The notes under the pieces were generated by a model. The model ran no database searches and was not told where the DNA came from. It saw only the letters and a program-made list of their open reading frames with translations. Positions 1 through 64,000 of a DNA stretch of 64,000 nucleotides are shown one piece after another; the first letter of the stretch is position 1; every line of letters begins with the position of its first letter. This DNA comes from Anaerolineaceae bacterium (GTDB lineage: Bacteria > Chloroflexota > Anaerolineae > Anaerolineales > Anaerolineaceae): positions 62,001 through 126,000 of the forward strand of contig PABH01000020.1 in NCBI GenBank assembly GCA_002702705.1, in the 5' to 3' direction. The position numbers were made by a program, and so were the translations under genes.

Positions 1-2
1 TA

Positions 3-224
3 TTTAGAAGAGTTTCCGGGCAAAAAGGTGTGACTTATAGTGATCAAGGTTTAGCTTATTTATTGCAAGAACATTATATTAAACGAAACCGGCCTTTGAG
101 AGCTTCACACCCGCGTGATTTGTGTGATCAAATCCTTGATATTGCCAGGTATCTTAACGTTGAGCCTAAATTAAATCGAGAACTAATTGATAAAGCTGCA
201 GAATCTTATTTTGTTGAGTTATAA
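3..224 (+). CDS. AAA+ ATPase-like protein, C-terminal fragment
   Basis: The frame is open from the left edge and stops with TAA at 222-224, so only the last 73 residues are visible. The tail is helical, with the stretch HPRDLCDQILDIARYL followed by a charged helix. This resembles the C-terminal end of a group of AAA+ ATPases in Chloroflexota and Acidobacteria, where an HPRDLxDQ stretch recurs. No Walker motif is in view, so the assignment rests on the tail alone. The next gene starts two bases after the stop, which suggests an operon. Confidence 0.45.
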   Translation, partial: FRRVSGQKGVTYSDQGLAYLLQEHYIKRNRPLRASHPRDLCDQILDIARYLNVEPKLNRELIDKAAESYFVEL

Positions 225-226
225 GT

Positions 227-973
227 ATGATTTTTACTGATGATTGCTTAATTATTGCGCACCGCGGTGCATCCGCTTTTGCACCAGAAAATACGGTGTC
301 AGCTTTTCGAAAAGCTGTTGAATTAAAAGCAGATGCCATTGAATTTGATGTCAAATTAACAATTGACGGAAAAATGGTGATTATTCATGACCAACTTTTA
401 GATAGAACCACAAATGGTTCTGGAAGAGTAATTGATTGTACTTATGAAGAATTAAATCGTTTGGATGCAGGCTCTTTTTTTTCTGAAGAATTTAAAGGAG
501 AAAAAATCCCTTTATTACAAGATGTATTAGAGCAATTTTCAGATCTTTTATTAATAAATATAGAGATCACAAATTATAAATCGGCGAATGATGGATTGGC
601 AGAAAAAATTGCAAATTTAGTGAAAGTTATGGGTGTAGAAAAACGGGTGTTTTTTTCCTCATTTATGCCAAAAAATTTAAAAATTACATCAGAAATTTTA
701 CCAGATGTTCCAGCAGCCTTACTAACATTACCCGGATTGCCAGGACTCTTAACCAGATCACGATTATTTTTTAATCGGTCACCCCAGCTGATTCACCCTT
801 ATTTTAAGGATATAAATGCTGCTTATGTAAAAAAACAGCATGTTCTTGGAAGGAAAGTGAATGTTTGGACTGTTAATAAAAAAGAAGATATTCAAGAAAT
901 GATTCATTTTGGAGTTGACGGTTTAATAACGGATGATCCTGTTTTGGCGAGAAACCTCTTGGAGGATAAATGA
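227..973 (+). CDS. glycerophosphodiester phosphodiesterase
   Basis: This 248-residue protein has the GDPD TIM-barrel signature: HRGASAFAPENT near residue 12, then EFDVKLTIDGKMVIIHD, which supplies the metal-binding Glu/Asp and the catalytic His. A second acidic strand (INIEIT) and a C-terminal VWTVNKKEDIQEM...GVDGLITDDP complete the barrel. The family hydrolyses glycerophosphodiesters to glycerol 3-phosphate and an alcohol. Length and motif order match the UgpQ type. No signal peptide is visible, so it is probably cytosolic. ATG at 227 follows the previous stop by 2 nt, and its end overlaps the next gene by 4 nt (ATGA), implying translational coupling. Confidence 0.9.
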   Translation: MIFTDDCLIIAHRGASAFAPENTVSAFRKAVELKADAIEFDVKLTIDGKMVIIHDQLLDRTTNGSGRVIDCTYEELNRLDAGSFFSEEFKGEKIPLLQDVLEQFSDLLLINIEITNYKSANDGLAEKIANLVKVMGVEKRVFFSSFMPKNLKITSEILPDVPAALLTLPGLPGLLTRSRLFFNRSPQLIHPYFKDINAAYVKKQHVLGRKVNVWTVNKKEDIQEMIHFGVDGLITDDPVLARNLLEDK

Positions 974-1932
974 TCGCCCAAAAATCAATACTTGAAGCAG
1001 TTAAACGACTGGAAGGTAAAATCAATAAAACACCCATTACATTTGATCCGAAATTAAATGTATACCTTAAATGGGAAAACAAACAAAAAACGGGTGCTTT
1101 TAAAGTAAGGGGTGCTTTAAATAAAATATTGGGTTTAGAGCCATGGGAGCAAGAGCGTGGTTTAGTAGCAGCCTCTGCCGGAAACCATGGTTTAGGTGTT
1201 GCATATGCGGCCAAGTTGGTGGGTGCAAAAGCTACAGTTTTCATTCCGGAAAATTCAGTTATTAATAAAGAACAAGCTATTCGTGATTATGAAGCGAGTG
1301 TAGTTAAAGTAAAGGGGGGGTATTCTGCCGCAGAAAAGGAAGCTCAAAGTTTTGCGATCAAGAAAGGTGCTACATGGGTTAGCCCTTATAACGATCCATT
1401 TGTAATAGCGGGTCACGCAACCATTGGTTATGAAATAATCAATCAGATTCAAAATTTTGATGCCACAAGCTGCCTTGTACCGGTTAGTGGGGGGGGGCTT
1501 ATCTCAGGCATTGGATCTGCATTTGAACACCTGAAAAAAAACATCAAACTGATTGGAGTTCAGGCAGAAAATTCCCCTTATTTTCATTCGTTATATCATT
1601 ATGGTCACTATAATTCAGTGTTAGAAGAAGCTAGTATTGCGGACGGCTTAACTGGTGCGGTAGAAAGAAGTTCAATCACAATTCCATTGGTTAGAACGAT
1701 GTTAGATGACTTTATTCTGGTTAATGAAAATGAAATCGAACAGGCTGTCGCTTATGCCTGGTATCATTATCACGAAGTATTAGAAGGGTCTGCTGCTGTT
1801 CCACTGGCTGCGATCCTTTCTAAAAAAATCAATGTTGAAAAAACGATTTTGGTGATTTCTGGCGGAAATATTCAGCAAGAATTTCACCAATCAATTTGTT
1901 CTAAATGGGAAGGAGTCTGGCAAGCCACATGA
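970..1932 (+). CDS. threonine dehydratase-like PLP enzyme
   Basis: This 320-residue fold-type II PLP enzyme has the PLP lysine in TGAFKVRGA (Lys45), the substrate loop SAGNHG near residue 76 and the phosphate-binding loop SGGGLISG near residue 174. These are typical of threonine ammonia-lyase and serine racemase. The length fits the short catabolic or biodegradative form, because there is no C-terminal ACT regulatory domain. It probably deaminates L-threonine or L-serine to the 2-oxo acid; serine racemase activity cannot be excluded. It starts at the ATGA overlap with the phosphodiesterase gene and overlaps the next gene in the same way. Confidence 0.82.
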   Translation: MIAQKSILEAVKRLEGKINKTPITFDPKLNVYLKWENKQKTGAFKVRGALNKILGLEPWEQERGLVAASAGNHGLGVAYAAKLVGAKATVFIPENSVINKEQAIRDYEASVVKVKGGYSAAEKEAQSFAIKKGATWVSPYNDPFVIAGHATIGYEIINQIQNFDATSCLVPVSGGGLISGIGSAFEHLKKNIKLIGVQAENSPYFHSLYHYGHYNSVLEEASIADGLTGAVERSSITIPLVRTMLDDFILVNENEIEQAVAYAWYHYHEVLEGSAAVPLAAILSKKINVEKTILVISGGNIQQEFHQSICSKWEGVWQAT

Positions 1933-4736
1933 GTTTACGAAAAATTAGTAGTTATTTCTTACTCATTGTATTGCTGACAAGTTTTTTGCCTTATCATGCT
2001 GTCTATGCTGTACCTGGTATTGCACAATCTACTGAAGAGCAGTTTATTCAAAATCTCATTAATAACATGGATCCTGATGAAAAAGTGGGACAATTGTTTT
2101 TATTATCTTTTCAAGGAACCGATGTGGGGGAAGAGTCACAAATATATGACTTGATTACAAATCATCATATTGGTGGGGTGGTTTTATTACGATCGAATGA
2201 TAATTTTACTGATGAAGCACTTGTTCAGCGAACGCATACCATGATCACTGCTATGCAAACAAATGAATGGAATGATTCTCAGGAGAGTTTTACTGATTTA
2301 TCTACAAGGTTAGTAGTAAAAAATAATCATATTCCGTTATTTGTGGGTATAAGTCAGGAGGGAAACTCATATCCCTACGACAATATAATCAATGGCGTTA
2401 CACAATTACCTAACCAAATGGCGATTGGTGCGACCTGGAATCTTAATAATGCCCAGGCAGTTGGAAAAATCATGGGTCAGGAATTATCTGAAATGGGTTT
2501 TAATTTGTATTTTGGGCCTTCTTTGGATGTTCTGGATTTGCCATATGTGGAAGGTGGAGATGACTTAGGGACTCGGACTTTTGGCGGTGACCCATATTGG
2601 GTTGGTCAAATGGGAAAAGCTTATGTTACAGGTCTGCACAGCGGCAGCGACAACAAAATGGCAGTAATTGCAAAACATTTCCCTGGTCGCGGTAGTTCTG
2701 ACCGTTTGCCTGAAGAGGAAGTTGCCACCGTTCGCAAGTCGTTAGAGCAATTAAAGCAAATTGAATTAGCCCCATTTTTCACAGTGACAGAAAACTCACC
2801 TGGGCAATTGGATACGATTGACGGTTTGTTAATGTCACATATTCGATATCAGGGATTTCAAGGAAATATTCGTGCAACAACAAGACCAGTGAGTTTTGAT
2901 CAGGCTGCTCAAGAGCAATTAATGTCTTTACCTGAATTGCGTAGTTGGCGAAATGAAGGTGGCGTTGTTATTAGTGATAATTTAGGCTCTTTAGCTGTCA
3001 GGAAGTTTTTTGATCCTACTGGTGAAAATTTTGATCCAAGGCAAATCGCTCGAAATGCTTTTTTGTCAGGTAATGACTTATTGTATTTTGATTTGTATGT
3101 AGACACACATGATTTAGATCCATATTCAACGATTTTGCGGGTATTAGAATCCTTTTCATTAAAATACAGGGAAGATTCTGCATTTGCTCAAAAAGTGGAT
3201 GCTTCATTATATCGAATATTAAAACTCAAGTACCGCATGTATCCTAATTTTGATTTGGACGAGATTCTTACCGATCCTGAAAATTTAGAAAATATCGGTA
3301 ATCAACAGGAAATTGGATCGACAATCGCAAATGAAGCTGCGGTATTAATGAGCCCGGATGTTCAAGAACTTTCTTCTATTATGCCATTACCCCCACAGCA
3401 GAATGAAAGCATTATCTTTTTTACTGACCAACGTACTAGCCAACAATGCACAACTTGTTCTGAACAAAGTGTATTTTCAACAAATGCATTAAGAAATGCG
3501 GTTTTAAGATTATATGGCCCGGAAGCTGGTGAATTGGTTTCCGCCACCCAAATGTCTTCATTTTCGTTTGAAGTATTAAATGAGTATTTATCTGACCCGG
3601 ATAGCAATCCAACCCTGGATTCCACTTTAAGAAATGCAAATTGGGTTGTGTTTTTATTCCTAAAACCGAATATTGAAACACCAAAATCAATGGCCATGTT
3701 AAATATGTTATCTTCTCGAACGGATCTATTAGAAAACAAAAAGGTAATTGCTTTTGGTTTTGATTCACCATATTATTTGGATGCAACAGATATTAGTAAG
3801 TTAACAGCGTATTATGTGCTTTTCAGTAAAACAAATTCTTTTGTTGAGGCCGCTGCACGAATATTATTTCAAGAACAAAATACAATGGGAGCACTACCAG
3901 TTAGTGTGCCAGGTATCGGTTATAACTTGATTGAAGCAACATCCCCTGATCCAAACCAAATTATTCCTGTGTTTTTTGAATTTCCATATTCAACTGAAAC
4001 AGATTCACCTGAAAACCCTCAAACATCCGTAATTCCAGAATTTGAATTAGGTGAAACAGTCGCCATTCGAACGGGTGTGATCTATGATCATAATCGAAAC
4101 CCTGTCCCGGATGGAACCGTGGTACGTTTTTTGTTTTCTAGTGAGGGCAGCGGTACTTCTCCTCAGCAAATGGAAACTACAACGATCAACGGTATCGCAA
4201 GAATAGCTTACCGGGTTCAATCTACCGGAATTATTGATATTCGTGCGACCAGTGACCCAGCGTTAAATTCTCAAGTTTTAAATATTGAAGTGCCAGAAAC
4301 GGAAGGGGCTGAAGCAACGATTGTTGTTCTTCAAACCCAGCAACCAACGGAGACTGATGCACCACCAACACCAACGGCGACTATAGAACCAACTGCAATT
4401 CCGGTAGTCAGCCAAGATGAAACGAATGTTAAACCCAATATGTTAGATTGGTTTTTTATGGTGCTTATTATCGGTTTTGGTTCAATTGCCATATTTTTCA
4501 GTTTTAAAAATCAAATACCGATTCGTTGGGTTTTACGATGGACATTATTAGCCTTAAATGGTGGTGTACTGGCTTTCACTTTTATCAGTATTCAACTTGC
4601 AATAAAAGCAACCTGGTTAGATCAAATTAAAACAGCAGATATGATTGCAATAACCTTTGCTGGGGTTTTATTTGGGTGGCTGGTTGGTTGGGCTTGGTAT
4701 GCTAGTAATCAATGGAAATTAAACCGTCTGCGTTAA
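1929..4736 (+). CDS. membrane-anchored glycoside hydrolase family 3-like protein
   Basis: The ATG at 1929 forms an ATGA overlap with the preceding stop and gives a clean signal peptide (hydrophobic run SYFLLIVLLTSFLPY); a longer start at 1905 would only add a hydrophilic tail. Residues about 40-430 form a GH3 barrel with KHFPGRG and the nucleophile motif VVISDNLG. The second domain (about 440-690) is a GH3 C-terminal-like sandwich, followed by a Big_1-like Ig domain (about 700-790), a Thr/Pro-rich linker and three membrane helices (about 840-927). The NagZ-type loop KHFPGHGxxxxDSH is altered here (KHFPGRG...DRLPEEE), so the usual His/Asp acid-base dyad is missing. It is probably a cell-surface beta-N-acetylglucosaminidase-like protein with uncertain activity. 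Confidence 0.8.
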   Translation: MSLRKISSYFLLIVLLTSFLPYHAVYAVPGIAQSTEEQFIQNLINNMDPDEKVGQLFLLSFQGTDVGEESQIYDLITNHHIGGVVLLRSNDNFTDEALVQRTHTMITAMQTNEWNDSQESFTDLSTRLVVKNNHIPLFVGISQEGNSYPYDNIINGVTQLPNQMAIGATWNLNNAQAVGKIMGQELSEMGFNLYFGPSLDVLDLPYVEGGDDLGTRTFGGDPYWVGQMGKAYVTGLHSGSDNKMAVIAKHFPGRGSSDRLPEEEVATVRKSLEQLKQIELAPFFTVTENSPGQLDTIDGLLMSHIRYQGFQGNIRATTRPVSFDQAAQEQLMSLPELRSWRNEGGVVISDNLGSLAVRKFFDPTGENFDPRQIARNAFLSGNDLLYFDLYVDTHDLDPYSTILRVLESFSLKYREDSAFAQKVDASLYRILKLKYRMYPNFDLDEILTDPENLENIGNQQEIGSTIANEAAVLMSPDVQELSSIMPLPPQQNESIIFFTDQRTSQQCTTCSEQSVFSTNALRNAVLRLYGPEAGELVSATQMSSFSFEVLNEYLSDPDSNPTLDSTLRNANWVVFLFLKPNIETPKSMAMLNMLSSRTDLLENKKVIAFGFDSPYYLDATDISKLTAYYVLFSKTNSFVEAAARILFQEQNTMGALPVSVPGIGYNLIEATSPDPNQIIPVFFEFPYSTETDSPENPQTSVIPEFELGETVAIRTGVIYDHNRNPVPDGTVVRFLFSSEGSGTSPQQMETTTINGIARIAYRVQSTGIIDIRATSDPALNSQVLNIEVPETEGAEATIVVLQTQQPTETDAPPTPTATIEPTAIPVVSQDETNVKPNMLDWFFMVLIIGFGSIAIFFSFKNQIPIRWVLRWTLLALNGGVLAFTFISIQLAIKATWLDQIKTADMIAITFAGVLFGWLVGWAWYASNQWKLNRLR

Positions 4737-4738
4737 GT

Positions 4739-5722
4739 TTATTTTCCAACCGTAATTAAAAAGCTTAATAAAATTAAAATTATAGATGACCAAACCAGGG
4801 TTTGTTCCGGTTTTAACCTTAATAACTCGAATATACTTAATGAAGAATTACGAGGTCTTGGAATAGTGGGGCGGTCTCCAATTAAACCTTGACGAAATGC
4901 TCGCACATTTTCAGGTCTCTCATCAGGATGTAACCTCATTGCCCAAAGTATAACCTTTTCGGTTCGAATGCTAATATCCGGATTAATTGAACGTGGTGAA
5001 GGTAATCGATTTGGTTCTAAAAATCTTTGTCTTGCATCAACAGGTGCTGTATTGGTTAACAAGTGGTACATTGTAGCACCTAAGGAAAAGATATCACTAC
5101 GGATATCTGTGTGTCCATTATCACCTCCATATTGCTCTAAAGGTGTGTAAATTGCTGTTCCTTGCCCTTGCACGATAGTTATTGTAATTTCCCCTGGTGC
5201 TGCAATTTTAACTAACCCAAAATCTACCAATTTTATTAAACCACTAGGCGTTAATTTCATATTGCTTGGTTTGATGTCTCGATGTAAAATAGGTGTGTTT
5301 TGTTCGTGTAGATATATCAATGCGTCGGATAGCTGTCCAATCCAGTTTAATACCTCGTGTTCAGGTAGGAATTCATTATTCTGTTTCGCTTCTATCATTA
5401 ATGTTCGCAGGTCTTTGCCTGGAACATAATCCATAATTAGATAATCTCTTTCATCAATAGAGAAAAAATCAGAGACTTTAGGTAGGTTGGGGTGATCCAG
5501 GCGTGCCAATACAGTGGCTTCGCGTAAAAATTGGTCACGAGCTTCTTTTAATAAATCTTCAGGAAGTGAACGATCATGTTCCACTTCTTTCAGAGCGCAT
5601 TGTCGACCACTTAATCTTAAATCTTCAGCAAGATAAATTGACCCGGAACCGCCCTGGCCAATTATATTGATTATGCGATATCGGTCGCGTAATACATCTC
5701 CAGAACGTAATGGAAGCGGCAT
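4739..5722 (-). CDS. Ser/Thr protein kinase with C-terminal membrane helix
   Basis: A Hanks-type kinase of 327 residues. It shows a glycine loop (GQGGSGSIYLAE), the ATP lysine in CALKEV, the catalytic loop HRDIKPSN, and DFG in LVDFGLVK. A single hydrophobic segment (SSIILILLSFLITV) ends the protein only a few residues from the C-terminus, so the kinase is cytoplasmic and tail-anchored with essentially no external sensor. A TTG at 5743 also opens the frame but has no ribosome binding site; the ATG at 5722 has GAGGAG about 13 nt upstream. It is divergent from the FHA gene at 6120, a likely phosphopeptide-binding partner. Confidence 0.9.
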   Translation of the reverse strand: MPLPLRSGDVLRDRYRIINIIGQGGSGSIYLAEDLRLSGRQCALKEVEHDRSLPEDLLKEARDQFLREATVLARLDHPNLPKVSDFFSIDERDYLIMDYVPGKDLRTLMIEAKQNNEFLPEHEVLNWIGQLSDALIYLHEQNTPILHRDIKPSNMKLTPSGLIKLVDFGLVKIAAPGEITITIVQGQGTAIYTPLEQYGGDNGHTDIRSDIFSLGATMYHLLTNTAPVDARQRFLEPNRLPSPRSINPDISIRTEKVILWAMRLHPDERPENVRAFRQGLIGDRPTIPRPRNSSLSIFELLRLKPEQTLVWSSIILILLSFLITVGK

Positions 5723-6119
5723 TCTCTGGCGTATTCTCCTCAATAAATGTGTTATAGCAACAAATCAAAACAAATTTTCTTTTTTTTGGAAAACAGTTAT
5801 AAACAAAATTCTGGGTAATCGGCACCTATTTTAATTAAACGTTAATTCAAACGTTTTTTATATAAGTAAAACAAACAAGATACACTGAAATTTCCAGAAA
5901 CGAAATTATCACAAACGTTATATAGAATTAATTTTTTGTTATATAAATTTCCTTGCTACAAGGTCGGTTTGTTGTGTTTTCCAAAATAAAGTTTTAAATG
6001 TGCTGAAATGTTACAATATTGATTATTTTCAATCGGCGTCTTTTTACAAAATAATCAATCTTTGATATATTATACCCTATAGGCATAATGAAAGTTTAAT
6101 TTTTATATTTGAGGGAAGA
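5723..6119. promoter_or_regulatory. divergent intergenic region between kinase and FHA genes
   Basis: About 400 bases of AT-rich sequence with no supported gene. For the rightward FHA gene, TTTACA (6043-6048) and TATATT (6066-6071) are separated by 17 nt, a plausible promoter, and the start codon follows GAGGGAAGA. Toward the kinase there are three copies of the palindrome AACGTT at 5838-5843, 5850-5855 and 5914-5919; the first two lie one helical turn apart. They could be operator half-sites, but this is speculative in such AT-rich DNA. Confidence 0.4.
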
Positions 6120-6794
6120 ATGGATAGACCATTAATTGATGTACCTATATTAATCGCACAAACCGGTCCTTTAGATGGTCTGCGCTGGCCAATTGATGTT
6201 GAAATACACATCGGACGTGATCCAGAATGTAATATCGTTATTCCCGATCGGCAGGTTTCAAGATACCATACCAGAATCTTTCGTGAAGAAAATAGTGTTA
6301 TTTTAGAAGATTTGGCGAGTAAGAATGGCACATTTCTCAATGGAAAACAAATTACAAAACCTGAAAAACTGCAAGATGGTGATTTTTTGCAAGTAGCGCT
6401 CGTTCAAAAGTTTACATTTTTAAGTTCCGATGCAACAATGCCGCTAGACCAACAGTTTTCAGATCTGCAGCAGCCAGCACAAAAACAAAAAAAATCAAGA
6501 ATAAGATTAGATGCCAAAGCAAGACGTGTTTGGATATTAAATGAGGAAATGATACCACCCTTGTCTGTACCTCAATTTTTATTATTAAAAACATTATTTG
6601 ATCATCAGGGCGAGGTAGTATCCAGATCGGATTTGGTCTTCGCTGTTTGGGGAAGTGATCGTGCTGTTGGTGTTTCTGAACAGGCACTCGATGCTTTGAT
6701 CCGACGTCTACGTGAAAGAATTAACCTGATGGATGATACCCAAGAATATATTACGACAGTCAGGGGACATGGTATACGGTTGGAAAATATTTAA
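6120..6794 (+). CDS. FHA domain / winged-helix DNA-binding protein
   Basis: This 224-residue protein has two domains. The N-terminal FHA domain (about 10-105) contains HIGRDPECNIVIPD, SRYHTRI and SKNGTFLNG, the residues that bind phosphothreonine. The C-terminal part (about 125-224) is an OmpR/PhoB-type winged helix: LSVPQFLLLKTLF, the recognition helix region ALDALIRRLRERI, and a terminal TTVRGHGIRL hairpin. There is no receiver domain, so the input is presumably a phosphorylated protein, plausibly a substrate of the kinase encoded divergently next door. Its stop overlaps the convergent gene at 6791 by 4 nt. Confidence 0.88.
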   Translation: MDRPLIDVPILIAQTGPLDGLRWPIDVEIHIGRDPECNIVIPDRQVSRYHTRIFREENSVILEDLASKNGTFLNGKQITKPEKLQDGDFLQVALVQKFTFLSSDATMPLDQQFSDLQQPAQKQKKSRIRLDAKARRVWILNEEMIPPLSVPQFLLLKTLFDHQGEVVSRSDLVFAVWGSDRAVGVSEQALDALIRRLRERINLMDDTQEYITTVRGHGIRLENI

Positions 6795-7357
6795 CTCTTC
6801 CCAAGTTCAAAACTCCCGTGGATTTTAAAAATTCCAGTGTCAATAATCTCTGATACGATCAGTTTTTTGCTAAGGAAGATCTTTTCTGGTGGGTTCAAAA
6901 GGATGCCGTCTTTGGGGAAATTACCATTTGGGTTTTCGACGACAGTGATTAATGATGGCAACCAACCGTCTTTCAGAGGAAAATGAACTGTACCATCAAA
7001 AATTTTGATTGTGTTTTCCATTTTTGTTAAAAGAGATATTAATTTTGTTGATTTTTGAACAGTCCAGCGTAACAAATTTGTTTTCCAAAATTGATGGTAG
7101 GATAATTTTAAGCTGGTACCAAAAATGTAAAATGGTTGGATTTGTGCAGTTATCTGACCTAATGCTTCTATAAACTCGGTTATATGTTTACCGTCCATAT
7201 CAAAACGTTGAATTGTGAAATGTAAATTCTGATGAGAATGGCCACCATACTTTTGGATAAGTGCTTTTTGTCTTTGTGTAAATATATCAATTTGTTGTTC
7301 GTCAGGTTGTAATAGTAAACAAATATCTCCCGGTAACGCAGCACGGTTTGATAACAT
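6791..7357 (-). CDS. 2H phosphoesterase / 2'-5' RNA ligase-like protein
   Basis: 188 residues. NLHFTIQRF near residue 45 matches the first HxT motif of the 2H (LigT-like) superfamily, and the spacing and strand pattern fit the bilobal fold. The second motif, expected near residue 137, reads WLPSLITVV: the histidine is replaced. The protein may therefore bind rather than cleave a 2',3'-cyclic phosphate, or use another residue. The start is ATG at 7357 with AAAGG about 10 nt upstream. It sits just downstream of the XRE-cupin regulator on the same strand, with a 59-nt gap. Family membership is inferred from one clear motif, so confidence is moderate. Confidence 0.6.
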   Translation of the reverse strand: MLSNRAALPGDICLLLQPDEQQIDIFTQRQKALIQKYGGHSHQNLHFTIQRFDMDGKHITEFIEALGQITAQIQPFYIFGTSLKLSYHQFWKTNLLRWTVQKSTKLISLLTKMENTIKIFDGTVHFPLKDGWLPSLITVVENPNGNFPKDGILLNPPEKIFLSKKLIVSEIIDTGIFKIHGSFELGKS

Positions 7358-7416
7358 CGTTTTATACCTTTAGCGAATTATTTTGTTGTGAATAAGTGTT
7401 GTTAATTTTTATGTTT

Positions 7417-8064
7417 TTATTCTTCTTCAGTGCTTTCAGTATCTTCAAGCTCTCTGATTTTTGCAGACGCGATGTGATATTCACTAGGGTGGTCACTTTC
7501 TTCAAAACCAGTGATGACAATAATGGCATTACAAACCGTTTTTCCGGGATTCCTCCAACGGTGGATTAATTGTGAAGCAAACATTAAACTATCGCCAGTT
7601 TCTAGTGTGTGGATTTCTCCTGCTACTTCATATTCCAATGTACCACGAAGACAGAATACAAATTCATGTCCAGTATGAAGCATACCGTGCGGTCCGCTAG
7701 AACCGCCATTTTCCAAAGTTAACATGAAAGCTTCAACTTTTCCGACAAACGATTCTCCGCCTAGACCTTCCCAAAGGCCTCGCATAAAAGGAACGCGGTT
7801 TCTTTCAGCAGCTCTTTTTACAACAATTTGCGATTTTTCAGGTTCCTGGCGGAAAAACGTTGTTATCGGAATTTCTAATGCTGAGGCAAGTTTATTTAAA
7901 GTACTGACAGATGGGGAAGTGAGATTTCGCTCAATCATACTTAAAGCATTTGCGGATAATCCGCTACGGCGAGCTAATTCGCGCATTGAAATTCTTCGAG
8001 CTTCTCTTAATTCCCTTAATCTCTGTCCAACATCTACTGAAATAGCATCATTGTCAAAACTCAT
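7417..8064 (-). CDS. XRE family regulator with C-terminal cupin domain
   Basis: 215 residues. Residues about 12-70 form a Cro/C1 helix-turn-helix (LRELREARRISMRELARRSGLSANALSMIER is split here as LRELREARRISM and RRSGLSANALSMIER). Residues about 115-190 form a cupin barrel with GMLHTGHEFVFCLRG and GDSLMFASQLIHRW. This architecture is typical of small-molecule-responsive repressors and activators of the PuuR type. The ATG at 8064 follows GGAGGAAA. A perfect 15-bp palindrome (TTTACAT-A-ATGTAAA) lies 29-43 bases upstream of the start, consistent with autoregulation. The ligand is not evident from the sequence or neighbours. Confidence 0.88.
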   Translation of the reverse strand: MSFDNDAISVDVGQRLRELREARRISMRELARRSGLSANALSMIERNLTSPSVSTLNKLASALEIPITTFFRQEPEKSQIVVKRAAERNRVPFMRGLWEGLGGESFVGKVEAFMLTLENGGSSGPHGMLHTGHEFVFCLRGTLEYEVAGEIHTLETGDSLMFASQLIHRWRNPGKTVCNAIIVITGFEESDHPSEYHIASAKIRELEDTESTEEE

Positions 8065-8092
8065 TTTTCCTCCAGCGATTTTGTAAATTCTT

Positions 8093-8107
8093 TTTACATA
8101 ATGTAAA
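8093..8107. promoter_or_regulatory. palindromic operator candidate upstream of the XRE-cupin gene
   Basis: TTTACAT, a single central A, then ATGTAAA: a perfect 15-bp inverted repeat. A further half-site TTTACAT occurs at 8135-8141. On the minus strand TATAAT at 8120-8125 could be the -10 box, which would put the palindrome at or just after the transcription start, a repressing position. Confidence 0.45.
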
Positions 8108-8166
8108 CAATAGATATATTATAAGTTGTTTTAATTTACATAAAAACTGAACGTAAAGTCTTTTTT

Positions 8167-9159
8167 CTAAGGATTGATACCTTGAGTGTAAAGAAAATAT
8201 AGTCCACCAATATATACGAGGATAAGTAATAATGCATCTATTTCTATAAAAAATATTTTTCTTTCTAATCGGACCAAGTTTCCAATTAAACCCATTCCAG
8301 TCATAATCAAACCCAAAAGGCCAATGATGACAAAAGAGGGGTCAATACTACCGAGATATCGCCCGTCTAGGAAAAATAGATCGCTTAAGCCCAAAGCAAA
8401 AATATTAAACATGTTGGAACCAAACAAGTTGCCAATTGCTAGGTCGCTAGCCCCTAACCTGACCGCGGTCATCGTTGTCACTAATTCCGGTAAAGAGGTG
8501 ACAAAGGCTAATAATGTAGTACCTACAAAGCTCATACCTAATCCCGTAATTTCAGCGATCATTGCTGAACTTTCTACAAGCCAGGGAGTGACAACTACCA
8601 AAATCCCTGTTGCAATTAAAAATCCAAGAATGGCATTCACTAATTTCGGAACCCCGATCAGATCTTCTTCTCTGGGAAGAGAGGGCGGTGAGGATATTGA
8701 GTTATTACTCTGGATTATCCAGATAGCAACGATGTAAACAATGATGAGCGTTAAACTGTCTAAACCAACCCATCCAATTTTTAAATCAATATTTGAGAGG
8801 ATAAAAAAAGCGGATAAACCAATTAAAAAAGTTGCCAAACTTCCTGATAAAGCATGTTTGAGTGCACTTTGGCGTAAAATTCGCTTTTGGCGGTTCATTA
8901 AATCTAAAGCAGCTAACATAAACATATTAAACATGTTAGAGCCAAATAAATTGCCAGCTGCAAGATCGGGAACTCCTTGGTTAATGGAATTAATTGTGGT
9001 TAATAATTCAGGAAGAGATGTTGCTCCAGCCAATAAAAGGGTACCTACAAACACACCGCCAAAATTTGTTCTGAGTGCAATTGCATCCCCATATTCAGCT
9101 AATTTAATAGCAACTAAAACGATGATCGCAGCACTGATAATAAATTGAAACCAAACCAT
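8167..9159 (-). CDS. sodium/calcium exchanger family antiporter
   Basis: 330 residues, almost all membrane, with about ten helices. The two inverted alpha repeats of the CaCA superfamily are clear: GATSLPELLTTINSI with GNLFGSNMFNMF in the first half, and FVTSLPELVTTMTAV with GNLFGSNMFNIF in the second. These carry the ion-binding Glu and Asn/Ser residues. The size matches YrbG-type bacterial exchangers. The loop between halves is short and has no regulatory domain. Its ATG lies one base after the stop of the P-II-like gene (TAA-T-ATG), so the two are almost certainly cotranscribed and coupled. Confidence 0.92.
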   Translation of the reverse strand: MVWFQFIISAAIIVLVAIKLAEYGDAIALRTNFGGVFVGTLLLAGATSLPELLTTINSINQGVPDLAAGNLFGSNMFNMFMLAALDLMNRQKRILRQSALKHALSGSLATFLIGLSAFFILSNIDLKIGWVGLDSLTLIIVYIVAIWIIQSNNSISSPPSLPREEDLIGVPKLVNAILGFLIATGILVVVTPWLVESSAMIAEITGLGMSFVGTTLLAFVTSLPELVTTMTAVRLGASDLAIGNLFGSNMFNIFALGLSDLFFLDGRYLGSIDPSFVIIGLLGLIMTGMGLIGNLVRLERKIFFIEIDALLLILVYIGGLYFLYTQGINP

Positions 9160-9160
9160 A

Positions 9161-9520
9161 TTATGATTTTGCCTCTTTTGAATAATTTTTATGTAGACCC
9201 TTAGCGACGTCCAAAGGCCATGCCGTAAATACGCCTGTATCAGGTAATTCTAGATTACCAATCAAATTTTCTGTTGCAGACAAACAATTTTCGACCAACA
9301 ATTGATTGGCGACAACAGCGATCAATGTGTAATGTCCTGCTTCGTGTGGAATCATTGGCCCTAACCGGTATCGGAGTGGGATTCTTTGTTGGGAGGTTCT
9401 TCTTCTTTGTATCCCGGTACTTTCCAAAATCGTTACACCGGATATACCAACGGATTCCCATGCATCGAGCACTAAATCTAATTTTTCAGGATCATTTAAG
9501 ACGAATAAAATCATGTGCAT
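9161..9520 (-). CDS. P-II-like small regulatory protein
   Basis: 119 residues from ATG 9520, which follows GGAAAGGAA by 8 nt; an upstream in-frame start at 9559 lacks a ribosome binding site. The pattern is a ferredoxin-like fold: strand MILFVLNDPEKLDLVLDAWESVGI, a mobile central loop (RRRTSQQRIPLRYRLGP), strand HYTLIAVVAN, then a helix and a final strand. This looks like P-II-related proteins, but the classical uridylylated T-loop tyrosine and the ATP-binding RGE signature are not seen. It precedes the antiporter gene by one base, so an ion- or nucleotide-sensing role on that transporter is a reasonable inference. Confidence 0.55.
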   Translation of the reverse strand: MHMILFVLNDPEKLDLVLDAWESVGISGVTILESTGIQRRRTSQQRIPLRYRLGPMIPHEAGHYTLIAVVANQLLVENCLSATENLIGNLELPDTGVFTAWPLDVAKGLHKNYSKEAKS

Positions 9521-9665
9521 GGTTAAATTTCCTTTCCAAAAAATGAACTGGTTTATCAATCATGAATAATAATGGTTGGGAATACTATTTTATCAAACAT
9601 TATGGATATCTATGGAAGCCTGGCACAAGATTGCAACATAAAGAGTATACGTTTTTATTGGTTCA

Positions 9666-9702
9666 GGATTTCAGATGTATAATCATACTTAATCTGAAAT
9701 CC
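9666..9702. repeat. inverted repeat (RNA hairpin) in the leader of the pseudophosphatase gene
   Basis: GGATTTCAGAT (9666-9676) is perfectly complementary to ATCTGAAATCC (9692-9702). Inside, GTAT (9677-9680) pairs with ATAC (9685-9688), leaving an AATC loop and a 3-nt bulge. The 15-bp hairpin ends 22 bases before the GTG start at 9725 and just upstream of the GAGAGGA ribosome binding site. No T-tract follows, so it is not an intrinsic terminator; a translational or mRNA-stability role is possible. Confidence 0.5.
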
Positions 9703-9724
9703 CCAAAAGAGAGGATTATCACTC

Positions 9725-12190
9725 GTGTTTGATTTATATTTGTACCCATTTGGTATTAAGAATAAACAAGAATATTCGAAAATCCCCGGGTTTTTAATAT
9801 CTACAGCGCCAAAAAAAACATCCAGAAACCGAATGGACGATATATTTTTGTTGTATTATACAAATTATGAGGAAATTCGTCCCACTGAGTTGGAATTTTT
9901 AACACAAATCTTGCCAAAAACGAGAGATCACTATTTTAAAACCTCAGGGCCAATAACCACAGCGATTAAAAAATCAGCAGAGTTTTTAAATGATCAAATT
10001 CTGCAATTCAATTTGAAACAACTTAAACGTCCAAATTTAGTAGGAGCCTTACAAATCATGGTGATGCATGAAAATGAAGCTTATCTCATGCATGCTGGTG
10101 AGGTTACATCATTTTTATTATCACGAAATGGCTCAGAAAGACATTATGACCCAACAATTGGCAGTCAAGGAATTGGCGTAAGCCGCGGCTTACGATATAA
10201 GTTTCACCATGTAAGTATCAATACGGGTGATCGCATTGTATTGGTATCAAAACCGCCTAAAAAATGGACAATTAATTCGATGTCTGGCAGCACAAGGTTA
10301 TCCATCAGCCATTTAAGGCGATTATTAATTAGCGAGACTGACCAGGATTTTGAAACAGTTGTAATACAATTCCGGCCTGGAAACCGGAGTGTGCATATAT
10401 TAAAATTAAATACCGACTCTGTAGAAACTCGAAAATCACCGATTCAACCAATATCAGAGTCCATTGATGAACTGGTTAATCCAACGAATCAAAAACCATC
10501 CGAAAAAACCACCATTGATCCTGCCTATATCCCTTCCGCAAATCTTGAGGAAATCCCAATTGAAACACCCTCTTCCGAAAGTATTGAAAATTTGCCTATT
10601 TCGACATTCCAAGAAAAAAGAGATGACGATTGGTCTGAATCGTCTATTGAGTCCCAGCAGGAAAATGATTTTAAAGAAGAACAACCTGCCAGTGAATCCT
10701 TAGAAAAGAAGGAACCAAAAGAACAGGGTGAAAACAACGATCTTGGTCGTGGGATTTTTATCAGCGGCAAAAGACTTAAGGAGTATCAAACCAAAAGAGT
10801 AAAAAAAGAACGCACGAAGCCAAGAATCAATCAAGATCAAATTGTTGCTCAATTAATCCGATTCCGGGCTGTCATCCGTAAATTTTCGAACAATGTAACA
10901 AGTTTATTAAAAAAGATTGAGAATGGCCTTGTTACCCTTTATGCTCGTTCAACACCTGGGGATATAAATCAAAAACCGAGTTTATCCGGAACAGGTATGC
11001 TGTTTGTGGCATTGATTGTTCCCATATTTGTTGTGGCTGTTGCTTTAACCGTATATCTTCAAAATAAAACAGAAATTCATCAGGAAAAAATTCTGGAAGC
11101 ACGAAATCAAGTCAATTTAGCGGTTGAAAGTGAAGACTACGCCACCAAGGTCGCTTATTATCAATCTGCTTTGGATATTTTGGATGAGGCCGAAACCTAC
11201 GGTTCTTCAGATGCCTCAAACGATTTAAGATATATCGTGCAATCTCAGCTTGATTCATTTTCAGGAATCACACGGATTGATATCCAACCAACTGTTGCAG
11301 GTGGATTGGTCAAAAAAATATCGATTACCAAGATGGTCACCGCATTGGGAGAAGATGTTTATGCTCTTGATGAAAGTACCGGGCATGTCATCCGAATGAT
11401 GGCTACAAAACCAGACTTCACTATTGATAATGATTTTATTTGTGGTCCCGGAAAACATGGAGAGGTAATTGTCAGTAATTTAGTTGATATAGAACCTGTC
11501 ACGGTCCAAAACTCTGAAGATATTTCTATCATGGGTATAGATGAAAATGGGGTTTTATTGTTGTGTTCAACGCGGGGTACTCCTATCGCGATAAGGCTCC
11601 AAACACCAGATCTTGGATGGGGTAATATTCAAGCGATTGCATTTAATGGATATTCCTTATTCGTTCTGGATAATGGGATTAATACTCGTGATATTTATGC
11701 CTATGAAGGAAATGCGCTTTCGTTTAATGGAGCGCCAGCGACACTTTTTGAACAAAATATTCCTGAAATCTTACCAATTGTGATTGATATGACGTTGTAT
11801 CAAGAAGACCTTTATTTATTACGGGATAATGGTATGTTATCCCGCTGCAATGTGGGAAATAATTTTATTGAAACAAAGTGTAATGCTGATATTGGGTATG
11901 GAAGAATTCAATTGGATCAGGTTCGAGAAGTAGTGCCTGTTATCGAAAATACTCAAATGAATCAGTTATTTATTACTCAACCACCCGACCCTTCCATTTA
12001 TTTATTAGATACACAAGGACAGGCTGTTTATCACTTTAGCTTAGCGGTAAATTTGCAAAAACAGATTAAACCAAACCTAAATTCCTTATTATTTCAACCT
12101 GAAAGACCTTTGAGTGCAGTTACTGTTTCCCCTTCAGGCACCATCCATTTTGCATATGGACACCAAACATATTTTGGCGAATTACCTTAA
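9725..12190 (+). CDS. membrane protein with PP2C-like pseudophosphatase and external propeller-like domains
   Basis: 821 residues from a GTG start preceded by GAGAGGA. Residues about 35-220 resemble a PPM/PP2C phosphatase core (GALQIMVMHENEAYLMHAGEV, GIGVSRGL, GDRIVLVSKPPKKW), but the metal-binding aspartates of DGxGG and GDSR are absent (GDSR reads AGEV), so catalysis is unlikely. A long acidic and Ser/Glu-rich linker (about 225-350) leads to a basic stretch, one membrane helix (about 424-446), a helical pair rich in EARNQV...ALDILDEAE, and a C-terminal domain of repeated beta strands (about 525-821) that suggests a propeller. Topology would place the pseudophosphatase inside and the propeller outside. 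I do not recognise a named family. Confidence 0.6.
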   Translation: MFDLYLYPFGIKNKQEYSKIPGFLISTAPKKTSRNRMDDIFLLYYTNYEEIRPTELEFLTQILPKTRDHYFKTSGPITTAIKKSAEFLNDQILQFNLKQLKRPNLVGALQIMVMHENEAYLMHAGEVTSFLLSRNGSERHYDPTIGSQGIGVSRGLRYKFHHVSINTGDRIVLVSKPPKKWTINSMSGSTRLSISHLRRLLISETDQDFETVVIQFRPGNRSVHILKLNTDSVETRKSPIQPISESIDELVNPTNQKPSEKTTIDPAYIPSANLEEIPIETPSSESIENLPISTFQEKRDDDWSESSIESQQENDFKEEQPASESLEKKEPKEQGENNDLGRGIFISGKRLKEYQTKRVKKERTKPRINQDQIVAQLIRFRAVIRKFSNNVTSLLKKIENGLVTLYARSTPGDINQKPSLSGTGMLFVALIVPIFVVAVALTVYLQNKTEIHQEKILEARNQVNLAVESEDYATKVAYYQSALDILDEAETYGSSDASNDLRYIVQSQLDSFSGITRIDIQPTVAGGLVKKISITKMVTALGEDVYALDESTGHVIRMMATKPDFTIDNDFICGPGKHGEVIVSNLVDIEPVTVQNSEDISIMGIDENGVLLLCSTRGTPIAIRLQTPDLGWGNIQAIAFNGYSLFVLDNGINTRDIYAYEGNALSFNGAPATLFEQNIPEILPIVIDMTLYQEDLYLLRDNGMLSRCNVGNNFIETKCNADIGYGRIQLDQVREVVPVIENTQMNQLFITQPPDPSIYLLDTQGQAVYHFSLAVNLQKQIKPNLNSLLFQPERPLSAVTVSPSGTIHFAYGHQTYFGELP

Positions 12191-12206
12191 AACGACGAGA
12201 AATAAA

Positions 12207-13316
12207 ATGGATTTTTTGGAATCGATAAAAACACCGACAATGTTGATTAATAAAACGATTGCGGAAAATAACATTCATTCGATGGTGGAAAAAGCGAAAT
12301 TTAACAACCTGCGATTTCGGCCGCATTTTAAAACTCACCAATCTGCAGAAATTGGCGAATGGTATCGAGCTGCCGGTGTACATTCCATTACGGTTTCATC
12401 TGTTACCATGGCCCATTATTTTGCTGATGCAGGATGGCAAGATATATTAATTGCGTTTCCGGTGAATTTATTAGAAATCAAAGAAATTGTTTCATTGTCT
12501 CAAAGAGTAAAACTTGGCTTATTAATCGATTCGGGAGTAGTGGTTCAAAAGCTGGAAAAAGAACTGATTAGCCCGGTAGAATTTTGGATAAAAATAGATA
12601 CTGGTTATCATCGAGCAGGTTTGTATTGGGAAAATGTTGAAGAAATCCTATCCCTGGCGGAAAAAATCAAAACATCCGCTAAGATGAAATTAAAAGGTTT
12701 ATTGACGCATGCTGGACATGTTTATCATGCGAAATCTTCGTTAGAAGTGCTGGATATTTTTAATCAGACTCGTTTAAGAATGTCAAATGTAAAAACAGCA
12801 GTTGAAGAATCTCTTGGTATTCCAATTGAAATATCGGTAGGTGATACACCGGGTTGTACACTTGGAGAGGACTTTACAGGCATTAATGAAATTAGACCGG
12901 GAAATTTTATTTTTTATGATATTCAACAATATTGTTTAGGTGTGTGTTCACTGTCCGACATAGCTGTTATGTTGGCATGTCCAGTAATCTCCGTGTATCC
13001 AGAAAGAAATGAAATATTAATTTACGGTGGTGCAATTCATCTTTCAAAGGATTATGCATTGGACCCCAATGGTAACAATATATATGGATTGGTTAGATTA
13101 CCTGATGAAGAAATCAGTGAAAAAATAAAAAAGCGATATGTGCGCTCTATTTCTCAGGAGCATGGGATCGTTTCTATGCCTGGAAAAGATTTGGAGTCAT
13201 TAAGCCCGGGAAATTTGGTCTATGTTTATCCCACTCATTCCTGTTTAACTTTACAAGCGATGCAAGATATTTATCTATTTGATGGGAAACGAATTTCCAC
13301 CATGTTGTCCAAATGA
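12207..13316 (+). CDS. D-threonine aldolase / D-serine dehydratase-like PLP enzyme
   Basis: 369 residues from ATG 12207. An earlier in-frame ATG at 12114 lies inside the previous gene. The N-terminal alanine-racemase-type barrel begins KTPTMLINKTIAENNI and has the PLP lysine in RPHFKTHQ near residue 40. EFWIKIDTGYHRAGL, GDTPGCTLG and RPGNFIFYD follow. The C-terminal part has the metal-binding DSD1 features QEHG and PTHSCLT (Zn/Mn ligands His and Cys). The family cleaves D-3-hydroxy amino acids: D-threonine to glycine plus acetaldehyde, or D-serine to pyruvate. Which of these it does cannot be told from the sequence. It is 16 nt downstream of the pseudophosphatase gene. Confidence 0.83.
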   Translation: MDFLESIKTPTMLINKTIAENNIHSMVEKAKFNNLRFRPHFKTHQSAEIGEWYRAAGVHSITVSSVTMAHYFADAGWQDILIAFPVNLLEIKEIVSLSQRVKLGLLIDSGVVVQKLEKELISPVEFWIKIDTGYHRAGLYWENVEEILSLAEKIKTSAKMKLKGLLTHAGHVYHAKSSLEVLDIFNQTRLRMSNVKTAVEESLGIPIEISVGDTPGCTLGEDFTGINEIRPGNFIFYDIQQYCLGVCSLSDIAVMLACPVISVYPERNEILIYGGAIHLSKDYALDPNGNNIYGLVRLPDEEISEKIKKRYVRSISQEHGIVSMPGKDLESLSPGNLVYVYPTHSCLTLQAMQDIYLFDGKRISTMLSK

Positions 13317-13336
13317 GAAAATAAAGATCGTTTGAA

Positions 13337-14572
13337 TTAAAAAATAACTATTATTGGAACGGGGGTAAAAACAAGAATAAAGATGATCATCATAACCAAC
13401 CCTAACAGTTTTCTTTTTTTATCAATTTTGGTTATTGTATCCAGAGGGGAAGCAGGAATTCGGCTCATAAAGAAGATGATCGCTGCCCACAGCCACCATC
13501 CCGACCAAACAAAACCTAACAAGACCATTAAGCCAATAATCAGTGGAACCAGTTTGCGGGCATTTTTCCCTAACAAAGAATTAAGGATGTGACCACCATC
13601 TAACTGTCCAACGGGGATCAGATTTAATGCAGTTACCAGAATACCCGCCCAACCAGCCCAGGCAACCTGGTGAAGCATTACATCCATTCCACCAAGGGGA
13701 ATTGGTTGACCAGTGAAGAAGTATTTAATCCAATACAAAAATGGTGTCACTTCTCCATAGGTGGCTGGACTGGGTAGCAAATTGCCAAAGATTATATATT
13801 TTGATAAAAGGTAGAGAATTGAATTTCCTTCAATTTGAAAAGCCATTCCCTCAGGCATTGTGGCCGGTAAAGGTTGGACCTCAGAGAGAGACAATCCGAT
13901 TAATAAAACAGGAATAGCAACAATCAATCCACTTAATGGACCGGCAACTCCAATGTCGAAAAGTTGTTTTTGGTTTTTTGGTACACTTTTCATATTGATA
14001 AAAGCACCCATGGTGCCAAATGGGGAGATGATCGGTAACGGAATAAAATAAGGTAAAGAAACGTTCACTTTATGTTTGCGACCAATAAAATAATGGCCCA
14101 TTTCATGCGCACCCAAAATTGCAAGGATGCTAATGGCAAAGGGCCAACCTTCAGTAAGGATCGCCGTAACCGATTCTAGATTAAACCCATTAAAATCCGC
14201 CCCTAAAGCATATAAACCACCAGTTACCCAAACACTAATGAGCGTAAGAATAAATAAAATCAAATTCGTTTTTGAATTAAATTGAGTTACCGTTTGTACT
14301 CCATCCATAAGATAGATAACTTGATTATCCTCTTCGGTTCGGAACAAAGGCGTTACCATCAATGGTTTTAAATGATCGCTGATTTGATCATAGGCAAGTT
14401 CACTATTTTGGGATTTTAATTTTCCCCGATATCTGATAAGAAAATCACTGGTATTTTTACCAACTGTGATATCCTGAATTATAAAATAATTACGAACAAT
14501 GGCATGAAATACTTCAAGTTTTTCTTCCACAGTATTCAAATGATGATGTTCACCGTTTATCGTGGTATCCAT
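13337..14572 (-). CDS. site-2 protease family membrane metalloprotease (M50)
   Basis: About 411 residues. A soluble N-terminal region (about 1-100) precedes roughly seven membrane helices. The zinc site is AHEMGHYF (HExxH) in the first catalytic helix and GQLDGGHIL (LDG) in a later one, the two signatures of intramembrane metalloproteases. The long hydrophobic C-terminus and absence of a PDZ domain place it with the plant EGY-like / cyanobacterial-type group. TTG at 14599 also opens the frame; ATG at 14572 is preferred although no strong ribosome binding site is present for either. It probably cleaves a membrane-bound regulator, unknown from context. Confidence 0.87.
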   Translation of the reverse strand: MDTTINGEHHHLNTVEEKLEVFHAIVRNYFIIQDITVGKNTSDFLIRYRGKLKSQNSELAYDQISDHLKPLMVTPLFRTEEDNQVIYLMDGVQTVTQFNSKTNLILFILTLISVWVTGGLYALGADFNGFNLESVTAILTEGWPFAISILAILGAHEMGHYFIGRKHKVNVSLPYFIPLPIISPFGTMGAFINMKSVPKNQKQLFDIGVAGPLSGLIVAIPVLLIGLSLSEVQPLPATMPEGMAFQIEGNSILYLLSKYIIFGNLLPSPATYGEVTPFLYWIKYFFTGQPIPLGGMDVMLHQVAWAGWAGILVTALNLIPVGQLDGGHILNSLLGKNARKLVPLIIGLMVLLGFVWSGWWLWAAIIFFMSRIPASPLDTITKIDKKRKLLGLVMMIIFILVFTPVPIIVIF

Positions 14573-14637
14573 AATTAGTTTGATTTTATATGGATACAAT
14601 GAAATTGTCTATCGATTGTAATTCCCCAAAAAATAGG

Positions 14638-14731
14638 CGGGAATGGATGGGAGTCGAACCCACCGCGGCCTGCATAACAACCCGCCACCGGTTTTGAAGA
14701 CCAGGAAGCCCACCGGGACCTAACCATTCCC
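14638..14731 (-). tRNA. selC: tRNA-Sec (UCA anticodon)
   Basis: On the minus strand the 94-nt RNA has an 8-bp acceptor stem (GGGAATGG/CCATTCCC), a 5-bp T stem (GTGGG/CCCAT) with loop TTCGACT, discriminator G, and an anticodon arm CTGGT-CTTCAAA-ACCGG with UCA in the loop. The long variable arm (GCGG...CCGC) and the 8+5 acceptor/T geometry are hallmarks of bacterial tRNA-Sec, which reads UGA as selenocysteine with SelB. The gene encodes CC but then T, so CCA is completed enzymatically. A T6 tract follows. The genome should therefore encode SelA, SelB, SelD and selenoproteins outside this window. Confidence 0.95.
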
Positions 14732-14738
14732 ACAATTA

Positions 14739-14767
14739 AGAATACCTGAATGAAAAATATTCGTCAA
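14739..14767 (-). promoter_or_regulatory. sigma-70-type promoter of tRNA-Sec
   Basis: Read on the minus strand, TTGACG (14767-14762) and TATTCT (14744-14739) are separated by exactly 17 nt, and the mature tRNA begins 8 nt after the -10 box. The long gap 14573-14920 holds only this promoter, the tRNA and the AT-rich leader of the LLM oxidoreductase gene. Confidence 0.75.
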
Positions 14768-14920
14768 TGGATAAGGCATGGCAATTTGTATTGTAGAACC
14801 AAGAATTTATATATGACCACTTTGGGTTGCATTGATGGGTATTTGAATTTTGTCATTTTCGCCTGTAAAATCTTTATGTCATACCGTACTGTGATTAATG
14901 TTTAGAATTGAGAGGATGAA

Positions 14921-15844
14921 ATGAAACTTTCGATCATGTTGGAAGGTCAAAATGGATTGAATTGGGGACATTGGAAAAATTGGGTGAGCTTAGCAGAGGA
15001 CTTGGGTTTTTATGGTTTATATCGTTCTGATCATTTTACAAATGCAAACCCTCCTGATAAAGATTCTTTGGAGTTATGGGTTTCACTAACTTATCTTGCC
15101 AGCCAAACAAAACGGATAAAATTTGGTCCTTTGGTTTCACCACTCTCATTCAGACATCCGGCACATACGGCACGGATGGCAGCCGCAGTGGATGATCTAT
15201 CAGGTGGCAGATTAAAATTAGGATTAGGGGCTGGGTGGCAGGAAAGAGAACATCAGCATTATGGGTTTGATTTAATGACGTTAAAACCTCGTTTTAACCG
15301 GTTTGAAGAAGGTCTTGAGGTGATTACCAAGATGTTAAAATCTAGTGCCCCATTTGATTTTTCTGGTGCATACTACAATTTTAAGGATGTTATTTTACTC
15401 CCCAGGCCTGAAAGGAAAAACGGTCCAGAAATATTAATTGGAGGTAATGGGAAAAAGATGACATTACCTTTGGTGGTTAAATATGCGGATGAATGGAATG
15501 CGGTTTTGATTGGGCAGCAAGTTTTGAAAGATACAAGTCTTTATTTGGATCAGCTTTTAAAAAAACAGGGCCGTGAACCTTCATCGGTGCGCCGCTCCAT
15601 GATGACAAATTTGACTTATGCAGATTCAGACCGAAAATTAGATCAGAAATTAAAAGGTAAATCCAAGTCGGAGTTACAAAATCAAGGGATTATCGTTGGG
15701 GTTGGTGAGGAAGTGATTCAGCAAATTAAAGCGTATCAAAGTATCGGTGTGGAAGAGATTATGCTTCAATGGCTTGATTTTGAAGATATATTTGGAATCC
15801 AACATTTTGCAAAAACAATTTTACCTGTTTTCCATCAAGAATAA
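14921..15844 (+). CDS. LLM class (bacterial luciferase-like) flavin/F420 oxidoreductase
   Basis: 307 residues forming a TIM barrel typical of luciferase-like monooxygenases. It begins MKLSIMLEGQNG, has YRSDHFTN, the strand FGPLVSPLSFRHPAHTARMAAAVDDLSGGRLKLGLG split over residues about 65-100, and GAGWQEREH. SGGRLxLGLGAGW is the family signature for the F420 or FMN pocket. Whether the cofactor is F420 cannot be decided here. ATG 14921 follows GAGAGGATG. It stands alone between the tRNA-Sec gene and a convergent PAP2 gene, so the substrate is not suggested by context. Confidence 0.88.
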   Translation: MKLSIMLEGQNGLNWGHWKNWVSLAEDLGFYGLYRSDHFTNANPPDKDSLELWVSLTYLASQTKRIKFGPLVSPLSFRHPAHTARMAAAVDDLSGGRLKLGLGAGWQEREHQHYGFDLMTLKPRFNRFEEGLEVITKMLKSSAPFDFSGAYYNFKDVILLPRPERKNGPEILIGGNGKKMTLPLVVKYADEWNAVLIGQQVLKDTSLYLDQLLKKQGREPSSVRRSMMTNLTYADSDRKLDQKLKGKSKSELQNQGIIVGVGEEVIQQIKAYQSIGVEEIMLQWLDFEDIFGIQHFAKTILPVFHQE

Positions 15845-15996
15845 GAATTGCTAATCTCATTTGGAATAGCAGTCATCATTGTCTTCCAGTTTGATTTTGA
15901 TAAGATGAAATTTTTATTCTTAAAACTCTTAACTGAGCTGATGATAAAAATATTTGGAAATATTGTCGCAAACGAATAGTTTTGATTTTTTGTTAT

Positions 15997-16575
15997 TTAA
16001 AATAATGGCAAAATGGTTTGTGGATAATACAAAAAAGGAAATACCTGGGTGAAGAGAGGTATTAGGTAAACCACCAATTGGCCGATTATCCAACCAATAA
16101 TTGCACCAGCAAGGATATCAGAAATATAGTGAACACCGGTTAAAACCCTTGCTACTGCAACCAAAGGGGCCCATATTGTTAAGACAATGGCTAACCAGAT
16201 TGGTGCAATTAACCATGCCATTGAAGCCAAAAAAAAGACTCGCGTGGCGTGTCCCGACGGGAACGAATGGGGATCGGTATTACGATAAATTTCTCCCCAT
16301 TCTCCTTCAGGACGTTTCCGGCGAATGGAAAACTTAATAACAATTACCACAAAAGCCATCACAAAAGTGCTTATTCCCATAGTCGCAGCCACATTTTTCC
16401 AATAAGGACTGCCGAACAACCAAACTAATCCGATAAAGCCCAAACAGTACCAGGAATCACCGGAATGAGCAAAAAAAGTAGCAATCCACCATAAAAATCT
16501 ATGGTGAGGAGGAAATTTAAATTTTTTTGATGACTCAATATCCCACGTTAAGGCTTTCTTTAATAAAGAATGCAT
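15997..16575 (-). CDS. PAP2 family membrane phosphatase
   Basis: 192 residues with about five membrane helices. The three PAP2 motifs are complete: KFSIRRKRP (KxxxxxxRP), SFPSGHATR (PSGH) and RVLTGVHYISDILAG (SRxxxxxHxxxD). The family dephosphorylates lipid phosphates such as phosphatidate or undecaprenyl diphosphate at the membrane. ATG 16575 follows AGGA. It is the only gene on this strand in the neighbourhood and faces away from the solute-binding lipoprotein gene. Confidence 0.9.
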   Translation of the reverse strand: MHSLLKKALTWDIESSKKFKFPPHHRFLWWIATFFAHSGDSWYCLGFIGLVWLFGSPYWKNVAATMGISTFVMAFVVIVIKFSIRRKRPEGEWGEIYRNTDPHSFPSGHATRVFFLASMAWLIAPIWLAIVLTIWAPLVAVARVLTGVHYISDILAGAIIGWIIGQLVVYLIPLFTQVFPFLYYPQTILPLF

Positions 16576-16690
16576 AATAAATCCTGAAAAATAACAATAT
16601 TAAGATTTGGCGAGTATAACTCGAAGAGAAAGATTTGGCAAATTCATCAACGATTAATAATAGTGTAAGGTAATTGAAAATTCACTTCGT

Positions 16691-16718
16691 TTGACATTAT
16701 GTTAGGATAACGTATAAT
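16691..16718 (+). promoter_or_regulatory. consensus sigma-70-type promoter for the solute-binding lipoprotein gene
   Basis: TTGACA (16691-16696), a 16-nt spacer, and TATAAT (16713-16718), both hexamers perfect. Transcription would begin near 16725, giving a leader of about 33 nt before the TTG start at 16758. Confidence 0.8.
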
Positions 16719-16757
16719 CATTTTTGACATCAATCAAGAGATAAACGAGAAATCCCA

Positions 16758-18401
16758 TTGAAAAAAACAATTTCATTTTTATTAATCCTGATTTTTTCTT
16801 TACCTTTGTTGACCTCCTGTCAATCGAGTTTTTTTGAAGTTGCTGCCTCAACGGATCAATTTACACCGATGGGTTTATCTGCTGGGAGCTGCGACTATGG
16901 TGGAGCCATTAAATCCATTCAAGCAATTGATCGGTATACTGTTCAATTTGATTTGTGTGCTCCTGACCCTGTTCTTCCAGCGAAAATTGCTTTCCCTGTA
17001 TTTGCGATCCAGGATGAAGGTTTTTTGAATTTCACGGGAGGCAACAGTGCTTTATTAGGACAAAGTGCAAACGGAACTGGCCCGTATTATGTACAGGAAT
17101 ATAAAAAGGGTGAATATATTTCTTTATCACGACGGGATAATTATTGGGGTGTTCCGCCGAAAACAAAAGAAATTCGTTTTGAGTGGATCAATGATGATGC
17201 CCGCCGGCGAGTTAATTTTCAATTAGGAAATAGTGATGGTGTAGACCAATTTATTATCAGAACCTTACAGAATGACCCCATTGATATTAAATATGATATT
17301 TACTATCGCCCTTCATTGAATCTATTGTTTTTAGGGATGAATAATTCAGTCAAACCATTTGATAATCTTCAAGTTCGTAAAGCAATTGCGTATACTCTTA
17401 ATCAAGATTTCATCGTTGAGTCGTTTTATGCTGCTGGTTCTCAGCCAGCAAACCAGATTGCACCCGTTTCTATGCGTCCTGGTTATACCACTGGATTGGA
17501 TTGGTATGACACAAATTTAAAAGCAGCATCTGATGCGCTGCTAGATAGTAGTGTCAATCTTGATGATGAAATCATTTTGTTTTACTCTCAAGACAGTACC
17601 ACATATATTTCAGATCCGGATTTAGTAGTTCAAGAGATTATTGCAGAGTTAAGATCTGTCGGTTTTAATATTCGCCCCCAAAGAATGCCGGCAGCTGAAT
17701 TTAAAACACGCATGGAAAATGGTGACGCTGGCTTGTTTTTATATGGTGTGACCGTCGATTTTCCTGATGCGACAAGTTTTTACGATTTTTTGTTTACCAA
17801 TAAGAACAATTTCTTAGGAAATCCTTATCCTGAAATTAATACAGCCATTCAAAATGCTTCCAATACGGTAAACAACCGAGAACGACAAAAATTTTATGAT
17901 GAAGCAAATACATTAATTAAGGAACAAATTCCGTTTGTGCCAATAGCACATGCAAGTTCATCCCTCGCATTTCGCAGCGATATCCAAAATATTCTGGTCG
18001 GACCTATGAATGAGAATTTCACCGAAATGATATCTCATTACCCACCATTGGTCTTTTTACAAGAAAATGAACCGACGGTTTTATGGCCGGCCGATGAAAC
18101 AAATACAGATACTTTTCGTATTACTTCTTTGATTTATGATACTTTGGTGCAATATGAGTTTGGTAGTACTGCTTTGCGTCCAGGTTTAGCAGAGTCTTGG
18201 GAACCAAATGATGATTTAACCTCTTGGACTTTTAAACTCAGGTATGGGGTTAAATTCTTAAATGGAGCTGATTTTGATGCAAATGATGTCGTTGCAACAT
18301 TTTCAGCAATTTGGGATATGGAAAATCCCAACCATTATGGTTCTAGCGGAGAATTTGAATATTTTATTAAATTCTTTGGTCAATTTTTAAATCAGAAATA
18401 G
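16758..18401 (+). CDS. circularly permuted family 5 extracellular solute-binding lipoprotein
   Basis: 547 residues from a TTG start. The lipoprotein signal ends LPLLTSCQS with the lipid-modified Cys. Residues about 40-430 correspond to the middle and C-terminal lobes of SBP family 5: AIDRYTVQFDLCAPDP, GTGPYYVQEYKKGEYI, RRDNYWG, VRKAIAYTLNQ. Residues about 430-547 contain what is normally the N-terminal lobe: SLIYDTLVQYE, LRPGLAESWEPNDDLTSWTF and LRYGVKFLNGADFDANDV. The order of the two lobes is thus swapped relative to OppA/DppA. I recall similar permuted proteins in other Anaerolineae. It probably binds peptides or oligosaccharides; no permease genes are adjacent. Confidence 0.8.
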   Translation: MKKTISFLLILIFSLPLLTSCQSSFFEVAASTDQFTPMGLSAGSCDYGGAIKSIQAIDRYTVQFDLCAPDPVLPAKIAFPVFAIQDEGFLNFTGGNSALLGQSANGTGPYYVQEYKKGEYISLSRRDNYWGVPPKTKEIRFEWINDDARRRVNFQLGNSDGVDQFIIRTLQNDPIDIKYDIYYRPSLNLLFLGMNNSVKPFDNLQVRKAIAYTLNQDFIVESFYAAGSQPANQIAPVSMRPGYTTGLDWYDTNLKAASDALLDSSVNLDDEIILFYSQDSTTYISDPDLVVQEIIAELRSVGFNIRPQRMPAAEFKTRMENGDAGLFLYGVTVDFPDATSFYDFLFTNKNNFLGNPYPEINTAIQNASNTVNNRERQKFYDEANTLIKEQIPFVPIAHASSSLAFRSDIQNILVGPMNENFTEMISHYPPLVFLQENEPTVLWPADETNTDTFRITSLIYDTLVQYEFGSTALRPGLAESWEPNDDLTSWTFKLRYGVKFLNGADFDANDVVATFSAIWDMENPNHYGSSGEFEYFIKFFGQFLNQK

Positions 18402-18471
18402 AACTTCACACGTTGAATTAACCTTTAGAGAATAATTTCGCTTTATAATTTTAAAGAGGTTATTCTTCTTT

Positions 18472-18891
18472 ATGAAAAAAATAAAACGTAAGGTTAATAT
18501 AATTTCTTTGTTTTTATTATTATCCGTTACAGCTTGCCAGTTAAATTCGTTGATTAAGCCAAAACCGGAAAATAAATCAATTGATCCACCATCTGTGCAA
18601 TCAATTGATTTTGAAGTTCACCCATATATAAAAACAATTAATCCAGCCGACAACGCTACGATTTCAACAAACCAGATTTTTGAAATCGAGTTTAATCAAC
18701 CAATGAATCAAGATTCAGTAGAAGCGGCACTTGAATTCAATCCTAGAATTGCAGGCTCTTTTGAGTGGCCTGATGAGAAAGTAATGCGTTTTATTCCGGA
18801 TCAACAATTGATTTTAGGCCAAGAACTGCATCTATTAATTGGAGGAACCGCTTCCAGTAAATCCGGCAAACCATTGAATACACCAATTTAA
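18472..18891 (+). CDS. alpha-2-macroglobulin-like lipoprotein, N-terminal part ended by in-frame TAA
   Basis: 139 residues starting with a lipoprotein signal (hydrophobic IISLFLLLSVTAC, Cys at about residue 22). A Big_5-like Ig domain follows (about 50-135): TINPADNATISTNQIFEIEF, NQPMNQDSVEAAL, and RFIPDQQLILGQ. This is the usual start of bacterial alpha-2-macroglobulin-like proteins, which continue with further Ig domains. Here a TAA at 18889-18891 stops it; the next codons, in the same frame, continue the same domain series without any stop to 24258. I read it as the first piece of one broken gene rather than a separate short lipoprotein. Confidence 0.65.
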   Translation: MKKIKRKVNIISLFLLLSVTACQLNSLIKPKPENKSIDPPSVQSIDFEVHPYIKTINPADNATISTNQIFEIEFNQPMNQDSVEAALEFNPRIAGSFEWPDEKVMRFIPDQQLILGQELHLLIGGTASSKSGKPLNTPI

Positions 18892-18921
18892 TTTTTATAT
18901 AACGTTGCACCATCACTACGA

Positions 18922-21900
18922 ATGACGTCAAATATCCCTTCCTTTGAAGAAAAAGAAATATCTCCACAAACGGATGCTTTTTACGTATCCTTCAATTTGC
19001 CGGTTGTCGATTTTACTCAACCTAAGAATAATATTCCCGCTGGATTTCGCATTGAACCATCCATCCAAGGCCAAGGTGAATGGATAAGTAACAGCACGTA
19101 CGCTTTTTTCCCCGACCAAGGGTTAGTGGGAAATGAAAACTATCGTTTAATTGTAAATCGTCAATTAAGAAGTGTATATGGAAGTATTCTTGAAGTAGAT
19201 CAATCTATGGAGTGGGATTTTCACACGTATGCACCTGAAGTAGTGTCTGTATTTCCAACTAACGAACAACAAATTGGACTTGATCAGGAATTTAAGATCA
19301 TTTTTTCTCAACCAATGCAAACAGAGAGTGTAGCGGTTAATTTTCGGTTCCATGATATTGCTGGTATGCCAGTATTGGGGCGTTTTTTATGGAATGAGGA
19401 TTTTACTGAAATGCGGTTTATTCCTGAACAATTATTGGATCGAGGGCGAGTTTATATTTTAGAATTATTACCTGGAAGTCAGATGAAAGGTGGAGGAGAA
19501 ATAAAAGAGACAATTGATGTCAGTTATTCCACTATTCAGACGCTTACGATCTTGTCTACAAATCCTGAAAATGGCCAACCAATTGATTTAATAAATAATA
19601 ATAACCAGGTGAGTATCTATTTTTCAGCCAGTCTGGATTCCATAATCCAATTGGGTGAATTCATAAAAGTTTTTCCAGAAGTGAATAATTTGGTTTTAAA
19701 CCTTGAGGATGAGGGCAAAACCGTCACAATTCAGGCTGATTTCAAAACAGGTGTTGCGTATCAAATATTAATTTCTAAAGATATACGGGATCAATGGGGT
19801 GGTCATTTAGATGAAGATTCATTATTGAATTTTGTGGTTTCACCATCTCGCCCTGATATTCGACTCAATTATTTATATGATGGTCACACAATTGTCATTC
19901 GTCCAGAAATCTTTGCGTTGGATGTGAAGGTAATTAATTTACCAACGGTTCAGACAAAAATTTATAATCTCGATTTTGAAAAATATATTGATTTGATTCA
20001 AAATCCTGATCAAATTATCGATGCTGATTTGATCTCTGATTTTCGACAACCATTAACCCCAATATCAAACGCTATTGTTCAGACCCAGTTGTTATTAAAT
20101 CTTAAAAAAGAGGGTTTAACCTCCGGTATATATGCAGTTGAATTATCTGCCCAGGAAATGCAAACGAAGCGCTTTTTTATTTTTGTAAACCAAGATTTTA
20201 TTATTTCAAAACAAAGTGAAAATCAATTGTTTATTTGGGCAGCTGATACCAGTTCTCTTGAACTTGTGAAAGACCAACGCGTAACGATTAAAAATGATCA
20301 GGCTGAAATAATTTATGAAGAAAAAACAAATGAACAGGGAGTAGTGGTTTGGGATTCATTTTACAGCACTAATTCTGCGAGTTCAGTCTGGATTGAAATC
20401 AAAGACAATGAAAAAAAACAATATAGTTTATTTAATTCTGCGTGGGTTAATACTAGTTCGCCAGAATTATTTGGGTTGAATTATCAAGAAAAACAGGATG
20501 AATATAGTGTATATTGGTCCATTGATAAAACGGTTTATAGTGTCCGAGAAGAATTGACTGGATATGGGTTTATTCAATTAAACGAATTTGGAAAACATCG
20601 TCCACCGGAATTTCGGGAAATCAACTTAAATTTAGTCGAATTTTCTAATTCGGATAGTGTGCTTTACACATTTCCGATAAAAATTTCCGTTTTAGGGAGT
20701 TTTATTTTTAATGAAAAACTGCCTTCGCAGCTGCCAAATGGTACTTATTTTTTAGTTTTGGAAGGGCTTGATGTTGAGAAAAAAATAATTCAAATCCAAA
20801 ACAAACCATTATCTCAGGAATTTTCACTAGATATTGAATTATCAAAACCGGTATATTTTTTCAGTGATGATTTATTGGCAAGAATCGATTTAAATTACCG
20901 GTACGGGGAAATTGGGAAGAATATAAATTTCCATTGGCGGATAATTACAAAACAATTATCAGGGTCTGTCGCAAAATCGAATGACTTGATGCCATCAGAT
21001 GTCTCCACAAGCAGTTTAGAAAATGTCAATTATTTACTTGATGAAGGTGTGGGTTTATTAAATGAGCTGGGAAATTATGAGTTAGATTTCCCATTATCTA
21101 AACTTGAAAATGGGACAAATTTGGTTGAGTTACCATATCTGATTACTTTGGAAGTAAATATTGGAAATGAAAATGAATACATAGCATTCGCATCCAAACA
21201 AACTATTGTTTATCCGGATAGAACAAATATAAAGATCAATGCTGAATCTTTTTATGATCAAACAAATCAGGTAAATATTGGATTTGAAACAGTAGATTGG
21301 CAGGGATTGGTAAGTGGTGGCGTGCCTTTTGATATAAAATTCCAGAAATTAATCAAATCAAATGAAGGGGAAACACCAAAGAACAACTGGACTAATTTAT
21401 ATCAGGAGACGTTAAGAACCGATGGTCAGGGAAAAACATCAGTTGCTGTTTTTCCTAATGGACCGGGAATTTATAAAATAATTGCAGAAAATAGCATGTT
21501 TTTGGAAAGCAAAATCTTCTTTTTAGCCGGTCAGGGATTAACCGAATTTCCTTTGGGGCCAAACGGAAATTTACCTTTGGCAGTGGATAAAGATGAATAT
21601 ATAGAAGGAGAGACAGTCCAGTTATTTGTTCCAAATCCATTCCCGGAATCAGCGATCGCTTTAATTACAGTTGAAAAAGAAGATGTATCTTTTTATGATC
21701 TTGTTCAAATTGAGTCTGGACAAAAATTGATAAATCTAAATTTGGATTTGTCAGATGTAGGTTCTCATTTTGTATCTGTAATTATGATATCAAAAAACAC
21801 CCATCGAATTGCCCAGGGGTATACGATAATCAACAAGAACGCTTCATTGGATGAATTGAACATTTCTACAAAACCCCTCTCCAACAATGAACGTGAAATT

Positions 21901-24258
21901 GAAATAAGCGTTTCGGATTTTCAGGGAAACATGGTCAAAAGTGACTTGACACTTCAAGTAATTAAAAACGAAAACACGATTATTGATGATTTTTCTGATT
22001 TACGCAGTGATTTATTGTCCTCAAATAAAATCAGTGTAATAACTGCTGGGGTTGTTAAGAACGATAAATTAAGTATCTTAGAACCGGAAAAACAGATACT
22101 ACCTAGCGATATTTCAATACCACTTCAAAAAAATGATCAAATTAGCTGGCAGAAAATTGTTTCAACTGATTCAAATGGAATGTTTGTTTTGGACCTAGAT
22201 AGTGTTCCGATCGATCCGATCAATGAAAAAATCATGGTGTTAGGCGTGGATGAAAGTTTTCAGTTCGGTTACAAATTGATCGAAGTACCTTCCAATAAAT
22301 CAGTAGAAACTTCAATTAAAGTTCCTGATGTTGTTTATGAAGGAGATGTTTTTGAGATATTGATAAGCTCAATGAACATGGAAGAAACCTCCCAAACCAT
22401 TCAAGCAATGATTAATCTAAATGGATTACAATCCGATTCTGCTCCGGTAGTCGATTTATCATTGCCAATTGGTAGTCCCCGATCTTTCTATTGGAAGGTT
22501 AATGCCGATACAGTGGGGCTGTTTGATATAAAATTGAAAATTATCAATCCGTTGGGGGTAGAGTACGATTATATTGAATCCATTCGTGTTTTACCGGCGC
22601 CCAAGCACCAGCAACTTGTCAAAACGGGAAAAATCGAAAAGAAAGCCTCTATCGATTTTCAATTCTTAACCTCGCAATTTCAGAATAATCCAGCAAGTAT
22701 TTTTAACCTTGGTATGGTTACTTCATTACCTGGAATTCTAAATCCTGCAGTTGATTCTTTATCAATTTCACCTGAGTTTGAAAATGAAGAGACAGCTATG
22801 GTTATACTCTCTGCCCTCCATGTTCTACAACTAGAAAATGAGATGGTTGGTTTTGGAACCTCAGAAAGAAGTTCTACTTCGGATATGGTTTTACAACATA
22901 TAAATCACTTGGTTGATAATCAGAATATTGATGGAGGATGGGGAATAAACCCTGAACAACGTTCTAGTGAGATGGAGGCTAGCTTAATTTCCACATGGGC
23001 ATTGTGGAGTGCTGAAAAGAACGGCTTTCCCATTTCTGATGAAGTGGTAGAAAAAGCAAAAAATTATATTTTGGCTGGATTACCTTCTTTTGACATGTTG
23101 ACGGAAACAAAAGATTACGATATGTTAGCCTGGCAATATTATATACTGGCGTTGCTCAAAGTAGAAACTATAGATCCTCTGGTGTTGTTACAAAATCTTG
23201 ATTCATATTCACCGGCTGGAAAGGCAATGATTAGCCTTGGAATTAATGAAGTATGGCCTGTTGATCCACGATCCCGGCAGATTTTAACTGATTTGACCCA
23301 AAACTTGACGACCGCTGAATCTACGTTGATATGGAAAAACAATCTATCTACCATCCGCTTATTTGCGAATGAGGTACAAACTTCAGCTTTTATTGTGTAT
23401 GCACTCGCTAAATTGGATCCGGCAAATGAAACCATTGGTAAAGTTATTGATTCTATTTATTCTCATCAAACGGATATGTGGTATTGGGAAACCACATACG
23501 AATCTGGTTTGGTGATTATGTCTATCAGTGCCTTCGTTTTAGGCCGTGGAAATGTTACAAGTAGTTTTTCAGCTTCAGCTACACTTAACAACATTGAAAT
23601 TGTTTCGATAGAACCTCCATATGATCCATTTCTTCATGCTGTGCAAGCTCAAATTGGTGATTACCCATTATTGATGGATACTGAAAACTCCTTATCTATT
23701 TCTCATGGCGATGGGCAGGGGAACCTTTATTATTATTTCGATTTGGAATCAGTAGAAACTGACTATGGTTTCCTTGTTCCAACGAACAAGATTGCTGTTA
23801 ACCGTTTCATTGTGCAAAATGAAGAGTTATCAGGAATAAATTGCAGTACAACTGGTTTATGTCAACTGCCAGATGTGGAATCTTTTCAGAGCTTAAAACC
23901 TATTGATATCCTTCTTCAGATAACCGTTTTTGAAACAACAGACCACGTAGTGATTAGTGAAAGAATTCCAGCTGGTTTTGTTATGATCGATTCCCCTTAC
24001 CTTTTGGATAACAAAGTATTAGGAAAATTTGATCCTTTAATATCTGCCTCCGAATCAATATTTACCAATCGAGTCGGTGAAAGTAATCGTTTGGTGTATT
24101 ATGCTGAAACTATTCCATCAGGAACTTATTATATTCAATACACATTGTTACCCGAATTTTTAGGTAGTTATTTTTGGCCATCAATCAATCTCTTTTCATT
24201 GGCAGATGAAACAATAAAGAGCTTTAGCCCCGGATTAAAAGTAGAAATTGTTCCTTAA
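18922..24258 (+). CDS. alpha-2-macroglobulin-like protein, main part downstream of in-frame stop
   Basis: 1778 residues from the first ATG, although the frame is open from 18892. It starts in the middle of an Ig-like domain (YVSFNLPVVDF, GEWISNSTYAF) and has no signal peptide or ribosome binding site, as expected of a downstream fragment. MG-type beta domains fill about 1-1250 (VYSVREELTGYGFIQLN, SKPVYFFSDDLLARI, DKDEYIEGETVQLFVPNPF). An alpha-toroid, thioester-domain-like region (about 1280-1560: VDNQNIDGGWG, SLISTWALWSAEK) follows, then a C-terminal receptor-like beta domain. The thioester motif CxEQ is absent. If the TAA were read through, the product would be a lipoprotein of about 1928 residues, a normal family length. 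Confidence 0.75.
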   Translation: MTSNIPSFEEKEISPQTDAFYVSFNLPVVDFTQPKNNIPAGFRIEPSIQGQGEWISNSTYAFFPDQGLVGNENYRLIVNRQLRSVYGSILEVDQSMEWDFHTYAPEVVSVFPTNEQQIGLDQEFKIIFSQPMQTESVAVNFRFHDIAGMPVLGRFLWNEDFTEMRFIPEQLLDRGRVYILELLPGSQMKGGGEIKETIDVSYSTIQTLTILSTNPENGQPIDLINNNNQVSIYFSASLDSIIQLGEFIKVFPEVNNLVLNLEDEGKTVTIQADFKTGVAYQILISKDIRDQWGGHLDEDSLLNFVVSPSRPDIRLNYLYDGHTIVIRPEIFALDVKVINLPTVQTKIYNLDFEKYIDLIQNPDQIIDADLISDFRQPLTPISNAIVQTQLLLNLKKEGLTSGIYAVELSAQEMQTKRFFIFVNQDFIISKQSENQLFIWAADTSSLELVKDQRVTIKNDQAEIIYEEKTNEQGVVVWDSFYSTNSASSVWIEIKDNEKKQYSLFNSAWVNTSSPELFGLNYQEKQDEYSVYWSIDKTVYSVREELTGYGFIQLNEFGKHRPPEFREINLNLVEFSNSDSVLYTFPIKISVLGSFIFNEKLPSQLPNGTYFLVLEGLDVEKKIIQIQNKPLSQEFSLDIELSKPVYFFSDDLLARIDLNYRYGEIGKNINFHWRIITKQLSGSVAKSNDLMPSDVSTSSLENVNYLLDEGVGLLNELGNYELDFPLSKLENGTNLVELPYLITLEVNIGNENEYIAFASKQTIVYPDRTNIKINAESFYDQTNQVNIGFETVDWQGLVSGGVPFDIKFQKLIKSNEGETPKNNWTNLYQETLRTDGQGKTSVAVFPNGPGIYKIIAENSMFLESKIFFLAGQGLTEFPLGPNGNLPLAVDKDEYIEGETVQLFVPNPFPESAIALITVEKEDVSFYDLVQIESGQKLINLNLDLSDVGSHFVSVIMISKNTHRIAQGYTIINKNASLDELNISTKPLSNNEREIEISVSDFQGNMVKSDLTLQVIKNENTIIDDFSDLRSDLLSSNKISVITAGVVKNDKLSILEPEKQILPSDISIPLQKNDQISWQKIVSTDSNGMFVLDLDSVPIDPINEKIMVLGVDESFQFGYKLIEVPSNKSVETSIKVPDVVYEGDVFEILISSMNMEETSQTIQAMINLNGLQSDSAPVVDLSLPIGSPRSFYWKVNADTVGLFDIKLKIINPLGVEYDYIESIRVLPAPKHQQLVKTGKIEKKASIDFQFLTSQFQNNPASIFNLGMVTSLPGILNPAVDSLSISPEFENEETAMVILSALHVLQLENEMVGFGTSERSSTSDMVLQHINHLVDNQNIDGGWGINPEQRSSEMEASLISTWALWSAEKNGFPISDEVVEKAKNYILAGLPSFDMLTETKDYDMLAWQYYILALLKVETIDPLVLLQNLDSYSPAGKAMISLGINEVWPVDPRSRQILTDLTQNLTTAESTLIWKNNLSTIRLFANEVQTSAFIVYALAKLDPANETIGKVIDSIYSHQTDMWYWETTYESGLVIMSISAFVLGRGNVTSSFSASATLNNIEIVSIEPPYDPFLHAVQAQIGDYPLLMDTENSLSISHGDGQGNLYYYFDLESVETDYGFLVPTNKIAVNRFIVQNEELSGINCSTTGLCQLPDVESFQSLKPIDILLQITVFETTDHVVISERIPAGFVMIDSPYLLDNKVLGKFDPLISASESIFTNRVGESNRLVYYAETIPSGTYYIQYTLLPEFLGSYFWPSINLFSLADETIKSFSPGLKVEIVP

Positions 24259-24317
24259 TTTATTAAAACTTACAATTCTTTAAGGATTAAATCGAAAATA
24301 ATCGTTATAATTAATAG

Positions 24318-24404
24318 TGATTCGGTGGTCGGTTTTAACCAAAACCGGCGTCGGTTCTGAAGAACCGTCGAAAAGTGCCGCCAGAAAAGGAGCCACCGAT
24401 CAAA
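24318..24404 (+). promoter_or_regulatory. Moco riboswitch-like leader of the molybdenum hydroxylase operon
   Basis: An RNA of about 87 nt ends at the start codon. Closing stem: TCGGTGG (24322-24328) with CCACCGA (24393-24399). Hairpins: CGGTTTT/AAAACCG (24330-24336/24341-24347) and CGGTTC/GAACCG (24352-24357/24362-24367), with a purine-rich linker (GAAAAG) and GCCGCC between. The ribosome binding site AAGGAG (24387-24392) directly abuts the 3' strand of the closing stem, so folding would mask it. TATAAT at 24306-24311 would start the RNA at about 24318. Architecture, sequence blocks and the downstream Moco enzyme genes match my memory of the Moco RNA motif; a covariance search was not possible. 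Confidence 0.7.
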
Positions 24405-25279
24405 TGGGAAGTTGGAAAGAGTATTCAGTTGTTAAGACCCTAGATGAAGCCGTTCACAAATTATCCACCGCAATTGAACCGGTAAAAATCATCGCCGGGG
24501 GTACGGATTTGCTGTTAGAGATACAGCAAGGGCATCAACCTATTGTTCACACCTTGATTGATGTTAATAATATCGATGAAATGAAGTGCTTGGAAGTGAG
24601 GGGTCAACGTTTGTTTATTGGCGCAGCAGTTGCAGTCAGTAAAATTACAAATTCTCCCTTAGTTAAACAGCATGCACTTGCTGTTTCTGAAGCTACTGGT
24701 TTAATTGGCGGACCGCAGGTTCGGAATGCAGCCACAATTGGGGGTAATGTAGCACATGCTCTTCCAGCAGCTGATGGTATGATCTCATTGGTTGCAATGG
24801 ATACCCAAGCTGTTATTTATAAAGATAAAAGTTTTGTGGAAGTGCCAATTATGTCCTTATTTAAAGGACCGGGGCAATCAACGTTAGAAAAAACTGAAAT
24901 TTTGGTTGGTTTTTATTTCAATTTAAAACAACCAGGTGAAGCTTCCGCTTTTGACAGGGTTATGCGGCCTCAAGGAGTAGCTTTGCCTATTTTAAATAAT
25001 GCAATTTGGATTAAGAGAAATCGAAATATTATCGAAGATATTCGGATTGTTTTTGGTCCATCAGGACCCGTTCCTACCCGCGCGGAAAGAGTTGAAGAAG
25101 TATTAAAAGGGTACGCTATGGAGCAGAGTTATATTGACCTGGCTAAAAAGACTTTGCGGGAAACAGTAAAATTCAGAACCAGTAAAATGCGGGCTACCGC
25201 AGCCTATCGATACGAATTGGCTGACTTGTTACTTGAACGAGTGCTTAAGAAAGCATGGGAGCGGACGGAAGAGGTGTAG
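24404..25279 (+). CDS. molybdenum hydroxylase FAD-binding subunit
   Basis: 291 residues from ATG 24404, placed after AAGGAG and the leader RNA; a GTG at 24317 would translate the riboswitch itself and is rejected. The FAD-binding PCMH domain shows KIIAGGTDLLLEIQQG near residue 28 and GGPQVRNAATIGGNVAHALPAADG (residues about 105-130, written here only to identify the AGGTDLL and TIGGNV loops). A CO-dehydrogenase flavoprotein C-terminal domain closes it (FGPSGPVPTRAERVEEVL). It passes electrons from the Fe-S domain of the next gene product to FAD. It lies one base upstream of its partner. Confidence 0.9.
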   Translation: MGSWKEYSVVKTLDEAVHKLSTAIEPVKIIAGGTDLLLEIQQGHQPIVHTLIDVNNIDEMKCLEVRGQRLFIGAAVAVSKITNSPLVKQHALAVSEATGLIGGPQVRNAATIGGNVAHALPAADGMISLVAMDTQAVIYKDKSFVEVPIMSLFKGPGQSTLEKTEILVGFYFNLKQPGEASAFDRVMRPQGVALPILNNAIWIKRNRNIIEDIRIVFGPSGPVPTRAERVEEVLKGYAMEQSYIDLAKKTLRETVKFRTSKMRATAAYRYELADLLLERVLKKAWERTEEV

Positions 25280-25280
25280 G

Positions 25281-28103
25281 ATGGAAAATGAAAAAATGAT
25301 AACTTTTGAAGTTAATGGAAAACTCGTTTCCTTGGAAAAAAAGCCAGGTGAAATGTTGGCAGATCTATTAAGGGAAAGACTTGGATTAACAGGTACGAAA
25401 ATTGGATGTAACGAAGCGGAATGTGGTGCATGCACAGTGGTGATTGATGGAGAAGCTATTTTATCTTGTAATTTCCCGGCAGAAAAAGCCCATGGGAAAC
25501 AAATTACAACCATTGAAGGCTTAGCGACTAAAAAGGAAAATGGAAATGGAAATGGTCGCCAGGGTGAATATACCGTCCATCCCTTGCAGGATGCATTTAT
25601 TCGGTATGGAGCTGTCCAATGTGGTTTTTGTATACCCGGTCAGATTATGACATCGTATGCCTTATTGGAAAGTAATCCGGAACCAAGCGTTGAAGAAATC
25701 CAATATGCTCTTAAAGATACACTTTGTCGATGTGCTGGTTACCCAAGTATTATTGGTGCAGTTCAAGCCGCATCAGAATCAATCCGAACCGGGAATCCGA
25801 TTTCTGATCCTGTAGTGCCGATCGCTCGGGATGCTGGTAGGATTGTAGGACATTCAGTATACCGGCCTGATTCTATTGCCAAAGTTACCGGGTCAGCTAT
25901 CTACAGTGATGATCTTCATTTTGACGGCATGCTGCATGCTAGAGTTAAAAGGGCAATGATTCCAGCAGGAATTGTTGAATCAATTGATACTTCGGCAGCC
26001 GAAGCATTACCTGGTGTTAAAGCTGTTTTAACCGCTAAAGATTTATTTGCTGAAAAAGTGCATGGTTTGGTCATAAAGGATTGGCCGGTAATGGTTGGTG
26101 TCGGTGAAAAAGTGCGTTATGTCGGAGACGCAATTGCTATTGTTGCAGCAGATACTCGTGATATTGCGACCGAAGCTATTAAATTAATTCAAGTTAAGAT
26201 CAAACCGCTGCCGATTGTTAACAGTGCTGTTTTGGCACACAAAGAGGATGCCCCTCAGATTCATGAAAGCGGTAATTTATTAAAACATATCAAAGTTCGC
26301 AAAGGTGATATGGATTCGGGATTTGCAGATGCGGATGTCGTTCTCGAGCATACATTTTTTACAAATCCGAATGACCATGCCTTTTTAGAACCAGAATGCA
26401 GCATCGCACGCCCATTAGAAAATGGCCGTATGGAGATTTATGTCGGATCTCAAATTCCGTATGCTGATCGTGAGCAGGTCGCTTCTGTGTTAGGATTGGA
26501 AGAAGAACAAGTTCGGATTATTGGGCAATTAATTGGCGGTGGATTTGGCGGTAAGGAAGATATTGCCGGACAGGTTCATGCGGCTATGTTAGCGCAAAAA
26601 ACCGGACAACCCGTAAAATTATTATTTGACCGCCAGGAAAGTTTGATTGTGCATCCCAAAAGGCATGCTACACAAATTAAATTGAAGGTCGGAGCTAAAT
26701 CGGATGGTCAATTAACAGCAGTGGAAACCGAATTATATGGCGATACGGGCGCCTATGCCTCTTTGGGTGAAAAGGTGATGACACGCGCAACAACACACGC
26801 TTCAGGTCCTTATGAAATTCCGAATGTGAAAGCGGACTGTTATGCGATGTACACCAACAATCCGCCAGCTGGCGCTTTTCGTGGGTTTGGTGTGTTGCAA
26901 TCTGCCTTTGCCGTTGAAACAATGATGGATATGTTGGCTGAAGAACTAAAAGTTGACCTCATTAAACTGCGTGAAATGAATGCTCTTCGGGTAGGCAGTG
27001 TGACAAATACGGGGCAGCTGCTCGATGAAAGTGTTGGTTTACTAGAGTGTATCGAAAAAGTTAAGACTGCCTTATATGAAAAAGCAGGTAGCGATCCTTT
27101 TAAACCTGTTTTTGATCAAAATGACCCAAATATCGTGCGCTCATGGGGTTTTGCCGTAGCTTATAAAAACACTGGCTTAGGTGGTGGTGCCCCAGATAAA
27201 GCCGGGGCTGAAATTGAGTTATTGCCGGATGGGGTGTTTGAAGTACGCAGTGCATCTGCCGAACTAGGCCAGGGGCTGCCAACTGTGCTCCAATTAACAG
27301 CAGCTGAAGAACTGGGGCAAGGAGTAGATCAAGTTCGGGTTTTGTTATCTGATACCGATCTTACACCGGATGGCGGTCCGACAACCGCTTCCCGCCAGAC
27401 TTATGTTACTGGTAACGCGGTAAGGCATGCTGCACAGGCGATGCGGGATTTATTAACCGCTGAATTAGCAGAACGATATGATGTTAACCCTGAAAAAATT
27501 ACTTTTATTGAGGGCTTAGCACAAATTGACAGAATTCAAGTGCCCTTGGCAGATATATCAAAAACCTTACGCGCTGATAAAGTTGAACCAAAAGTATTGT
27601 ATACATATTGGGCACCTGAAACAAAACCGTTAGGACAAGGTGGAAAGATGCATGTTGCCTTTTCGTTCGCAGCCCAGGCAGTACAGGTTGAGGTTAATTT
27701 GTTGTCCGGAGAAGTAAAAGTGCCCCAGGTGATTACAGCCAATGATGTTGGTTTTGCCATTAACCCATTGGGTCTACAGGGACAAATTGAAGGTGGTGCC
27801 ATCATGGGGATTGGGCATGCGCTAACTGAGGACTTTGTTATAACGGATGGACAGGTCATCACGGATCGTTTAGCACGATACCGTATCCCTTCTATTCACT
27901 ACACACCAAAAATTACATCATTTATTGTTGAACATCCTACCAAGGATGGTCCATTTGGTGGAAAAGGAGTGGGTGAGATTGTTTTGATCCCGACTATTCC
28001 CGCGATAACTAATGCTGTTTATAATGCCGTCGGAGTGCGGGTGGACAGCCTGCCGGTGGATCAGGAAAAAATTCGAATGGCAAAAGTAAAACAAATGGTG
28101 TAA
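25281..28103 (+). CDS. molybdenum hydroxylase, fused [2Fe-2S] and molybdopterin-binding subunits (xanthine dehydrogenase family)
   Basis: 940 residues from ATG 25281 after GGAAGAGG. The N-terminus is a plant-type [2Fe-2S] domain with Cys43, Cys48, Cys51 and Cys63 (GCNEAECGAC), then a helical [2Fe-2S] domain (QCGFCIPG and LCRCAGY, about 113-150). The remaining 760 residues are the Moco domain: GGGFGGKED, GAFRGFG, and the catalytic glutamate in GGKGVGE near residue 899. AFRGFG instead of the CO dehydrogenase loop AYRCSFR rules out aerobic CO dehydrogenase and suggests a purine, aldehyde or N-heterocycle substrate. Small and large subunits are fused while FAD remains separate. Confidence 0.9.
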   Translation: MENEKMITFEVNGKLVSLEKKPGEMLADLLRERLGLTGTKIGCNEAECGACTVVIDGEAILSCNFPAEKAHGKQITTIEGLATKKENGNGNGRQGEYTVHPLQDAFIRYGAVQCGFCIPGQIMTSYALLESNPEPSVEEIQYALKDTLCRCAGYPSIIGAVQAASESIRTGNPISDPVVPIARDAGRIVGHSVYRPDSIAKVTGSAIYSDDLHFDGMLHARVKRAMIPAGIVESIDTSAAEALPGVKAVLTAKDLFAEKVHGLVIKDWPVMVGVGEKVRYVGDAIAIVAADTRDIATEAIKLIQVKIKPLPIVNSAVLAHKEDAPQIHESGNLLKHIKVRKGDMDSGFADADVVLEHTFFTNPNDHAFLEPECSIARPLENGRMEIYVGSQIPYADREQVASVLGLEEEQVRIIGQLIGGGFGGKEDIAGQVHAAMLAQKTGQPVKLLFDRQESLIVHPKRHATQIKLKVGAKSDGQLTAVETELYGDTGAYASLGEKVMTRATTHASGPYEIPNVKADCYAMYTNNPPAGAFRGFGVLQSAFAVETMMDMLAEELKVDLIKLREMNALRVGSVTNTGQLLDESVGLLECIEKVKTALYEKAGSDPFKPVFDQNDPNIVRSWGFAVAYKNTGLGGGAPDKAGAEIELLPDGVFEVRSASAELGQGLPTVLQLTAAEELGQGVDQVRVLLSDTDLTPDGGPTTASRQTYVTGNAVRHAAQAMRDLLTAELAERYDVNPEKITFIEGLAQIDRIQVPLADISKTLRADKVEPKVLYTYWAPETKPLGQGGKMHVAFSFAAQAVQVEVNLLSGEVKVPQVITANDVGFAINPLGLQGQIEGGAIMGIGHALTEDFVITDGQVITDRLARYRIPSIHYTPKITSFIVEHPTKDGPFGGKGVGEIVLIPTIPAITNAVYNAVGVRVDSLPVDQEKIRMAKVKQMV

Positions 28104-28124
28104 AGAAAATAGGTTAATGATCAG

Positions 28125-28159
28125 AAGGAGAAACCCATATTGGCGTTTCTCCTTTTTTT
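28125..28159 (+). terminator. intrinsic terminator of the molybdenum hydroxylase operon
   Basis: AAGGAGAAAC (28125-28134) pairs with GTTTCTCCTT (28145-28154), overlapping a run of seven T from 28153. It lies 22 nt after the stop codon. Confidence 0.85.
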
Positions 28160-28253
28160 ATTGCTGCTTTGCGCATAACCCTGTTCCTTCAGTTAGAAGG
28201 CCTGTTCATAAGTAATTATTATTGATAAAATAAGGAAAACGTAATTGATTTCT

Positions 28254-28269
28254 TGTGAAGTTCTTCACA
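28254..28269. promoter_or_regulatory. CRP/FNR-family operator candidate before the hydrogenase operon
   Basis: TGTGA, six bases, TCACA: a perfect match to the CRP consensus. The symmetry extends to TGTGAAG-TT-CTTCACA (7+2+7). On the plus strand TATAGT (28292-28297) is a plausible -10 box with no good -35, placing the palindrome centre about 42 bases before the likely transcription start. That is the class II activator position. The rest of the gap 28160-28367 shows nothing else; the first gene has a strong GAGGAGG ribosome binding site. Confidence 0.55.
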
Positions 28270-28367
28270 TGTCAAGAAACCTTTTATCGGTTATAGTTTT
28301 ACCAGTTTGAATCATTGTCCTATATCTTTTTCGTCCACCCAATTCCTCAAGAGGAGGTCATAATTTT

Positions 28368-28865
28368 ATGTGGCATATCATCATCCTAATTGGGATATTG
28401 GTATGTGCTTTTCAGGCGATTCGGTCCGAAAGACTGTTGGTAGCCGCATTATGGTTGGCTGGCACCAGCGCACTGGTTGCCATCATGATGTACCTGTTAG
28501 GCGCGTATCAAATTGCCGTAATTGAACTAAGTGTAGGAGCGGGGTTGGTGACCGTTTTGTTTGTTTTCGCCATCAACATCGCCGGAGAAGAGCCAATCCC
28601 AGCTCTTTCGTTAATCCCGAAACCACTCGCATGGGTTTCGGTGATTGTTGCTGTTGGATTGTTAGCTTGGCAAATTTTGCCCTTGTTTGATTTACCTTTA
28701 GGCTCGCTGCAGGGAGCTGGTTTTGAAGAAATGCTTTGGTCGGGTCGAAAAGTAGATTTATATCTTCAAACCGCGTTGATTTTTGCTGGTGTACTTAGTA
28801 TGGTAGCCCTTCTTTCTGAAGAACAGACTCATAAAGTGTCTACTCACAAGGAGGATAACGTATGA
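28368..28865 (+). CDS. NuoJ-like membrane subunit of energy-converting hydrogenase
   Basis: 165 residues with about five membrane helices. Helix three carries the conserved acidic residue and glycine-rich break of the NuoJ/MbhD-E type (IAVIELSVGAGLVTVLFVFAI), the region that forms the pi-bulge gating helix in complex I. A cytoplasmic loop and final helix follow. First gene of the hydrogenase operon, overlapping the next by 4 nt (ATGA). The assignment rests on helix pattern, the VELSVGAG-like motif and gene order. Confidence 0.75.
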   Translation: MWHIIILIGILVCAFQAIRSERLLVAALWLAGTSALVAIMMYLLGAYQIAVIELSVGAGLVTVLFVFAINIAGEEPIPALSLIPKPLAWVSVIVAVGLLAWQILPLFDLPLGSLQGAGFEEMLWSGRKVDLYLQTALIFAGVLSMVALLSEEQTHKVSTHKEDNV

Positions 28866-29173
28866 ATTTAAGTATCCCAGTAATTGTAATGGCGGCGGTT
28901 ATCGGTCTGGTTGGAATCGGGTTTTATTGTCTTTTGGTAACAAGAAACATGATTCGCGTGGTGGTGGCTTTGCAGATTATTGTCAAAGGTGCCATGTTAG
29001 CACTATTGTTAGCTGGAAGGATGCGCGGCCAACTTGCTCTAGGCCAAAGTATGGCATTGACTGTAATCGTAGCAGATACTATTGTGGCTGTATTAGGTCT
29101 TGCCCTGGCAGTACAGGTCAAACGTCGCCTAGGCTCATTGGATTTAAATGATCTTTCATCATTAAAGAGGTAA
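28862..29173 (+). CDS. NuoK-like membrane subunit
   Basis: 103 residues, three membrane helices. LVTRNMIRVVVALQIIVKGAMLALLLAG matches the NuoK/MnhC second helix (split here: LVTRNMIRVVVALQ), although the first of the two usual glutamates is not obvious, and VIVADTIVAVLGLALAVQV corresponds to the third helix, where the acidic residue is Asp. It would lie between the NuoJ-like and antiporter-like subunits in the proton path. Starts inside the stop of the preceding gene. Confidence 0.78.
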   Translation: MNLSIPVIVMAAVIGLVGIGFYCLLVTRNMIRVVVALQIIVKGAMLALLLAGRMRGQLALGQSMALTVIVADTIVAVLGLALAVQVKRRLGSLDLNDLSSLKR

Positions 29174-29177
29174 AAAC

Positions 29178-30926
29178 ATGGCTGACGAATTGATCTTATT
29201 ATCCATTGGTTTACCCTGGCTCGGTGCTTTATTGGTATGGTTACTTGGCGACAGGAAAGCTAAATTTCAGCACGGTATAGCTGTTTTATTCGCAGTTGCT
29301 TCTGCGGTAACAGCTTGTTTATTATTGCCGAATGTAGGGACGAGTACGGTTGTTTCATTTCCGATGGAAACCACATTCGGTGAATTTAATTTTGTTGCAG
29401 ATGGTCTGGGTGTATTTTTGGCTGTAATTGCTACTGTGGTTGGTTCATTAGCAGTGATTTTTTCAGTTGATTATATGAAAGGTGCTGCACAATTAGGCCG
29501 ATATTATGCTATGGTCTTGTTTTTTATCGGTGCAATGGTTGGCTTAGTATTAACCAGTAATATATTACTGATGTTTGTTTTTTGGGAAATTACTGCATTA
29601 TGTTCTTATGCGTTGATCTCGTTTTATAACGATGATCCTAAAGCGGTCAGCGGTGGTATGAAAGCATTAATTATCACCCAATTTGGTGGTTTGGGTTTGA
29701 TGTTGGGTGCATTGGTTTTATTTGCATACACTGGCAGTTTTGACATCAATGTGTTTTTGGCAAATCCTTCGGTGTTACCTTCAAATATTTTGGGTGTGAT
29801 GGCTTTTGGTTTCTTAATTGCTGCAGCAGCAAAATCTGCTCAGTTTCCCTTCCAAACCTGGTTGCCAGACGCAATGGAAGCACCATCTCCAATCAGTGCG
29901 TTGATTCATGCGGCAACGATGGTGAACGCAGGGGTGTATTTGTTAGCTCGGTTTTTCCCAGCTTTTGAAGGTGTGCCGGGTTGGCGGATAAGCGTTATGG
30001 TTGTTGGTATGTTATCGGCATTAATGGCAGCTGTTATGGCCCTGGTTGCCACCGATCTAAAACGTGTGTTAGCCTATTCAACCGTTAGTCAATTGGGATA
30101 TATGGTATATGCTGTTGGTGCTGGTGGAGTATTTGCCTCACAATTCCATTTAATGAGCCACAGTATATTTAAAGCATTGTTGTTTTTGGCTGCAGGCGCA
30201 GTTATTCACTCTGTTGGTACCAGAGATATGCGGCAAATGGGTGGTTTGGGTAAAAAATTACCTTTTGTTCGAATTGTTTTTGTCATTGGAGCGTTAGCTT
30301 TGGCAGGCATTCCTATTTTTAATGGTTTCTGGAGTAAGGAATTGATTCTGGAAGTAGGAATGCATGGAAATCCGATCTGGCTCTATGTGATTATGTTGAT
30401 TGTTGCCGGTTTAACAGCGCTGTATACTTTCCGGTGTGTGTGGTTGGTCTTTTATGGGGAAGAACGAAGTGAATTACATGTTCATCCCGTCGGAATCTTT
30501 AGTAAAATCGCTCTGGCTCCCTTAGCCATTGGAGCGGTTACCACCTGGCTGCTGGCTGGGCCTTTTTCAAATTTATTGGCAGAGTCCTTACCCACACATT
30601 CCATCCATGAACTGTCATTAATGGAAATGATCCGTGAAGTGATAGGGACACCGGCTACTTATATTGCTTTAGCAGTAGTGACCCTTGGTTTAATGACATG
30701 GGTAGTAAGGGAACAGATCAGCGGTGTTGTTAAGAATTTACGTTTTTTGGAGACCGCTGCTGTTCAAAGCTTTGGATTTGAGGCTATAAACCGAGGTATT
30801 GTGGCTGGTGTGCAAAAAATTGCTGAAGGATTACGCGGTTCACAGACTGGTTTGTTAAACTGGAATGTTTTTGGCATTGTCGCTGGGTTAATTCTAGTAT
30901 TAGCCGCATTATTGATAGGAGCATAA
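29178..30926 (+). CDS. NuoL-like antiporter-type subunit
   Basis: 582 residues with about 14-15 membrane helices. Functional residues of the antiporter fold are present: the TM5 glutamate in FWEITALCSYALI, the TM7 lysine in AAAKSAQFPFQTWLPDAMEAP, and HAATMVNAGVYL with the discontinuous helix. The C-terminal 100 residues are longer than in NuoN/NuoM and may include a short lateral helix, which supports an L-type rather than an M-type assignment. It should translocate H+ or Na+ when ferredoxin is oxidised. Confidence 0.88.
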   Translation: MADELILLSIGLPWLGALLVWLLGDRKAKFQHGIAVLFAVASAVTACLLLPNVGTSTVVSFPMETTFGEFNFVADGLGVFLAVIATVVGSLAVIFSVDYMKGAAQLGRYYAMVLFFIGAMVGLVLTSNILLMFVFWEITALCSYALISFYNDDPKAVSGGMKALIITQFGGLGLMLGALVLFAYTGSFDINVFLANPSVLPSNILGVMAFGFLIAAAAKSAQFPFQTWLPDAMEAPSPISALIHAATMVNAGVYLLARFFPAFEGVPGWRISVMVVGMLSALMAAVMALVATDLKRVLAYSTVSQLGYMVYAVGAGGVFASQFHLMSHSIFKALLFLAAGAVIHSVGTRDMRQMGGLGKKLPFVRIVFVIGALALAGIPIFNGFWSKELILEVGMHGNPIWLYVIMLIVAGLTALYTFRCVWLVFYGEERSELHVHPVGIFSKIALAPLAIGAVTTWLLAGPFSNLLAESLPTHSIHELSLMEMIREVIGTPATYIALAVVTLGLMTWVVREQISGVVKNLRFLETAAVQSFGFEAINRGIVAGVQKIAEGLRGSQTGLLNWNVFGIVAGLILVLAALLIGA

Positions 30927-30928
30927 AC

Positions 30929-32452
30929 ATGGAAGCTGCAAGTGCATTATTATGGTTATTGGCTTTTCCTTTTATTGCAGCCCCAGTGGTTTATATCGGT
31001 GGCCGGCTGGTGGTTCGTGAATCGGAAAAATCAGAAAAACCTTTATTAAATCCTGCAGGATGGCTGGCTCTATTGGCTTTATTAGGAGCTGGTGCATTTT
31101 TATACATCATTGGCAAAGACATTTTTTCCGTTGGTCAAATCATTTTTGCTACAGTAGGTAATATTCGCTTACGATTTGATGGAATCAGTTTATTGATGTC
31201 CATTTTGGTTTTGGCCTTGGGTATATTGGTTACTATTTATTCCTTTGCCTACATGAAGGGTGAAGAACACGAAGAAAAATTTTACGCCTTATTAGTGCTG
31301 ATGATTGGTTCCATCATTGGTTTGAGCTGCGCAATTGACTTATTTAATTTATGGGTCTGGTTTGAAGCGATGGCAATTACGACCATCTTGTTGGTTGCTT
31401 TTTATCGAAATCAACCCGGTTCATTGGAAGCGGGTGTTAAATATCTGGTTCAAAGTGCTGCTGGTTCAGTCCTGGTTGTGTTGGGTATCGTTTTGGTCTT
31501 TTTCCAGACTGGCTCATTAGATCTTGAATCCATTCGAATGGCGGTTACTCAACCCAGTTTATTGTTGGTGATCGCTGGGGGGTTGATGGTGATTGGTTTT
31601 GGTGTAAAAATTGCCCTGGTACCGATGCATACCTGGCTCCCTGATGCACACTCTCAGGCACCCAGCGGAATCAGTGCGATGCTTTCAGGCGTGGTGATTG
31701 AGGCTGGATTAATTGCTTTGCTCCGTGCATTTGGTGCATTGGCAGTAGGAAGCGACCGTTGGGGATATATCCTGATTGGTTTTGCTGTTCTAAATATGGT
31801 GGTAGGGAACCTGATGGCATTACGACAGCGTGAAGTGAAACGTATGTTGGCATTTTCAAGCTTAAGCCATGTCGGATATATGCTGTTGGGTTTTGGTGTC
31901 ATGATTGCTTTTTATAACCCTTATGCTGGCATGGGTGGTTTTTATCACCTCATAACACATGGTTTGATGAAGGGATTAGCATTTTTGGCAGCTGGTGCCT
32001 TGTTGTATGTTTTACATGTGGGCAAAGGCGATCACCATCCTTTAACTGTGGATGACTTAAATGGGGCTTCCAGAAAATATCCATTGACAGCTTTTACCTT
32101 AAGTGTAGCTTTGTTAGCCTTGGGTGGTTTGCCACCGTTGGCTGGATTTATGTCAAAATGGCAGATATTTGCTTCCAGCGTTATGACACAAAATGGATGG
32201 GTGATCGCCCTGGTTATTTTTGCAGCGCTGAATTCTGTTTTATCGTTAGGTTACTACGCACCGCTCGTGAATCGTTTATATAGACGTGAAACATCCCCGA
32301 TTGTTGAAACTGGGAAACCAGTTTCTATCTGGATGTCCATTCCAATGGTTGTGTTGACCTTGTTAATTGTTGTTTTGGGTGTGGCCCCAAACTTAATTTA
32401 CTGGCTGACCGGCCCTTCGGCAATCAGTATTTTTATGTTTTTTGGTAATTAA
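30929..32452 (+). CDS. NuoN/NuoM-like antiporter-type subunit
   Basis: 507 residues, about 14 membrane helices. It has NLWVWFEAMAITTILLVAF (TM5 Glu), KIALVPMHTWLPDAHSQAPSG (TM7 Lys region) and SSLSHVGYMLLG. Starts two bases after the previous stop. Together with the L-type protein this makes two complete antiporter modules. Ech-type hydrogenases have only one large proton-conducting module, so this complex should be bigger on the membrane side. Confidence 0.87.
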   Translation: MEAASALLWLLAFPFIAAPVVYIGGRLVVRESEKSEKPLLNPAGWLALLALLGAGAFLYIIGKDIFSVGQIIFATVGNIRLRFDGISLLMSILVLALGILVTIYSFAYMKGEEHEEKFYALLVLMIGSIIGLSCAIDLFNLWVWFEAMAITTILLVAFYRNQPGSLEAGVKYLVQSAAGSVLVVLGIVLVFFQTGSLDLESIRMAVTQPSLLLVIAGGLMVIGFGVKIALVPMHTWLPDAHSQAPSGISAMLSGVVIEAGLIALLRAFGALAVGSDRWGYILIGFAVLNMVVGNLMALRQREVKRMLAFSSLSHVGYMLLGFGVMIAFYNPYAGMGGFYHLITHGLMKGLAFLAAGALLYVLHVGKGDHHPLTVDDLNGASRKYPLTAFTLSVALLALGGLPPLAGFMSKWQIFASSVMTQNGWVIALVIFAALNSVLSLGYYAPLVNRLYRRETSPIVETGKPVSIWMSIPMVVLTLLIVVLGVAPNLIYWLTGPSAISIFMFFGN

Positions 32453-32463
32453 CAGGAGGAAAA

Positions 32464-32775
32464 ATGGAAATATTACTAACCCCTCCCTTCGCGTTTTTAG
32501 CTTATATTCCTTTGGTCTTAATAATTGTTGGTGTAGGAAGATTATTAGCTGGACCGGAAAAACCGACGGATTTAAAAGAATCCATATATGCCAGTGGTGA
32601 AGAAGCCTCCACCAAACCAGCTGCACCTGGATACCGGCCCTTTTTTTTAATCGCTTTGTTCTTCGCGATTTTACACCTAGGCATGTTGGTGATCGGTACA
32701 GGTACTTTTTCAGTTGATGCGGTACCCTTTTTATTGGGCATGATCCTGGCTTTGGTCGCTTTATTGTTAGGCTAG
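32464..32775 (+). CDS. NuoA-like small membrane subunit
   Basis: 103 residues with three membrane helices. The cytoplasmic loop KESIYASGEEAS sits where NuoA has its conserved YECG motif, but the Cys is replaced by Ser and the loop is shorter. Helix two (FFLIALFFAILHLGMLVIG) has the NuoA-like shape, without the usual acidic residue. The preceding AGGAGGAAAA is a strong ribosome binding site. Homology to NuoA is inferred from size, loop and gene order. Confidence 0.65.
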   Translation: MEILLTPPFAFLAYIPLVLIIVGVGRLLAGPEKPTDLKESIYASGEEASTKPAAPGYRPFFLIALFFAILHLGMLVIGTGTFSVDAVPFLLGMILALVALLLG

Positions 32776-32791
32776 GTGAAAGGAAAGCTTG

Positions 32792-33316
32792 ATGAGTGAA
32801 AATAAAAATAATCTTGTAGATCAGGTTTTGATCAAGTTGAAGAATTGGGCTCGGATCAATTCTCCTTGGGCGATTCATTTTAACAGTGGATCTTGTAATG
32901 GGTGCGATATTGAAATTTTGGCTACATTAACCCCTCGATTTGATGTTGAACGTTTTGGAATCAAATTACAAGGCAGCCCACGACATGCAGATGTTTTGAT
33001 TTGTACCGGACCAGTTACTTTACAAGCACGTGATCGTTTAATAAGGGTATATGAACAAATGCCGGAACCAAAATTTGTAATTGCGGTCGGCTCATGTGCT
33101 TTATCGGGTGGAGTTTTTGACGGTTGTTACAATGTAATTGGTGATCTTAATAAGGTGATTCCCGTTGACGTATATGTTCCAGGTTGTCCACCCCGCCCGG
33201 AAGCGATTATTTATGGGGTCGTGCAGTTATTAGAAGCACTGAAATCGGGAAAACCAAAAGAACCTATTACCGTCACGGAGCCCGTTCCTGAGGTTGTATT
33301 AGAGGAGGAAATCTAA
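32792..33316 (+). CDS. [NiFe] hydrogenase small subunit, group 4 (NuoB-like)
   Basis: 174 residues from ATG 32792, preceded by AAAGGAAAG; a TTG one codon earlier is less likely. All four cluster ligands are present: GSCNGCDIE (two Cys), GSCALSGG and PGCPPRPE. They hold the single proximal [4Fe-4S] cluster typical of group 4 small subunits. No Tat signal or membrane helix, so the protein faces the cytoplasm. It ends one base before the next gene. Confidence 0.93.
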   Translation: MSENKNNLVDQVLIKLKNWARINSPWAIHFNSGSCNGCDIEILATLTPRFDVERFGIKLQGSPRHADVLICTGPVTLQARDRLIRVYEQMPEPKFVIAVGSCALSGGVFDGCYNVIGDLNKVIPVDVYVPGCPPRPEAIIYGVVQLLEALKSGKPKEPITVTEPVPEVVLEEEI

Positions 33317-33823
33317 ATGGATACCTTAACTCGTTTAGAAAATGGAAAAGACCTTTTGCTGGAATGGATTGAAGAAACAAATAATCCGGAAGAAAACCGC
33401 CTGGATGTGTGGGTCAGCCCCCAAAATTTCAAAGCTGCAACCAAAGCCCTGGTTGATGCCGGATGGGGTTATTTAATGACGATCACCGGAAAAGACAAGC
33501 CCCCAGTCGTGGATGAAGATGGAAATGAACTACAATCCGGCGAGATTATTGGTTTATATCATTTCGCTCAAGAAGCCGCCGTACTTTCAATTTGTGTCAA
33601 AGTGCCATATGAAAATCCAAAGCTGGATACAATTTGCGATTTAATACCTTCCGCAACAATTTATGAACGTGAATTTATGGAGCTGTTTGGTGTGGATTTG
33701 GTCGACACTCCGGATCGGGAACGATTGGTTTTGCCAGATAATTGGCCGGATGGGGTCTATCCATTACGAAAAGATTTTAAACAAATGTCGGAAGAAGAAA
33801 AACTGGGAAAGGAACTGTCATGA
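33317..33823 (+). CDS. hydrogenase NuoC-like subunit
   Basis: 168 residues. The C-terminal half carries the 30-kDa subunit signature: ATIYEREFMELFGVDLVDTPDRERLVLPDNWPDGVYPLRKDF, summarised as EREFMELFGV, RLVLPDNWPDG and PLRKDF. The N-terminal half is a variable alpha/beta domain. It binds the large subunit and links the peripheral arm. ATG 33317 follows AGAGGAGG and its end overlaps the large-subunit gene by 4 nt. Confidence 0.9.
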   Translation: MDTLTRLENGKDLLLEWIEETNNPEENRLDVWVSPQNFKAATKALVDAGWGYLMTITGKDKPPVVDEDGNELQSGEIIGLYHFAQEAAVLSICVKVPYENPKLDTICDLIPSATIYEREFMELFGVDLVDTPDRERLVLPDNWPDGVYPLRKDFKQMSEEEKLGKELS

Positions 33824-35001
33824 CGAATTCAAGTGGAGAAAAATTTGTGGTTCCAATCGGGCCACAGCACCCTGCTTTAAAAGAACCAGGCCAATTCCAG
33901 TTTACCGTTGATGGTGAAATTGTGACAGGTGCTTCCATACGATTAGGGTTTGTCCATCGTGGCATCGAAAAAGCCTGTGAAAGTCGGAATTACACACAAG
34001 ATTTGTATTTACTTGAACGGGTCTGTGGCATCTGTTCTCATGTTCATGCAACTGCCTTTGCACTTGGTGTGGAAAAATTAGCCGGCGTAGAAGCGCCACC
34101 ACGAGCGGAGGCGATCCGTGTTCTTGGCGGTGAATTGGAGCGAATCCATAGTCATTTATTGTGGTTAGGTGTGGCTGCTCACGAAGGTGGGTTTGACACA
34201 TTATTCATGTATACCTGGCGAGACCGTGAAGTGGTAATGGATCTGTTGGAAAGTATTTCTGGCAGTCGAGTCCATTATTCCCTCAATGTCATCGGTGGCG
34301 TGAAATATGATATTACGGATAAAATGGCCGATGAGATTCGCCGCGGGATGGACTTTTTGGAAGAACGAACGCATTATTATATGAAAGTGGTCACCACGGA
34401 TGATACTTTTGTTGGTAGAACACGTGGTGTGGGTATAATGACAAAAGAACATGCCGAACGGTTAGGTGCTGTAGGCCCGACGGCCCGCGCATCAGGTGTA
34501 GAGCGTGATATTCGGTTTAATGCTCCTTATTCAGCCTATAAAGAGTTTCCAATAAATATGATAATGGATACAACAGGTGATTTAGAAGCCCGATTTATTG
34601 TCCGGATTAAGGAACTTTTTGAGTGTTATCGTTTGATCCGTGAGATTTTGGATAATTTACCGGAAAGTGATTTAACGGTGAAAGTGAAACGCCGAATTCC
34701 AGCCGGTGAAGTCATTTCACGGGTTGAAGCGCCGCGTGGTGAACTTTTATATTACATTCAGTCTGATGGAAGTGATATGCCCGCTCGGGTAAAAGCACGA
34801 ACACCAAGTTTGTGCAATTGGGCAACCATCAGTGATGTTGCCATAGGACATAAATTGGCTGATATGCCTATGTTGTTGGTGGGGATTGACCCCTGTTTTT
34901 CTTGCAATGACCGTTTGGTTCAAGTGAATCGACCCAACCAGACTGATTTAAATTGGTCTTGGGATGATTTGCGCCGATATGGAATAGAGTATTACCGATG
35001 A
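33820..35001 (+). CDS. [NiFe] hydrogenase large subunit, group 4 (NuoD-like)
   Basis: 393 residues. Both pairs of nickel ligands are present: Cys69 and Cys72 in RVCGICSHVHA and Cys359 and Cys362 in DPCFSCNDR. This shows a true hydrogenase rather than complex I NuoD, which lacks them. All four positions are cysteine, not UGA-encoded selenocysteine. The 28 residues after Arg365 look like the C-terminal extension that an endopeptidase removes in HycE-type subunits, and such a protease is encoded at the end of this operon. The ligand set and the DPCFSC form suggest ferredoxin-dependent H2 evolution. Confidence 0.95.
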   Translation: MTNSSGEKFVVPIGPQHPALKEPGQFQFTVDGEIVTGASIRLGFVHRGIEKACESRNYTQDLYLLERVCGICSHVHATAFALGVEKLAGVEAPPRAEAIRVLGGELERIHSHLLWLGVAAHEGGFDTLFMYTWRDREVVMDLLESISGSRVHYSLNVIGGVKYDITDKMADEIRRGMDFLEERTHYYMKVVTTDDTFVGRTRGVGIMTKEHAERLGAVGPTARASGVERDIRFNAPYSAYKEFPINMIMDTTGDLEARFIVRIKELFECYRLIREILDNLPESDLTVKVKRRIPAGEVISRVEAPRGELLYYIQSDGSDMPARVKARTPSLCNWATISDVAIGHKLADMPMLLVGIDPCFSCNDRLVQVNRPNQTDLNWSWDDLRRYGIEYYR

Positions 35002-35936
35002 ACCTATCATTACACCCATTAATCCTTTTGTTGTTATTTCCCGGTGGTCTGTTTTTACTCAACATCGGAATGATTTATGAATGGGCAGATCGCAAATTGG
35101 TTGCCCGTTATCAAAACCGTCAGGGTCCGCGTTGGTTTCAACCATTAGCTGACACGATAAAATTACTTGCAAAAGAAGAGATTGTGCCAAAAGGTGTGCA
35201 TAAGGGACTTTTTTTTGCTCTGCCGATCATCGCCTTAACCGGAGCTTTAACAGCAGGTTTATATGTGCCCCTCTTTGGTTTTGAACCTGCATTTAGTTTT
35301 CAAGGCGATCTGGTTGTCACTTTGTACTTATTAAGCATGATGACCTTATGTATGGGTTTAGCCGGGGCAAATACAGTCAGCCGGTTTTCATTAGTCGGAG
35401 CGACCCGCGCCTTAACCCAAATGTTTTCTTATGAAGCGCCTTTTTTACTGGCATTATTAGGACCGGCGATTGCAGCTGGTACTTGGAATATTGGTGAAAT
35501 AAACAATTTTGCTGGACAAAATTTATGGATGATCATTGCTCAGCCCATCGGTTTTGTGGTGGCAGTTGTTGGCTTAATGGGAAAACTTGAATTGCCGCCA
35601 TTTGATGCACCTGAAGCTGAAACAGAAATTGTGGCAGGGGCATTAACCGAATATTCCGGCAGAGGGTTTGCCTTGTTCCGCATTGGTAAAGATGTTGAAT
35701 TGGTGATTGGGTTAACCCTGGTTGTTGTATTCTATTTAGGCGGAATCAGTAATCCAATTTGGTTCATTGTGAAATCAGCAGGTTTGTTACTGGTTGTGGC
35801 AGCGTTACAATCGATGTTTGCACGGTTGAAAATTGATCAAACGGTTGGTTTATGGTGGCGTTTAGGGGCTTTAATGGCGCTGCTGCAGTTGGTTGCCATC
35901 ATTTTGGGACGTTATCTGGGTGCGTTAATTCGCTGA
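34998..35936 (+). CDS. NuoH-like membrane anchor subunit
   Basis: 312 residues, about eight membrane helices. Family features: the first helix, YEWADRKLVARYQNRQGPRW (the quinone-site amphipathic region), EAPFLLALLG and PFDAPEAETEIVAG with its acidic cluster. In hydrogenases this protein couples the peripheral arm to the ion channels without binding quinone. Overlaps the large-subunit gene by 4 nt. Confidence 0.92.
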   Translation: MNLSLHPLILLLLFPGGLFLLNIGMIYEWADRKLVARYQNRQGPRWFQPLADTIKLLAKEEIVPKGVHKGLFFALPIIALTGALTAGLYVPLFGFEPAFSFQGDLVVTLYLLSMMTLCMGLAGANTVSRFSLVGATRALTQMFSYEAPFLLALLGPAIAAGTWNIGEINNFAGQNLWMIIAQPIGFVVAVVGLMGKLELPPFDAPEAETEIVAGALTEYSGRGFALFRIGKDVELVIGLTLVVVFYLGGISNPIWFIVKSAGLLLVVAALQSMFARLKIDQTVGLWWRLGALMALLQLVAIILGRYLGALIR

Positions 35937-35947
35937 GGTGAAATATT

Positions 35948-36373
35948 ATGGGTATAGGTGCATTATTAGGGGATGTGGTTCGATCACTATTCAGTAAACC
36001 GGCAACGGAGCAATATCCATTTGTGAGATATGCAGCTCCGGATCGCCTACGTGGAAAATTGGTATATGATCCGGAAAAATGTTCCGGCTGCCAGCTTTGT
36101 ATCAAGGACTGTCCATCAAATGCCATTGAGTTATTGGTGGTGGATAAAAAAGCCAAAAAATTTGTTATGCGATATCACGCTGATCGTTGTGTATATTGTG
36201 CACAGTGTGTTGATAATTGTCGTTTCGAATGTTTAAATATGTCGAATGAACAATGGGAATTGGCTTCAACTGATAAAGCTGCATTTGAAGTGATGTATGG
36301 TAAGGATGAAGATATTGAATATCTCTTACAGAGAGCAGCTCAACCAGGCGCTGACGAACCACCTTGCGAATAA
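35948..36373 (+). CDS. hydrogenase 2x[4Fe-4S] ferredoxin subunit (NuoI-like)
   Basis: 141 residues with two complete [4Fe-4S] motifs, CSGCQLCIKDCP and CVYCAQCVDNCRFEC, in the central part. It would accept electrons from soluble ferredoxin and pass them to the small subunit. The C-terminal 45 residues are acidic and lack similarity I recognise. The coding sequence overlaps the start of the maturation protease gene in another frame by up to 77 bases. Confidence 0.92.
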   Translation: MGIGALLGDVVRSLFSKPATEQYPFVRYAAPDRLRGKLVYDPEKCSGCQLCIKDCPSNAIELLVVDKKAKKFVMRYHADRCVYCAQCVDNCRFECLNMSNEQWELASTDKAAFEVMYGKDEDIEYLLQRAAQPGADEPPCE

Positions 36374-36845
36374 TTCCGATTTACCGCGTTTAGCAGTAAT
36401 TGGAATTGGAAATGAATTTAACGGAGATGATGCAGCCGGTGTATTGGCAGTTCGCCATTTACAGCGGCTGCTGCCATTCCATTCCTTATTGTTATTAATT
36501 GAAGCTGGGGTTGCGCCGGAGAATTTTACAGGACAACTGCGGAAATTCCATCCGGATTGGGTTTGGCTTTTGGATGCAGCTGAAATGGGGGAAAAGCCAG
36601 GTTGTGTCCAATTATTGGATTGGCAAAAATCACAAGGAGTCAGCGCCATAACCCATGGATTGCCGCCAACCTTATTCGCACGCTTCGTGATGGAAGAATT
36701 TGGAGCAAGAATTTTTCTGTTTGGTATTCAACCAGAGCTGGTGGAGGCATATGTTGAACCAACAGTATGTATTCAAAAAGCAGTTTCCGGACTAACTGAA
36801 TCTCTTAGTACGTGGATTCTAGATAATTATCAAAAGAGAATATAA
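36297..36845 (+). CDS. hydrogenase maturation endopeptidase (HycI family)
   Basis: 182 residues as drawn. VIGIGNEFNGDDAAG carries the nickel-sensing Glu and Asp residues, with a hydrophobic strand LLLIEAGVAPEN and AITHGLPP supplying the third ligand His. These proteases remove the C-terminal extension of [NiFe] large subunits after nickel insertion. The start is uncertain: ATG 36297 and ATG 36306 both lie inside the ferredoxin gene; the conserved domain itself begins near 36390. Last gene of the hydrogenase operon, so the enzyme and its processing are encoded together. Confidence 0.85.
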   Translation: MVRMKILNISYREQLNQALTNHLANNSDLPRLAVIGIGNEFNGDDAAGVLAVRHLQRLLPFHSLLLLIEAGVAPENFTGQLRKFHPDWVWLLDAAEMGEKPGCVQLLDWQKSQGVSAITHGLPPTLFARFVMEEFGARIFLFGIQPELVEAYVEPTVCIQKAVSGLTESLSTWILDNYQKRI

Positions 36846-37017
36846 CCACGAAGAATTTTAAGAATAAGGTCACTAAGAAGATTGGGGTAATGGAAAAAAA
36901 ATATCAAAAGAAGCCCTTAATCCCTTTCAGTGATAGGTTTTTGTGAATTTTCCGAATGGAAAAAACGGTTCATTCCAAGCTATAATTAATAAAAACACTC
37001 TTGAAGGACTTTTAACT

Positions 37018-39006
37018 TTGAAAAAGAAATTTAAATTATCCCAAATCATTGCCATTTTTTGGATCATCATTGTTGTTGGTGGGTATTATTTAATTCACGA
37101 ACCACTTCCGAAAGGGATGTTTTTTCCCTTCTTGCAAACTGTTTGGGCGGTTGTTTCCGTTATGATGGTGCTGATTTTGGCAGGTGGCATTGGTTTCTTA
37201 ACTTTGAGGTTAGAAGAATATCCAGCACTTGCACGGGGAGTGATCCAGGCATCGTTGGGTTTGGGTATTCTAGCATTGTTTGTTTTACTTCTAGGATCAA
37301 TCTGGCGGATTAATACCTATTTTATATTTTTTTTGGTACCATTTTTTCTAGTTGTTTATCATCGTGGGGTAATGGGTTGGTTAAGATTATGGCGTGAAGC
37401 GTTGATTGAACAATGGGTTTCTGGGGGTAAAATGCAGCGGTTGGTTATTTTATTGATTGGCGGTCTGTTTTTTATGATGTTAATCACTGCACTTGCACCA
37501 CCGATAAAATATGATGCCCTTAATTATCACCTTACTTTGCCAAAAACATACTTGTTGAACCAAAAAATAACCGATTTGCCCTGGTTGGTGATGTCCGGTA
37601 TGCCGCAAACAACAGAAATGTTATATCTCATAGCGATGGCGCTGGGTGGGGAATCCGCACCACTGTTAATGAATTGGGTGTTTGGTTTACTGACTATTTT
37701 AGGTCTGGTGGGGTATTTATCGGATCGGATTGATTCATTGGCTGCGTGGGTAGGAGCAGCAGCTTTGCTTTCAGGTTTTACCCTTGTCTCTGCTTTGGCC
37801 TGGGGGTATGTGGGCTGGTTGAGTGCTATATTTGGTCTGTGTACATTGGTGTTGTTGGACACTTTTTATCGCAATAATGGGGATAAACGAACGATTTTTT
37901 ATGCGGGGTTATTTGCTGGTCTGGCGTTTTCGACCAAATATCCAGCAGGGGTGATGATGGCCTGCGGTGGTGTTGTTTTAACCTGGATCGTTTTTCGGCT
38001 AAAACAACGTTGGTGGCCTGTTGTTTGGCGGTTTGGGTTAGGCGCATTGATATTTTCAGTTCCCTGGCTGGTAAAAAATTTTATAATGACCGGAAATCCG
38101 CTTTATCCCTTTTTTTTTGAGGCTGGCGCAATGGATGCGGTACGGATTGGCGTTTATCAGGGATCACCAACGTTTGGAGATTGGACAGACTTCGCATTTT
38201 TACCATTAAAGGCAGTCTTGACAGGTGTAGAGGGTGCGCCTGGTTACAGTGTTTCTTTGGGGCCATTATTGTTAGGATTGGGGCTTTTGGCTTTTCTGGG
38301 TTGGACTTTTAAATCTAAAAATGAAAAAATGAGCCTGACCGTAACAGGGATCATCAGTTTGATAGGTATCGTGATATGGTCCGTTGGAAATCAATTAAGT
38401 GGTTATTTGGTTCAAACACGTTTTTATTTTGTTTTATTCCCAACGTTTGCCAGTCTGGCTGGATTTGGTTATTTTGAGCTTCAAAAAATTAAATCCAAAA
38501 GAAATTGGTTTGGTAAATTTGTTAATACCGTCATTCTGCTGGTTTTGGTGCTTAACTTGGTGCAGATTGGTGCAGAAACAAACCATAAAGGGGCTGTCAG
38601 TGTTTTATTTGGGCAAAAGAGCCGGCAGGACTATTTATATGATAATTTGGGTTGGTATGCGGTTGCTTTGGATGAAATAAAAAAGCTTCCGGAAAGCAGT
38701 AAGGTAATCATGCTTTACGAACCACGCGGTTATGGCTGTGTTCCAAAATGTGACCCGGATGAAATTTTAGACCGTTGGAAAACGGAGAATATCCGTTACG
38801 GAAATTACCAAACGATGGAAAAAGAATGGCGTGAACAGGGATTTACCCATTTGTTGGTTTATACCGTAGGGGTTGATTTTTTACGTGGAGATAATGACCC
38901 TCATCATCCCCTTTCCGATTTGCAGGCATTGGATACTTATCTGGCCACCTTGACAATACCGCTTGATATCGGCGGGGTGTATGCCCTGTATACGATCCCT
39001 GATTAA
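37018..39006 (+). CDS. multi-span membrane glycosyltransferase-like protein (GT39/GT-C type)
   Basis: 662 residues from TTG 37018, which has GAAGGA 9 nt upstream. An earlier GTG (36943) would have to translate across a TATAAT at 36981-36986 and adds a hydrophilic tail. About 13 membrane helices run from residue 8 to about 545, followed by a soluble domain ending in DLQALDTYLATLTIPLD. The acidic first external loop (APPIKYDALNYHLTLPKTYLL; core YDALNYHL) is typical of GT-C enzymes that use polyprenyl-phosphate sugars. AFSTKYPAG fits the dolichyl-phosphate-mannose family too. Donor and acceptor are unknown; the gene stands alone. Confidence 0.72.
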   Translation: MKKKFKLSQIIAIFWIIIVVGGYYLIHEPLPKGMFFPFLQTVWAVVSVMMVLILAGGIGFLTLRLEEYPALARGVIQASLGLGILALFVLLLGSIWRINTYFIFFLVPFFLVVYHRGVMGWLRLWREALIEQWVSGGKMQRLVILLIGGLFFMMLITALAPPIKYDALNYHLTLPKTYLLNQKITDLPWLVMSGMPQTTEMLYLIAMALGGESAPLLMNWVFGLLTILGLVGYLSDRIDSLAAWVGAAALLSGFTLVSALAWGYVGWLSAIFGLCTLVLLDTFYRNNGDKRTIFYAGLFAGLAFSTKYPAGVMMACGGVVLTWIVFRLKQRWWPVVWRFGLGALIFSVPWLVKNFIMTGNPLYPFFFEAGAMDAVRIGVYQGSPTFGDWTDFAFLPLKAVLTGVEGAPGYSVSLGPLLLGLGLLAFLGWTFKSKNEKMSLTVTGIISLIGIVIWSVGNQLSGYLVQTRFYFVLFPTFASLAGFGYFELQKIKSKRNWFGKFVNTVILLVLVLNLVQIGAETNHKGAVSVLFGQKSRQDYLYDNLGWYAVALDEIKKLPESSKVIMLYEPRGYGCVPKCDPDEILDRWKTENIRYGNYQTMEKEWREQGFTHLLVYTVGVDFLRGDNDPHHPLSDLQALDTYLATLTIPLDIGGVYALYTIPD

Positions 39007-39130
39007 TTTGTTTTTCAACTATGGTATTGATGATACCTTTCAACAGGTTCATCAATCTTTTATTGAAGTGAGATCAATACAATACGCAAAGCAGCTAGTA
39101 AATTCTTTTTTTATAACTTTGATTCTGATT

Positions 39131-39166
39131 GTAAAAAACCCATAAAAAAATTTATGGATTTTTTAC
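39131..39166. terminator. AT-rich hairpin after the GT39-like gene, possible terminator
   Basis: GTAAAAAACCCATAAA (39131-39146) pairs almost perfectly with TTTATGGATTTTTTAC (39151-39166). The stem is weak in GC, and the T-run is part of the stem itself, so termination is plausible but not certain. Confidence 0.4.
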
Positions 39167-39223
39167 GCAACTAATTTTATACTTCATTTATAATGAGTAA
39201 AAATTTTTGAGGGTGGCAGATTG

Positions 39224-40381
39224 ATGGACCAATTAAAAAAGAATAACTTATTACATACTTCATCGAACCAACTGATCGATGCGCTGACAGGCTGTTGGAA
39301 TAGAGTTCGTTTTATCGATTTTTTAGCGGAGGTAATGTCTGATCCATTCATTGTTAAGTGGTCGGCAGTGGGGATTGATTTAAACAATTTTAAGAAAATC
39401 AATGATTATTTTGGACATTCATTTGGTGATGCTTTACTGCAATGGGTAGCTGATCGCTTAAAAGAGGAATGTCCTTACACTTGCCGTGTTAGTGGTGATG
39501 AGTTTTTTATGTTATTTTTGGAAAACGACCATGCCATCCATAATAAAAATGCCAAGTTTCTCTATGAAAAAATAAATCATGATTTGTCTAGTTTTTTTAC
39601 AGCACATGCAAAAAATCCTGAGAAGGCGCAAGAATTCTTACCACTTTTAACAATGTCTGTTGTGAACCTATCAAAAAATACCAGAATTGCGATGGATAAG
39701 GTTTTTACTCTTTTAGATTATTCCGTTTATGAATTAAAGAGTAAATACCGCCAGAACAATTTAACAACTTCTTTTCGTATTTATGATATGTCAGCGTTAT
39801 TACCGTTGATTTCAACAGTCGAAGAGAATTGGGTATCAGAATATTTAATGAAACGCGTGTCAGAATTAAGCAAGGCATTAGCGGAAAGTAATACGCTGGC
39901 ACTATCCGATCAGGTCAGTGGGTTACCAAATGCATTGGCTGCGGAAAGTTATATTAACAATATTTTGGTTCAGACGGACCCGCAAAAAGATGAAATATGC
40001 CTTTTATTTATCGATGGTGATGATTTAAGACTTTATAACAAGATTAGTTATCAATCCGGGGATCAAATGATCCGTAACCTGGCTTTGCTTTTTAAAGAGA
40101 GCCTAAATAGAAATGAATTTTTAGCACGTTGGCGCAGAGGGGATGAATTTGTAATTATTTGTCCGGGGCTTTCCATCGAAGCTGGAAAAGAAAAAGCAGA
40201 ACAACTGAGAGCGATGATTGAAGCAAAAACGCAAAGCTGGCAAATTCCAGTCACAATTTCCATCGGATTGGCCTGTTACCCACATCATGGTGAAAACCTG
40301 GATGAATTATTGGAGCATGCAGAACTTTGCCTTACCCAAGCGAAAAGTCTGGGTAAAAACCAGGTTGTTTTCATTGAATAA
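39224..40381 (+). CDS. tandem GGDEF domain protein
   Basis: 385 residues from ATG 39224 (GAGGGTGG upstream). Two GGDEF domains with no sensor or membrane segment. First (about 15-160): DALTGCWNRVRF, GIDLNNFKKINDYFGHSFGD and RVSGDEFFMLF. Second (about 225-385): DQVSGLPNALAAE, FIDGDDLRLYNK, SGDQMIRNLA, WRRGDEFVIICPG and SIGLACYPHHGENLDELLEHAE. The signature loops read SGDEF and RGDEF. Conserved GDEF and metal-binding Asp suggest diguanylate cyclase folds; whether both are active is open. A linker of about 60 residues with LMKRVSELSKALAESNT looks coiled-coil, which could pair protomers. Confidence 0.88.
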   Translation: MDQLKKNNLLHTSSNQLIDALTGCWNRVRFIDFLAEVMSDPFIVKWSAVGIDLNNFKKINDYFGHSFGDALLQWVADRLKEECPYTCRVSGDEFFMLFLENDHAIHNKNAKFLYEKINHDLSSFFTAHAKNPEKAQEFLPLLTMSVVNLSKNTRIAMDKVFTLLDYSVYELKSKYRQNNLTTSFRIYDMSALLPLISTVEENWVSEYLMKRVSELSKALAESNTLALSDQVSGLPNALAAESYINNILVQTDPQKDEICLLFIDGDDLRLYNKISYQSGDQMIRNLALLFKESLNRNEFLARWRRGDEFVIICPGLSIEAGKEKAEQLRAMIEAKTQSWQIPVTISIGLACYPHHGENLDELLEHAELCLTQAKSLGKNQVVFIE

Positions 40382-40403
40382 AAATCTATAGTCCAAGTTG
40401 ATC

Positions 40404-40432
40404 TTGAACTTCATCATACAAGTACTTATAAT
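40404..40432 (+). promoter_or_regulatory. near-consensus promoter of the orphan structured RNA
   Basis: TTGAAC (40404-40409), 17-nt spacer, TATAAT (40427-40432). The structured RNA begins 8 nt after the -10 box. It lies just 23 nt after the GGDEF stop codon. Confidence 0.75.
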
Positions 40433-40439
40433 AATAATT

Positions 40440-40561
40440 GAGCGGAGAATGCTTAATCCAAATACCGGATCAGGTCTAAAGCCCGGGGCGTTGGATTTCC
40501 TTTTCTGGAGTATATCCCTTCTTGGGAGCGCCTACCTACTTGCATCCCGCTCACTTTTTTT
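40440..40561 (+). ncRNA. orphan structured RNA with terminator-like 3' end
   Basis: The gap 40382-40707 contains no supportable protein but a compact RNA of about 120 nt. The ends pair: GAGCGG (40440-40445) with CCGCTC (40547-40552), continued by ATGC/GCAT (40449-40452/40542-40545). Inside are AATCCAA/TTGGATT (40455-40461/40491-40497) enclosing CCGG/CCGG (40465-40468/40483-40486), and TCCC-TTCTT-GGGA with an adjoining CAGGATC-like single strand. The closing stem is followed after CA... by seven T (40555-40561), so it could itself terminate transcription. Promoter, three-way junction and U-tract mark a discrete RNA gene. I do not recognise the family; 6S RNA or a leader element for the phosphorylase gene are possible. 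Confidence 0.6.
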
Positions 40562-40707
40562 AATTTTGGGGATAATACATTTAATCAAAGTTTCATAATT
40601 GTAGTTGTTAGGTATATGGTCGTAAATCACCTAAGTGATTTTTCTTTTCAACCATTCTATTGTAGAATCATATCCCACGAAATAAACCATGGAGAGGATA
40701 AATTAAA

Positions 40708-41475
40708 ATGGGAACTGAAACCGAAAAACAATATCATATCAAAGTCGGACCGGGGGGGGTCGGTGGATATGTGCTTTTGCCGGGAGATCCTGGGCGCTGC
40801 GAATCGATTGCGGCTTATTTTGATGATGCGAAATTTGTCTCTTTTAACCGCGAACATAAAGTATATACTGGCACATTAGACGGGGAAAAGGTTTCGGTTG
40901 TGTCGACCGGGATGGGCTGCCCTTCCACCGCAATCGCGGTGGAGGAATTGATCAAGGTTGGCGCACATACGTTTATCCGTGTAGGCACCTCTGGTGCGAT
41001 GCAGCCGGATTTAAAGTTAGGCGACCTTGCGATTGTAAACGCAGCCATTCGGGATGAAGGTACAACCCGCCAGTATTTGCCAATTGAATACCCGGCAGTC
41101 GCGGATTTGGAAGTGATCAACGCCTTGGTGACCGCCGCGAATAAACTAGGTTATGATCACGCCGTTGGCGTTTCTCACACAAAAGATTCCTTTTATTCGG
41201 AAACCGAACCGGACCGCATGCCGATGGCAAATTACCTGCACCAGCGTTGGGATGCCTGGGTTGGCGGTGGGGCAATTTGTTCCGAGATGGAAGCATCCGT
41301 TTTATTCGTTTTGGCTGGCATCCACCGCAAACGAGCCGGCGGGGTGATGATGGTGATTGGGTCGGATATGGCGACCATCACCGGAAAAAAACATGATCCA
41401 GACGGCATGATTAAAACAGCGGTAGAAGCGCTTCGGATATTAATCCGGCAGGATCGGGAAAAGAAAAACCACTAA
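40708..41475 (+). CDS. uridine phosphorylase-type nucleoside phosphorylase
   Basis: 255 residues of the PNP/UDP family I. Motifs: LLPGDPGR near residue 23 (phosphate-binding Gly and Arg), FNREHKVYTG, GTSGAM (phosphate site) and CSEMEAS near residue 195 (ribose-binding Glu-Met-Glu). The HTKDSFY stretch and length favour uridine phosphorylase over purine forms, but specificity is not certain. It would release uracil and ribose 1-phosphate. ATG 40708 follows GAGAGGATAA. It is about 150 nt downstream of the orphan RNA and converges on valS. Confidence 0.85.
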   Translation: MGTETEKQYHIKVGPGGVGGYVLLPGDPGRCESIAAYFDDAKFVSFNREHKVYTGTLDGEKVSVVSTGMGCPSTAIAVEELIKVGAHTFIRVGTSGAMQPDLKLGDLAIVNAAIRDEGTTRQYLPIEYPAVADLEVINALVTAANKLGYDHAVGVSHTKDSFYSETEPDRMPMANYLHQRWDAWVGGGAICSEMEASVLFVLAGIHRKRAGGVMMVIGSDMATITGKKHDPDGMIKTAVEALRILIRQDREKKNH

Positions 41476-41500
41476 GCAGCACGAAGACAAAACATAAAAA

Positions 41501-41537
41501 AAAGAAACGCACCGTTCTATTGGTGCGTTTCTTTTTT
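41501..41537. terminator. bidirectional intrinsic terminator between the phosphorylase and valS genes
   Basis: AAAGAAACGCACC (41501-41513) pairs with GGTGCGTTTCTTT (41522-41534). The T-run on the right and A-run on the left serve both converging genes. Confidence 0.88.
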
Positions 41538-41539
41538 AA

Positions 41540-44236
41540 TTACATATTGTTTAGTTGCTCAGTTAGTTTGGCTGCGGTTTCTTCATACACAGCCAGTTTT
41601 TCACGTTCTTTTTCAACCAATGCTGCGGGTGCTTTTTGGGCGAAGGGTGAATTTAATAAACCAGTTAATCGTTGGATATGACTTTGGGCTTCACTTAATT
41701 CTTTTTCCAAACGGGCTTTTTCCGCTTCCTGATCGACTACATCTGCCAGCGATAGATAAACTTCCACGCCGGATACAACCAATGAAGTTAAATCCGCGGG
41801 TTTGTTATCCATGTTTTCGACAATTGTGAAATTGTCCGAATCAAGCCCGGCCAGTGCAGCGATGGAGGTTTGTTGATCTTGTATGATTGATAGGTTTTCT
41901 CCGGCAATGATGATGGCAGGAATTCGTTTACCGGGTTTTAATTTCTTTTCAGTTCGTACATTACGAATACCGCGCACTACATCCTGTACCAGGGTGAAAT
42001 CTTTAACCTTTTCATCTTCCCAGCCTTCCAGTTCTTGTGCTTCTGGCCAGGCTGCAATCATCAATGCATCTGCCCAACCTTCTTTTGGTGCTAACAAATC
42101 TGATTTTTCCTGACAGGTTTGTTTCAGGTGTCCCCATAAACTTTCAGTGATAAATGGGGTAAAGGGATGTAAAAGACGCAGACAAGTATCCAATACTTTA
42201 ACCAAAGTGGATGCCGTGTAATAAGCTCTGTCTCCACCTTCAGCAAGTTGGTTTTTGGCGATTTCAAGATACCAGGCAGCAAATTCTCCCCATAAAAATT
42301 CGTAAATATAACGACCTGCTTCCCCGTATTGATGATTCGTAAACAATCGCTCCACATCACGAATTAACTGATTCATTCTTGCCCATATCCATGAATCGGC
42401 TAAAGTCCACTGCGGTTCCGCCTTAGGGGCATGTGGGGCTCGTTCCAATGTCCCAATCACAAAACGGCCAGCATTCCAGACCTTATTGGCAAAATTACGG
42501 TTACTCTCCACTTTTTTGACAGATATATTCATATCGTTGCCTGGTGTTGAACCTACCAGGACCGTGAAACGTAATGCATCCGTACCCATTTCTTCCATGA
42601 CAACCAGCGGATCGATGACGTTTCCTTTGGTTTTGCTCATTTTCTGACCATCACCATCACGTATGAGGCCGTGTAAATACACGGTTTCAAAAGGTGCCTG
42701 GCCTGTGAACTCCAAACCAAACATAATCATACGAGCTACCCAGAAAAAGAGGATATCGTAACCCGTCTCCATCATGGTGGTGGGGTAGAAGTAATTAAGG
42801 TCAGGCGTATTTTCTGGCCAACCCAACGTAGAAAATGGCCATAATCCGGACGAAAACCAGGTATCCAGCACATCCGGATCCTGTTTTATATTTTTACTGC
42901 CGCAGTGTGAACATTCCGTTGGGTCTTCTCTTGCTACGGTTACCTGGTCACAATCCTGACAGTACCAGACCGGTATACGATGGCCCCACCATAACTGGCG
43001 GCTGATACACCAGTCTTGGATATTATCCAACCAGTTGTTATACACTTTTGAAAAACGATCCGGCACAATGGTTATTCGACCATCTCGAACTGCTTCCAGG
43101 CCGGCAGCAGCCAGCGGTTTCATTGTGATAAACCATTGGGTGGAAACCATCGGCTCGATGATTTCGCCACCGCGCTGGGAACGAGGTACGGTATGTGTGT
43201 AGGGCTGTTCTTTGATTACCAATCCGGCTTCTTTCATATCGGCCCATAATTTTTCTCGGCAGGCAAAACGTTCCATACCGGCATAGGGACCGCCGTGTTG
43301 GTTAATATGAGCATTGAGATCCATGATATTGATAAATTCAAGGTCATGGCGTTTCCCAATTTCATAATCATTCGGATCATGAGCCGGAGTGATTTTTAAC
43401 GCTGCTGTACCAAATTCACGGTCTACGTATTCATCAGCGATGACCGGTATTTCACGGTTAAGGATTGGCACAAGGACCATTTTACCAATGAATTTTTGGT
43501 ATCGTTCATCTTCCGGGTGGACAGCCACGGCGGTATCACCCAAAATCGTTTCGGGGCGGGTGGTCGCAACGGGAATAAATTCATCGGGATTTTCAGCGAG
43601 TCTGTATTTGAAATAATATAAAAATCCGGGTTCTTCAACGTATTCCACTTCAAGATCAGAAACGGCTGTTTTTAAACCAGGGGACCAATTGATCATTCTT
43701 GGACCGCGGTAAATCAAGCCTTTTTCGTATAGCCGAACGAAAGCTTCCCGAACCGCTTCAGAGAGCCCTTCATCCAGCGTAAAACGTTCGCGATCCCAGT
43801 CACAGGAGGCACCCAAACGTCGAATCTGGCGTGTGATTTTGCTGCCGTATTCTTCTTTCCAGGCCCAAACTTCTTTTTCAAATGCCTCACGACCCAATTC
43901 TTCTCTGGATCGCCCCTGATCAACCAGCATTTTTTCCACCTGGAGTTGGGTGGCAATACCCGCATGGTCAGAACCTGGCACCCAGAGCGTGGGATACCCT
44001 TTCATGCGGTGATAACGGATCATAAGATCCTCCATCGCTACAAACATGGCGTGTCCGAGATGTAAACCACCGGTTACGTTTGGTGGGGGAATTGAAATGA
44101 CATAGGGTTTTTTGGAAGGATCAAATCCTGGTTGGTTTGGGTCATTGGTAGGTTTAAAATATCCCTTTTTTTCCCACCATTCATACATTTCTTGTTCAAT
44201 TGCTGAAAAATCATAAGTTTTTGGCAGTTCCGTCAT
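41540..44236 (-). CDS. valS: valyl-tRNA synthetase
   Basis: 898 residues. Class I synthetase motifs: PPPNVTGGLHLGHAM (HIGH variant) near residue 35 and KMSKTKGNV near residue 525. The CP1 editing domain contains TTRPETILGD. Anticodon-binding helical domain and a C-terminal coiled-coil arm (LEKELSEAQSHIQRL...KLAVYEETAAKLTEQL; core ARLEKELSEA) identify ValRS rather than IleRS. ATG 44236 follows GGAGGATTTT; an ATG four codons earlier overlaps the ribosome binding site. Regulated by the T-box leader upstream. Confidence 0.97.
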   Translation of the reverse strand: MTELPKTYDFSAIEQEMYEWWEKKGYFKPTNDPNQPGFDPSKKPYVISIPPPNVTGGLHLGHAMFVAMEDLMIRYHRMKGYPTLWVPGSDHAGIATQLQVEKMLVDQGRSREELGREAFEKEVWAWKEEYGSKITRQIRRLGASCDWDRERFTLDEGLSEAVREAFVRLYEKGLIYRGPRMINWSPGLKTAVSDLEVEYVEEPGFLYYFKYRLAENPDEFIPVATTRPETILGDTAVAVHPEDERYQKFIGKMVLVPILNREIPVIADEYVDREFGTAALKITPAHDPNDYEIGKRHDLEFINIMDLNAHINQHGGPYAGMERFACREKLWADMKEAGLVIKEQPYTHTVPRSQRGGEIIEPMVSTQWFITMKPLAAAGLEAVRDGRITIVPDRFSKVYNNWLDNIQDWCISRQLWWGHRIPVWYCQDCDQVTVAREDPTECSHCGSKNIKQDPDVLDTWFSSGLWPFSTLGWPENTPDLNYFYPTTMMETGYDILFFWVARMIMFGLEFTGQAPFETVYLHGLIRDGDGQKMSKTKGNVIDPLVVMEEMGTDALRFTVLVGSTPGNDMNISVKKVESNRNFANKVWNAGRFVIGTLERAPHAPKAEPQWTLADSWIWARMNQLIRDVERLFTNHQYGEAGRYIYEFLWGEFAAWYLEIAKNQLAEGGDRAYYTASTLVKVLDTCLRLLHPFTPFITESLWGHLKQTCQEKSDLLAPKEGWADALMIAAWPEAQELEGWEDEKVKDFTLVQDVVRGIRNVRTEKKLKPGKRIPAIIIAGENLSIIQDQQTSIAALAGLDSDNFTIVENMDNKPADLTSLVVSGVEVYLSLADVVDQEAEKARLEKELSEAQSHIQRLTGLLNSPFAQKAPAALVEKEREKLAVYEETAAKLTEQLNNM

Positions 44237-44265
44237 AAAATCCTCCATTTGGATGTAAATATTAC

Positions 44266-44324
44266 AAAAAATAAAAAACACGCTGTCCTCTTCTTGAGAA
44301 TATTTTCTCTTGAGGACGAAAGCG
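44266..44324 (-). terminator. T-box leader terminator before valS
   Basis: On the minus strand, CGCT plus GTCCTC (44324-44321, 44317-44312) pair with GAGGAC plus AGCG (44290-44281), followed by a T-rich run at 44280-44266. A small AGAGAA...TTCTC hairpin lies in the loop. Antitermination would pair the T-box sequence with upstream bases instead. Confidence 0.8.
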
Positions 44325-44545
44325 TGCTCTTCCGCGGTACCACCTCAGTTCACCCATTGGGGTGCACTTATTCCTGAATGATGTCAGGTACAGCTCTAAC
44401 GGGCTGCGAACGTGCCGTTCTACTGATCGAATTGATGTTCTTCGGCATCCATTACTTTACGACTTCTGTGCTGCTTTTTCCGGAGAGGCTCTCAACCAAG
44501 ACCTCTTTCTCTGTCGGAAGCGAAACACATACTGCTTAAAGCGGA
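44266..44545 (-). promoter_or_regulatory. T-box leader RNA of valS
   Basis: The hallmark T-box sequence GAGGTGGTACCGCGG is at 44346-44332 on the minus strand. Upstream lies a stem I region with the conserved GAGAGCC and GACAGAGAAAGAGG segments, and a plausible specifier GUC (44463-44461, in AGAAGTCGTAAAG) for valine. A terminator hairpin lies between the T-box and valS. TATAAT near 44552-44547 with TTTATA 16 nt upstream is a plausible promoter. Uncharged tRNA-Val should stabilise the antiterminator and raise valS expression. The rest of the gap 44546-44612 shows nothing else. Confidence 0.9.
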
Positions 44546-44612
44546 TTATATTTTTCTTGTTCAGATTATAAAGGGATTTGGGACGGTCGTCAATTGTTAT
44601 TAAACCGATACA

Positions 44613-44999
44613 TTAAAACATGGAGTTATTATTCGCAGATGTTTTGGGAACAATTTGAAGAACATCCCAATGTTCAACAATCTTGCCGTTTTCATCGAAT
44701 CGAAAGATGTCAATCCCAGCATAATCGTTATCACCAGGCCAGGTTTGGTGGCAGTGCAAAACAACCAAATTTTCCTCAGCAACTGCACGAATAAATTTCA
44801 CCTTTTTGCCTGGAAATTCTTCCGCCATCCGAATGAAATATTCGATAAATGCCTCTTTGCCATCCGCGACATCTGGGTTATGTTGGATATACACATCACC
44901 TACGTATTTTTCAACAGCCTCTCGTGGTTTACATTCATTAAACATCAAGTCATAAAAGGCTTTTGCGTTATTTTTATTTTGTTCTAATTTTTTATTCAT
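44613..44999 (-). CDS. SnoaL-like (NTF2 superfamily) protein
   Basis: 128 residues from ATG 44999. Pattern of the SnoaL-like polyketide-cyclase fold: an N-terminal helix with [21 protein letters not shown], the [11 protein letters not shown] loop, [12 protein letters not shown], and the final strands [22 protein letters not shown]..GKIxEHWDVLQ is the family signature. These are small, often uncharacterised enzymes or binding proteins. It is 21 nt downstream of the DUF4256 gene on the same strand. Confidence 0.85.
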
Positions 45000-45020
45000 A
45001 TTTATCAACCTGCGAGAAAT

Positions 45021-45578
45021 TTAGACTCTAAGTGAACCACGGAACCCTCGAGCGGCGTAATAGGACTCAGCGCCATTGTGATAAATAAAGATACGACCAA
45101 AACGCCGGTCTCCAAAAATGGCACCACCGAGTTTTCGCACATCATCAGGTGTTTTTAACCAGCTTGATGTTTTTTGATCAAAGGCACCCAGGTTTTGCAG
45201 GGAATGGTATTCTTCCTCTGTTAAAAGATCAATTCCCATTTCATTTGCCAAATCCACCGCAGTGTTTTTTGGTTTGGCTGATTTTCTTTTTTCCAAAGCT
45301 TCGCGGTCGTAACAAAGACTCCTTCGTCCGTCAGGACTTTCCGCTGAGCAATCAAAAAATACTATTTTATCTTTATCCAAACCTACTACGTCAGGTTCGC
45401 CACCAGTTCTTTCCATTTCATACAGCGACACTAATTTTTGAGGATTGGCCTCTAATTTTGCCTGTACATCATCCCATTTTAGGTTTTGGTGGCGGTTCAT
45501 ATTTTTCTCAAAACGATTTTTTAATGAGGAGAGAAGCTCTTCTCGATTTGTTGATTGTAAGTCATTTTTTGTTTTCAT
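45021..45578 (-). CDS. DUF4256 family protein
   Basis: 185 residues from ATG 45578, preceded by AAGGGA. The C-terminal half has the family's very conserved stretch: WLKTPDDVRKLGGAIFGDRR, GRIFIYHNGAESYYAARG and FRGSLRV at the end. The middle has YEMERTGGEPDVV and FFDCSAESPDGRRSLCYDR. I know no function for DUF4256. It is followed by a SnoaL-like gene and has no obvious pathway neighbour. Confidence 0.85.
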   Translation of the reverse strand: MKTKNDLQSTNREELLSSLKNRFEKNMNRHQNLKWDDVQAKLEANPQKLVSLYEMERTGGEPDVVGLDKDKIVFFDCSAESPDGRRSLCYDREALEKRKSAKPKNTAVDLANEMGIDLLTEEEYHSLQNLGAFDQKTSSWLKTPDDVRKLGGAIFGDRRFGRIFIYHNGAESYYAARGFRGSLRV

Positions 45579-45763
45579 ATCCAACGTCCCTTTTTTGATT
45601 ATTATAAAAATCTGTCTTTTTTCGTATCTTGTAATCTGTATTGAATCATAATTGGTAGAGAAAAGATGATAATTATTGTGGATTTATTTTAGTACGCACC
45701 TCTCTCGTTCCAAAATATTTGTGATAGGATTGTTATGGACACCGTGGGAAATTAGCCTTTATA

Positions 45764-46888
45764 ATGAAAAAGATGAAGAAATTTTACGTGCTGCATGGAT
45801 TGATTTTGTCCATTCTTATTTTGGTGAATGGTTGTACCAGTAATGGGGTGCAAAATGAGCCTCTTGTAACCGAAGTGGCTGCTGATCCGGGGATGCCATA
45901 TCTCACCGAGGATGGTTATTTGAAACCTTGCGATCTCATTTCCGTGTCAGAATGGCAAGCTTTCTTTGAAGAGGCCCCATTGTTTATTGAGGAAATGGAT
46001 GGCGGCTGCCGAATCAGTAATCAATGGGAAACACGTTCCATTTTTATTGGTCTTTATTCACCTGAAAAGGCGTTACAGACAATGCGTTGGTTTACCCAAT
46101 CTTTGGAAACAGAATCAAATGACCCCGAATTTTTATTTCAATTACGAGAGGTGTTAACAAATCAAACCGATCAGAACATAAGGGGATTAATTGATGAGCG
46201 GATAAGATTATACGAAGCGTTATTATATCGGTCAGAACGAATTTTTGTGATCGGTGATTATGCGATTTGGTTTTCTTATCATGAATCATCCACCAATATA
46301 TTAGAGATTTTAGAAGGGGAAACCTATATTCGGATAACGCTTGCCGGTTTTTATCCCGTAGAAGCAAGGAATTTGGCGTTAGACATTGGAAATACGATCA
46401 TTGAGAGAGCCCCTTTGGATTTTGAGAATTTATTTAATTTTAATTCAACCCTTTCGTTAACTGAAGAACAATCACCTACATTGGAGACCGGTTCACCTGA
46501 ATTGGGCTTTATTTCCGCAAATCCTGAAGAAATATTTTATGGATCCTTATGTGGGGGAGAATCTGCCAATATTGAAGTTGAATTGAATAATGATGGCCTT
46601 GTGAACAATGTCGTAATGGTTTATCGCTTGACAAGCCAGGTGGAGATAAACCCAAACTGGACCACTGTATTTATGATACCTGATGAAACTGGTGGGTGGG
46701 TAAAATCTCTGAATGCGGAAATTGATTTTTCATCCTATACTTTAACTGATGAGGCCGTCGTGGAAGTGAGTATTGGTGTATTGTATGGTGTCGATCGTGT
46801 TTATAATTCACCGATTTATCGAATTTTACAAGTTAATCAATGTGAAGCTCAATCCCCAGATACTATAACAGAAACACCAAACCCTTAA
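45764..46888 (+). CDS. predicted lipoprotein of unknown function
   Basis: 374 residues. Lipoprotein signal: LSILILVNGCTS, lipidated Cys at about residue 24. After a short spacer comes KPCDLISVSEWQAFFEEAP, with a Cys-containing loop and MDGGCRISNQW, like DUF3558-type lipoproteins. A second, C-terminal beta-rich region (about 255-360) has YGSLCGGESANIEVELN and repeated strand patterns. A second in-frame ATG at 45773 is the better start if transcription begins there: TATAAT (45760-45765) overlaps the first ATG, and TGGACA lies 18 nt upstream. Function unknown; no partner gene. Confidence 0.7.
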   Translation: MKKMKKFYVLHGLILSILILVNGCTSNGVQNEPLVTEVAADPGMPYLTEDGYLKPCDLISVSEWQAFFEEAPLFIEEMDGGCRISNQWETRSIFIGLYSPEKALQTMRWFTQSLETESNDPEFLFQLREVLTNQTDQNIRGLIDERIRLYEALLYRSERIFVIGDYAIWFSYHESSTNILEILEGETYIRITLAGFYPVEARNLALDIGNTIIERAPLDFENLFNFNSTLSLTEEQSPTLETGSPELGFISANPEEIFYGSLCGGESANIEVELNNDGLVNNVVMVYRLTSQVEINPNWTTVFMIPDETGGWVKSLNAEIDFSSYTLTDEAVVEVSIGVLYGVDRVYNSPIYRILQVNQCEAQSPDTITETPNP

Positions 46889-47149
46889 AATAAAAAAGAG
46901 CCTACAAAGTTTACCAAGCGCACGAAGAAAATGCAGCCATTTATTTAGCGACAAACCAGCGTTTCCATGATTCTGGACAGAATTCTTCCACGTATTAAAA
47001 AAATTGGTTCGATATTTTAACAATGGAACAAAAAAACAAAACAGCCTTCAGATCAAAGCCGAAGACTGTTTTAATTGTTTTTTCCTAATATGTTTTCAGC
47101 AGAAGTAAAAAAGTTTTACTTCTTGGTTCCTTATATAAAATCAAGCTTA
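46889..47149. other. intergenic region with two hairpins
   Basis: No gene. It starts with a degenerate repeat (CCAAGCGCACGAAGAAA near 46915-46930) seen after two other genes in the window. A terminator sits at 47038-47072, and a perfect AT-rich hairpin AGAAGTAAAA-AAG-TTTTACTTCT lies at 47101-47123 directly before the aldo/keto reductase stop. Confidence 0.5.
47038..47072. terminator. bidirectional terminator downstream of the aldo/keto reductase gene
   Basis: AAAACAGCCTTC (47038-47049) pairs with GAAGACTGTTTT (47061-47072) with one mismatch. T-rich flanks lie on both sides, so it can serve the minus-strand gene pair at 47150-49464 and the lipoprotein gene. Confidence 0.72.
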
Positions 47150-48121
47150 TTAAACTTCTCTTAAGGTGTCCAACGGCCCCAAGATGACTTCAATTTGATC
47201 GAGAATATCTTCAGTCAATTTTTCCTGTGCTTCTGCCGCAATCAGATTTTCGTCCAATTGTTCCAGGCGGGTTGCGCCGGTAATTACGGATGAAACTTCT
47301 TTGCGCCGTAATAACCAGGCGATTGCCATTTGGGCAGTGGTGATATCCAATTCATTGGCGATAGCGGTTAATTCTCGTACTTTGTCAATTCGTTCAGGCG
47401 TGATTTTATCCCGAATCCAATTCATGTTATCCAATGAGGCTCGTGAACCTTCCGGGATGCCTTCATTGTATTTACCGGTCAAAACGCCAAAATAAAGCGG
47501 TGACCAGGTAGTTAACCCGATGCCAAATTCTTTACAAACGGGTGCTAATTGTTCTTCCACCCGCAGTCGATGGAACATATTGTATTGTGGTTGTTCCACT
47601 ACAGGTGCTATCAAATTTAATTGTTTTGCAACCCCTACGGCTTGGGTGATTTTTGCAGGTTCCCATTCTGAAGTACCCCAGTAGAGGATCTTACCCTGTT
47701 GGATAAAGGCATTCATGGTGAAAACAACTTCCTCAATGGGCGTATCCGGATCATAACGGTGACAATAATAGATATCTAAGTAATCCGTATCCATCCGTTT
47801 TAAGGATGCATGCAGAGATTCTGTCATGTGTTTCCGGGATAATCCACGACCATTTGGTCCGGGCATGGTTGGCCAGAACACTTTACTGGAGAGTACTAAA
47901 GCTGTTCGGGGTAAATCCTTAATTGATTTTCCCATTACTGTTTCTGCTTCACCATTGGCATAGGCATCTGAATTGTCAAAAAAATTAATCCCTTGATCGT
48001 AAGCAGCGTGTAATAAATCGGATGATACTTTTTCGTCTATTTGGTTGCCCATCGTAATCCAGGCACCTAAAGCAATTTCACTCACTTTTAGGCCGGATTG
48101 TCCTAATCTTCGATAATGCAT
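47150..48121 (-). CDS. aldo/keto reductase (YghZ / K+ channel beta subunit type)
   Basis: 323 residues from ATG 48121, with AGGAGGAAG upstream; its first base is the last base of the KamA stop (TAATG). The catalytic tetrad is visible: Asp and Tyr in FFDNSDAYANGEAE, Lys in VLSSKVFWP, His in YYCHRYDPDTP. GTSEWEPAKI, EQPQYNMFHR and ITGATRLEQLDENL complete the NADPH-binding barrel. Sequence features match the channel-beta-subunit/YghZ group, which reduces methylglyoxal or similar aldehydes. The coupling to KamA suggests a related or shared regulation but not a known joint pathway. Confidence 0.9.
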   Translation of the reverse strand: MHYRRLGQSGLKVSEIALGAWITMGNQIDEKVSSDLLHAAYDQGINFFDNSDAYANGEAETVMGKSIKDLPRTALVLSSKVFWPTMPGPNGRGLSRKHMTESLHASLKRMDTDYLDIYYCHRYDPDTPIEEVVFTMNAFIQQGKILYWGTSEWEPAKITQAVGVAKQLNLIAPVVEQPQYNMFHRLRVEEQLAPVCKEFGIGLTTWSPLYFGVLTGKYNEGIPEGSRASLDNMNWIRDKITPERIDKVRELTAIANELDITTAQMAIAWLLRRKEVSSVITGATRLEQLDENLIAAEAQEKLTEDILDQIEVILGPLDTLREV

Positions 48122-49464
48122 TATTCTTCCTCCTTTTGTGGAGCCCCGATGCCGCGGGGTTTCCATTTTTCTGTATCAGCACGCAGACGGTGCTGTCCAC
48201 CGCCGCGGTTATGTAATTCTTCAAAACCTTCCGGTTTGATGAACATTTCTTCTCCATCCAATAACCCAAATACACCGGATTGCCCTGGCTCCATGCGTTT
48301 GGTCGAACAATATTCGCAGGTCTTTGGATCATGTGGTTCATAACGAAGTGGCTCTTCGTATGTAGTGATATATCCTTCATAATTTCTTAAGATAACCTTA
48401 TGATCAGAAGCACTGATCATGTAATTCGGCATAACGGGGATTTTTCCGCCACCTCCAGGAGCATCCACAACAAAGGTAGGAACGGCATAACCGGAGGTAT
48501 GTCCGCGCAATCCTTCGATAATTTCGATTCCTTTAGCAACCGGTGTTCGAAAATGACCGGCTCCTTCCACCAAATCACATTGATAAAGATAGTAAGGACG
48601 CACCCGTATGCGAACCAAATCTTGGACTAATTTACGCTGGATATGAACACAATCATTCACACCCGCCAACAATACGGACTGGTTTCCTAACGGAATACCC
48701 GCTTTTGTAAGTTTATCGCAGGCATCAGCTAATTCCTGGGTAATCTCGTTGGGGTGGTTAACATGGATGTTTAACCATAACGGATGGAATTGAGATAACA
48801 TATCGCATAACTCATCGGTAACACGCTGCGGCATAAAAACCGGAACACGTGACCCAATTCGTATGATCTCAATATGAGGAATTTCGTATAGAGAGCGCAG
48901 TAATTTTTCTAGTAATTTTGGTGCCAGGGTGAGCGGATCACCACCGGAAAGCAAAACATCCCGCACCTGTGGCGTGTTGCGAAGATATTCTAACTGCAAT
49001 TCAAAGTCTGCTGTGGAAAACTGCTCTGAAGGATCGCCAACGATACGAGAGCGAGTGCAGTAGCGGCAGTATGATGCGCATTGGGTGGTGACCAGCATTA
49101 ATACCCGATCCGGATAACGATGTACCAAACCAGGCACAGGTGAATGACGGTCTTCTGCCAATGAATCTTCCATCATACCGGTAAAAGGATTAATTTCACC
49201 GGCTGTGGGAATGACCTGTAAACGGATGGGGTCATTCGGATCGTTGGGATCGATCAGCGAAGCATAATAGGGGGTAATATCAACCCGAAATAAACCATCG
49301 GTACTGAGGGCTTCTTTTTCGGAATCGGTTAATGGTAATACTTGTTCAAAATCTTGCACACTATTTAATCGATGACTTAACTGCCACCGCCAATTATTCC
49401 ACTGTTCATCCGGAATATCCTTATAGATGGGCGCACGAACGGATTTAAAATTAAATTTTGACAT
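48121..49464 (-). CDS. KamA family radical SAM aminomutase
   Basis: 447 residues. Radical SAM cluster motif CxxxCxxC at Cys129, Cys133 and Cys136 (CASYCRYC). SGGDPLTL, RIGSRVPVFMPQRV and DAPGGGGKIPVMPNY (PLP lysine) match lysine 2,3-aminomutase. The C-terminal tail has CEYCSTKR (a putative zinc-binding pair) and DGEEMFIKPEGFEELHNRGG. It interconverts L-lysine and beta-lysine (or a related amino acid). ATG 49464 follows AAGGAGA. A promoter TTGATC-16-TACAAT lies 130-155 nt upstream on this strand. Confidence 0.9.
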   Translation of the reverse strand: MSKFNFKSVRAPIYKDIPDEQWNNWRWQLSHRLNSVQDFEQVLPLTDSEKEALSTDGLFRVDITPYYASLIDPNDPNDPIRLQVIPTAGEINPFTGMMEDSLAEDRHSPVPGLVHRYPDRVLMLVTTQCASYCRYCTRSRIVGDPSEQFSTADFELQLEYLRNTPQVRDVLLSGGDPLTLAPKLLEKLLRSLYEIPHIEIIRIGSRVPVFMPQRVTDELCDMLSQFHPLWLNIHVNHPNEITQELADACDKLTKAGIPLGNQSVLLAGVNDCVHIQRKLVQDLVRIRVRPYYLYQCDLVEGAGHFRTPVAKGIEIIEGLRGHTSGYAVPTFVVDAPGGGGKIPVMPNYMISASDHKVILRNYEGYITTYEEPLRYEPHDPKTCEYCSTKRMEPGQSGVFGLLDGEEMFIKPEGFEELHNRGGGQHRLRADTEKWKPRGIGAPQKEEE

Positions 49465-49691
49465 CTGACATCTCCTTATCGTTTCGGTTTGAGTTTAAAA
49501 GGAATGAATTTTGCAATGGTAACGGTGGGTCATGGTCTGTTCTAAAAAAAACCACCTTTAGAAGGGTTTTATCTTTTTTAATCATATCTATATTGTATAA
49601 AGAAAAAAACCAGGATCAAATGTGACATATATCCTATTTATACAGTTTATTAACCCTTTATCAGAAATGTGTAAGAATGCCAAAAAATTGC
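49465..49691. promoter_or_regulatory. kamA leader region
   Basis: On the minus strand, TTGATC (49619-49614) and TACAAT (49597-49592) are 16 nt apart, giving transcription from about 49585. The leader has a weak hairpin AAAAC...GTTTT / CCTT...AAGG (about 49551-49569) followed by an eight-T run (49550-49543), a possible attenuator 80 nt before the KamA start. The remaining part of this 313-base gap is the hrcA promoter. Confidence 0.45.
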
Positions 49692-49720
49692 TTGACGATG
49701 ATTTTTTGACATGGTATTAT
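49692..49720 (+). promoter_or_regulatory. promoter of the hrcA-dnaK operon
   Basis: TTGACG (49692-49697), 17-nt spacer, TATTAT (49715-49720). Transcription would start near 49727, just upstream of the CIRCE element. Confidence 0.8.
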
Positions 49721-49734
49721 CAATTCCATGTTAT

Positions 49735-49761
49735 TTAGCACTCTAATGAAGAGAGTGCTAA
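49735..49761 (+). promoter_or_regulatory. CIRCE operator (HrcA binding site)
   Basis: TTAGCACTC, nine bases, GAGTGCTAA: an exact CIRCE element. It lies between the transcription start and the hrcA start codon, the classical position for HrcA repression that is relieved on heat shock. Confidence 0.97.
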
Positions 49762-49777
49762 GAAAACCGGAAAACCT

Positions 49778-50848
49778 ATGGAAGAATTATCTGCCCGACA
49801 GAAAGTAATATTAACCCTAGTGACGCATGAACACATTAAAACTGCTGCTCCGATCGGTTCCAGATCACTGGTGGAGCGTTTTAACTTAAAAATGAGTTCT
49901 GCAACCATCCGTAATGAGATGGCAGCATTAACAGAAAAGGGTTATTTGCGACAGCCGCATACATCCGCCGGACGTGTTCCGACAGAAAGCGGTTACCGAT
50001 TTTTTGTTGGGCGATTGGTAAATGAAACCGAAATCCCTGAACCGACCAAACGAAAAATAACCCACCAATTTTTCCAAATGCGGAATGAAGTTGAACAATG
50101 GATGCGTTTGGCAGCCTCCGTGTTGGCAGATCAATCCAAAGCAGCCTCAATGATTACTGCACCGCATTTAACAAAGGCACAATTAAAACATGTTGAGTTT
50201 ATTTCAACCTCTGGAAAACAAGTATTGATGGTTTTGGTTTTGGTGGGTGGTGAAATTCGTCAGCGGTTGCAATCGCTGACTGAGCCTGTCAGCCAACAGG
50301 TTTTATCGAATGTTGCGAATCATTTGTCAAATTTGTTTTACGGTTTTACTGTAGAAAAAATTGCAACGAACCGATCCCGCTTATCTTCCGAATTGGAACG
50401 AACCTTACTATCTTGGGTATCTGAAGAAATGGGCCAGGTCGAAACATTTGGTTCCGGAGAATTGTTTTTGGATGGAATCACCAATGTTTTGGCAGAACCA
50501 GAGTTTAATGACAGTGGTGAAGCTCGCAAGGCATTAAGAGTATTGGAAGAACGCACATTATTAAATGAATTGTTTTCAAATACAGTTTTAAATATTGATG
50601 AAGGTTCAGTGCAAGTTTTAATTGGCGGAGAAAATGAATGGGATGACCTAAGCCAATGTTCCATCGTATTGTCAAAATACGGAGCCCCTGGTGTGGCATA
50701 TGGCACGGTGGGTGTTTTGGGTCCGATTCGGATGGCCTATGGACAGACAATTTCCGCTGTACGTTTTATGTCAGGTTTACTCAGTGATATGGTTTCTCAA
50801 TCACTGTTTGAAGATCAAATCGTCTCATCACAAGAGGTGGAATCATGA
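49778..50848 (+). CDS. hrcA: heat-inducible transcription repressor HrcA
   Basis: 356 residues. N-terminal winged helix (about 1-75): LSARQKVILTLVTHEHIKTAAPIGSRSLVERF (core GSRSLVERF), SSATIRNEMAALTEKGYL, QPHTSAGRVPTESGYRFFV. The GAF-like middle and dimerisation domain follow, and the C-terminal signature GTVGVLGPIRMAYGQTISAV is intact. It represses this operon through the adjacent CIRCE site, with GroE-type chaperones feeding back on its activity. It overlaps grpE by 4 nt. Confidence 0.97.
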   Translation: MEELSARQKVILTLVTHEHIKTAAPIGSRSLVERFNLKMSSATIRNEMAALTEKGYLRQPHTSAGRVPTESGYRFFVGRLVNETEIPEPTKRKITHQFFQMRNEVEQWMRLAASVLADQSKAASMITAPHLTKAQLKHVEFISTSGKQVLMVLVLVGGEIRQRLQSLTEPVSQQVLSNVANHLSNLFYGFTVEKIATNRSRLSSELERTLLSWVSEEMGQVETFGSGELFLDGITNVLAEPEFNDSGEARKALRVLEERTLLNELFSNTVLNIDEGSVQVLIGGENEWDDLSQCSIVLSKYGAPGVAYGTVGVLGPIRMAYGQTISAVRFMSGLLSDMVSQSLFEDQIVSSQEVES

Positions 50849-51426
50849 GGAATAAAAAAAACGCTGAAACGGATCCCCAAAAAGAACAGGAAATGGAAGA
50901 AGCGTTGAAGCATCCAAATAGCGAAAAAGAAGAGAAGAATCAAGAAAATGAAAAAACATCTTCTGACGATGCGCCACAAGATGAACTGGAATTATTAAGA
51001 AATAAATCCTTGGAAAATTTTGAAGGTTGGCAGCGAGAACGTGCTGATTTTCTGAATTATAAAAAACGGATTGAAAGAGAACAACTTTCTCTGAAGAATT
51101 TTATTGTTGCAGATGTTATTAAGAAATATCTGGCAATTTTGGATGATATGGACCTTGCATTTAAGAATCGTCCAAATTGCAGCGAATGCCAGGATTGGGC
51201 AAATGGAATTGGATTAATCCATCAGAAATTAAAATCAACTTTAGAAAATGAAGGAATTGAACCTATACCAGCAGAAGGCCTGGAGTTTGACCCAAATGTT
51301 CATGAAGCAATTACTCAGATCGATAGCCCCGATCATGAAAGTGGCACCGTTGTGGAAGTAATGCGTCAGGGATATAAAATTGGTGATCGGATTATCCGAC
51401 CCGCGTTGGTTATCGTAGCTCGTTAG
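50845..51426 (+). CDS. grpE: nucleotide exchange factor GrpE
   Basis: 193 residues. The first 55 residues are charged and disordered, followed by a long coiled coil ([24 protein letters not shown]; core [13 protein letters not shown]) and the C-terminal beta domain with [42 protein letters not shown], i.e. HEA..., [18 protein letters not shown]. It promotes ADP release from DnaK. A GCSECQD-like pair of cysteines (NCSECQD) in the middle is unusual for GrpE. Confidence 0.94.
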
Positions 51427-51436
51427 GAGGAAAATA

Positions 51437-53338
51437 ATGGGTAAAATCGTTGGTATTGACTTAGGAACCACAAATTCCGTTGTTGCTGTTATGCAAGGTG
51501 GTGAACCAACCGTCATCCCATCTGCTGAAGGTGAACGTTTGGTGCCTTCCGTAGTGGCGGTGAACAAAAATGGTGAACGCCTTGTCGGTCGTTCTGCTCG
51601 TAACCAGGCTATTGTTAATCCTGAAAACACAATTTTCTCGATTAAACGGCTGATGGGGCGTAAATATGGTGATGCTGCCAGTAATCGCACGGAAGAACGC
51701 GTTCCGTACAAAATTACCAAAGCCCCCAATGGAGATGCCGGAGTGGAATTAGGTGGAAAAGAATATTCTCCACCAGAAATTTCAGCCATGATCCTCTCCA
51801 AACTGAAAGCCGATGCAGAAGCTTTTTTGGGTGAACCGGTTACACAGGCGGTTATCACAGTACCTGCTTATTTTAATGATGCCCAGCGGAATGCAACCAA
51901 AGATGCCGGCAGAATTGCAGGTTTGGAAGTTTTACGCATCATCAACGAACCAACCGCTTCTTCATTAGCCTATGGTTTGGATAAAAAGAAAAATGAAATT
52001 ATCGCTGTTTATGATCTCGGTGGTGGTACCTTTGATATTTCCATATTAGATGTGGGTGATGGTGTCTTCCAAGTGAAGTCCACCAGTGGCGATACATTCT
52101 TGGGTGGTGACGACTTCGATATCCGAATTATGGATTGGTTAATCGAAGAATTCAAAAAAGATACCGGAATGGATTTACGAAATGATCGCCAGGCTTTGCA
52201 GCGCTTAAAAGAAGCAGCTGAAAAAGCGAAAATTGAACTTTCTACTGTTTTACAATCTGAGATTAATTTACCCTATATTACCGCCGATGCAACCGGTCCA
52301 AAACACTTGGTGAAAACCTTAACTCGGGCAAAATTGGAACAGTTGACAGAAGATTTGGTTTCCCGCACGATGGACCCTGTTCGCCGGGCATTAAAAGATG
52401 CTGGTGTGCGCCCCGCCGATGTAAGTGAAGTTGTTCTGGTCGGTGGTATGACCCGTATGCCGGCCGTACAAGAAGCCGTACGCAAAGAATTTGGGAAAGA
52501 CCCGCATCGTGGTGTAAACCCGGATGAAGTGGTCGCGATTGGTGCCGCTATTCAGGCTGCTGTATTAAGTGGTGATGTTAAAGACATTTTGTTATTGGAT
52601 GTGACTCCATTAACGCTTTCTGTTGAAACTTTGGGTGGTGTGGCAACACCATTGATTGAACGGAATACCACCATTCCTGCCCGCAAGAGCCAGGTCTTTT
52701 CCACTGCCGCCGATGGACAAACATCGGTAGAAATTCATGTCTTACAAGGTGAACGTTCAATGGCAGCTGATAACAAATCTTTGGGTAAATTTACCCTGGA
52801 TGGAATTCCTCCTGCGCCGCGTGGCGTGCCGCAAATTGAAGTTACCTTTGATATTAACGCCAACGGTATTATCAATGTAACCGCTTTGGATAAAGCTTCC
52901 AACCGAAGCCAGAATATCACTATTACTGCCTCCTCTGGCTTGACGGATGCTGAAGTTGAAAACATGCGAAAAGAAGCAGAAGTTCATGCCGAAGAGGACA
53001 AAAAACGCAAGGAAGCTGTTGAATCAAAGAATCATGCGGATAATTTGATTTACCAAACCGAAAAAACCCTGCGAGAAAATGCGGATAAAATCGACCCGGC
53101 GAAAAAAGCGGAAGCTGAAGATAAAATTGCCAAACTGCGTGAAGCAATGAATAATGACGATGTCAGTGGTATGCAAACCAAAATTCAGGATTTGGAACAA
53201 TTTATCCAACAAATTGGTGCAGCAATGTACCAACAACCGGGACAAGAAGCCGGACCTCAAGCACCCCAGTCTGATGATGGTTCATCTGATAAACCAAAAG
53301 ATGATGATGTCGTGGACGGAGAATTTAAGAACGTTTAA
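51437..53338 (+). CDS. dnaK: chaperone DnaK (Hsp70)
   Basis: 633 residues. Nucleotide-binding domain: GIDLGTTNS at residue 5, [12 protein letters not shown] and [15 protein letters not shown]. The linker [14 protein letters not shown] form ([13 protein letters not shown]) leads to the substrate-binding domain and the lid helices. The tail ends [14 protein letters not shown]; the acidic C-terminal end is typical. ATG 51437 follows AGGAGG 10 nt after grpE. Confidence 0.98.
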
Positions 53339-53354
53339 TTTTTTGGAAACCTTT

Positions 53355-53383
53355 TCAGGGAGGTGGTATAATCACCTCCCTGA
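53355..53383. repeat. perfect hairpin in the dnaK-dnaJ intergenic region
   Basis: TCAGGGAGGTG (53355-53365) pairs perfectly with CACCTCCCTGA (53373-53383) around a GTATAAT loop. There is no following T-run. A second, imperfect hairpin (ACCGGA...TCCGGT) lies 42 nt further on. They may stabilise dnaK mRNA or lower dnaJ expression. Confidence 0.65.
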
Positions 53384-53493
53384 TCATAAACCTTGTGATT
53401 CTGTGCAAGTTGATCAAAAAACCGGAAGCAAAAATAATCGCTCCGGTTAGGTGTTTGTAAGTTATTATAATTTTTTGTTCATGATAGGTAGTT

Positions 53494-54609
53494 ATGGCAC
53501 AGAGAGATTATTACGAAATATTAGGCATTAGCCGGAATGCCAGCAGTGAAGAAATTAAAAATTCCTTCCGGCAGTTAGCCAGAAAATACCATCCGGATGT
53601 CAGTAAAGAACCGGATGCTGAAGACCGATTTAAAGAACTTAACGAAGCATACGCCATTTTATCGGACCCGGATAAACGCTCAAAATATGATCGTTTTGGA
53701 GCGGCTGGTGTAAATGGAATGGGCGGGATGCCCGATTTTACCTCCGTCGACTTTTCGGACATTTTTGAAGAATTTTTCGGGTTTGGCGGCGGCGGTTCCT
53801 CGCGCCGGCGGAATGCTCCTAGACGCGGAGCTGATTTATCGTATGCCGTAACGATTGAATTTGAAGAAGCAGTCTTTGGTGTTGATAAAGAGTTTGAAAT
53901 TTCGCGCAACGAAACGTGCTCTACCTGTTCCGGAAGTGGCGCTAAAGCTGGCAGCCAGCCAGTGCAGTGCTCCGAATGTAATGGGCGGGGTGAAGTGCGC
54001 CAGGTACGCCAGACCTTTTTGGGTTCGATGGTTCAAGTGGTTACCTGTCCTAAATGCGGCGGTAAAGGTTCGATTATTGAATCTCCCTGTACAACTTGCC
54101 GGGGATCCGGTCAAGAAGTTAAAACCCGGAAAAAATTAGTTCACATCCCTGCGGGGGTTGACCATGGCACACAGATTCGTTTGGCAGGCGAAGGACAGCC
54201 TGGGGTAAATGGTGGACCGCATGGTAATTTATATATTGAAGTGCGCGTAAAACAGCATAAATTTTTCAGGCGGCGTGAAAATGATATTCTGTTGGATTTG
54301 AATATCAATATTGCCCAGGCAACTTTGGGTGCTGAAATTCAAGTGCCTACGCTAGAAAAAGATCATAAATTGGTCATTCCCCCCGGTACACAACCCGGCA
54401 AGGTGTTTACATTAAAAGGCCAGGGTGTACCCTATTTAAGAGGATCGGGGCGAGGGAACCAATTGGTCATGATTGGAGTTGATATTCCAACACATGTTAC
54501 GGAAGAACAACGCGCTTTATTTGAAAAATTGGCTGCAACGTTAGGTACTGAAGTTTTACCTCAAGAAAGAGGATTTTTTGATCGTTTGAAAGAGGTTTTA
54601 AGTGGATGA
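53494..54609 (+). CDS. dnaJ: chaperone DnaJ (Hsp40)
   Basis: 371 residues, type I J-protein. J domain (1-70) with KYHPDVSKEP (HPD), Gly/Phe-rich region GFGGGGSSRRR, four zinc-finger repeats (CSTCSGSG, CSECNGRG, CPKCGGKG, CTTCRGSG) and the two C-terminal substrate-binding beta domains. It stimulates DnaK ATPase activity. A 155-nt gap separates it from dnaK. It overlaps prmA by 8 nt. Confidence 0.97.
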   Translation: MAQRDYYEILGISRNASSEEIKNSFRQLARKYHPDVSKEPDAEDRFKELNEAYAILSDPDKRSKYDRFGAAGVNGMGGMPDFTSVDFSDIFEEFFGFGGGGSSRRRNAPRRGADLSYAVTIEFEEAVFGVDKEFEISRNETCSTCSGSGAKAGSQPVQCSECNGRGEVRQVRQTFLGSMVQVVTCPKCGGKGSIIESPCTTCRGSGQEVKTRKKLVHIPAGVDHGTQIRLAGEGQPGVNGGPHGNLYIEVRVKQHKFFRRRENDILLDLNINIAQATLGAEIQVPTLEKDHKLVIPPGTQPGKVFTLKGQGVPYLRGSGRGNQLVMIGVDIPTHVTEEQRALFEKLAATLGTEVLPQERGFFDRLKEVLSG

Positions 54610-55522
54610 ACCACAAATTTCCTGGTTAGAAGTGTCTGTATCCTGTGATGGGGAATTGGCAGAATCGGTAGCGGAAGTAATCTCACGGTATGTAACGCAG
54701 GGTGTTGTGACCGAAACGAATGTCCGGTATGATGAAACCGAAGAAATTCCGATGCCATACGGACTCATCAAAGTATATGGGTATTTATTAAATGACGAAA
54801 CAGTAGAAGAAAAACGCAAACAAATTGAGCAGGGGTTATGGTATCTAAATATGATTCAGCCCGTGCCTGAGCCGCAGTATCAGATCATCCATAATCAGGA
54901 TTGGATGGAAAGTTGGAAAGAACGTTACCATCCCATTCAGGTCGGTGAGCGTTTGCTGGTTTTACCAGCGTGGCTGGAAAACCCCTATCCGGAACGGATC
55001 GCGGTCAAAATTGACCCCTCTATGGCTTTTGGCACCGGCACCCATCCCACCACCCAGTTATGTATGCAAATGGCAGAAAGTGTCATCAAACCGGGCGATA
55101 CGGTGATTGACGTGGGCTGCGGCTCTGGTATTTTATCGATTGCGGCTGCTAAGTTGGGTGCCAGCCATATTCTCGCAGTGGATACAGATCATCCCTCTGT
55201 CGTTTCCACCTTTAAAAATGCAAAAGCAAATGAAGTGGAAGGCAAAATCGAAATTGGTGAAGGCTCCGTGACGGAAATATTACACAATAATTTTTCGATA
55301 CAGTCCGCGCCGGTGGTATTGGTGAATATCTTAGCTCCGATCATCATCCGCTTGTTTGATGATGGCTTAGGCGAACTGGTAAATCCTGGTGGGAAACTGG
55401 TATTATCCGGCATATTGGATAAACAAGCTGGCCAGGTGCGGGAAGCCGCAGAAAAACAAGGTTTTACGTTTCTGGAACAAATCAACATCAACGATTGGAT
55501 CAGTATGATCTTGGAGAAGTAA
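54602..55522 (+). CDS. prmA: ribosomal protein L11 methyltransferase
   Basis: 306 residues from GTG 54602, within the end of dnaJ. A substrate-recognition domain (1-100) precedes the SAM-binding domain: MAFGTGTHPTTQLCM, VIDVGCGSGILSIAAAKLGA and VLVNILAPIIIRL (the NILA motif). GGKLVLSGILDKQ near the end is also characteristic. It trimethylates ribosomal protein L11. Its position after dnaJ is common in bacteria. Confidence 0.93.
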   Translation: MDEPQISWLEVSVSCDGELAESVAEVISRYVTQGVVTETNVRYDETEEIPMPYGLIKVYGYLLNDETVEEKRKQIEQGLWYLNMIQPVPEPQYQIIHNQDWMESWKERYHPIQVGERLLVLPAWLENPYPERIAVKIDPSMAFGTGTHPTTQLCMQMAESVIKPGDTVIDVGCGSGILSIAAAKLGASHILAVDTDHPSVVSTFKNAKANEVEGKIEIGEGSVTEILHNNFSIQSAPVVLVNILAPIIIRLFDDGLGELVNPGGKLVLSGILDKQAGQVREAAEKQGFTFLEQININDWISMILEK

Positions 55523-55530
55523 AGAAGTTT

Positions 55531-56874
55531 TTACCAGACTCGTTCCAAATCCGGATTATCCAGGTGGGTGCGGCCTGTTTTGGCAAGGTCGACCCAGTCA
55601 CCGTTAATTTTTACCCGCACCACGTCGGCGGTGTAATCGGTGGTAGTGGGGCCGTGATTATCGAATAAGTAGGAACCGACAGCGTAAATATCGGCCGGGA
55701 CGCTTAGTTTTTCAAACTTGGTGATCTTGTCGGGGTTAAACCCACCGGAGACAACTATTTTTACGGATTGGCAGAATGTTTTTGCTTCCGCCTGCCAATT
55801 TTCCGGTAAATCCCAGGTTTGCCAGGCTTGGTCTAAAGCCTGACGCACGTTGAACACCAGGCGCGGGTTTACGCCCATATCTAAAACGGGGTCACCCAAA
55901 GGGGTGATGGAAACATCTCTTAACGAACCACTGGTATCCAGCCGGATGCCGTATAAGACATATCGCTGAGCTTCTTCCGGTTGTTGATTGGTCTTGAATT
56001 CCATATATTGCAAAAACATTTTTTGGCACACATCCAGAGAATCTTTAACGCAGTCATTATTAAAATCCACCAGGGCGATACGCGGGATATCAGGAGGAAG
56101 GATTCGAGCGAAATTGATCATCGCTTCGGCTGTATCTCCCAAAAAGGCAGCGATGGCGGCGTGGGCGACCGTGCCGCCGCCGGAACCGCCCCACCAATCC
56201 CCCTGCGCATCGGTTGAGATAAAGGGTCCAAGGGTGTTGGCGAAGTCTTTGTTATAACGCTGTACGGCGATGTTGTAGGCGTAACCATCGGCTGCCTGTA
56301 CTTCGTGTAGATCAAAACGAGCTGGGAAAAACAAAACCGGTTTTCCGTTGGCGGCGATCAGGGTTTGGTAAACGTTGGTGGCCACCCGGCTGGCCCGTGT
56401 TAAAATGCCGAGGGTGGGGGTTTCGAGGATGGCAAAGTCGCGGTAGCGCCCGCGTACACGCAAGACGGGCTGCACCCGCAGGGGGTTACCGTCACTTTTG
56501 ACAATGTGTCCGTCCTGAACGGCCCAGACCTGTAATTGATCAGCGGTGTTAATAAATTCACCATTTTTAAAATATCCGGTACTATGTTTTAACATGGTCA
56601 GGGCTTTATCGACCCCAACCACAATGGTTTTGCCTAATCTGCGGGTGAACCACTGCATTTCCACCTCTATATCACCGGTTTCGATGGAAATGTTTTGCAG
56701 TTCGGGTGGGAGGCGGTTGGTGCTGCCGGCGAAATGGTAGTTTTCTTTCGCAAGTTGCTCCAGCATGATGGTGATATTGGTAAAATATTTGTCGGTATAC
56801 CATCCATCTCGCATCCGTTCGATGTCGAGTTTAAAGGTCTCATCCGTCAGCCGTTTGTTATCAAAAATACTCAT
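55531..56874 (-). CDS. nicotinate phosphoribosyltransferase-like protein
   Basis: 447 residues from ATG 56874, after GGAGAAAAA; ORF starts further upstream lack a site. The features are of the nicotinate phosphoribosyltransferase family: MRDGWYTDKYF, LTRASRVATNVYQT, RFDLHEVQAADGYAYNIA and the phosphate-binding VVSGGFNPDKITKFE followed by AVGSYLF. It would form nicotinate mononucleotide from nicotinate and PRPP for NAD salvage. It is divergent from a second phosphoribosyltransferase gene at 56994. Confidence 0.82.
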   Translation of the reverse strand: MSIFDNKRLTDETFKLDIERMRDGWYTDKYFTNITIMLEQLAKENYHFAGSTNRLPPELQNISIETGDIEVEMQWFTRRLGKTIVVGVDKALTMLKHSTGYFKNGEFINTADQLQVWAVQDGHIVKSDGNPLRVQPVLRVRGRYRDFAILETPTLGILTRASRVATNVYQTLIAANGKPVLFFPARFDLHEVQAADGYAYNIAVQRYNKDFANTLGPFISTDAQGDWWGGSGGGTVAHAAIAAFLGDTAEAMINFARILPPDIPRIALVDFNNDCVKDSLDVCQKMFLQYMEFKTNQQPEEAQRYVLYGIRLDTSGSLRDVSITPLGDPVLDMGVNPRLVFNVRQALDQAWQTWDLPENWQAEAKTFCQSVKIVVSGGFNPDKITKFEKLSVPADIYAVGSYLFDNHGPTTTDYTADVVRVKINGDWVDLAKTGRTHLDNPDLERVW

Positions 56875-56993
56875 TTTTTTCTCCAAAAATTTTGTAATCT
56901 TTTCTATCATACTCTAAAAACAAAAACTTCAGAAGTTCGGGTAAAATAGAATTGTTCATAGCTATCTAAATTAAATTTTGTGGAGAAAATATT

Positions 56994-57545
56994 ATGCCAA
57001 GAGAGACTTATGCCGTTGATATTGCTGGTGTGAAGCGTGAATTACCTCTGTTTGAGGTCAAACCAGGTTTGCGGATTGCTATTCTGAATATTTTAGGCGA
57101 TACGGAATTAATTGAGGCCAGCGCAGATGCCCTTTTGGAAAAACTGGAAGATTTTGATTATGAGCTGATCATTACTGCCGAATCGAAAAGTATTCCCTTG
57201 GCGCATGCCTTGTCCGTCCGAACCCGGTGTCCGTATGTGGTTTTAAGAAAAAGTTACAAACCTTATATGGGTAATGCCATTCGGGTGGAAACCAACTCGA
57301 TCACGACCGGTGCTGTGCAGACATTGATTTTGGATGAAAAAGATTTAAACGCGATTAAAGGTAAAAACGTTTTAATCATTGATGATGTCATCAGTACTGG
57401 CTCTACCCTGGAAGGGATGCGGAATATTTTGTCTCTGGCGAATTCCAATATTGTGGCCGAAGCGGCTATATTTACAGAAGGTGATGAAAAAAATTGGAAA
57501 AATATCATCAGCCTGGGAAATTTACCCTTGTTTTTTGATAAGTAG
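56994..57545 (+). CDS. purine-type phosphoribosyltransferase
   Basis: 183 residues of the type I PRTase fold. The PRPP-binding motif is VLIIDDVISTGSTLEGM (about residues 123-139), with a flexible loop region YVVLRKSYKPYMGNAI and ITAESKSIPLAHALSVRT. The length and KSYKPYMG loop resemble adenine or xanthine PRTases. It uses PRPP to convert a free base to the nucleotide; the base cannot be named with certainty. ATG 56994 follows GTGGAGAAAA. Confidence 0.82.
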   Translation: MPRETYAVDIAGVKRELPLFEVKPGLRIAILNILGDTELIEASADALLEKLEDFDYELIITAESKSIPLAHALSVRTRCPYVVLRKSYKPYMGNAIRVETNSITTGAVQTLILDEKDLNAIKGKNVLIIDDVISTGSTLEGMRNILSLANSNIVAEAAIFTEGDEKNWKNIISLGNLPLFFDK

Positions 57546-57872
57546 TTCCGGTGTCTAATGATGATCAAGGGTTGTTAATGATGCCAACCCTATAATCTAT
57601 GACGCATTAAAAATCATAATATCCTTCGAAAGGTAACAAAAAAGTACAATAATGCAAAAAAAACTTTCGAAGGTTGATTTTTAATTCAGATTGGTATTCA
57701 AAATAACCTTCCGGTGGGTTAATGTTTATCAGTGGCAACTGACTGCAACCATCGGAAGGATTCAAATTTCGCGAACTACCGTTTAAAATTTACAATTGGT
57801 TATAAAAAAGGGATTCTTTTTAAATCAAAATATCGAGGGTGAGAGCCTGGCGAAAGCCAGGAAAAGAAATAC
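57546..57872. other. intergenic region with three structured inverted repeats
   Basis: No gene is supported. CCTTCGAAAG (57623-57632) and CTTTCGAAGG (57664-57673) form a perfect 10-bp inverted repeat around 31 nt. CCTTCCGGTGG (57707-57717) pairs with CCATCGGAAGG (57749-57759), enclosing a second hairpin TCAGT-GGCA-ACTGA. A third, CCTGGC-GAAA-GCCAGG (near 57845-57860), has a GNRA loop. None is followed by a T-tract. The first two share CCTTC ends. Confidence 0.55.
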
Positions 57873-58076
57873 TTAAAGGTCTTCGTCTTCAACAATGCTG
57901 ATGGCTTCTTCCGGGCATTCAGCAATCGCTTCGTCGACAATATCTCGCATTTGTTCCGGTACAGGGTTAAGAATTACCGTTGCGTACACTTCTTCACCCA
58001 ATTCGAAAATTTCAGGTGCAATACTTTCACAAACACCACATCCTAAGCAGGTATCCGGGTCAACAACAACCTTCAT
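57873..58076 (-). CDS. monocluster [4Fe-4S] ferredoxin
   Basis: 67 residues from ATG 58076, which has AGGATA and GGAGG just upstream. Cys motif CLGCGVCESIAPEIF plus a distant AECPEEAI gives four ligands for one [4Fe-4S] cluster. The acidic C-terminus (SIVEDEDL) is typical of small electron carriers. It could donate electrons to the energy-converting hydrogenase elsewhere in the window, which accepts reduced ferredoxin, but the two are 20 kb apart and the link is inference. Confidence 0.92.
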   Translation of the reverse strand: MKVVVDPDTCLGCGVCESIAPEIFELGEEVYATVILNPVPEQMRDIVDEAIAECPEEAISIVEDEDL

Positions 58077-58152
58077 GTTATCCTCCATCGAAATATATTC
58101 CATTGTAATTATACAACCATATTCCAACGAAAATCCGTATTGAATATCTAGT

Positions 58153-58707
58153 TTATTGCGATATTTGTAATAAAAAACTTTGTTTTTGGTTTTGATCTTT
58201 GCATGCAGGTGGTGATGAAATTAAATTTCCATTTGGATCTTCAATCGGAATGTAGAGCATTTGTTGTGTTTCAGTATCCAAAATTTTCACACCAAAAGGT
58301 TCATTGGAATCTTGCTGACAATAATTATTCCAGGTGAAATCAATCGATAGGTATTGTTCTGCATAAATGTTCGTGTTTACCAGATTGATTGAGGTGGAAA
58401 TTATTGGGCTTTGTTGCGAATCAACGATCAATAAATCCCAAATTGAATCAATCAAACATGGGTTATCCGTATAGTTAGATAAAACAATTAAACCTTGAAC
58501 TGCATTGATATTGTTTTCTGCATGCACATAACCGGTTAAGTCGGAAAAATTACAACCAACCGTCTGCGGGTATTCCACAGGTTCCGTTTGAAGAGGGGAT
58601 AACGAATTAAGAGGCGTTGTACAGGCGGTTAGCAAGTACAATCCTATAAAAAGCGACCCGAAATAATGGAATCGATTGTTGTATAACCAATTAATCAGCG
58701 TGTTCAT
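58153..58707 (-). CDS. predicted lipoprotein, unknown function
   Basis: 184 residues. Signal FGSLFIGLYLLTACTT with a lipobox (LLTAC) and the lipidated Cys at about residue 29. The mature part has a Cys-containing segment (VGCNFSDLTGYVHAEN) and a beta-sandwich-like pattern with paired cysteines (NPCLIDSIWD, NNYCQQDS, SPPACKDQ). Family not recognised. It overlaps the end of the galactokinase fusion gene by 17 nt, so it is probably cotranscribed. Confidence 0.72.
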   Translation of the reverse strand: MNTLINWLYNNRFHYFGSLFIGLYLLTACTTPLNSLSPLQTEPVEYPQTVGCNFSDLTGYVHAENNINAVQGLIVLSNYTDNPCLIDSIWDLLIVDSQQSPIISTSINLVNTNIYAEQYLSIDFTWNNYCQQDSNEPFGVKILDTETQQMLYIPIEDPNGNLISSPPACKDQNQKQSFLLQISQ

Positions 58708-60109
58708 GCCACTTTACAATCACACCTTGGGAGGCCTGGCATAAGTAAATATCGGCTTTGATGCCGGTTGATTTTTGATATCCTGTATCCAGTTGTTTAA
58801 TAAATTGATTTGCTTTGGATTGATCCACTAATGAAACAGTACAACCGCCAAACCCAGCCCCACTTAACCGAGCACCGTAACACCCGTCAATTTGTGAGGC
58901 TAATTCAACCAGCGTGTCCAATTCTGGAATAGACACTTCATACAGATCGCGTAAAGAAGCATGACCATCCAACATGAATTCACCAAATTTTTTTACATCC
59001 CCTTTGTTTAAACAATCGGCAGCCTGTTTCACCCGGTGGCATTCTTCAACAACATGTTTAGCCCGTTTATAAATTATGGGTGGCAGTTTATGCCCATATG
59101 TTTCAAATTCAGAGAGAGAGACATCATTTAATGTGTTGATTTCAGGTAAATCTTGTTTCAGGAGTGTAAGGGCTTGCTCACATGCCTCTCGGCGTTCATT
59201 ATAAGCAGATGTTGCTAAGGAGCGACGTTTTTTTGAATCCGCAATGATGATGGCGATGTTTTTAGGAATATATACTGGCTGCCATTCATGGCTTTGGGTA
59301 TCAAATAACAGCGCTGCATGTTCAATTCCATTGGCAACAGAGAATTGATCCATCAAACCGCAATTGACACCAACGTATTGGTTTTCCGCTTGCTGACATA
59401 ATATGGATAATTCCAGATTATCCATCGGCCAGTCATTTAATTCGCGCCACAAGGCGGCAAAAGCAACTTCGACTGCTGCGGATGAACTTAACCCTGATCC
59501 CATCGGGATATTGCTTGTGAATTCTCCCTCTAATCCACTGACCACATAACCTCGCTCTTGGGCGACCCAGGCTACTCCGGCAGGAAATAAAGCCCATTCC
59601 GGGAGTGGGTTTCCATTCAGATCCATCTTTTTTTCCAAATTATCTAACCGGAATGAGATGGTTTCCTCCAAGTCGGATGCGGTTAATGAAACAATCCCAT
59701 CTGATCGAGGATTGGCATAGAGATGGACATTCCGATCGATTGCTGCGGGTAATACGGAACCCCCATTATAATCGATATGTTCACCTAATAAGTTGACCCG
59801 GCCAGGGGCAATTGATAAATATTCATATTGAGTTGTTGGATTTTGTGCTGACATTTGTGGGTACCACTCCGAAACCAAAGATTTTTTTTGTAGATGGGAA
59901 TATTTTTTTATTTCTCTTTCTCTGCGGAGGGCTGAGATTTTATTGGGTTGGGTTTCCCAATAAACCAAAGAAACTGGGCCATTCAATTTCGTGTAGCGTG
60001 CACCTTTACCAGCATTATGTTGTTTGATTCTACGCTGGAGATCCTTTGCCCAACCGGTATAAAAAGCCTGGTTGGCACAGTGAACGATATAGCAGTAAAC
60101 CGGTTTCAC
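58691..60109 (-). CDS. galK: GIY-YIG nuclease domain fused to galactokinase
   Basis: 472 residues from GTG 60109, coupled to the previous gene by a GTGA overlap. Residues 1-80 are a complete small GIY-YIG domain of the UPF0213/YhbQ type: YCYIVHCANQAFYTGWAKDL, RRIKQHNAG, and ALRREREIKK. Residues 86-472 are a full GHMP galactokinase: PGRVNLLGEHIDYNGG, MGSGLSSSAAVEV, GVNCGLMDQF and GARLSGAGFGGC. There is no stop between them. Met86 (ATG 59854) follows GGAGTGG by 9 nt, so galactokinase alone could also be made. The kinase phosphorylates galactose at C1 in the Leloir pathway. Confidence 0.88.
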   Translation of the reverse strand: MKPVYCYIVHCANQAFYTGWAKDLQRRIKQHNAGKGARYTKLNGPVSLVYWETQPNKISALRREREIKKYSHLQKKSLVSEWYPQMSAQNPTTQYEYLSIAPGRVNLLGEHIDYNGGSVLPAAIDRNVHLYANPRSDGIVSLTASDLEETISFRLDNLEKKMDLNGNPLPEWALFPAGVAWVAQERGYVVSGLEGEFTSNIPMGSGLSSSAAVEVAFAALWRELNDWPMDNLELSILCQQAENQYVGVNCGLMDQFSVANGIEHAALLFDTQSHEWQPVYIPKNIAIIIADSKKRRSLATSAYNERREACEQALTLLKQDLPEINTLNDVSLSEFETYGHKLPPIIYKRAKHVVEECHRVKQAADCLNKGDVKKFGEFMLDGHASLRDLYEVSIPELDTLVELASQIDGCYGARLSGAGFGGCTVSLVDQSKANQFIKQLDTGYQKSTGIKADIYLCQASQGVIVKWHEHAD

Positions 60110-61092
60110 GATTTTTTCGGTTTTCGCTTTTTGAATCCTAACATTCGGGCAAAGAAATCTCCTGTGGTAGGGAGATTGGAATAATCATCCAAATTATCCC
60201 AATCCGCTTTCATTCTTTCTTTTTCCCAATTTTTACTCTGATCCATAGCATATTCATACCAATCTTTCAAACCATTTTCATCATCTGACTCAATAATGGT
60301 GCGAAGATCATGGAGGGCGATCATCATGTTATTGATGGTGCGGATGCTATTTTCCTTGTTACTTAATACGCTGGTGCCGAAATTTTCCCGCTCTAACTGA
60401 CGATTTGCTTCATCTGCCATCATTTTAAAACTGGTACCGGCTACTTTTTGGGCTTCTTTCCATCCGGGTTGTTTCATTACGGCGTGTAAATATGCAGCAG
60501 CTGTTAACCTTGGCAGAATCTCAGTTGCCGCTACAAGACCATCTACCTCATACGGATCAGCAAAAAATGGTTTTGAACCAATTAAGCGAGCTAGATCGGT
60601 GGCAAGTTTGACGGCATCACCGTCCGTGGAAGGGTCGCCACTGATAATGATATTTGATTTATGGAATAAATCATCGTGAGCAAAATCCAGATCCGTGCTG
60701 TTTTCATGCAGATATTTTGGGTTGAGAGTAGGGTGAAAGGTTACAAAATACCGATCTTCTGGCAGGTTCTGTTTAACCCATTCAGAAACTTGAATTTTTA
60801 ATGGTGATGTATCCAATAAAACTGCCCCTGGTTTTAAAACAGGTGCGATCACGCTGATGGTGTCTTCGATCTCATCAACAGGAAGTGATAATAAAACAAT
60901 ATCGGCATTTTCAACCGCTTTTAAAATTTTGCCTGGCGCTTCGTCAATTGCGTTTAATTCTTGCGCTTTTTTATGGATTTCCGATTTGCGGTCATGTCCG
61001 ACGCGGGTAATCTTTTCGGTTTGTTTTTGCAGAGCCAGTCCCAAAGAGACACCGATTTTATCTAAACCAATGATCGTTAATTGGATACTCAT
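60106..61092 (-). CDS. TyrA-like prephenate dehydrogenase family protein
   Basis: 328 residues. Rossmann domain with TIIGLDKIGVSLGLALQ, VGHDRKSEIHKKA (NAD ribose binding) and ADIVLLSLPVDEI. The second domain is the all-helical dimerisation fold of prephenate dehydrogenases, with FHPTLNPKYLHE and the later EILPRLTAAAYLHAV. The family catalyses oxidative decarboxylation of prephenate to 4-hydroxyphenylpyruvate. Some residues of the TyrA active site (the GTEHSG-type loop) are not obvious, so substrate is uncertain. It abuts the M50 gene at 61093 and overlaps the fusion gene by 4 nt. Confidence 0.72.
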   Translation of the reverse strand: MSIQLTIIGLDKIGVSLGLALQKQTEKITRVGHDRKSEIHKKAQELNAIDEAPGKILKAVENADIVLLSLPVDEIEDTISVIAPVLKPGAVLLDTSPLKIQVSEWVKQNLPEDRYFVTFHPTLNPKYLHENSTDLDFAHDDLFHKSNIIISGDPSTDGDAVKLATDLARLIGSKPFFADPYEVDGLVAATEILPRLTAAAYLHAVMKQPGWKEAQKVAGTSFKMMADEANRQLERENFGTSVLSNKENSIRTINNMMIALHDLRTIIESDDENGLKDWYEYAMDQSKNWEKERMKADWDNLDDYSNLPTTGDFFARMLGFKKRKPKKS

Positions 61093-61740
61093 TTAAATTC
61101 CTCCAACAAGCAGGGTAAATAATCCGGTTAAGGCAGGGCGTAGCACCATACCGATGATATCAAATCCAACACGGGGTAACACAAAAATTAACACGATCAA
61201 CAAAATAGGTCCATATTGTTTAATCTTATCAAAGCCACTTCTTAGATTTTCCGGAATAAAAAATTCCAGAACCTTTTCACCATCCAATGGCGCTAATGGA
61301 ATCAGGTTAAACAACATCAAAGCCAAATTAATTATGATAAATTCAAACAAAAAACTGGATAAGGTTGGCATCCAGCTGCCACTGGTGAAACGGAAGGGAA
61401 TTAAACCCAATCGGAAGGGAATAGCCGCCAGGATTGCCATAACAAAATTAGAAATAGGCCCGGCCAAAGAGACCCACATATAAGCACTTTTTGATCTTTG
61501 GTTTAAGGCGTAAGGATTGACGGGCACAGGTTTTGCCCAGCCAAATCCGGCAATGATCAAAAGCAGGCTGCCCATGACATCTAAGTGTGACAAAGGATTT
61601 AAGGTTAGGCGTCCATTTAAACGGGGCGTATCATCCCCAAAATAGTTCGCTGTCCAGGCATGAGAAAACTCATGGACTGTGAATGCGATAATTAAAGTAA
61701 TGATTCTTGAAATAAGGACTGCGGGGGATAAATTTAGCAT
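61093..61740 (-). CDS. site-2 protease family protein (M50B)
   Basis: 215 residues with about five membrane helices. The zinc motif FTVHEFSHAWTANYFGD (HExxH) is in helix one, followed by the strand NGRLTLNPLSHLD, and APLDGEKVL is the LDG motif near residue 145. This compact, PDZ-free form is the common bacterial M50B type, smaller than the other family member at 13337. No substrate is visible. ATG 61740 lies 53 nt from the divergent DUF951 gene. Confidence 0.88.
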   Translation of the reverse strand: MLNLSPAVLISRIITLIIAFTVHEFSHAWTANYFGDDTPRLNGRLTLNPLSHLDVMGSLLLIIAGFGWAKPVPVNPYALNQRSKSAYMWVSLAGPISNFVMAILAAIPFRLGLIPFRFTSGSWMPTLSSFLFEFIIINLALMLFNLIPLAPLDGEKVLEFFIPENLRSGFDKIKQYGPILLIVLIFVLPRVGFDIIGMVLRPALTGLFTLLVGGI

Positions 61741-61780
61741 ATTTTCTCGGCTATTTTTTTCTCGATTATATCATGGGTGG

Positions 61781-61786
61781 TATAAT
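61781..61786 (+). promoter_or_regulatory. extended -10 promoter of the DUF951 gene, leaderless
   Basis: TG at 61778-61779, one base, then TATAAT: an extended -10 element. The GTG start codon of the DUF951 gene begins 7 nt later, where transcription should start. No ribosome binding site is seen upstream of GTG. Confidence 0.5.
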
Positions 61787-61792
61787 CTTACC

Positions 61793-62002
61793 GTGATAAC
61801 GGATATTCGACTCAATGATCTTGTCATACTGAAAAAGGTCCATCCGTGCGGAAGTTACGAATGGAAAGTTGTCCGGTTGGGTGCGGATATTGGTTTGGTT
61901 TGTACTCAATGTGAGCGTAAAATCATATTGTCTCGCAGGGATCTTTCCAAACGGATGAAGTCCATTCACCGGCCAGATAACATAGAGGATCATGATGACT
62001 AA
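61793..62002 (+). CDS. DUF951 family protein
   Basis: 69 residues from GTG 61793. The domain is nearly the whole protein: DIRLNDLVILKKVHPCGSYEW, VRLGADIGLVCTQCERKIIL, and RRDLSKRMKSI. The paired cysteines of HPCG and CTQC suggest zinc binding. DUF951 proteins are small and occur in many bacteria; I know no experimental function. It overlaps the next gene (ATG 61995) by 8 nt, so they are cotranscribed. Confidence 0.88.
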   Translation: MITDIRLNDLVILKKVHPCGSYEWKVVRLGADIGLVCTQCERKIILSRRDLSKRMKSIHRPDNIEDHDD

Positions 62003-63137
62003 ACCAAAAATCCTGTTTCTTTTTTCTGATACAGGAGGGGGACATCGTAGTGCTTCTGAAGCAATCATTGAGGCACTTAATTTAGAATTTCCGGATCAAT
62101 TTGAAACAGAAATGATTGATATTTTTCGAGAATATGCGCCCCTACCGCTTAATTACGCACCGGAAATTTATCCAAAATTATCCAAAATGCCAAAAATGTG
62201 GGGCATCGGTTATAAAGTCAGCGATGGTTTAAGACAGACGAAAATGATCTATAAGGCTTTGATGCCGTATGTGCGCCTGTCATTACAGCGTTTATTATAT
62301 GACCACCCTAGTGATTTGATTGTTTCCGTTCACCAATTGGTAAATATCCCATTGGTGAATGTGAAGGAAATCGATTATCCGCGTTTTGTAACGGTGGTTA
62401 CCGATTTGGTCTCCACACATGTGGCCTGGTATGATAATGGCGCGGATTTTATAATCGTGCCAACCATTAAAGCGGCAGAAAAAGCCATTTCTTTGGGGGT
62501 GAGCCCGGATAAAGTAAAAGTGATCGGTCAGCCGATTGCAGAAAAATATACCTTACCACCTCAAGATGAGGATTTGTTACGGGAAAAATTCGGATGGAAA
62601 AAGAATATCCCTACCATCTTAATGGTTGGAGGTGGGGAGGGAATGGGCCCACTGGCTGAGCATGCTTTTGCAATTAATCGCGCCAAATTGGATGTGCAGT
62701 TAATCATTGTGGCCGGACGAAACGAAGAATTAAAACATCACCTGGAAACTCATCAATGGAATATTCCGGTAACAGTTTATGGGTTTGTGAAGGATATGCC
62801 GGAATTCATGCAGGCTTCCAATGTGTTAATTACCAAAGCCGGACCAGGGACGATTAGTGAAGCGTTTATTGCAGGACTGCCTTTGATTCTGTATAGTAAA
62901 ATGCCTGGGCAGGAAGACGGGAACGTAACCTATGTAGTCGAAAAAAATGCTGGTGTGTGGGCACCTGAACCATCACAGGTTGTATCTACGTTAAGGGAAT
63001 GGTTAAGTGATCCAAACATGATGGCATTGGTTTCTGAAAATTCAAAAAAATTAGCGAACCCCAAAGCTACAAGAATGATTGCTAAAGAATTAGCATATCA
63101 GATAGAATTATCATTAAAAGCCAAACCTAATAAGTGA
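61995..63137 (+). CDS. MGDG synthase-like GT28 family glycosyltransferase
   Basis: 380 residues from the second of two adjacent ATG codons; AGAGGA sits 5 nt before it. N-terminal Rossmann domain: ILFLFSDTGGGHRSASEAIIEAL (core DTGGGHRSA), which binds the acceptor lipid, and VVTDLVSTHVAWYD. C-terminal GT-B domain: TILMVGGGEGMGP, YGFVKDMPEFMQASNVLITKAGPGTISEA. It probably transfers glucose or galactose from a UDP-sugar to diacylglycerol for membrane glycolipids. It ends with a GTGA overlap to tsaE. Confidence 0.88.
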   Translation: MTKPKILFLFSDTGGGHRSASEAIIEALNLEFPDQFETEMIDIFREYAPLPLNYAPEIYPKLSKMPKMWGIGYKVSDGLRQTKMIYKALMPYVRLSLQRLLYDHPSDLIVSVHQLVNIPLVNVKEIDYPRFVTVVTDLVSTHVAWYDNGADFIIVPTIKAAEKAISLGVSPDKVKVIGQPIAEKYTLPPQDEDLLREKFGWKKNIPTILMVGGGEGMGPLAEHAFAINRAKLDVQLIIVAGRNEELKHHLETHQWNIPVTVYGFVKDMPEFMQASNVLITKAGPGTISEAFIAGLPLILYSKMPGQEDGNVTYVVEKNAGVWAPEPSQVVSTLREWLSDPNMMALVSENSKKLANPKATRMIAKELAYQIELSLKAKPNK

Positions 63138-63643
63138 GTGGAATCGCCATGCCAATTTTAGATCAATACAGTCTGGAATTTTTCAGTAAGAGTGCCGAAC
63201 AAACCAAACGGTTAGGTACACGCTTAGGTGCATTATTAAAAATTGGGGATGTGGTGTGTTTATCCGGAGATTTGGGAGCTGGAAAAACGACCTTTGTTCA
63301 AGGTATTGCCCGCGGGTGGGGTTCTTTGGACAGCGTTACCAGCCCTACTTTTGTGATTGTTAACCAATATCGAAGACCAGAAGGTACCATTTTGCATCAT
63401 ATGGATGCCTATCGTTTGATGGGTGCTGAAGATGCATATAATTTGGACATGGATGAGATGTACCATACTGGGGCTTTGGTGATGGAGTGGCCGGAACAGA
63501 TTAAAGAAGCACTGCCGGAAACCTATTTATGGGTGAATTTGATTTGGGTAGATGAAAATCAGCGGCGAATGGTTTTTCTTCCAAAAGGGGAATATTACCA
63601 AAAATTAATATCAAATTTTCGACAAAAAACGTTTGGAGGATAA
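63134..63643 (+). CDS. tsaE: tRNA threonylcarbamoyladenosine biosynthesis ATPase TsaE
   Basis: 169 residues from GTG 63134; ATG 63149 is an alternative. P-loop LSGDLGAGKTTFVQGIARGWG near residue 47 (GDLGAGKTT), SPTFVIVNQYRRPEG and HHMDAYRLMGAEDA (HxDxYR Walker B region) are diagnostic. It binds TsaB-TsaD and hydrolyses ATP in the t6A37 pathway. tsaB follows directly, a common bacterial pairing. Confidence 0.95.
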   Translation: MSGIAMPILDQYSLEFFSKSAEQTKRLGTRLGALLKIGDVVCLSGDLGAGKTTFVQGIARGWGSLDSVTSPTFVIVNQYRRPEGTILHHMDAYRLMGAEDAYNLDMDEMYHTGALVMEWPEQIKEALPETYLWVNLIWVDENQRRMVFLPKGEYYQKLISNFRQKTFGG

Positions 63644-63648
63644 TTATC

Positions 63649-64000
63649 ATGCTTTTAGCCGTAGACACTTCCACACAGCAAGTTGGTTTAGCTTTATATG
63701 ATGGGGCACAGGTAATTGGAGAAATGAATTGGCGGTCAAAAAACCATCATACCGTTGAAGTGGCAGAAGCGATCGACGAACTATTTAATAGGACGGGTGT
63801 AAAACGAGATGAATTAACAGGCTTGGCCGTTGCTTTGGGTCCTGGTTCATTTACCAGTTTGCGCATTGGTATGGCTTTGGTGAAAGGTTTGGCCTTATCG
63901 TTACATATTCCTGTGGTTGGCATTGCCACTCATGATATATTGGCTAGTATTCAACCTCTCAGCCAATATCCATTGTGTGCTGTTATTCAAGCGGGTAGAA
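63649..64000 (+). CDS. tsaB: tRNA threonylcarbamoyladenosine biosynthesis protein TsaB (3' end outside window)
   Basis: The first 117 residues are visible, read from ATG 63649, which follows TTGGAGGA. MLLAVDTSTQQVGLALYDG begins an ASKHA-type ATPase domain, and AVALGPGSFTSLRIGMALVKGLAL is the TsaB signature (GPGSFTSLRIG). The residue order matches TsaB, the non-catalytic partner of TsaD. The gene runs off the right edge without a stop. Confidence 0.95.
   Translation, partial: MLLAVDTSTQQVGLALYDGAQVIGEMNWRSKNHHTVEVAEAIDELFNRTGVKRDELTGLAVALGPGSFTSLRIGMALVKGLALSLHIPVVGIATHDILASIQPLSQYPLCAVIQAGR

What the first reader, a model, noticed from the sequence alone, without database searches (positions are those of the whole stretch)
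40404..40561. Orphan RNA gene with near-perfect promoter and terminator-like closing stem
Seen: TTGAAC-17-TATAAT, then 8 nt later an RNA whose 5' GAGCGG pairs with 3' CCGCTC, a three-way junction, and seven T. No protein is supported there. The neighbours (GGDEF protein and nucleoside phosphorylase) are unrelated. Inference: a free-standing regulatory RNA of about 120 nt, unknown to me; 6S-like or a new family.
Basis: partly seen in the sequence, partly recalled or inferred. Interest (0 to 1): 0.65.

Follow-up and report, generated by a model that had tools for sequence, protein, structure and literature searches.

The report
New mobile structured small RNA family
A stretch of DNA between two unrelated bacterial genes encodes a small folded RNA of a family not found in the RNA catalogue searched; relatives sit alone in other bacteria or inside jumping genes of the IS110 kind, so it may be a mobile-element RNA that some hosts have kept.

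Summary
In detail: TTGAAC-17-TATAAT, a 113-nt RNA closed by GAGCGG/CCGCTC, and seven T. Folding energy alone is unremarkable, and blastn showed no convincing relative in 146 other genomes. A covariance model did: nine loci in nine genomes (seven Chloroflexota, two Gemmatimonadota) share a fold with compensatory changes (0 of 500 shuffles reach the covariation score, also on a structure-blind alignment) and a pseudoknot whose variable pair takes all four Watson-Crick forms. No convincing Rfam match. The genome's own 6S RNA lies elsewhere. The comparative fold differs inside from the junction first drawn.

Six of the nine loci, the window's included, stand alone. Three lie at the 3' end of an IS110-family transposase gene (one only a remnant), convergent with it and overlapping its stop codon. 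Related IS110 elements carry, at about the same place, an RNA with the same closing stem and similar promoter but another interior. The window's genome shows no such transposase at E 1e-20. Best reading: an orphan copy of an IS110-linked small RNA that spread horizontally and is still maintained. The closest known parallel is Ssr9 of ISPpu9. Transcription, and what the RNA binds or regulates, are inferred, not shown.

The parts
40404..40409 (+). -35 element TTGAAC
40427..40432 (+). -10 element TATAAT; a -10-like hexamer ends 6-7 nt before the RNA in 8 of 9 loci (read by eye; not clear in L121)
40440..40561 (+). structured small RNA including its T-run (R3 match 40440-40563, 93.8 bits; the window is one of R3's training rows)
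40440..40452 (+). P1 5' strand GAGCGG-A-GA-A-TGC
40455..40461 (+). pseudoknot PK1 5' strand AATCCAA
   Evidence: sequence; comparative support for the NUCC/GGAN core
40465..40468 (+). P2 5' strand CCGG
40472..40475 (+). tentative PK2 5' strand AGGT in the P2 loop
   Evidence: by eye; (not significant in single sequences)
40483..40486 (+). P2 3' strand CCGG
40487..40490 (+). P3 5' strand GGCG
40491..40497 (+). pseudoknot PK1 3' strand TTGGATT
   Evidence: sequence, by eye; both alignments place this row otherwise (MAFFT one column off; the R2 alignment pairs a later TGGAG)
40497..40510 (+). optional small hairpin TTCC..GGAG; a hairpin at the same place in G237, L121 and L123
   Evidence: sequence comparison; by eye
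40515..40527 (+). P4 TCCC/GGGA with loop
40529..40532 (+). P3 3' strand CGCC
40534..40537 (+). tentative PK2 3' strand ACCT
   Evidence: by eye
40542..40552 (+). P1 3' strand GCA-TC-CCGCTC
40555..40561 (+). T-run following P1 (presumed intrinsic terminator)

Best explanation
Window 40404-40561 is a free-standing gene for a ~113-120-nt structured RNA with its own sigma70-type promoter and terminator. It belongs to a scattered RNA family (closing stem, hairpin, P3/P4, pseudoknot) that in some Anaerolineales sits inside IS110-family elements, convergent with the transposase gene and overlapping its end. The window copy is an orphan without a transposase whose fold is still maintained. Shown: sequence parts, conserved fold, IS110 linkage in other genomes, no related transposase at E 1e-20 in this genome. 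Inferred: transcription, orphan origin, and mechanism. Most likely mechanism: a trans-acting RNA that binds a protein or ribonucleoprotein through its pseudoknotted core (in the IS, plausibly the transposase or its guide-RNA complex, tuning transposition; in orphans, a retained or retargeted regulator). I put the family and IS linkage at about 0.85 and this mechanism at about 0.25.
For: R1, from the window sequence alone, found G109 at E 3.2e-4; R2 then found G066 in the family, and G237, G317, G405 and G374 (two tandem copies) in a draw of 400 genomes of the order; an exact-pattern scan added two loci in assemblies titled Gemmatimonadota or Gemmatimonadetes. Covariation: 10 of 28 pairs with two-sided change, 96.7% of cells paired, 0 of 500 shuffles reach the score on the fitted alignment; on a MAFFT alignment blind to structure 96.6% and again 0 of 500, with pseudoknot pair 17-60 GC 3, UA 3, AU 1, CG 1. 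IS110 linkage: (Transposase_20 and DEDD_Tnp_IS110). Five copies of one IS in G416 contain the related A-type RNA gene between IS end and transposase. 11 of the 30 transposase loci examined carry a P1-type RNA, on the strand opposite the transposase in 11 of 11. No related transposase in G000, G109 or G066 at 1e-20.
Against: No expression data. The family is rare: E<1e-6 in 3 of 147 genomes of the family, 6 of 400 of the order, and only the window of 249 of the class. None of the window's seven genus mates has it. Flanks of the six stand-alone loci show no convincing IS-end remnant, so orphan origin from an IS is not shown; an IS may instead have captured a host RNA. No random-neighbour control for the IS110 link was made. 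A 58%-identical transposase (L168) has no such RNA by R3. The place relative to the transposase stop varies: same spot in 4 of 11, inside the RNA in 4, 31 nt short in 1, frame open past it in 2. No consistent pairing with the transposase leader. A-type RNAs share P1, promoter layout and place with the window type, but not the interior.
Confidence: 0.62

Rival explanations
1. A host small-RNA family of its own function, spread by ordinary horizontal transfer and captured only secondarily by IS110 elements in one bacterial family.
For: Six of nine loci have no such transposase beside them, including two in another phylum; IS carriage of the window-type RNA is seen only in G374, G405 and, as a remnant, G317, all of family f12.
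Against: A P1-type RNA with similar promoter layout and place occurs in 10 of 11 loci whose transposase is at least 49% identical to that of G374 and whose 3' side is held, which makes the RNA look native to that clade of elements.
Confidence: 0.28
2. A cis-acting leader (riboswitch or attenuator) of the downstream nucleoside phosphorylase gene; P1 plus the T-run would be the regulated terminator.
For: The phosphorylase gene starts 147 nt downstream on the same strand; in G109 a flavodoxin gene starts about 138 nt downstream; compact pseudoknotted folds suit ligand binding.
Against: In G066 the next gene downstream is on the other strand, and in G374 and G405 the neighbour is convergent. The downstream genes looked at are unrelated. 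Upstream regions of the phosphorylase in five genus mates show no such RNA by inspection, and R1 found none in the genus.
Confidence: 0.06
3. The bridge RNA or seekRNA (guide) of an IS110-type element, or its relic.
For: IS110-family guides are non-coding RNAs encoded beside the transposase, 70-100 nt for seekRNAs (passages of PMC11187229).
Against: The RNA has no match of 7 nt or more to the insertion junction on either strand in three elements, while the other non-coding end has 7-8-mers (not significant singly: 26-121 of 300 shuffles reach them). The interior of the window type is conserved across elements and stand-alone loci. It is encoded against the transposase, and exists without one.
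Confidence: 0.05
4. A small-protein gene: the 49-codon hydrophobic frame at 40449-40598, with the promoter just upstream.
For: Open frame with ATG 16 nt after the -10 element and a hydrophobic product.
Against: Only 1 of 326 gene chunks has a codon score as low, and 76% of 720 open non-coding stretches score as high; no convincing homologue in family genomes, genome or viral contigs, Pfam or NCBIfam; the conserved thing is base pairing.
Confidence: 0.03
5. A DNA-level element: a MITE, a recombination hairpin or a mere terminator or insulator at an IS end.
For: Inverted-repeat ends; T-run; place at IS110 ends; tandem copies in G374.
Against: No consistent target duplication by eye; a -10-like hexamer sits at fixed distance outside the repeat in 8 of 9 loci; internal helices and the pseudoknot covary.
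Confidence: 0.05

Closest known systems
Ssr9 sRNA of ISPpu9 (IS110 family), Pseudomonas putida; PMC8450116 (abstract, outline and passages read)
   Same: A small RNA with its own promoter and predicted terminator, downstream of an IS110-family transposase gene, missing from some IS copies, found in tandem and as orphan copies away from any IS.
   Different: Ssr9 is about 180 nt, on the same strand as tnp, and is proposed to act by pairing with Asr9, an antisense of the tnp leader. Ours is 90-119 nt from end to end of P1, convergent with tnp, with a covarying pseudoknotted fold and no consistent pairing with the tnp leader. No sequence comparison with Ssr9 was made.
Bridge RNA / seekRNA of IS110 and IS1111 elements; PMC11208160 and PMC11187229 (abstract openings and passages seen)
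   Same: Structured non-coding RNA encoded in a non-coding end of an IS110-family element.
   Different: No guide-like complementarity to the junction found, opposite strand, own internal promoter, exists without transposase.
6S RNA (RF00013)
   Same: Free-standing RNA with a closing stem.
   Different: This genome's 6S is elsewhere (56.9 bits); the window RNA does not match RF00013 and carries a pseudoknot (6S structure recalled).
Transposase-resistance RNA motif, listed in PMC2864571 (table row seen)
   Same: By its name, a candidate structured RNA linked to transposases.
   Different: Not compared: that table gives it no Rfam number, so the Rfam scans may not cover it.

Membership tests
6S RNA (RF00013) | match to the RF00013 covariance model | tested here: not met
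   no match at E<=10 for 39800-41000; the only RF00013 match in G000 is C43:4595-4775
any Rfam 15 family | covariance-model match overlapping the RNA | tested here: not met
   none for the window RNA; G109 has one lncRNA hit (MESTIT1_1, E 5.2) outside the RNA; none over the RNA in L106, L108, L102, and in L105 a mir-1200 hit (E 7.9) touching its first tandem copy, taken as chance; G405, L121 and L123 not scanned
Bridge RNA / seekRNA | encoded next to an IS110/IS1111 transposase | tested here: not met
   window copy: no related transposase in G000 at 1e-20; the feature is met for G374 and G405
Bridge RNA / seekRNA | guide loops complementary to target and donor | tested here: not met
   no match of 7 nt or more in three elements examined, one of them A-type
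Bridge RNA / seekRNA | bound by the transposase and needed for transposition | not testable with these tools
   needs biochemistry
Ssr9-like IS sRNA | sRNA downstream of an IS110 transposase, with orphan and tandem copies | tested here: met
   for the family as a whole:
Ssr9-like IS sRNA | same strand as tnp | tested here: not met
   opposite strand in 11 of 11 loci
Ssr9-like IS sRNA | pairs with an antisense RNA of the tnp leader | tested here: inconclusive
   nine elements tested for pairing with the tnp leader strand; 7 to 174 of 200 shuffles pair at least as well; an Asr9 counterpart was not sought
Cis riboswitch | consistently upstream of co-oriented genes of one pathway | tested here: not met
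   neighbours differ in kind and strand
Transposase-resistance motif | match to that motif's consensus | not tested
   no model on hand; only its table row was seen
Conserved structured RNA (new family) | compensatory changes beyond chance | tested here: met
   the shuffles do not keep relatedness
Conserved structured RNA (new family) | detected transcript | not testable with these tools
   no RNA-seq available

The most novel reading that the evidence does not exclude
A clade of IS110 elements carries a second RNA besides its presumed guide: a convergent, self-terminating structured RNA at the right end with a constant closing stem and promoter but exchangeable interiors (A-type multi-hairpin, W-type pseudoknot), acting as a second RNA subunit or regulator of RNA-guided recombination. 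Orphan copies such as the window's persist under selection in hosts that lack the element, as domesticated regulators or as a guard against incoming elements.
Probability: 0.22. Interest if true: 0.85.

Novelty: new variant of a known kind. Interest (0 to 1): 0.68.

Why it matters
IS110 elements are the RNA-guided recombinases behind bridge-RNA recombination. A conserved second RNA gene in a clade of them, with stand-alone copies in two phyla, would mean that these elements have an RNA component that I did not see in the passages read of the two guide-RNA papers, and would give Chloroflexota a structured RNA family that the Rfam scans here did not match. It is directly testable by RNA-seq and by deleting the RNA from a cloned element.

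Tried and rejected
Rfam scans of the window, of five other members and of seven A-type loci: nothing convincing over the RNA. In one search a HOTTIP_3 hit (E 1.4) overlaps the end of the A-type RNA of L137; a mir-1200 hit (E 7.9) touches a tandem copy; both taken as chance. blastn of 162 nt in 147 family genomes: only the own copy is strong; the next best (E 0.002) are 20-30-nt matches. DNA similarity to phages and plasmids: only short matches at E 0.07 or weaker. Small-protein reading: rejected; the best protein hits (L082, L083, E 0.002-0.003) are the C-terminus of a large transporter-like protein. GGDEF neighbour as partner: no match at 1e-40 in the other 146 genomes.

Covariance hits rejected: L099 (E 0.87), inside a coding frame that I take for murG (name recalled; sequence); L109 (0.32), overlaps a coding frame; L103 and L104 (1.44, 1.79), L126 and L127 (0.19, 0.31): weak, not pursued; L119 (Opitutae pattern match): inside a long coding frame, no R2 match. 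Viral contigs: 0 matches to two patterns. Antisense pairing with the tnp leader: no consistent signal. PK2: in single sequences at best 101 of 2000 shuffles do as well; kept only as a suggestion. A search around the Gemmatimonadota loci was not possible.

Full report
OBSERVATION. On its own this is weak evidence: the promoter scan found 7 sites in 39000-41600 against 7.2 expected, though this one scored best (10 of 12), and the fold z-score was -1.89, -1.15 or -1.64 depending on the ends. The terminator scan, which allows loops of 3-8 only, did not list the T-run. A weak hairpin with a T-rich tail, 40624-40645, follows.

NOT A PROTEIN, AS FAR AS TESTED. A 49-codon frame (40449-40598) is open and hydrophobic. 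Its codon score is matched or undercut by 1 of 326 gene chunks of the window and is ordinary among 720 open non-coding stretches (76% score at least as high). No match in Pfam or NCBIfam, no relative in genome or viral contigs, and in 147 genomes only weak hits, of which I looked at eight and kept none.

NEIGHBOURS. Upstream is a GGDEF protein (PF00990) without a match at 1e-40 in the 146 other genomes of the family. Downstream is a phosphorylase-superfamily protein (PF01048) whose convergent pairing with a valyl-tRNA-synthetase-like gene (name recalled) is kept in five genus mates; none of the five shows the GGDEF gene in the stretch held, and their upstream regions show no such RNA by inspection.

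FINDING RELATIVES. blastn found only the own copy at a strong E-value. R1, built from the window RNA alone, found G109 at E 3.2e-4. It has promoter-like sites and a T-rich tail of its own, the same ends, and differences that preserve pairing. R2, from a trimmed window RNA plus G109, gave 5 of 147 family genomes at E<=2 (G000, G109, G066 below 1e-6; two doubtful at 1.44 and 1.79) and 7 of 400 order genomes at E<=0.5 (G000, G066, G237, G317, G374, G405 significant; one at 0.32 rejected). G000 and G109 are training members. In total nine loci in nine genomes, G374 having a second, tandem copy with a broken P1 3' strand. R3 in 249 genomes of the class found only the window as significant; there the first look gave hundreds to over a thousand candidates per genome, of which 15 were scored, so it is less sensitive. 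None of the seven genus mates has it.

STRUCTURE. The comparative fold differs from the minimum-energy one inside P1. P1 is a 6-bp stem plus further pairs beyond a conserved bulged A. A junction strand holds NUCC followed by a purine-rich stretch. P2 is a hairpin, followed directly by P3 (GGCG/CGCC) stacked on P4 (UCCC/GGGA in the window). NUCC pairs with GGAN in the 5' side of P3: pseudoknot PK1. In the window this can extend to AAUCCAA/UUGGAUU (by eye). On the alignment fitted to R2 (ten rows, tandem copy included): 96.7% of cells paired (shuffled 87.6), 10 of 28 pairs with change on both sides (shuffled 5.0; 1 of 500 reach), further pair types 21 (5 of 500 reach), covariation score 0.288 against 0.122, 0 of 500; sliding the partner gives 0.066 or less. 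Because that alignment leans to the structure, I repeated it on a MAFFT alignment of eight loci (G066 and the tandem copy left out): 96.6% paired, 5 of 26 pairs two-sided (3 of 500 reach), score 0.209 against 0.085, 0 of 500; the number of pair types was not exceptional (97 of 500). The pairs counted were chosen from the same sequences. Pair 17-60 of PK1 there is GC 3, UA 3, AU 1, CG 1; in the window row MAFFT is one column off for the neighbouring pairs. These shuffles ignore relatedness. A second pseudoknot (P2 loop AGGUC with GACCU after P3; GAGAU/AUCUC in L121 and L123) is suggestive only: in single sequences 101 to 1989 of 2000 shuffles do as well, and G066 lacks it.

PROMOTER AND END. 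By eye a -10-like hexamer ends 6-7 nt before the first G in 8 of 9 loci (not clear in L121); a T-rich tail follows in 7 of 9 (weak in L123, absent in L121).

IS110 LINK. In G374 and G405 the RNA is convergent with a transposase gene and its tail overlaps that gene's end: the stop codon is the complement of TCA in CCGCTCA. Pfam: Transposase_20 and DEDD_Tnp_IS110. The two proteins are 72% identical, and the DNA homology runs from about 30 nt upstream of the RNA, through RNA and transposase, to the non-coding region beyond the transposase start. Further upstream only short matches occur (22-25 nt, E 0.002 and 0.11). G317 keeps the last 45 residues of such a protein at the same place (42%, E 0.002). 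At the other six loci no such gene lies beside the RNA (L123 has a distant IS110 relative, 24% identical, about 2 kb away), and G000, G109 and G066 have none in their genomes at 1e-20 (4 of 147 genomes have one). For G237 and the Gemmatimonadota only the stretch around the RNA was searched.

RELATED RNAS IN THE SAME ELEMENTS. In family f12, 25 of 152 genomes have a relative of the transposase at 1e-30. R3 hit 11 of the 30 loci taken from there: G374 and G405 fully and nine weakly (E 5e-5 to 0.04, two of them copies of one IS in G416). The nine show the same P1 outer stem, a similar promoter layout and place, but a different interior with two or more hairpins (A-type). In an alignment of seven of them, 4 of 20 consensus pairs changed on both sides. 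Of 11 loci with a transposase at least 49% identical and their 3' side held, 10 carry a P1-type RNA; the exception is L168 of G007 (58%), whose end can fold into a closed multi-branch hairpin; L148 is cut off. L137 (42%) has the RNA too; no other locus gave a match at E<=1. The RNA is on the opposite strand in 11 of 11; the transposase stop falls at the same spot in 4, 21-29 nt inside the RNA in 4, 31 nt short of it in 1, and in the two G416 copies the matched frame runs on past it. In G416 five copies (one with an insertion of about 0.3 kb) include the A-type RNA gene roughly 140-155 nt from where copies cease to match, so the RNA gene is part of the element. Next to that boundary four of five copies read (C/T)AACAnAGCGTGCAC, like an integron attC end (recalled motif, not tested).

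GUIDE OR NOT. In three elements (two window-type, one A-type) the RNA has no match of 7 nt or more to the insertion junction on either strand; the other non-coding end has 7-8-nt matches on both strands, each reached by 26-121 of 300 shuffles, so only suggestive. Pairing of the RNA with the transposase leader is not consistent: 7, 21, 31, 83, 103, 107, 124, 164 and 174 of 200 shuffles do as well in nine elements. Flanks of the six stand-alone loci match IS ends only by 10-18 nt at E 0.05 or weaker.

COMPARISON. The nearest described case known to me is Ssr9 of ISPpu9 (PMC8450116; abstract and passages): an sRNA downstream of an IS110-family tnp, sometimes absent, sometimes tandem, sometimes orphan. 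It differs in strand, length and mode. On IS110 guides I read passages of PMC11187229 and PMC11208160; the former notes 26 of over 350 listed IS with two longer non-coding regions. Paper searches (15 of 46 listed; 9 of 9; 12 of 18; 12 of 49) listed none that I recognised by title as describing this RNA; one returned none. In PMC2864571 I saw three passages of a table: its Chloroflexi-1 and pan motifs carry Rfam numbers; its Transposase-resistance motif does not and was not compared. Subscription papers and preprints were not searchable.

VERDICT. A structured RNA gene, by comparative evidence, with no convincing match in Rfam; new family with IS110 connections; expression and function inferred. 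Genome identity: the window's family includes Ornatilinea sp. SM3-B12.1 (L122 has the contig length of G109:C32), so Chloroflexota, Anaerolineae.

Noticed in passing
window 14636-14731 (-): Selenocysteine tRNA gene (RF01852 72.4 bits; ARAGORN agrees).
   Followed up: no
L130-L137, L155 (coordinates): A-type RNAs: same P1, similar promoter layout and convergent place near the transposase 3' end of IS110 elements, but another interior (CAAAACC, hairpin, UCUCC-hairpin-GGAGUU). They deserve their own covariance model.
   Followed up: partly
L158 3569-5321 and copies in L159, L162, L166, L167: Multi-copy IS110 element of G416; four of five copies adjoin (C/T)AACAnAGCGTGCAC, reminiscent of integron attC ends (motif recalled); another, diverged IS110 type is also multi-copy there.
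   Followed up: partly
L113 8778-9096: Tandem duplication of promoter plus RNA; the first copy lost its P1 3' strand and T-run at the junction.
   Followed up: partly
L111 3104-5767 (+): A large gene that looks like a serine recombinase (by eye) about 3 kb from the RNA of G109.
   Followed up: no
L112 downstream of 8928; L121 around 7337-7455: Repeats directly next to the RNA (about 120-nt units in L112; 52-nt repeats upstream and a repeated stretch downstream in L121).
   Followed up: no
L053 and L055, upstream of the nucleoside phosphorylase: Long leaders after a TTGTACAAT motif; in L053 with a strong inverted repeat (GGGTGTTTTTGG..CCAAAAACACCC), unlike the window (by eye).
   Followed up: no
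window 39221-40381: GGDEF protein without a match at 1e-40 in 146 relatives, beside an RNA also missing from the genus mates; might mark a small acquired region.
   Followed up: no
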